A stretch of DNA of 22,599 nt. It comes from a virus. The notes under the pieces are model-generated. The model did not search any database. It had not been told where the DNA came from and was given only the letters and a program-made list of their open reading frames with translations. The stretch spans positions 1-22,599 of the IMG/VR virus record IMGVR_UViG_3300009370_000183. One strand, given 5' to 3'. A program made the translations under genes and the position numbers. Positions 1 through 22,599 of the stretch are shown here, one piece after another; within the stretch, counting starts at the first letter, position 1, and every line of letters begins with the position of its first letter.

Positions 1-2
1 CA

Positions 3-131
3 GCTACCACAATGTCGGCTGATGAAACTTTACTTGCAACTCAAAAAAAAGGTAGAACTTCAAATATTTTAACTTCTGCAAAAGGATTAGGAGATCAAAA
101 TTTAACAATCAAAAGAAAAACATTAGGATAA
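3..131 (+). CDS. small virion-assembly protein upstream of portal, C-terminal fragment
   Basis: The window opens inside a gene; only the last 42 codons before a TAA at 129-131 are present. The readable tail is polar and basic and ends in IKRKTLG. A short protein with a Gly/Ser/Thr-rich stretch and a conserved basic KTLLG-like end, just ahead of the portal gene, is familiar in T7-like marine phages and occupies the slot of T7 gp7.3, a tail-assembly or host-range factor. The slot and ending are seen; equivalence to gp7.3 is inference. The stop lies 3 nt before the portal start, so the two genes are co-transcribed. Start, length and N-terminus cannot be judged. Confidence 0.6.
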   Translation, partial: ATTMSADETLLATQKKGRTSNILTSAKGLGDQNLTIKRKTLG

Positions 132-134
132 AAA

Positions 135-1730
135 ATGGCAGTAGAAAAAAAAGCAAAAGAAATTATTGATAAATATAATACTTTAAAAACTCAAAGAGTT
201 ACTTGGGAAGAGCATTGGCAAGAGATTGCAGATTATTTTTTACCAAGAAAATCCAATATTACTATTAAAAGAACTAAAGGCGATAAACGACACGATCAGA
301 TTTATGATGGTACAGCTACTCACGCATTAGAATTATTATCTGCTAGCTTAAATGGTATGCTAACTAACACAATTTCTCCGTGGTTCGTTTTAAAATTTAG
401 AAACGAGGCAACTAACCAAGATGATACAGCAGTAGAATGGTTAGAGAGCTGTGCAAAAATTATGCAGCAAGTATTTGCTCGTTCAAATTTTCAACAAGAA
501 ATTTTTGAACTTTACCATGAGCTATTAGCTTTTGGTACATCTGCGATGTTTATTACAGATGATATTAAGGATGACTTAAGATTTAAAACTTTACATATTT
601 CAGAAATATTTATTACTGAAAATGAAAAAGGTTTTGTTGACAGCTTATTAAGAAGGTTTCATCTTAAAAATAAAAATATTCCTTTAATGTATCCAGATGT
701 AGAACTGCCAAGAGGATTACAGGAGGCAGTAAAGAATAAACCTTTTGAGGATAGTGTTATTCTTCATACGGTACATAAATCTGATACTCCAATGGGTTAT
801 CAGAATAAAGATAATATGGATTATATCTCATGCCATATTCATCAAGAGACAGGAGCTATTTTAAGAGAAAGTGGATTTAGAGAATTTCCATACGTTGTAC
901 CTAGATATTTAAAATCTTCATCCAATGAAATCTATGGCAGATCGCCAGCGATGAATGCTTTACCAGATACCAAGATGTTAAACACAATGTCTAAAACATC
1001 TATTAAAGCAGCTCAAAAACAAATTGACCCACCATTAATGGTTCCTGATGATGGTTTTATTTTACCCATTAGAACTGTACCTGGTGGATTAAATTTTTAT
1101 AGATCTGGAACCAGAGATAGAATTGAACCATTACAAGTTGGATCGAATGCTCCTGTGGGTATTCAAATGGAAGAGCAAAGAAGAAAAGCAATTAGAGAAA
1201 ATTTCTTTGTCGACCAGTTAATGATGGTACAAGGTCAAAACATGACCGCAACAGAGGTTATGCAAAGAACTGAAGAGAAGATGAGATTACTGGGTCCAGT
1301 ATTAGGAAGATTACAAAGTGAATTACTACAACCATTAATTACTAGAGCTTTTAATTTATTATTAAAAAATAATAAATTACCTCCAATACCAGAAGAGATT
1401 GGCGACCAGGATGTTGAGATAGAATATGTATCTCCATTAGCCAAAGCTCAAAAGACACAAGAGTTATCATCTGTTATGAGAGGAATAGAAATATTTGGTT
1501 CAATGCAGAATATTGCACCAGTATTTGATTACATAGATATAGATGGTTTAGTCGACCACATTAAAAATGTTTTAGGTTTACCAGCTAAAATTATGAGATC
1601 AAAAGCAGAAGTAAGATCTATTCAAGAACAAAAACAACAAGCCGAGATGCAGATGCAACAATTACAACAAGCTCAAGCTGTTGCTGAGAGTGCGGGTAAA
1701 ATTGCACCAGCTCTAAAGGCGGTTGAGTAA
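135..1730 (+). CDS. head-tail connector (portal) protein, T7 gp8-like
   Basis: 531 residues, close to T7 gp8 (536). It should form the dodecameric portal at one capsid vertex, the DNA channel and the platform for the tail. The N-terminal part (WEEHWQEIADYFLPRK, then SLNGMLTNTISPWF near residue 70) and the central block with ENFFVDQLM and MTATEVMQR are typical of podovirus portals. The C-terminus is a glutamine-rich helix (about residues 495-520), as expected for the barrel/crown end. The ATG follows the preceding stop by 3 nt, and the TAA overlaps the next ATG in a TAATG. The N- and C-terminal signatures and the position directly before the scaffold gene make this one of the safest calls in the window. 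Confidence 0.95.
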   Translation: MAVEKKAKEIIDKYNTLKTQRVTWEEHWQEIADYFLPRKSNITIKRTKGDKRHDQIYDGTATHALELLSASLNGMLTNTISPWFVLKFRNEATNQDDTAVEWLESCAKIMQQVFARSNFQQEIFELYHELLAFGTSAMFITDDIKDDLRFKTLHISEIFITENEKGFVDSLLRRFHLKNKNIPLMYPDVELPRGLQEAVKNKPFEDSVILHTVHKSDTPMGYQNKDNMDYISCHIHQETGAILRESGFREFPYVVPRYLKSSSNEIYGRSPAMNALPDTKMLNTMSKTSIKAAQKQIDPPLMVPDDGFILPIRTVPGGLNFYRSGTRDRIEPLQVGSNAPVGIQMEEQRRKAIRENFFVDQLMMVQGQNMTATEVMQRTEEKMRLLGPVLGRLQSELLQPLITRAFNLLLKNNKLPPIPEEIGDQDVEIEYVSPLAKAQKTQELSSVMRGIEIFGSMQNIAPVFDYIDIDGLVDHIKNVLGLPAKIMRSKAEVRSIQEQKQQAEMQMQQLQQAQAVAESAGKIAPALKAVE

Positions 1731-1942
1731 TGGATCAAAAAGAACTTAAACAATTAGGAATAGATTATAAAACAGTTTTTAAATCGGAGGCTGGAGAACG
1801 AGTGCTTTCTGATTTGGAAAAAAGATGTAGCTTTCATACAACTACTCACGTTAAAGGAGATAGCCATGAGACTGCATTTTTAGAAGGAACAAGATCAGTA
1901 GTCTTGTTTATTAAAAATATGCTTAACAAAAAAGGAGAATAA
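1730..1942 (+). CDS. small Bbp19-like phage protein
   Basis: 70 residues, translationally coupled to the portal gene by a TAATG overlap. The pattern is a D/Y-K-x-V-F start, ERVLSDLEKRC, a central HxTTHVKGDSHETAF and EGTRSVVLFI. This matches the small Bbp19-type protein often found between portal and scaffold genes in podoviruses. It contains one Cys and two spaced His residues (C33, H36, H40), so metal binding is possible but unproven. Its function is unknown; the location suggests a role in head assembly. The family assignment rests on remembered motif patterns, not a search. Confidence 0.75.
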   Translation: MDQKELKQLGIDYKTVFKSEAGERVLSDLEKRCSFHTTTHVKGDSHETAFLEGTRSVVLFIKNMLNKKGE

Positions 1943-1943
1943 T

Positions 1944-2783
1944 ATGTCAAGCGAAAATCAAGAGGTAGTAACACCAGAAGTTCAAACTGATACCACGGTG
2001 TTATCTGGAGATCCTAAAACAGAAACTCCAACAAGTACAGATTGGAAAGCAAGTCTTTCCGATGAAATAAAAGCAGACAAATCTTTAGAAAATATTAAAG
2101 ATATTGAAAGCCTAGCAAAAAGTTATGTCCACGCACAAAAGCTAGTAGGTTCAGATAAAATTCCTGTACCTAATAAATTTGCAACAGAAAAAGATTGGGA
2201 TGCAGTTTATGAAAAACTAGGTAGACCAAAGGATGCAACTGGATATAAATATGATCTAGGAGAAGATGTTAAAATAAATGAAGATGCTTTAAAAAATTTT
2301 TCCGACCAAGCTCACAAGTTAGGATTATTACCTAATCAAGCAAGTGGTATAGTTAAATTTTATAATGATATGGCAGCTCAACAGCAACAAGATGCTGATA
2401 TAGTAGCTGAAAATGCTAGACAAGAAAGCGAAACATCTCTTAAAAAAGAGTGGGGTCAAGCATATAAACAGCAAACTATTAAATCTGCTCATGTTGCTTT
2501 ACAAGTTTTTGATGAAGATTTTTTAAATAAAAATTTAGCAGATGGAACTAAAATTGGAGATCATCCAACATTTATTAAAGCATTTGCTACATTAGCTGAT
2601 AAGATGGGAGAAGATAATATAACACAAGCATCTGGACCAGCTTATCAAACACCAGCACAATTAGAAAAACAAATTGGAGAATTAACACAACAAGGTTCAG
2701 CATACTGGGATAAAAGACATCCCAACCATGAACTAGCTGTTAAAGAAGTTTTAGCTTTACGAGAACAAAAAAATTCTGTATAG
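1944..2783 (+). CDS. capsid assembly scaffolding protein, T7 gp9-like
   Basis: 279 residues, acidic and rich in Glu, Asp, Gln and Lys, with a disordered Thr/Pro/Glu-rich N-terminus and predicted helical middle and end. This composition, and the position between portal and capsid genes, are typical of the internal scaffold that directs procapsid assembly and leaves before DNA packaging. Recognisable conserved parts include ESLAKSYVHAQKLVG (about residues 54-68), IPVPNKFATEKDW and the YDLGEDV segment, a layout shared by T7-like marine scaffolds. A strong AAGGAG lies 6-10 nt before the ATG. A 140-nt untranslated region follows, so this is the last gene before the capsid transcription unit. Confidence 0.9.
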   Translation: MSSENQEVVTPEVQTDTTVLSGDPKTETPTSTDWKASLSDEIKADKSLENIKDIESLAKSYVHAQKLVGSDKIPVPNKFATEKDWDAVYEKLGRPKDATGYKYDLGEDVKINEDALKNFSDQAHKLGLLPNQASGIVKFYNDMAAQQQQDADIVAENARQESETSLKKEWGQAYKQQTIKSAHVALQVFDEDFLNKNLADGTKIGDHPTFIKAFATLADKMGEDNITQASGPAYQTPAQLEKQIGELTQQGSAYWDKRHPNHELAVKEVLALREQKNSV

Positions 2784-2923
2784 CTGAAAATAATTAGGAT
2801 AATCGACAGACCCTAGTTGACACTATGAAAGTATAGGTTCCAGGAGAACTGAAATCGAGGTTTCGACCCGTAAGGATAATCAGCCGCTTAACATTAACAA
2901 TAACCAACCATAAGGAGAATAGT
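2784..2923 (+). promoter_or_regulatory. 140-nt leader region between scaffold and capsid genes
   Basis: This stretch has no gene. It holds the promoter candidate, a 9-bp direct repeat AGGATAATC (2796-2804 and 2873-2881), and small possible stem-loops downstream of the presumed start: GTTC/GAAC at 2837-2849, and GGT-TTCG-ACC at 2859-2868 with a UUCG tetraloop. It ends with TAAGGAG 7 nt before the capsid ATG at 2924, a strong ribosome binding site. A structured leader may stabilise the capsid mRNA, as in T7 gene 10. The stems are short, so that role is tentative. Confidence 0.5.
2811..2832 (+). promoter_or_regulatory. candidate phage RNA polymerase promoter (SP6/T7 type) for the capsid gene
   Basis: The segment CCCTAGTTGACACTATGAAAG aligns without gaps to the remembered SP6 promoter ATTTAGGTGACACTATAGAAG, with a run of nine identical bases, TGACACTAT. 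The expected start would be near 2827-2828, giving a leader of about 97 nt. The site lies in the only long gap between scaffold and capsid genes, where T7 keeps its strongest late promoter. The match is seen; activity, and the presence of a cognate single-subunit RNA polymerase outside this window, are inferred. Confidence 0.55.
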
Positions 2924-3058
2924 ATGTCTATTCAAATTACTACTTCTTTCGTTGAACAGTATAGCTCGAATATTGCTATGCTTTCTCAACAAATGGGAAG
3001 TAAACTTAGAGGTTCTGTTGATGTGGAAACTGTTAGAGGTAAAAACGCATTCTTCGAT
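2924..3058 (+). CDS. major capsid protein, exon 1 (codons 1-45)
   Basis: The first 45 codons of the T7 gp10A-like major capsid protein, starting MSIQITTSFVEQYSSN and ending VRGKNAFFD. The ATG has a strong TAAGGAG site. Reading straight on gives GAT followed at once by TAA, so genomic translation would stop at 45 residues. In related podovirus capsid proteins the FFD segment continues directly into a Q-V/I-G motif, and exactly that continuation (QVGVTAAQ) appears at 3286 in phase 0. The exon ends in CTTCGAT, which pairs with the intron guide sequence. Joined to 3286-4026 it encodes a 291-residue protein. An assembly error would not explain the intron structure between the parts. Confidence 0.9.
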
Positions 3059-3285
3059 TAACAAAATGGTCGAAGTAAAATTGGGTAAATTGCTGGGAAC
3101 TCTCATTGAGACAATCAGCAGCCAAGCCATATAATTTAAAAGGTATATGGAAGGTTCAACGACTAGGTATTGAGGAAACAATAATATACCCACGAAAACC
3201 CAACACTTTAAATAGTGATGATATAGTCTGAACTATATAGTGATATATAGAAGTAGTAATTAAAAAAAACTACGATAACAAAATG
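3059..3285 (+). ncRNA. group I self-splicing intron (IA-like) in the major capsid gene
   Basis: 227 nt. Its presence is argued from a nearly complete set of group I helices. P1: exon CTTCGAT (3052-3058) with GTCGAAG (3069-3075), with the required U-G wobble at the 5' splice site. P3: 3081-3086 with 3198-3203. P4: 3091-3095 with 3116-3120. P5: 3100-3102 with 3108-3110. P6: 3121-3123 with 3153-3155. P6a: 3127-3132 with 3145-3150. P7: GACTA 3161-3165 with TAGTC 3224-3228. P7.1: 3166-3170 with 3186-3190. P8: 3204-3207 with 3214-3217. P9: 3233-3238 with 3245-3250. P9.1: 3253-3257 with 3269-3273. The R-like GTTCAACGACTAG and S-like GATATAGTC elements are present, and the terminal base is G (3285). 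The P7.1 hairpin suggests subgroup IA. No homing endonuclease gene fits inside. Confidence 0.93.
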
Positions 3286-4026
3286 CAAGTCGGAGTAACA
3301 GCTGCTCAATTAAGAACGAGCAGACATGGCGATACACCTCAAATAGACACGCCACACAGCAGAAGAAGATTGAGCTTGGCTGACTATGAATGGGCTGACT
3401 TAGTTGACGATGTCGACAAAGTTAGAATGCTTATAGACCCAACTAGCTCATACGCTAAAGCAGCGGCAGCAGCTATGAACAGATCGATTGACGATGTAAT
3501 TATTACAGCGTTCAACGCATCGGCTGATACTGGTGTTGCTGGTGGTACATCTACAGCTTTACCTTCAACGCAAAAGACTGCGACTTCAGACCAATCAGAC
3601 GGTTTGACGATTGCTAAACTTTTAGCAGCGAAGAAAATCTTAGATAACAACGATGTTGACCCTTCATTGAAGAGATATGTCGTATGTGGACCACAACAGA
3701 TCTCAGATCTATTAGGAACTACTCAAGTAACTAGCTCTGACTATAATACAGTTAAAGCTCTTGCTGAAGGTAGTATCAATTCCTACTTAGGTTTTGAGTT
3801 CATAATGTCAACAAGATTGAACAAGGATGCAACGTACACTTCTGACAGATTAGTTTTTGCATATACTGAAGATGCCATCAAGTTAGGTATCGGAAAAGAT
3901 ATATCGGCAAAAATTTCGGAACGTGCTGACAAATCGTATAGTACGCAAGTTTATTATGCGATGAGTTTGGGAGCCGTTAGAATGGAAGAAGAAAAAGTTG
4001 TGCAAATCCCTTGTCATGAAGCATAA
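3286..4026 (+). CDS. major capsid protein, exon 2 (codon 46 to stop), T7 gp10A-like
   Basis: 246 codons plus stop, continuing the capsid protein after splicing. It begins QVGVTAAQ, then TSRHGDTPQIDTPHSRR and LADYEWADLVDDVDKVRMLIDPTSSYA, the hallmark block of marine T7-like capsid proteins, and ends with the usual C-terminal beta segment. HK97-fold coat protein, forming the icosahedral shell. An ATG at 3283-3285 sits in frame just before the exon, but it is the last three intron bases and has no ribosome binding site (the upstream sequence is A-rich), so it is not the true start. An automatic gene caller would report a truncated 247-residue protein here. Mature length by join(2924..3058,3286..4026) is 291. 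Confidence 0.95.
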   Translation, partial: QVGVTAAQLRTSRHGDTPQIDTPHSRRRLSLADYEWADLVDDVDKVRMLIDPTSSYAKAAAAAMNRSIDDVIITAFNASADTGVAGGTSTALPSTQKTATSDQSDGLTIAKLLAAKKILDNNDVDPSLKRYVVCGPQQISDLLGTTQVTSSDYNTVKALAEGSINSYLGFEFIMSTRLNKDATYTSDRLVFAYTEDAIKLGIGKDISAKISERADKSYSTQVYYAMSLGAVRMEEEKVVQIPCHEA

Positions 4027-4047
4027 TCAATAGAGAGGAAATAAATC

Positions 4048-4527
4048 ATGGGAACTAAAAACTCAGACTTAGTAGCAAACTTTGAAGCTACGCCTCAAGT
4101 TCTTAACAACACAGCACTTTTACACGGAGTAGTTCGTGTAGCTCAAGGTACTATAGTTGTTGCGGCTGGAGATAGTGATGATGACGATATTGTTATGCTT
4201 GCACCTATACCAAGTAATGCAACCGTTCCGCAAATCTGGATCGGTTCAGATACACTTGGGGGTTCATGTACTTTCAATGTTGGGATTTATCAAAGTGATG
4301 GAACAGTAGTTGATGAAGATTACTTTGCAACTGCGGTGGCTGATGCTGCTGCTATGGCAGATGTAAGATTTGAGGCTGCTAACATCAATACTGCTGGTTC
4401 AACAATGTGGGAAATGGCTGGAGCGTCAACTGATCCTGGAGGTTACTACTACATAGCGGCTACTATGGCTGCTGCGGGTGGAACTGAAGGCGATATGTCG
4501 TTCAACATTCATTACGTTGTAAACTAG
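4048..4527 (+). CDS. putative capsid decoration or virion protein
   Basis: 159 residues, directly downstream of the capsid gene (21-nt gap) with a good AGAGGAAATAA ribosome binding region. The sequence is Ala/Gly/Thr/Asp-rich and reads as beta-strand rich without membrane segments, with an acidic DSDDDD loop near residue 42. No catalytic motif is visible. A small beta-sandwich protein co-expressed with the coat protein and ahead of a hairpin is the usual setting for a head decoration or fibre protein. That role is inferred from position and composition only; I do not recognise a named family. Confidence 0.7.
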   Translation: MGTKNSDLVANFEATPQVLNNTALLHGVVRVAQGTIVVAAGDSDDDDIVMLAPIPSNATVPQIWIGSDTLGGSCTFNVGIYQSDGTVVDEDYFATAVADAAAMADVRFEAANINTAGSTMWEMAGASTDPGGYYYIAATMAAAGGTEGDMSFNIHYVVN

Positions 4528-4540
4528 AGTAAATAGAATT

Positions 4541-4574
4541 TTAGGCGGGGAAAGCGAGAGTGGAACCCGCCTAA
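4541..4574 (+). terminator. GC-rich hairpin after the capsid unit (terminator or processing site)
   Basis: TTAGGCGGG (4541-4549) pairs perfectly with CCCGCCTAA (4566-4574), a 9-bp stem with a 16-nt loop. It stands out in this AT-rich DNA and lies where T7 has its late terminator, after gene 10. No T-tract follows, so it may attenuate partly, block 3' exonucleases, or be a cleavage site. The stem ends 6 nt before the ATG of the next gene, so it could also limit that gene's translation. Confidence 0.65.
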
Positions 4575-4580
4575 GATGCA

Positions 4581-4787
4581 ATGATAAAAAAGTTAGATAA
4601 ACCAAAACCTATCTTACATTTTAAAAGTGGAAATCATATTTATAGATATGTTTTGGTAGACAGATTTAAAAACGATAACAAGTATCATTATGGTTTTGAT
4701 ACGAAGGAAGAATTAACTGAAGCTGAAATATTTGCTTTGGTAAAACCAAGAACATTAAGAAGAAAATATATAATTAAAAAGGATTAA
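4581..4787 (+). CDS. small basic hypothetical protein between capsid and tail genes
   Basis: 68 residues, lysine-rich and basic, with a beta-like pattern (HFKSGNHIYRYVLVDRF) followed by an acidic EELTEAEIF helix and a basic tail. I do not recognise a family. The start lies just after the hairpin and lacks a clear Shine-Dalgarno sequence, so expression may be low. The TAA is followed after 1 nt by the next ATG. Coding status is supported by tight packing, the strand and a full-length reading frame filling the gap between two recognised genes. Confidence 0.65.
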   Translation: MIKKLDKPKPILHFKSGNHIYRYVLVDRFKNDNKYHYGFDTKEELTEAEIFALVKPRTLRRKYIIKKD

Positions 4788-4788
4788 C

Positions 4789-5370
4789 ATGGCATCAGTA
4801 GTTCAAATTTGTAATTCAGCATTAAACCAATTAGGCGCAAGTTCAATTACAGCTCTTACAGATGATAGTAAAAATGCTAGATTATGTAATGAAAGATATA
4901 CAACAATTAGAGATGCAGTTTATAGATCTCATCCTTGGAATTGTTTAATTAAAAGAGTTCAATTAGCACAAGATAGCGATACTCCAGCCTGGGGTTTTGA
5001 TTATCAATATACTTTACCCGCAGATTGTTTAAGAATTTTAGGAATTAAAGATTATAATTCCGATTATAAAGTTGAAGGTAGAAAATTATTAATTAGTGAA
5101 AGTTCTGTTTATTTAATTTATTTAGCACAAATAACAGATGTCAACGAATTAGATGTTTTATTAAGAGAAACTATCTCTGCACATTTAGCACAGGATATAG
5201 CTTATGCTATAACTGCCAATCTACAAGTTGCAAAACTAATGGCAGAAAAATATCAAGCTAAATTATCAGAGGCAAGACACGCAGATAGTTCTGAAGGTTA
5301 CAATACTAACCCAGAATTAGCTCCAACAGATCAAATCATAACTGAAGATTTTTTAAATAGTAGATACTAA
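4789..5370 (+). CDS. tail tubular protein A, T7 gp11-like
   Basis: 193 residues, close to T7 gp11 (196). It forms the ring joining portal to nozzle. Characteristic features are the N-terminal ICNSALNQLGA, ALTDDSKNARLCNERY, RSHPWNC near residue 47, and the helical C-terminal part with LRETISAHLAQDIAYAIT. This pattern is shared by gp11/gp4-like tail adaptors across podoviruses. It has an AAGGA site before the ATG and is followed after 2 nt by the gp12-like gene, its binding partner. Assignment is secure from motifs and gene order. Confidence 0.92.
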   Translation: MASVVQICNSALNQLGASSITALTDDSKNARLCNERYTTIRDAVYRSHPWNCLIKRVQLAQDSDTPAWGFDYQYTLPADCLRILGIKDYNSDYKVEGRKLLISESSVYLIYLAQITDVNELDVLLRETISAHLAQDIAYAITANLQVAKLMAEKYQAKLSEARHADSSEGYNTNPELAPTDQIITEDFLNSRY

Positions 5371-5372
5371 AT

Positions 5373-8138
5373 ATGGGAAAACAACTTTTAAGCATCCCTA
5401 GCTTTACGGCTGGGGAGCTTTCCTCTTCTATGGAGGGAAGAACAGATTTTGCAAAATACTTTAATGGTGCAACGAATATTGAAAACTTTGTGGTTATGCC
5501 ACATGGACCAATAACAAGACGACCAGGAACTTATTTTGTATCTGAAATAAAAACATCCGCAAACAAAACAAGACTTATTCCTTTTACATTTTCAACTGAA
5601 CAAACTTACATTTTAGAATTTGGCAATCAATATATTCGTTTCTTTAAAGATGACGGTCAAATTGTAGAGGCTAATAAAACTATTACTGGAATTACTGCTG
5701 CTAATCCAGCTGTAGTTACATCTAACTCTCATGGTTATTCAAATGGAGATTTTGTAACTATCTCATCTGTTGTTGGAATGACAGAAGTAAATGGTAAAAC
5801 TTTTAAAGTAGCTGATAAAACTACTAATACTTTTGAATTACAAGATGTTGATGGTAACGATATAAACTCTTCTGGTTATACTGCTTATTCATCTGCTGGT
5901 GTAGCCAATAGAATTTACCAAATCACAACCAGTTATACGACAGCACAATTATTTGATTTAAAATTCGCACAATCCGCTGACGTTATGTATATCTGCCATC
6001 CATCTCATGAGGCATCTAAATTATCCAGAACGGGTCATACATCCTGGACACTTTCAGAAGTAGACTTTGCTGAAACTGGTCCCTACATGGATACCAACAC
6101 CACAACAACAACTTTAACTCCAGCATCCTCTGGAACTGGAACGGGTGTTAATATAACTGCTAGCTCAACCACAGGAATAAATGGTGGCGATGGCTGGCAA
6201 ACAACAGACGTTGGAAGAATTTTAAAATTTAATAGTGGCGAGGCTGTAATTACAGCACGAACTAACACAACCGTTGTAGTTTGCACAATCACTAAAGCAT
6301 TTACTAATACCGATGCAACAGCAGCATTTAATCTAGGTTCTTTTTCGGATACCACGGGTCATCCTTCGGTGGTTACATTTTTTCAACAAAGATTAGTATT
6401 TGCTGGAACTTCAGATCAACCACAAACTATGTTTTTCTCAAAGTCTGGAGATTATGAGAATATGACAGCTGGAACTGATGCTGACGATGCTATGATTTAT
6501 ACTATTGCATCCAACCAGGTTAATGCGATTAAAGCTATGAAGGCAACGAGAACTTTAATTGTAATGACAACGGGTGGAGAATATGCTGTCTCTGCTGGAA
6601 CCGCATCTGCAATCACACCGACAAATATTTCAATCATTAAACAATCCAACTATGGTTCAGCGGGAGTAGATGCTTTATCTATTGGTAACGCAACTATCTT
6701 TTTACAAAGAGCAAAAAGAAAAATGAGAGAACTTGCTTATAATTTTGATACCGATGGTTATGTTGCTCCAGATTTAACTATTCTTTCTGAACATATAACT
6801 GAAAGTGGTATTACTCAAATGGATTACCAACAAGAGCCATATTCAGTTGTTTGGGGAGCAAGAACAGATGGAATTTTAACTGGTTTAACTTATAACAGAT
6901 TAGAAAATGTTGTTGCTTGGCATAGACACATTATAGGCGGTAAGTCTGACACTACAAAAAATATTATTCAACAATCAATTAGTTTCACTTCAAATTCTTC
7001 AAATGTAAATACCACAGCTAATACAATTACTATTTCATCACACGGTTTATCAACTGCTGATCCAGTTTATTATTATGCTGGCTCTAATGCTATTGGTGGA
7101 TTAAATAATTCAACATTATATTATGCTATCGCAACCGATAGTAATACCATTAAACTAGCCACAACCGCATCGAATGCTACTGCGGGAACGGCTGTATCTT
7201 TTACTTCAGCTCCAAGTTCAGACACAACTCAATACATTTATCAAGGTGTTAATATTTCATCTAATTTTATTTATTCAGCATCTCATGGTTTTGTTACTGG
7301 CGATATTTTTTATTATGATAATACAGGAACAGCTATTGGTGGTTTATCTGAAAATACAAAATATTATATTGAAAAAATTGATAACAACCAATTTAAACTT
7401 TATTCAGATAAAACTTTAGACACCGTTGTTAGTTTAACTTCAGCTCACACATCGGAGCAAACAGATAATATTTTAACTCATGCTTTAGTAGAAAGTGTTG
7501 CGGTAATTGATGGCGATGCAGACGAAGATCAAGTTTGGGTTATAGTTCAAAGATGGATTAACGGAGCTGTAAGAAGATATGTAGAATACTTTACTCCATT
7601 TGATTTTAATAGAGATGTTACTGCATTCCATTATTTAGATAGTGGATTAAGTTATGTTGGCGATGAAACATCCACACTTACAGGATTAGATCATTTAGAA
7701 GGGGAAGTTGTAGATATTATTGGCGAAGGTGCTGCACAAACCTCAAAGACAGTTTCAAGCGGAAGTATATCAATAGACAATGCAACGGAGCAAGCAAAAG
7801 TTGGTTTACTTTATACATCTGATTTACAAACGATGAGATTAGATGAAGGTTATACAGAAACAACTCAAACGAAAACAAAAAGAATTTATGATTTATCTGT
7901 TAGGTTTCAAGATACCGTTGGAGCTAAAGTTGGACCCAATGCAGCAAACTTAACATCAATAGATTTTAGAGCTAGTGGATCTCCAATGGATTTACCTATT
8001 CCTTTATTTACTGGAGATAAACAAGTGGAATTTGACACAGGCTATGGCACAGAAGGATTAGTTTATGTTCAACAACCACAAGCTCTACCAATGACTATCC
8101 TGGGTATTTATCCAAGATTGGAGACAGAGAGTGTCTAA
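5373..8138 (+). CDS. tail tubular protein B (nozzle), T7 gp12-like, with inserted beta modules
   Basis: 921 residues, longer than T7 gp12 (794). It builds the tail nozzle. The start (FTAGELSSSMEGRTDFAKYFNGATN, then PHGPITRRPGTYFV) and the motifs VVTFFQQRLVFAGTSDQPQTMFFSKSGDYENM and VVAWHRH are diagnostic of the family. Three similar small modules interrupt it: about residues 108-172 (SHGYSNGDFV), and two tandem copies at about 540-610 and 615-690 (SHGL and SHGF followed by YY and AIGGL). The tandem pair sits between VVAWHRHIIGG and VESVAVIDG, which are close together in simpler homologues, and accounts for much of the extra length. The modules look like surface-exposed, possibly sugar-binding, beta domains; that is inference. 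The end overlaps the next gene by 8 nt. Confidence 0.93.
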   Translation: MGKQLLSIPSFTAGELSSSMEGRTDFAKYFNGATNIENFVVMPHGPITRRPGTYFVSEIKTSANKTRLIPFTFSTEQTYILEFGNQYIRFFKDDGQIVEANKTITGITAANPAVVTSNSHGYSNGDFVTISSVVGMTEVNGKTFKVADKTTNTFELQDVDGNDINSSGYTAYSSAGVANRIYQITTSYTTAQLFDLKFAQSADVMYICHPSHEASKLSRTGHTSWTLSEVDFAETGPYMDTNTTTTTLTPASSGTGTGVNITASSTTGINGGDGWQTTDVGRILKFNSGEAVITARTNTTVVVCTITKAFTNTDATAAFNLGSFSDTTGHPSVVTFFQQRLVFAGTSDQPQTMFFSKSGDYENMTAGTDADDAMIYTIASNQVNAIKAMKATRTLIVMTTGGEYAVSAGTASAITPTNISIIKQSNYGSAGVDALSIGNATIFLQRAKRKMRELAYNFDTDGYVAPDLTILSEHITESGITQMDYQQEPYSVVWGARTDGILTGLTYNRLENVVAWHRHIIGGKSDTTKNIIQQSISFTSNSSNVNTTANTITISSHGLSTADPVYYYAGSNAIGGLNNSTLYYAIATDSNTIKLATTASNATAGTAVSFTSAPSSDTTQYIYQGVNISSNFIYSASHGFVTGDIFYYDNTGTAIGGLSENTKYYIEKIDNNQFKLYSDKTLDTVVSLTSAHTSEQTDNILTHALVESVAVIDGDADEDQVWVIVQRWINGAVRRYVEYFTPFDFNRDVTAFHYLDSGLSYVGDETSTLTGLDHLEGEVVDIIGEGAAQTSKTVSSGSISIDNATEQAKVGLLYTSDLQTMRLDEGYTETTQTKTKRIYDLSVRFQDTVGAKVGPNAANLTSIDFRASGSPMDLPIPLFTGDKQVEFDTGYGTEGLVYVQQPQALPMTILGIYPRLETESV

Positions 8139-8583
8139 TATAAAATTTGTACCTTTTGAAAACGAACACGCACATTATATTTTAGATCAAGGTTTAAATA
8201 GTGAATTACTAGAATTAAGACCAGAACATAGAAAATATGCTTATTATCTAAAAGAAGTTGGAATGTCGTTTACAGGGTTATTGAATAACAAACCTATAGC
8301 GGCTGGAGGGATCTTTCCCCTCTGGGATGGCTGTGCCGAGGGGTGGGTCTTGGCAACAAAAGAAATAAATAACTATCCAATAACATTTGCAAAGGTTATT
8401 AAGCAAAGAACGGACATGATGATAAAAAATAATTTTATTAGAAGATTACAAACATCAGTTAAGGCTGATTGTAAAATTGCATTAAAATTTGTAAAATTTT
8501 TAGGATTGAAAGAAGAAGGTTTAATGAAAGGTTATGGTCCAGATGGATCAGACTTTTATAGATTTGCGAGGATTATAAAATGA
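8131..8583 (+). CDS. gp13-like protein with GNAT-type fold
   Basis: 150 residues, starting at a GTG that overlaps the end of the nozzle gene, with GGAG 7-8 nt upstream. The pattern of a central FTGLLNNKPIAAGGIFPLW strand pair, GWVLATKE, and a C-terminal LGLKEEGLMKGYGPDGSDFYRFAR resembles GNAT acetyltransferase folds. Proteins of this type occupy the T7 gp13 position in many podoviruses, where they are needed for virion morphogenesis. The usual acetyl-CoA loop (R/Q-x-x-G-x-G/A) is not evident, so acetyl transfer is doubtful. The stop overlaps the next ATG as ATGA, indicating coupled translation. Confidence 0.8.
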   Translation: MSNIKFVPFENEHAHYILDQGLNSELLELRPEHRKYAYYLKEVGMSFTGLLNNKPIAAGGIFPLWDGCAEGWVLATKEINNYPITFAKVIKQRTDMMIKNNFIRRLQTSVKADCKIALKFVKFLGLKEEGLMKGYGPDGSDFYRFARIIK

Positions 8584-9026
8584 GTTTTTTTGGAGATATA
8601 TTTGCTGGTAAGGCTGAACAAAAGGCAGCTGAATATAATGCAAGGATTATAGAAAGTAATAAAAAGATTAAGGAGGAAGAGGCAAAACAGATAATGTCTG
8701 TTCACAACAACTTTAATCTTCCAAAATTTGATAAGACAGTTGAACAAATACAAGGCGAAACTAGAGTTGCATATCTTTCAAGTGGAGCTGCCTTAGAAGG
8801 TACACCTCTTGAGGCTCTTTACGATCAAGCATTAGAATTAGAAACTGATAGAGATATTATGACTTACAATGCAGAAAACGCAATAGCAACAAAAGAGAAC
8901 GAGGCAATTATGATGCAAGCAGACGCAGATCTTCAAAGATGGAGAGGCAAGGTTGCAAAGAAAGCATCTTATTACGCAGCTGGACAAAGTTTATTATCAA
9001 CAGCTGGAATGTTTTATACGGGGTAA
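8580..9026 (+). CDS. internal virion protein, T7 gp14-like
   Basis: 148 residues (T7 gp14 has 196). It begins with FFGDIFAGKAEQKAAEYNA, then a long helical, Ala/Glu/Lys-rich body including SSGAALEGTPLEALYDQALE and a C-terminal small-residue helix (YYAAGQSLLSTAGMFYTG). These features are typical of the smallest ejected core protein, thought to insert in the outer membrane as part of the trans-envelope channel. The hydrophobic Ala/Gly-rich end fits membrane insertion. Translation is coupled to the preceding gene by ATGA. Function is assigned by pattern and order. Confidence 0.85.
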   Translation: MSFFGDIFAGKAEQKAAEYNARIIESNKKIKEEEAKQIMSVHNNFNLPKFDKTVEQIQGETRVAYLSSGAALEGTPLEALYDQALELETDRDIMTYNAENAIATKENEAIMMQADADLQRWRGKVAKKASYYAAGQSLLSTAGMFYTG

Positions 9027-9029
9027 ACA

Positions 9030-11123
9030 ATGGCAATAAAATTATACAAATCACAATTAGAACCAACAGCTAAATCTTCAAATGTAGAAAATAGAGCTTT
9101 CGCTAGTATGAGTGAGGCTGGTTCTATCGGTAGAGCTTTTAAAGGCATGGTTCAATCTGGAGAAAAACTTTACTATAAACATTTAGATATAAAATCAGAT
9201 AATGAAGTTTTAGAAAAATCTAAAGAAGTTATGAATGGTTCAGATACTTTTGAAGGATTAAGTTCTATAACTTTAAAAGCATCACAAATGAGTGATCCAG
9301 ATGCAGCTCTTAAATATTACAACGAGGCTTGGCAAAAAATATTTGATAGTTCAAGTAGCAATTTATCTCCAATGGCTCAAAAGAAATTTAAACATTGGAT
9401 GACAAAACAAAATATTAAAGATGCTCATTCTATAAAAGTTCAAGCCACAACTAATATGATTAATTCTTTAAGAACTAATAAATTAGATCAAATTGAAACT
9501 TTAAAAAAATCTATTATTTTTGGAGCATCTTTAGAAAGTGAAACAGCTAGAGGCGAATTGGAAGCTATATTTTCAGATAAAAAAACTTTAGAAATATTTG
9601 GTAATAAATTAGATGGAGTTATTAAATCTACCAGAAGAGATATAGCTTTTTATGGTTATAAAAATATGTCTTTATCTGAAAAGGATAAAGTATTAGCAGC
9701 TGCTTTAAAAGATGACAGAATAAATGATGAAGATTATTTAAAACTTAAAACTCATTTTGAGGCAAAAAAATCATCTATAAATCATAAAAATAGAAACGAT
9801 GTTAATAATATGCAAAGCAATATGGAGAGTGGTTTATCTATTAATACGGATGAATTTGAAACAGCTGTTGCTATCGCATTAGAAACACAAGATGAAAAAA
9901 CTTTATTAAAATTAGAACAAATAAGAATAGATGCTCCTATTTATGCTCAACTATCAACCATGTCTGTAGCTGATATAGAAAACAGAGTTAATATTTTAAC
10001 TGAATATAAAAATACAAAAAGGGATGGTATGGAATTAAAATGGGCGAACAATTTAAACATATCAAAAAAATATCTTGCAGCTTTAACAACATCTTTAAAT
10101 AAAGATCAATTAATGACGGGTAATGATAGAGGCGTTGTTAATATTGATGAAATAGGTTTTGAAAAATTATTAACTACTGGAGATATTTCAGAATTTGCAT
10201 CAGATATAAAAGAAAGAATTGCACAAGCTAAAACAGTTGCAAATCATTATAAAAGACCCGTAGTATTTTTTACTGCAAATGAAAAAACAGCTATCCAGGG
10301 TGCGTTTGAAAGTGCAACAACTTCAGATCAAATTATTAATTTATCAACAGCTCTGGTTCAAGGTTTTGGACAAGACAGCGATTTAGCTTTTCAAGAACTT
10401 TCTAAAGATAATACTTTCTTAGCTCACGTTGGCGGATTGGTTATGTCAAATAATGGTGTACCAGGAAACAATGTTAGATTAGCTGTTCAAGGCTACATGA
10501 TGTTTAAAAATAATCCAGATCTTGTTAAAGCATACAAAGTTAAATCTACAGATAATAATTATTTAACAAAAATTGGAGAATATAACGAGGCTTTTTTAGA
10601 AAATAGTAATACTTTTAATAGTACCGTTGAAATGGCAAATTATATTTTTGCAGCTGAATTAAAAAATTCTGGAAAATCTATAGGCAATTTACCTTTTAAT
10701 TGGGATGATGATTGGGAAAAAGCATTTAAGATGGCTGCTGGAGGAACCTTTATAACAGAAGGAAGAAATCATTGGATGGGTGGTTTTGATGAATGGAATG
10801 GTAATAAAGTTCATATTCCAAATTGGATAAAAGAAGGAAATTTTGACAACATAGTTGAATTATTAAAAAAACATCCAGAATTAGTTGATATGGCATCAAG
10901 TAACGATCAAGCTCCAGTTGATGTAACTGGAAAAACTATAAATATATTTGAAAATCAAGATCCTTATTTTGTAAGTGTAGGAGATGGTTTGTATAAAATT
11001 GCCATGGGAGAAAATCCTAAAGTAAGTGGAGCAGAAGAAGAATATGCCATGAATACTGATAATGGATTTTTTGTTATCGACTTAAATAAAATTAAAGAAG
11101 ATATAATAACAAGTTTAAAATAA
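9030..11123 (+). CDS. internal virion protein, T7 gp15-like
   Basis: 697 residues (T7 gp15 has 747), almost wholly helical and soluble, with no membrane segment or catalytic motif. The N-terminus (KLYKSQLEPTAKSSNVENRAF) is an extended arm like those of ejection proteins in marine T7-like phages. Middle parts contain repeated Lys/Glu/Asn-rich helices, and the C-terminal third carries NWDDDWEKAFKMAAGGTF, resembling the conserved end domain of gp15-like proteins. It probably forms the internal core tube and the periplasmic part of the DNA channel. The TAA overlaps the next ATG as TAATG. Sequence identity in this class is weak, so order and size carry much of the argument. Confidence 0.8.
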   Translation: MAIKLYKSQLEPTAKSSNVENRAFASMSEAGSIGRAFKGMVQSGEKLYYKHLDIKSDNEVLEKSKEVMNGSDTFEGLSSITLKASQMSDPDAALKYYNEAWQKIFDSSSSNLSPMAQKKFKHWMTKQNIKDAHSIKVQATTNMINSLRTNKLDQIETLKKSIIFGASLESETARGELEAIFSDKKTLEIFGNKLDGVIKSTRRDIAFYGYKNMSLSEKDKVLAAALKDDRINDEDYLKLKTHFEAKKSSINHKNRNDVNNMQSNMESGLSINTDEFETAVAIALETQDEKTLLKLEQIRIDAPIYAQLSTMSVADIENRVNILTEYKNTKRDGMELKWANNLNISKKYLAALTTSLNKDQLMTGNDRGVVNIDEIGFEKLLTTGDISEFASDIKERIAQAKTVANHYKRPVVFFTANEKTAIQGAFESATTSDQIINLSTALVQGFGQDSDLAFQELSKDNTFLAHVGGLVMSNNGVPGNNVRLAVQGYMMFKNNPDLVKAYKVKSTDNNYLTKIGEYNEAFLENSNTFNSTVEMANYIFAAELKNSGKSIGNLPFNWDDDWEKAFKMAAGGTFITEGRNHWMGGFDEWNGNKVHIPNWIKEGNFDNIVELLKKHPELVDMASSNDQAPVDVTGKTINIFENQDPYFVSVGDGLYKIAMGENPKVSGAEEEYAMNTDNGFFVIDLNKIKEDIITSLK

Positions 11124-13708
11124 TGACTATTTTTTTTGACACAGATACAGCTCTAACTCCACAAAACAATACGAGCTTTTCCAAAGGTATGAGAACTGAT
11201 TTTATGGATAATGTTAGCTCTGCTTATAATGCTTTTACTAGATCAGAATTATTCTCTTCTGAAAGAAGTAATCTTGCCGAAGAATATATTAATGTAGTTG
11301 ATATATTAACAAGAGCGGGTCATAGTGGTTTTGTATCTCCATTAGATCAAGATTTAAAATTAGAACCTTTAGGTTCTGGAGCATCATCTATTTTTGGTGT
11401 TCATCGTTTCGATTTAACTAAAAAAAAATCTAGGCAAGAGTTAGAGGCTGAATTTTGGAATAAAGTAACCGAGTTACAAACAACAGATGAAAATTTAAAA
11501 GCTGCATTAGTTGAGGCTGGGTTAGATACTCAAGAAAATATGCAAAAAATTATTGCAGAAAAAACCCATAAAGCCTGGGAAGAATATCAAAAAATAAACG
11601 AAAGAGCATCTGGAGAATGGTACACAGGCGGAGGTAAAACTGGAGGATTTACTGGTATAGCTGGCGGAGCTTTCACAGATCCTATTATGCTTGCAACTAT
11701 TCCAATATCTTTTGGTTATTCAGTTCCAGCAACATTTGGTAAGGCAGCTTGGAAAGTTGCTAAATATGAAATGATTATAGGAGCTGTAGCTGAAACTATG
11801 ATCCAGTTAAAAGCTCAACCTTATAGAAAAGAATTAGGATTTGAAGATGCTGGTTTAGAAACTGGTTTAAAAAATATTGCAATGGTTACAGCGGCAGCTG
11901 GTGTATTATCTCCAGTTCTTTACGGAGTATTTAAAGCATTTGGTAAAGGTGTTGATGTTGGTAAAAAATATCTTTTTAAATTATCAGATGAAGAAATAAA
12001 TCAAGTATCAAAAGAGTTAGGAAATATTAATCCAAAGTTTAAAGATAAAACTTTAGATAACTATAAAATTCCAGAAAAAGATAATCCTTTTCCAGATAAT
12101 GCTGCTGGTAGAACAGAGCATAGAGAAAGATTAGATGCTGCGGTTAAATCAGTTAATGAGAATACACCATTAGATTTACCACCAGCTAAAAATCATATTG
12201 TACCAGATAACCTTGAACCACCAGTTAATCTTAAACCTGGAGAATTTGCTGATATTTTTGATGCAAATGGTAATATTGTAAGAACCCAAGTTGTTAAAGT
12301 AAGTACAACAGGAAACTCTATAAAGGTAAAATTAGGAGATGGAACTGAAAAAATTATTGGTTTAGATCCTAAATCTGGAGCTTTTCAAAATATTAGAAAT
12401 CCAAATTATGTTATCAGATCGGCTGGTTTAAATGCACAGGGAAAATCTGTATCTCAATTATCTAAACAAGAAGTTAATACTATTAGAAAAAAATTAATAG
12501 AAAGAAAAGAAAATTTAGAAAAAGAAGGAAGAATTAACGAGGGAGCTTATCACGATACTGTTCAAGACTTAAATTCTATTGATTTTAATATTAATAAAAC
12601 AACAACAAATACTAACTCTCCAAGAATTGAAAAAGCTACATTTAATAAAAACGAAAGCAAATTAGCAGAAGATATTGAAGGAGTTAAAGAATTTGATGTA
12701 CCGAATGAGGCAGCTTATAGAAATCAAGCCTCTGTAACAGAGGCATCCATGTTTGATGAGGGAACATCGTTAGCCATAAGAAGTGAGGCTGGTGCTGGCG
12801 ATGCTGCAAAAACAGTACCTACTGGTAAGCCTTTAGCAAAAACCCAAGATTTAGTATCAAAATCCCAACTAACAGATACAGCTCCTCCATCTACAGTTTT
12901 AGCAACTGCACAAAGTAAACCTCCACTACTTACTCGTGGAGAAACAAATAAAGTTGTTGGCGACATTAGTTCCATAGGTTTTCCATTATATCATAAAACG
13001 GATAATTTCAATGAGATATATAAAACATTATCCAAGAAGATGGATGCTGTTAAGAAAGAATTACAACCTATAGCAACAAAATATAATGGCGATTTAAAGG
13101 CAAGAATTAAGGAAATTAAGAGTTTAAAGGAAAAATTAGCAACTAAAGATAAAATAACACCTCAAAATGTCTCAGATTTTTTAGGTGCTAGAATTAGTTT
13201 GGATACCATTACACAAGCAAAATTGGTATATTCTGAGTTAAATAAAAAGTTTAAGTTAATTTTTAAAGATGATTTCTTAGATGATGTTGGAAGAACATTA
13301 ACTCACAATACAGAATATAGAAGGATCCATTTACAAGCATTAACTAAAGATGGTTTTTCTTTTGAATTACAAGTTTCTCTTAAAGAATTAGATCCATTAA
13401 TAGACATAAATCATGCTTTTTACAAAAAACTAGAATATCAAAAAGATACACTTTCAAAATCTGAAATATTAGATTTAGTTAAAAAGCAAAAAGTAGCCGA
13501 GGCTAATATAAAAAATAAATATTTTAAAATTAAAGATAAAGAATTTTCAAGATTAAATCCTACTAATGATGTTGATGTTCCATTTGTTATTGGAACTAGA
13601 TTAGATGAGAATGGAGAAAAAGTACCACTCACTACAACTGCTAGAGAGGCATTTGAACAAGATGCAAAAGATTTAACGATGCTTAAAAGATTGGAGAATT
13701 GTATATGA
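11123..13708 (+). CDS. ejected internal virion protein with RelA/SpoT-type nucleotidyltransferase domain
   Basis: 861 residues, between gp15-like and gp16-like genes. N-terminal half: helical, with Gly/Ala-rich hydrophobic stretches at about 173-206 and 250-274 that could insert in membrane. Middle (about 290-620): polar, partly disordered, with a small beta segment near 375-420. C-terminal part, about 640-790: a RelA/SpoT synthetase-like domain with, in order, ARIKEIKSLKEKL (660-672), DFLGARISL (D685, R690), KDDFLDDVG, YRRIHL (Y732, H736), FELQV (E748) and NHAFYKK (H764). These fit the ATP-binding Arg/Lys, Mg-binding Asp, guanine-stacking Tyr and conserved Glu of (p)ppGpp synthetases. The core residues appear intact. 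Ejection is inferred from position; activity and substrate are unknown. The stop overlaps the next start in ATGA. Confidence 0.8.
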   Translation: MTIFFDTDTALTPQNNTSFSKGMRTDFMDNVSSAYNAFTRSELFSSERSNLAEEYINVVDILTRAGHSGFVSPLDQDLKLEPLGSGASSIFGVHRFDLTKKKSRQELEAEFWNKVTELQTTDENLKAALVEAGLDTQENMQKIIAEKTHKAWEEYQKINERASGEWYTGGGKTGGFTGIAGGAFTDPIMLATIPISFGYSVPATFGKAAWKVAKYEMIIGAVAETMIQLKAQPYRKELGFEDAGLETGLKNIAMVTAAAGVLSPVLYGVFKAFGKGVDVGKKYLFKLSDEEINQVSKELGNINPKFKDKTLDNYKIPEKDNPFPDNAAGRTEHRERLDAAVKSVNENTPLDLPPAKNHIVPDNLEPPVNLKPGEFADIFDANGNIVRTQVVKVSTTGNSIKVKLGDGTEKIIGLDPKSGAFQNIRNPNYVIRSAGLNAQGKSVSQLSKQEVNTIRKKLIERKENLEKEGRINEGAYHDTVQDLNSIDFNINKTTTNTNSPRIEKATFNKNESKLAEDIEGVKEFDVPNEAAYRNQASVTEASMFDEGTSLAIRSEAGAGDAAKTVPTGKPLAKTQDLVSKSQLTDTAPPSTVLATAQSKPPLLTRGETNKVVGDISSIGFPLYHKTDNFNEIYKTLSKKMDAVKKELQPIATKYNGDLKARIKEIKSLKEKLATKDKITPQNVSDFLGARISLDTITQAKLVYSELNKKFKLIFKDDFLDDVGRTLTHNTEYRRIHLQALTKDGFSFELQVSLKELDPLIDINHAFYKKLEYQKDTLSKSEILDLVKKQKVAEANIKNKYFKIKDKEFSRLNPTNDVDVPFVIGTRLDENGEKVPLTTTAREAFEQDAKDLTMLKRLENCI

Positions 13709-16305
13709 GTGGTTTTAAGCAATGTATTATTAATGGTATTAAAGAGGGTCTAATTTCAGAAAGTCAAGGAGAAAGATTATATAAAAACTTTGATGAGGTT
13801 AGAGACTTTTACCAATACAGAAAAAATTTAACTAAGCTAGAGGCTGAAAAAAGATCTGCAAGAGAAGTGTACGATGCTATGAAAATAGAGCAAGCAGAGA
13901 AATTAAGATACACTTTGCAGATGAGAGCCAAGATGCAAGAAATAGAATTTGATTTTAAAAATTATAGAAATGAAAATGGCGAAGTGGATATGGCTAATGC
14001 TTATAGAGCTTATCACTCACAAGATAATTGGTCTTACAAACCAAATATTGAAAACCAAGCAAAAATTGAAAGAGATAAAGCTCATCAATTAATGGCTAAT
14101 ATTTTAGATCAATTTAGATATGGTTGGGGAGGCACACAATCCAGACTTCAAAAAGCTAATAAGAAATTAATGGTTAAAGAGTTAATGGGAGAAAAAACTG
14201 GAAATCAAAATGCTAGAGATTTAGCAGATGCCTGGAAACAAGTAGCTGAACATTTAAGAAAAAGAGCTAATAGCTTTGGTATGAAAATCTTATCAAGAAA
14301 AGATTGGGGATTACCACAAATGCACGATACTTTATCAGTTAGATCTGTTACTAAAGAAGATTGGATTGATTATATTTTACCTAAATTAGATTTAGATAAA
14401 ATGGTTAATGAAAGATCTGGTTTACCTTTTAATGATAAAACAATTCGTGAGGCTTTAAGCGAAGTATATGCAAATATATCAACAGAAGGTATGGCAACTT
14501 TTAAACCTGGTGTTAATCGTTATGGTAAAGCTCTACATAATAGAAGATTAGATCATAGATTTTTAGCATTTAAAAACGCAGATGATTGGATGGAATATCA
14601 AGCTAGATTTGGTAATCCAGATCCATATAAAACAATGTTAGATCATATTAACGGTATGTCTAGGGATATTGCTATGCTTAAAATACTTGGACCCAATCCA
14701 GATGCTACTCACACTTGGGCAACGGGTATGATAAAAAAACAAACAGCTATAGATGCAGCTGCGGAGGCACAAGGTAAATTTAAAAGAAAAAAAACTATTA
14801 TTAAAGATAGTAAGCTAAGAGGAATAAAAAAAGATCAAGTTAAAATTTACAGAAACGAAACAGATAGAACTAATACAATTTTAGAAAATACTGAAAATTT
14901 ATTTGCTACACATAAAGGTGGTTTACATAAACCTATTGATGGATTTTGGGGTAATACATTTGCGGGTCTAAGACAGATTTTACTTTCTGCACAATTAGGA
15001 GGAGCTGCTATTATGACAATTACTGACTTTCATTGGTCGAGAATGACTGCTAAATTTAATGGATTAAAAGCAACCAAAGCTAATGCAAAAGCTGTTCAAT
15101 TTTTAGCAGAAGGAATGAAAAAAGATAAAGCGATGGCAAGAACCGCAATTAGACTTCAATTAGGAGCTGAGATGTGGAGTGCTACTTCTGCTGTTGCAAC
15201 AAGATACTTAAACGATATAGATGCTCCTTTTTGGACAAAAAGAGTTTCCGATTTTATATTAAGAGGATCTGGATTATCTCACTCCACACAATCTAATAAG
15301 TGGGCGTTTGGTTGGATGGCAATGGGAGATCTTGCAGAGAATGTTAATAAACCATTTAATAAATTAGATCCAAATTTACAAAGCCAATTTAAGAAATATG
15401 GTATTGGCGAAAAAGAATGGGAAATAATTAGATCTACAAAATTATATGATGCGGGAATAGACGAACCTTCAATGGTGGGTAAAGGTGCAACTTTTTTAAG
15501 ACCCGATGATATTATGAAAAGAGCTGACTTAGATGAGGCTACAAGAGAATTTTTAACAACAAGGTTAATGACTTGGTTAGCAAATGAAACTAACTTTGCT
15601 GTACCCACATCTTCACTAAAAGGAAGAGTTACTTTAGCGGGAAATTCTCAACCAGGAACAATAAAAGGGGAAATAGTAGCCTCAATGTTAATGTATAAAA
15701 ACTTTGCAATTACTTTAGGCATGACGCACTTAGCCAGAGGTTTTCAACAAGTAGGTTTGGCGGGTAAAGCTAAATATTTAGTACCTATGATTATTGGTGG
15801 AACTGTAATGGGAGCTTTAGCTTATGAATTAAAACAAATAGCAGCTGGTAAAAAACCAACTCCACCAGAAAACATGAACCCACTTACTGGTAAAGGATTT
15901 AGATATTGGTTAAACGCTATGGTTTATGGTGGTGGATTAGGAATATTTGGCGATTTCTTATTTTCAGATCAAAACAGATATGGCGGATCTATGGCAAAAA
16001 CTCTTACTGGACCAGTAGTAAATTTTTTAGATGATGCTGTTAGATTGACGGCTGGGAATGTTTGGGAACTTTTAAGTGGAGAAAAAACTAATGCTGGTAA
16101 GGAGCTTGCAGCATTTATTCAAAGATACACACCAGGAAATAATCTTTGGTATACCAGATTAGTATTTGAAAGAATTATATTTGATACCCTTGAAAAGCTA
16201 TTAAATCCAGATTTTAACTCAGATACTAGACGAAATGTAAACAAATTAAAGTCTCGAACTGGACAAGAATATTGGTGGCATCCAGGGGAAATATCGCCAA
16301 ATTAG
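13705..16305 (+). CDS. large internal virion protein, gp16-like ejection protein
   Basis: 866 residues from the ATG at 13705, preferred to an in-frame TTG at 13699 because it gives the standard ATGA overlap and has GGAG 8 nt upstream. Mostly helical, with a charged coiled-coil-like N-terminus, and hydrophobic stretches near 418-442 (SAQLGGAAIMTITDF), 691-709 (YLVPMIIGGTVMGALAYEL) and 735-754 that suggest inner-membrane insertion. The end, NNLWYTRLVFERIIFDTLEK and EYWWHPG, is a signature of the largest ejection protein in many podoviruses. T7 gp16 has 1318 residues; here its role seems divided between this gene and the previous one. I see no lytic transglycosylase motif in either. It would form the cytoplasmic-side part of the DNA channel. 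Confidence 0.85.
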   Translation: MSGFKQCIINGIKEGLISESQGERLYKNFDEVRDFYQYRKNLTKLEAEKRSAREVYDAMKIEQAEKLRYTLQMRAKMQEIEFDFKNYRNENGEVDMANAYRAYHSQDNWSYKPNIENQAKIERDKAHQLMANILDQFRYGWGGTQSRLQKANKKLMVKELMGEKTGNQNARDLADAWKQVAEHLRKRANSFGMKILSRKDWGLPQMHDTLSVRSVTKEDWIDYILPKLDLDKMVNERSGLPFNDKTIREALSEVYANISTEGMATFKPGVNRYGKALHNRRLDHRFLAFKNADDWMEYQARFGNPDPYKTMLDHINGMSRDIAMLKILGPNPDATHTWATGMIKKQTAIDAAAEAQGKFKRKKTIIKDSKLRGIKKDQVKIYRNETDRTNTILENTENLFATHKGGLHKPIDGFWGNTFAGLRQILLSAQLGGAAIMTITDFHWSRMTAKFNGLKATKANAKAVQFLAEGMKKDKAMARTAIRLQLGAEMWSATSAVATRYLNDIDAPFWTKRVSDFILRGSGLSHSTQSNKWAFGWMAMGDLAENVNKPFNKLDPNLQSQFKKYGIGEKEWEIIRSTKLYDAGIDEPSMVGKGATFLRPDDIMKRADLDEATREFLTTRLMTWLANETNFAVPTSSLKGRVTLAGNSQPGTIKGEIVASMLMYKNFAITLGMTHLARGFQQVGLAGKAKYLVPMIIGGTVMGALAYELKQIAAGKKPTPPENMNPLTGKGFRYWLNAMVYGGGLGIFGDFLFSDQNRYGGSMAKTLTGPVVNFLDDAVRLTAGNVWELLSGEKTNAGKELAAFIQRYTPGNNLWYTRLVFERIIFDTLEKLLNPDFNSDTRRNVNKLKSRTGQEYWWHPGEISPN

Positions 16306-16399
16306 TTATAGACATTATAGACAAATTTTAATAAAGAGAAACATAGAGTAGGATTTTAATGCCTACAAATCACTTTCTCACAACCTAAATATAAAAATT
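16306..16399 (+). promoter_or_regulatory. leader before the tail fibre gene: 9-bp tandem repeat, small hairpin, possible promoter
   Basis: This 94-nt gap starts with two exact tandem copies of TTATAGACA (16306-16314, 16315-16323). The part GACATTATAGACAA resembles the SP6-type core GACACTATAGAAG. T7 keeps a promoter upstream of its fibre gene, so a second late promoter here would be natural. A 5-bp hairpin GTAGG/CCTAC follows (16348-16352 with 16362-16366). The promoter match is weak and the fibre ATG at 16400 lacks a clear ribosome binding site. Confidence 0.3.
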
Positions 16400-18610
16400 A
16401 TGACGATAAGTACAACGACACTAAAAAACAGTTATTCGGGCAACGGATCCACTACTGCGTTTGCATATACATTTCCGATTAATTCGACTTCAGAAATTTC
16501 TGTAATTGAAAGATCGGCTACAGGAACAGAGACAGTTAAATCAGAAGGATCTGGTTCTACTAACTATTCAATAGTTGATAATGGAGCTAGCGGTGGAACG
16601 GTAACCATGGTTACGGCACCAGCTGCGGGAACAACTTTGGTTCTTTTAAGAAATACAGCTTTAACCCAAGAAACAGATTATGTTGCAAACGATCCGTTTC
16701 CAGCTGAAACTCACGAAGATGCTTTAGATAAAGCATTAATGCAAGCACAAGAATTACAAGAAGAATTAGATAGATCATTTAAAGTTTCAAAAACAAATAC
16801 TATTTCATCTGCTGAATTTACAGAGAGTGCAACAGATAGAGCTAGTAAGGCTTTAGGATTTGATAGTTCTGGAAATCTAACCACAATCGCAGATTTCTTA
16901 CCCGCTGGTGGAGATGCTGCACAGTTTACTTATTCAACAACAACGACAGACAGCGACCCAGGAAGTGGATATATCCGTTTTAACAACTCAACTATTTCAT
17001 CGGCAACTGCCGCTTATATAGATGATAATGAGGCGAATGGAACCGATGTATCAGCTTGGTTATTATCATTTGATGATGTTTCTGCTAATCCTACAAATAG
17101 AGGAAGAATAAGAATATCAAAATCAAATACATTAGATACTTGGCATGTTTTTAAAATTTCTGGAGCCTCAACCGATGCCTCTGGTTATGTAAAATTAACT
17201 TTAACTTATATTGATGGAGCTGGAAGTTTATCAGCTGACGATAAAGTTTTTGTTTCATTTATTGCATCTGGAGAAGATGGAGTATCTCCAGGTTATTTTT
17301 ATAAATTTGATACTGGTACATCTGACGCAGACCCAGGAGCGGGGGAAGTCTCCTTTAATAATGGTTCTTATGCAAGTGTAACTCAAATCTATATTGATGA
17401 TGTCGACCAGCACGGAGTAACAACACAAGCTGATACTATTTCATGGGATGACAGCACCGCTGGAACAAAAGGATTTATTCAATTTGTCGATATTAACGAC
17501 AAGACTACTTACGCAAAATTTAAAGTAACTGGTGCTGCAACAGACGCATCTGGTTATAACAAATTAACTGTAACTCATGTTGTTTCAAATAATACATTTT
17601 CAGCAGCAGATGAGCTTTCAGTTCACTTTACCGCATCTGGAAATGATGGAGCTGTACCTGGTTATCTTTATACTTTTGATAATGGAACGAGTGATGCCGA
17701 CCCTGGTTCTGGAGAGATAAGATTTAACAATGGAACTTACGCATCCGCTACAGCTATATACATTGATGATGCCGATGCAAATGGTGTTACTACTCAAGTT
17801 GATACGATTTCTTGGGATGATAGTACCTCAACGATAAAAGGATTTTTACATATAGTTGATACTGACGATCCAACGACTTACGCAAGATTTTCTATAACTG
17901 GCTCTTCAACAGATGCTAGCGGATATAATAAATTAGCTGTTACACATTTAGCATCCAATAATACTTTTTCTGCTGGCGATACTTTATCGGTTCACTTTAC
18001 AAGGCAAGGCGACAAAGGCGATACGGGGTCAACTGGTTCAACGGGGTCAACGGGTGCAAGTGGTGTAGCTGGAATTGCTATGACTTGGAGTTCGTCAACT
18101 TCTGATGCTGACCCAGGTTCGGGAAAAATAGCTTTTAATCATGCAACACTTTCAAGCGTTTCAGTTTTATATGTAGACGATGCAGACGATGCCTCTGCTG
18201 ATATTTCTGGTTGGGTTCAATCTTGGGATGATGCAACAAATACAGTCGCAAGAGGATTTGTAAGAGTAGAAAAAGAAGGAACACCAGCAACTTACGCATT
18301 ATATAAAGTAAATGGTGCTGTAACTGATGCCTCTGGATATACAAAAGTTCCAGTAGCTCATGTAGTTTCTGCTGGATCTTTTTCAAATACAGATGGAGTA
18401 GGAGTACACTTCTCTCAATCTGGTACAGACGGATCAATGACTAGCTTTACCGTTGCTGGCTCATCTGGTTCATCACAAACAATAACTAACGGTAATACTT
18501 TAACCATTGCGGCTGGTACGAACATTACGACTACTGGAGGCTCTACAGATACAGTTACGATAGCTTGTACTTTAGATGATCCAACAGCTATGGCAATCGC
18601 ACTAGGATAA
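16400..18610 (+). CDS. tail fibre with T7-type N-terminal anchor and repeat-built shaft
   Basis: 736 residues. Residues 1-160 are a T7-gp17-like anchor: SYSGNGSTTAFAYTFP, TLVLLRNTALTQETDYV, DPFPAETHEDALDKALM, followed by a helical LQEELDRSFKVS segment; this binds the tail. The shaft is four related modules of about 120 residues beginning near 176, 300, 422 and 559, each with a T-S-D-A-D-P-G-S/A-G motif, a Y-I-D-D motif, W-D-D and T-D-A-S-G-Y. Between modules 3 and 4 lies a collagen-like Gly-X-Y run, residues 537-558. The end (680-736) is short with no receptor-binding head, so host recognition probably resides in the genes that follow. Module divergence at DNA level suggests old duplications. 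Confidence 0.9.
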   Translation: MTISTTTLKNSYSGNGSTTAFAYTFPINSTSEISVIERSATGTETVKSEGSGSTNYSIVDNGASGGTVTMVTAPAAGTTLVLLRNTALTQETDYVANDPFPAETHEDALDKALMQAQELQEELDRSFKVSKTNTISSAEFTESATDRASKALGFDSSGNLTTIADFLPAGGDAAQFTYSTTTTDSDPGSGYIRFNNSTISSATAAYIDDNEANGTDVSAWLLSFDDVSANPTNRGRIRISKSNTLDTWHVFKISGASTDASGYVKLTLTYIDGAGSLSADDKVFVSFIASGEDGVSPGYFYKFDTGTSDADPGAGEVSFNNGSYASVTQIYIDDVDQHGVTTQADTISWDDSTAGTKGFIQFVDINDKTTYAKFKVTGAATDASGYNKLTVTHVVSNNTFSAADELSVHFTASGNDGAVPGYLYTFDNGTSDADPGSGEIRFNNGTYASATAIYIDDADANGVTTQVDTISWDDSTSTIKGFLHIVDTDDPTTYARFSITGSSTDASGYNKLAVTHLASNNTFSAGDTLSVHFTRQGDKGDTGSTGSTGSTGASGVAGIAMTWSSSTSDADPGSGKIAFNHATLSSVSVLYVDDADDASADISGWVQSWDDATNTVARGFVRVEKEGTPATYALYKVNGAVTDASGYTKVPVAHVVSAGSFSNTDGVGVHFSQSGTDGSMTSFTVAGSSGSSQTITNGNTLTIAAGTNITTTGGSTDTVTIACTLDDPTAMAIALG
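18026..18052 (+). repeat. 9-bp tandem repeat encoding the collagen-like Gly-Ser-Thr run
   Basis: Three consecutive 9-base units of the type GGG/T-TCA-ACN encode Gly-Ser-Thr repeats in the fibre shaft, inside a longer Gly-X-Y stretch. Such runs expand and contract by slippage and are common joints between fibre modules. Confidence 0.7.
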
Positions 18611-18623
18611 ATAGGAGGATAAA

Positions 18624-18971
18624 TTGGCTAATCAATTTAAGACGATAACAAAAGCTGGTGTTACATCAGCAGATGTAATTTACACTGTAGCTGGTTCAAC
18701 GACTACTGTAATTTTAGGTTTGATGCTTGGTAATACAACAAGCTCAACTATTACTGCAACTGTAACTTTAGGAACCGATACTGCAAATCGAGCTGGAAAT
18801 AATAATGAGGCAAATCAAGATGTCGAATTAGTAACTTCAGTTTCGGTGCCTGGAAACAGTACATTAGAATTACTTTCTGGCAATAAAGTTGTCATGGAAA
18901 CTACAGACACATTATCTGTTACTGGTTCTGGAGCAACTGATGTTTGCTTATCAGTAATGGAAATAACATAA
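18624..18971 (+). CDS. small virion-associated beta protein in fibre cluster
   Basis: 115 residues, starting with TTG at 18624. The start is supported by a strong AGGAGG 6 nt upstream and by the conserved-looking MANQFKTITKAGV beginning. The protein is Thr/Ser/Val-rich, beta-strand patterned and neutral to acidic, without membrane segments. Short proteins of this kind with an ITKAGV start and a VPGNSTLELLSGNKV core accompany fibre genes in marine podoviruses and myoviruses and are likely tail or head-surface proteins. The precise role is unknown. The next gene begins 20 nt downstream. Confidence 0.75.
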   Translation: MANQFKTITKAGVTSADVIYTVAGSTTTVILGLMLGNTTSSTITATVTLGTDTANRAGNNNEANQDVELVTSVSVPGNSTLELLSGNKVVMETTDTLSVTGSGATDVCLSVMEIT

Positions 18972-18991
18972 TAATTTAGGAGAATAAACAA

Positions 18992-20191
18992 ATGCCTTTT
19001 ATTGGACAACAACCGCCAGCAGTAGCTTTAACATCATCTGACATTACAGATGGAATTATATCTACAGCTAAAATAGCTGATGATGCTGTAACAGGAGCAA
19101 AGACATCTTATCAAGATATTCCATTTAGAAATCTTCTTATTAATGGTGATATGCAAGTTGCTCAAAGAGGAACTTCTTTTACCTCTAATGGTTATACTCT
19201 TGATAGATATACAATGGATGAAAGTTCAGATGGAGCTGTAACAGTTACACAAGATACAGATGTTCCTAGTGGATATGGTTTTGCTAAATCATTAAAAGTT
19301 GATTGCACAACTGCTGACGCATCTATTGGTGCGGCTCAATATTGTGGTTTTACTCAACTTATAGAAGGTCAAAATTTACAACATTTAAAATATGGAACTT
19401 CATCTGCTGAAACATTAACTTTATCTTTTTGGGTTAAGTCAGTTAAGACTGGAACTTATTGCGTAAGATTTGTTAAAGAGGCTGGAAGTGGAACAAGATA
19501 TGAAACACCTATTGAATATACAATCTCATCTGGTTCAACTTGGGAAAAAAAAGAAATAACTTTAACACCTACTGCTGGAAGTACATCTTTAATTACAGGA
19601 GCAAATGGTGCAATAGCAAATTCAAACGCATCTGGTTTTAGAGTTTTTTTTACTTTAGTTTCTGGTAGTAATTTTCATGCAACTAATAATACTTGGGTTG
19701 CTGCTAGTGATAAATTAGCAACATCAAATCAAGTTAATTTTTTAGATAGTACATCAAATAATTTTTGGATAACTGGAGTGCAATTAGAAGTTGGTTCTAC
19801 AGCTTCGGATTTTGAGTTTGTACCTTATGATGTAAATTTACATAGATGTTTAAGATATTTTCAAAAAACATACGATTATGCTACTGCACCAGCAACAAGT
19901 ACAGATCAACAAAAATTAGAAATAAGTACAACAAGTGAAGGTGGAAATAATGCAGTATTATCTTTAGCTTTAAAAGTACCTTTAAGAACAACACCTACAT
20001 TGACATTTTATAAAACTGATGGCACTGCGGGTACTTGGACTTATGGTAGGAGTGGTGCTTCTGGTGATGCAAGTATGACAGCTTATGCTGGAAGATATGG
20101 TCAAAATCATGTGATTTGTTATGGCGGTGTAGGTGCTGGTTGGATAGCTTGTAATGTAGCTGGTCATTATACTGTAAGTGCGGAGTTATAA
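18992..20191 (+). CDS. tail fibre / receptor-binding protein with NLLINGDMQ-type domain
   Basis: 399 residues, with AGGAGAATAAACAA before the ATG. The N-terminal segment (PFIGQQPPAVALTSSDITDG, then STAKIADDAVTGAK) is an adaptor found at the start of many marine fibre proteins. From about residue 45 comes RNLLINGDMQVAQRGTSF, YTLDRYTMD, TLSFWVKSVKTGTYCVRF and ITGVQLEVGSTASDFEFVPY, the signature of a widespread carbohydrate-binding-like beta-sandwich module of phage fibres. The C-terminal 110 residues are a different, Gly/Ala/Thr-rich tip. It is likely a branch fibre attached to the main shaft. The family is recognised; the receptor is unknown. Confidence 0.85.
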   Translation: MPFIGQQPPAVALTSSDITDGIISTAKIADDAVTGAKTSYQDIPFRNLLINGDMQVAQRGTSFTSNGYTLDRYTMDESSDGAVTVTQDTDVPSGYGFAKSLKVDCTTADASIGAAQYCGFTQLIEGQNLQHLKYGTSSAETLTLSFWVKSVKTGTYCVRFVKEAGSGTRYETPIEYTISSGSTWEKKEITLTPTAGSTSLITGANGAIANSNASGFRVFFTLVSGSNFHATNNTWVAASDKLATSNQVNFLDSTSNNFWITGVQLEVGSTASDFEFVPYDVNLHRCLRYFQKTYDYATAPATSTDQQKLEISTTSEGGNNAVLSLALKVPLRTTPTLTFYKTDGTAGTWTYGRSGASGDASMTAYAGRYGQNHVICYGGVGAGWIACNVAGHYTVSAEL

Positions 20192-20193
20192 TT

Positions 20194-20370
20194 ATGATTA
20201 TTAAAGTAGAAAAAATTTACAATCCAGAAAATACAGATTTTATTTTTAGAATGACAAAAAATGGAATTATATCAGACGTACCTAATGTAGAAGCAAATTC
20301 AGATTACCAAGCAATCCAACAATGGATAGCAGATGGTGGAACAGTAATAGACAATGGAGGTGGTGAATAA
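20194..20370 (+). CDS. small fibre-associated protein (58 aa)
   Basis: A 58-codon gene filling the gap between two fibre genes: MIIKVEKIYNPENTDF through VIDNGGGE. Its stop overlaps the next ATG as TAATG, and its ATG lies 2 nt after the preceding stop. The pattern, an N-terminal strand pair, then VPNVEANSDYQAIQQWIADGGTV, matches the N-S/T-D-Y-x-x-I/L-x-x-W-I/L motif of XkdW-like small proteins encoded beside tail fibres, which are thought to help fibre folding or attachment. The motif is seen; the role is inferred. Confidence 0.75.
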   Translation: MIIKVEKIYNPENTDFIFRMTKNGIISDVPNVEANSDYQAIQQWIADGGTVIDNGGGE

Positions 20371-21218
20371 TGCCAATAATAGGAAAACAATTACAGACAG
20401 GCGGCTATCATGTACTTGATGCTTTAAGTGCATCGGCTACTGCTAGTTATACTATGCAATTAAGTTCAACAAATTTTACGCCAGAATCGGCGAATCATCT
20501 TATTGTTAGTCTTAATGGAGTAATTCAAAAACCAGGAAGTTCTTATACTGTGTCTGGAAGTACAATTACATTTTCAAGCTCATTAACATCATCAGATAGT
20601 ATTGATTTTATAATAGCTTTAGGTAACGTACTCGACATCGGGACACCTTCAGACGGGGTAATAACCAATGCAAAATTAGCACAGGATATTATTTCTGCAG
20701 AAACTGCTTTAACAGATATTCCAGCAGATACTGATGAAATTTTGATTAGTGATGCTGGTACTCTTAAAAGAATAGATTACTCTTTAGTAAGAGCTGGAAC
20801 ACCATCATTTAGAGCTTATGCAAGTGGTGTTACAAATGTTGACCACGCAACATCAACACAAATTGCCTTAGCAACTGAAGATTGGGATACAGATAATGCT
20901 TTTGCGTCAAGTACCTTTACAGTTCCGTCAGGTAAGGCGGGGAAATATTTAATTACTGCTTGTGTTAGAGCAGACCCTAGTTGGGCAGCAACTAATCAAT
21001 TTAATCCAATGATATTTCGTAATGGAGCAAGTAATACAGGTGCTTATGTAAGTAATAATATTATGGCTTCCAAAGGAAATGGTGCGTGTGTTTCAGCAGT
21101 TATAGATTTAGCCGCTGCTGATACTATTAAATTATATTTATATCATGATGAGGGTGGAACTGAAGGAATACAAACAGGACAAGAAAGTACATTTATGTCA
21201 GGAGTGAGAATAGGATAA
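20370..21218 (+). CDS. tail fibre protein with C1q-like receptor-binding head
   Basis: 282 residues, preceded by GGAGGTG. The N-terminal adaptor begins PIIGKQLQTGG, then a beta domain with HLIVSLNGVIQKPGSSYTV and DFIIALGNVLDIGTPSDG, a standard marine fibre anchor, then a linker VITNAKLAQDI. From about residue 145 to the end is a jelly-roll-type head (FRAYASGV, FTVPSGKAGKYLITACV, DTIKLYLYHD, FMSGVRIG) resembling C1q/TNF-like domains in phage fibre tips, which trimerise and bind the receptor. The end overlaps the following start by 1 nt. The C1q-like call is from strand pattern and the motifs GKYLI and SGVRIG. Confidence 0.85.
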   Translation: MPIIGKQLQTGGYHVLDALSASATASYTMQLSSTNFTPESANHLIVSLNGVIQKPGSSYTVSGSTITFSSSLTSSDSIDFIIALGNVLDIGTPSDGVITNAKLAQDIISAETALTDIPADTDEILISDAGTLKRIDYSLVRAGTPSFRAYASGVTNVDHATSTQIALATEDWDTDNAFASSTFTVPSGKAGKYLITACVRADPSWAATNQFNPMIFRNGASNTGAYVSNNIMASKGNGACVSAVIDLAAADTIKLYLYHDEGGTEGIQTGQESTFMSGVRIG

Positions 21219-21544
21219 TGGCAAGTTTATATTCAAAAATTAAAAAATATTTAGAAGCAAACAGTAAAACTTGGGAAGCTGAAAAAGATAATATTGAATT
21301 ACAGAATGATGGTTCTGGTTCTTATATTAAAACATGGAATGTTTCTGGTCTTGTAAAACCAAGTGATGAACAATTAACTACTTATAATTCTTCAGCTACA
21401 ACAGAAGAAAATAATCATCAAATAAGAAAAACTAGAAAAAAATCCTATGGAGATATAGGCGATCAGCTAGACGAAATTTATAAAGATATAGATGCTTGGA
21501 AAGCAAGAATAAAATCTATTAAAGACGCAAATCCGAAGGAGTAA
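21218..21544 (+). CDS. small fibre-associated protein, paralogue of the gene at 22089
   Basis: 108 residues, coupled to the fibre gene before it. Contains IKTWNVSGLVKPSDEQLTTY, then a helical RKTRKKSYGDIGDQLDEIYKD and a closing K-x-x-I-K-x-A-N-P-K. The Y-x-x-I-G-D-Q-L-D-E/A-I motif is common in small proteins next to phage fibres, probable fibre chaperones or assembly factors. The gene at 22089 shares the layout (YIKEWNLDIAKPTSEQLSTY, EYPSLGDIADAIFK), so fibre plus helper pairs have been duplicated. No catalytic motif is seen. Confidence 0.8.
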   Translation: MASLYSKIKKYLEANSKTWEAEKDNIELQNDGSGSYIKTWNVSGLVKPSDEQLTTYNSSATTEENNHQIRKTRKKSYGDIGDQLDEIYKDIDAWKARIKSIKDANPKE

Positions 21545-21547
21545 TAA

Positions 21548-22087
21548 ATGGCATTAATAACATTAAACAACAGATCAATTAATAGATCAGATACGGCTAG
21601 TTCTGGACAAGTCTGGACAGCTACCTCTGCAACAGCATCAGACTTTCAAGCTGGTGGTGGAGAAAACACTCCAGCTTTTAGTGCTAGAAAAAGTGGCGAC
21701 CAAACAAGTATTAGTGCCGCAACATATACTAAAGTAACAGGTTGGTCGGAAATTTTTGATTCTGGTAGTGTATGGGATAATGGTAATTCAAAATTTTTGC
21801 CAGGTGTTGTTGGTAAATATCTTATTAGTGCAACTGCTTATATGAGTCATGTCGGAAACGCACATTCAAGACTTGCAGTTTATCTAAATGGAAGTTCAAT
21901 AGAAGAAGTACAATATACTCCAGGTGCAGATAGTCAAACACCACAAAATATTGTATGTGTAGCAAATGTAACTAATACAAGTGATTATATTGAACTTTAT
22001 GTTCATCAGCCAAGTGGGTCAACAGCAACTGTTTATTCTGCTGGAATAAGAAATCAATTTTCAGGATTTAAAATAATAGGAGCATAA
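21548..22087 (+). CDS. short fibre protein with C1q-like head
   Basis: 179 residues with GAAGGAG before the ATG. A short N-terminal part (ALITLNNRSINRSDTAS) leads to SDFQAGGG and then a beta jelly-roll-like head: FSARKSGDQTSI, FLPGVVGKYLISATAYMS, RLAVYLNGSSIEEV, DYIELYVHQPSG, FSGFKIIGA. This pattern matches C1q-like receptor-binding heads and is related to the end of the 20370 gene. It has little shaft, so it probably binds a larger fibre. It is followed after 1 nt by a helper gene. Confidence 0.8.
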   Translation: MALITLNNRSINRSDTASSGQVWTATSATASDFQAGGGENTPAFSARKSGDQTSISAATYTKVTGWSEIFDSGSVWDNGNSKFLPGVVGKYLISATAYMSHVGNAHSRLAVYLNGSSIEEVQYTPGADSQTPQNIVCVANVTNTSDYIELYVHQPSGSTATVYSAGIRNQFSGFKIIGA

Positions 22088-22088
22088 T

Positions 22089-22448
22089 ATGGCACAATTA
22101 TTATCAATAAAAATAAAATCATACTGCAAAGATAACGGAGTTAGTAATGTTGATTTTACAAATGATGTTATATTACAAGATGATATGATAGATGGGATTA
22201 GTTCTCCATATATTAAAGAATGGAATTTAGATATTGCTAAACCTACTTCAGAACAACTATCAACTTATGAAAGTGCTGCACAAACAGAAACAAATAATAA
22301 TATTATAAGACATAATAGATTAAATGAATATCCATCTTTAGGAGATATTGCAGATGCTATCTTTAAAAAAGAGGCTGGTGATGCTACAGAATTTAATTCT
22401 CTAGCAACAAAGCGACAAGCAGTTAAAGACAAATATCCTAAATCTTAA
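22089..22448 (+). CDS. small fibre-associated protein, paralogue of the gene at 21218
   Basis: 119 residues with AGGAG before the ATG. Shares with the 21218 gene the order YIKEW-x-x-x-x-AKPTSEQLSTY, E-T-N-N-N-I-I-R, YPSLGDIADAIFK, and ends KRQAVKDKYPKS. The D-Q-L-D motif of the paralogue is D-I-A-D here, a divergence in the most conserved position. Probably a fibre assembly or chaperone-like protein; inference from place and motif only. Confidence 0.78.
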   Translation: MAQLLSIKIKSYCKDNGVSNVDFTNDVILQDDMIDGISSPYIKEWNLDIAKPTSEQLSTYESAAQTETNNNIIRHNRLNEYPSLGDIADAIFKKEAGDATEFNSLATKRQAVKDKYPKS

Positions 22449-22485
22449 TTTCAATTAATAGTACAAACCAATAGGGAGACACACT

Positions 22486-22599
22486 ATGAAAATAGCTCTT
22501 GCTATGATTGTGTGTACGGCTCTCTATCAAGAGTGTCTGCCGCCACATCAAATGCCAGAAACATACACAAATACTTATAATTGTATGAAAGCTGGTTAT
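22486..22599 (+). CDS. small protein with possible signal sequence, 5' part
   Basis: An open frame of 38 codons from an ATG preceded by TAGGGAG, running off the window end. It begins MKIALAMIVCTALYQECLPP and continues with Cys33. The short hydrophobic start followed by cysteines suggests an exported or membrane-attached small protein; C10 is not in a clean lipobox. Small Cys-containing proteins of this type appear after fibre genes in marine podoviruses, but their function is unknown. The start and strand are supported by the ribosome binding site and by the open frame. Confidence 0.6.
   Translation, partial: MKIALAMIVCTALYQECLPPHQMPETYTNTYNCMKAGY

Follow-up and report, generated by a model that had tools for sequence, protein, structure and literature searches.

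A 227-nt group I intron splits the major capsid gene of a relative of HTVC010P-type pelagiphages and has close kin at several sites of the same gene

The window, a separate IMG/VR virus record of 22,599 bases analysed here at its full length, carries a group I intron of 227 nt (3059-3285) inside its major capsid gene. We consider it highly probable (about 0.95) that this compact, ORF-less intron splits the gene between codons 45 and 46, that the transcript self-splices, and that the intron belongs to a family mobile across sites. What stands out is not the location in a capsid gene. It is the occupation of multiple sites of one gene, sometimes with two introns per gene: as far as sequence comparison can tell, close relatives of the intron lie at three or more sites (45|46, 66|67 and about 277|278). 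The original prediction of this intron is confirmed as an observation and its core interpretation is supported, its claim of rarity is not, and the mode of movement is something we infer. The parts of the gene are the following.

2912-2917, plus strand: Shine-Dalgarno-like AAGGAG of the capsid gene (sequence reading)
2924-3058, plus strand: major capsid protein exon 1, residues 1-45, ending in FFD (aligns with residues 1-45 of uninterrupted homologues)
3059-3285, plus strand: group I intron, 227 nt, no ORF (RF00028, 86.7 bits; boundaries from empty sites and P1)
3285, plus strand: the intron's terminal guanosine, the last base before the reading frame resumes
3286-4026, plus strand: major capsid protein exon 2, residues 46-291 (the spliced protein matches PHROG 3437, major head protein, at E 1.3e-91)

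Exon 1 runs from its ATG to TTC TTC GAT and is followed by a TAA codon (3059-3061), and exon 2 opens with CAA GTC GGA (QVG) at 3286; the coordinates first proposed for the intron, exon 1, the stop and the resumption of the frame are correct to the base. The spliced junction, joining 3058 to 3286, reads ...TTCTTCGAT-CAAGTCGGAGT. G3285 is fixed as the intron end by the reading frame and by empty sites, and nearly every complete relative of the intron also ends in G. Intronless IMG/VR relatives show precisely the vacant site, TTCTTCGAT|CAAGT. One of these (L004) agrees with the window base for base through 86 nt before the site and 68 nt after it, and the insertion is thus clean, with no duplication or loss. 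The 227-nt insert also occurs at the identical site in contigs of other IMG/VR sample accessions, hence it was not created by the assembly of a single contig. Reading the intron in six frames gave no ORF of note, hence no intron-encoded endonuclease. The intron's first ten bases, TAACAAAATG (3059-3068), are repeated as its last ten (3276-3285); this end repeat has near-copies in L049 and L090 and is absent from site-B introns.

The spliced product has 291 residues, of which 1-290 match PHROG 3437. Its alignment to related capsid proteins had been proposed as a check, and it aligns in one piece, over 98-100% of the length and with 58-65% identity, with 22 Pelagibacter phage records. These include HTVC010P and Lederberg EXVC029P, have an uninterrupted capsid, and in none of the 22 does the capsid gene contain an intron. 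Automatic annotation had been expected to call a truncated capsid, and a 247-aa ORF starting at ATG 3283 is indeed present in the mechanical ORF list. More generally, machine annotation of carriers will yield capsid reading frames that lack an N- or C-terminal part.

The Rfam search suggested with the original prediction bore it out. Scanning the window at E<=1 gave a sole match, to RF00028 (3022-3250, 86.7 bits, E 3.7e-21, full-length model), for which the gathering score is 50. Rfam places P1 slightly upstream of the better P1 at 3052-3058/3069-3075. The minimum free energy of 3045-3300 is lower than that of 200/200 dinucleotide shuffles (z -2.97). The elements of the ribozyme are these.

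3052-3058, plus strand: 5' strand of P1, the exon bases CUUCGAU with the splice-site U last; partner strand 3069-3075, re-matched from site to site
3069-3075, plus strand: internal guide sequence GUCGAAG (P1 3' strand), its first G in the U-G wobble (P1 comparison across sites)
3081-3086, plus strand: P3 5' strand; pairs with 3198-3203, double-sided changes in 4 of 6 pairs
3091-3120, plus strand: P4 (3091-3096/3115-3120) and P5 (3101-3104/3108-3111) (covariation alignment)
3121-3155, plus strand: P6 (3121-3123/3153-3155) and P6a (3127-3132/3145-3150); double-sided changes in 5 of 6 P6a pairs
3161-3165, plus strand: P7 5' strand GACUA; pairs with UAGUC at 3224-3228, invariant and paired in 12 of 12 introns
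3166-3190, plus strand: P7.1-like stem (3166-3169/3187-3190) (covariation alignment)
3198-3217, plus strand: P3 3' strand (3198-3203) and P8 (3204-3207/3214-3217) (covariation alignment)
3224-3228, plus strand: P7 3' strand UAGUC (covariation alignment)
3233-3273, plus strand: P9 (3233-3239/3244-3250), double-sided changes in 5 of 7 pairs, and a further hairpin (3253-3257/3269-3273)

The catalytic core P3-P8 is present with its P7, and P3, P5, P6a, P8 and P9 covary among 12 related introns; the last hairpin was read from the sequence and is also in the minimum free energy fold. We take P7 (3161-3165/3224-3228) to be the guanosine-binding helix, and we assume that the P7.1-like stem (3166-3190) points to subgroup IA, to which the window intron probably belongs. 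Covariation was scored on the 12 aligned introns for nine helices, counting the P7 pseudoknot, with 45 pairs in all. Of the 536 cells, 99.4% are paired, and 21 of the 45 pairs show double-sided change, values somewhat favoured by a structure drawn from the very alignment scored. Not one of 500 shuffles scored as high, and sliding the partners by 1-3 columns lowered pairing to 26-42%.

P1 was analysed separately because the aligner shifts it. At the window site it has 7 bp including the splice-site wobble U3058-G3069, whereas P10 (CA/UG) would have just 2 bp, a point against the proposed splicing. The splice-site pair is U-G in 14 of 14 distinct exon/guide combinations, where the G was required by the design of the search, and two-sided changes occur at each of positions -2, -3 and -4. 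P1 is re-matched wherever the exon differs: the exon/guide pairs are CUUCGAU/GUCGAAG, AAAUCGAU/GUCGAUUU, AAAUUGAU/GUCAAUUU, AUGGAU/GUCCAU and AUCGGU/GCCGAU, and the second, third and fourth of these are all found at site 66|67 alone. A shorter P1, of 5 bp, is seen in one site-B copy (L311). Covariance model, covariation, matching of P1 to its guide, empty sites and the uninterrupted protein of isolates thus agree with the predicted endonuclease-free group I ribozyme in a major capsid gene.

The capsid transcript would fold into this ribozyme, the guide GUCGAAG pairing with the last seven bases of exon 1, CUUCGAU. A guanosine bound in P7 would attack after U3058, and exon 1 would then attack after G3285, joining FFD to QVG. 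We infer from the sequence that splicing proceeds in this way and that capsid synthesis relies on it; the original suggestion that capsid production depends fully on splicing seems fair. The suggestion that the ribozyme is near minimal size is fair too: short group I introns with a mean of about 206 nt are on record from phages (PMC12363816).

Among the first 80 IMG/VR relatives, two (L029, L049) have a 227-nt insert at 45|46, one (L070) has a related insert elsewhere in the capsid gene and the remaining members show no interruption; these loci are best matches to the query, hence biased toward uninterrupted genes, and do not form a prevalence sample. Further copies were gathered by IMG/VR pattern scans, which gave the following distribution over the capsid gene.

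Site A, 45|46: window, L029 (= L091), L049, L090, L094-L097, L310
Site B, 66|67: L070, L092, L105, L311, L315/L316; GC-richer L187, L207, L216
Site C, about 277|278: L098, L101, L313, L315/L316
Site D, 69|70: L157, a single contig, P1 only 4 bp
Site E, 48|49: L207, a single contig
Site F, about 96|97: L314, a single contig, uncertain

Two loci (L315 and L316) have related introns at both B and C of one capsid gene. L207, a GC-richer relative, also has a doubly interrupted capsid gene (7227-7758): its group I introns score 55.9 and 84.2 bits, and the first is of a different type. At site F, exon 2 of L314 (around 254-487) resumes about 110 residues downstream and the putative last intron base is not G; this contig may be chimeric or deleted around the insert.

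We built a tree of the intron core, leaving out P1 and the 3' tails. Pelagiphage-type introns of sites A, B and C cluster together (100/99), apart from the GC-richer site-B introns, and L310 (site A) pairs with L105 (site B) (98/96). A single clade is rejected by AU tests at p 9e-4 for the site-A introns, at p 2e-5 for those of site B and at p 3e-4 when only pelagiphage site B is considered. Hence, the intron changed site, or was re-acquired from close kin, more than once. The picture suggested by these data is of an intron family that has settled at several positions of the capsid gene among HTVC010P-type phages and related ones, switching sites more than once, with the guide presumably re-matched to each new exon.

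The intron also appears to pass between phages faster than the capsid gene diverges. Between L090 and the window it is 97% identical, against 74% for the exons and 54% for third codon positions. Ribozyme constraint accounts for part of this contrast, but the loops are conserved too, which makes lateral spread between phages likely. Annotated phages gave partial intron matches only among those listed, covering at most 64% of the query at about 68-80% identity, and thus no close donor is seen among isolates. The capsid gene of L070 is identical to the window through most of its second half and follows the intronless L002 around the sites. At site B it has C195, A201 and A204, as in the site-B carrier L092. 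These bases look like a short conversion tract, for which L002 was not necessarily a parent; the exact L070 site-B flank is absent from all intronless loci fetched.

How such movements occur is where the alternatives must be weighed. As we read the sequences, two sets of options lead. Within a site, the intron may spread by recombination or by homing supplied in trans; between sites, it may move by reverse splicing or by ectopic recombination, with a shared UCGRU target as the guide. The explanation that fares best, though we would put it somewhat short of even odds, is collaborative homing, in which a free-standing homing endonuclease acts in trans and repair copies the intron with its flanks. 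The mixed resemblances of L070, close to L002 in much of exon 1 and across site B yet with the three bases of L092, fit such copying, and in other phages many related introns come with homing endonucleases. Yet, the Pfam models HNH_3, GIY-YIG, HNH and LAGLIDADG_1 had no match in 21 records, mostly fragments but including relatives of 36-38 kb and a carrier of 32 kb, and positive controls worked. These searches, like the one for reverse transcriptase, used single Pfam models on mostly fragmentary records, and a gene elsewhere in the genome is possible. For co-conversion at site A, sliding identity is not diagnostic: exon identity does rise near the site, but the intronless L028, L003 and L004 show an equal local rise.

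One might instead suppose that the intron moves at the RNA level, by reverse splicing into abundant capsid mRNA at sites matching its guide, followed by reverse transcription and recombination. We hold this to be doubtful. In its favour, a UCGRU-like target lies just 5' of the junction at the main sites and a site-A guide sequence pairs over 5 bp with the exons of sites B and C, but the shared target may instead reflect conserved codons. That relatives of the intron occupy several positions in one gene, sometimes two together, and that no endonuclease was found also speak for it. This is countered by the donor-type flanking bases of L070 at site B, which suggest a DNA step, and by the reverse transcriptase model RVT_1, without a match in 27 records (mostly fragments; the positive control worked). 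The broader proposal, that small ORF-less group I introns move within one highly expressed gene by reverse splicing, the guide picking UCGRU targets in the mRNA and then adapting, we regard as unlikely.

The two readings that dispense with a working intron fare much worse. That the insert is a degenerate or dead intron, or a sequence or assembly artefact, in a non-viable phage might be suspected of any single metagenomic contig; it is very improbable given that several contigs from different sample accessions have the same intron at the same site, with frames open on both sides, and that the helices are maintained through compensatory changes. Translational bypassing as in T4 gene 60, whereby ribosomes would leave at the GAT before TAA and land downstream on an intact RNA, takes account of the stop right after GAT and of the GAT that recurs near the 3' end within the copied stretch CGAT(T)AACAAAATG, but we reject it almost outright: landing there adds NKM, absent from aligned homologues, the ribozyme core match and the covariation are left unexplained, and the copies at sites B and C have no immediate stop.

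Returning to the predicted self-splicing intron, the window copy is ordinary in kind. Its relatives form a compact natural series, one ribozyme at three or more sites of an essential gene, which pairs intron-bearing with intronless close phages; the group has cultured SAR11 phages among its relatives. Hence, how group I introns reach new sites becomes testable outside rDNA. Nuclear rDNA likewise has related group I introns at separate sites of a single gene, from which reverse splicing has been argued (PMC1299323; review PMC3984707), but ours is a protein-coding phage gene.

The original prediction also held group I introns to be uncommon in phage structural genes, and this did not stand. We scanned 133 exon fragments flanking related introns at 86 other loci. 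The capsid models of Pfam gave 24 fragment hits (SU10_MCP 12, Phage_capsid 4, Crass_capsid 4, Gp10A-like 2, Phage_capsid_3 1, P22 coat 1) and DNA polymerase B 6, counts in which both exons of one intron may figure and which come from introns resembling that of the window. Capsid is thus the commonest recognised host class among the listed families in this IMG/VR sample. By eye, introns of the same general type apparently interrupt capsid genes of unrelated phage families in L104, L112, L114, L115, L150, L128, L217, L312 and L108.

Published cases (PMC3706429, PMC7886860) tell against rarity as well, and our literature search on introns in pelagiphages found no relevant paper. Mycobacteriophage LittleE has a group I-type intron in its major capsid gene (PMC3706429), which resembles ours in having intronless relatives, a U before the intron, a G at its end and a related stretch in a different gene, the tail gene of BAKA. 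It differs in its length of 819 bp with a LAGLIDADG-like ORF, in splicing having been shown by RT-PCR and N-terminal sequencing, in phage and capsid family, and in having no multi-site family in one gene. PMC3706429 also cites a capsid intron in lactococcal phage Tuc2009. Several group I introns split the capsid gene of crAss-like phages (PMC7886860), but these are known by their endonuclease domains, whereas the introns of the window and its relatives are ORF-less, with close kin at different sites. Jug phages likewise have short group I introns (mean about 206 nt) in essential genes, and metatranscriptomes support splicing for about half of those tested, but these are huge gut phages with many endonuclease genes (PMC12363816).

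Profile matches identify the neighbours of the capsid gene as a head-tail connector, a Bbp19-like protein, a protein of unknown function, which occupies the scaffold position, and tail proteins. This neighbourhood fits a podovirus head and tail module. Judged by its capsid protein and the families of its neighbours, the window phage, which is from the ocean, is a relative of HTVC010P-type pelagiphages. In contigs from two Pelagibacteraceae assemblies, capsid genes match a 138-aa query at 87-88% identity, and thus a SAR11-type host is likely. A capsid homologue, L085 (CACMZL010000001.1), lies within a 399-kb contig labelled Pelagibacteraceae and may belong to an integrated phage. Further along the window, at 11123-13708, an 861-aa protein with a RelA/SpoT-like region (PF04607, E 7.9e-9, residues 661-761) sits where podoviruses keep internal virion proteins.
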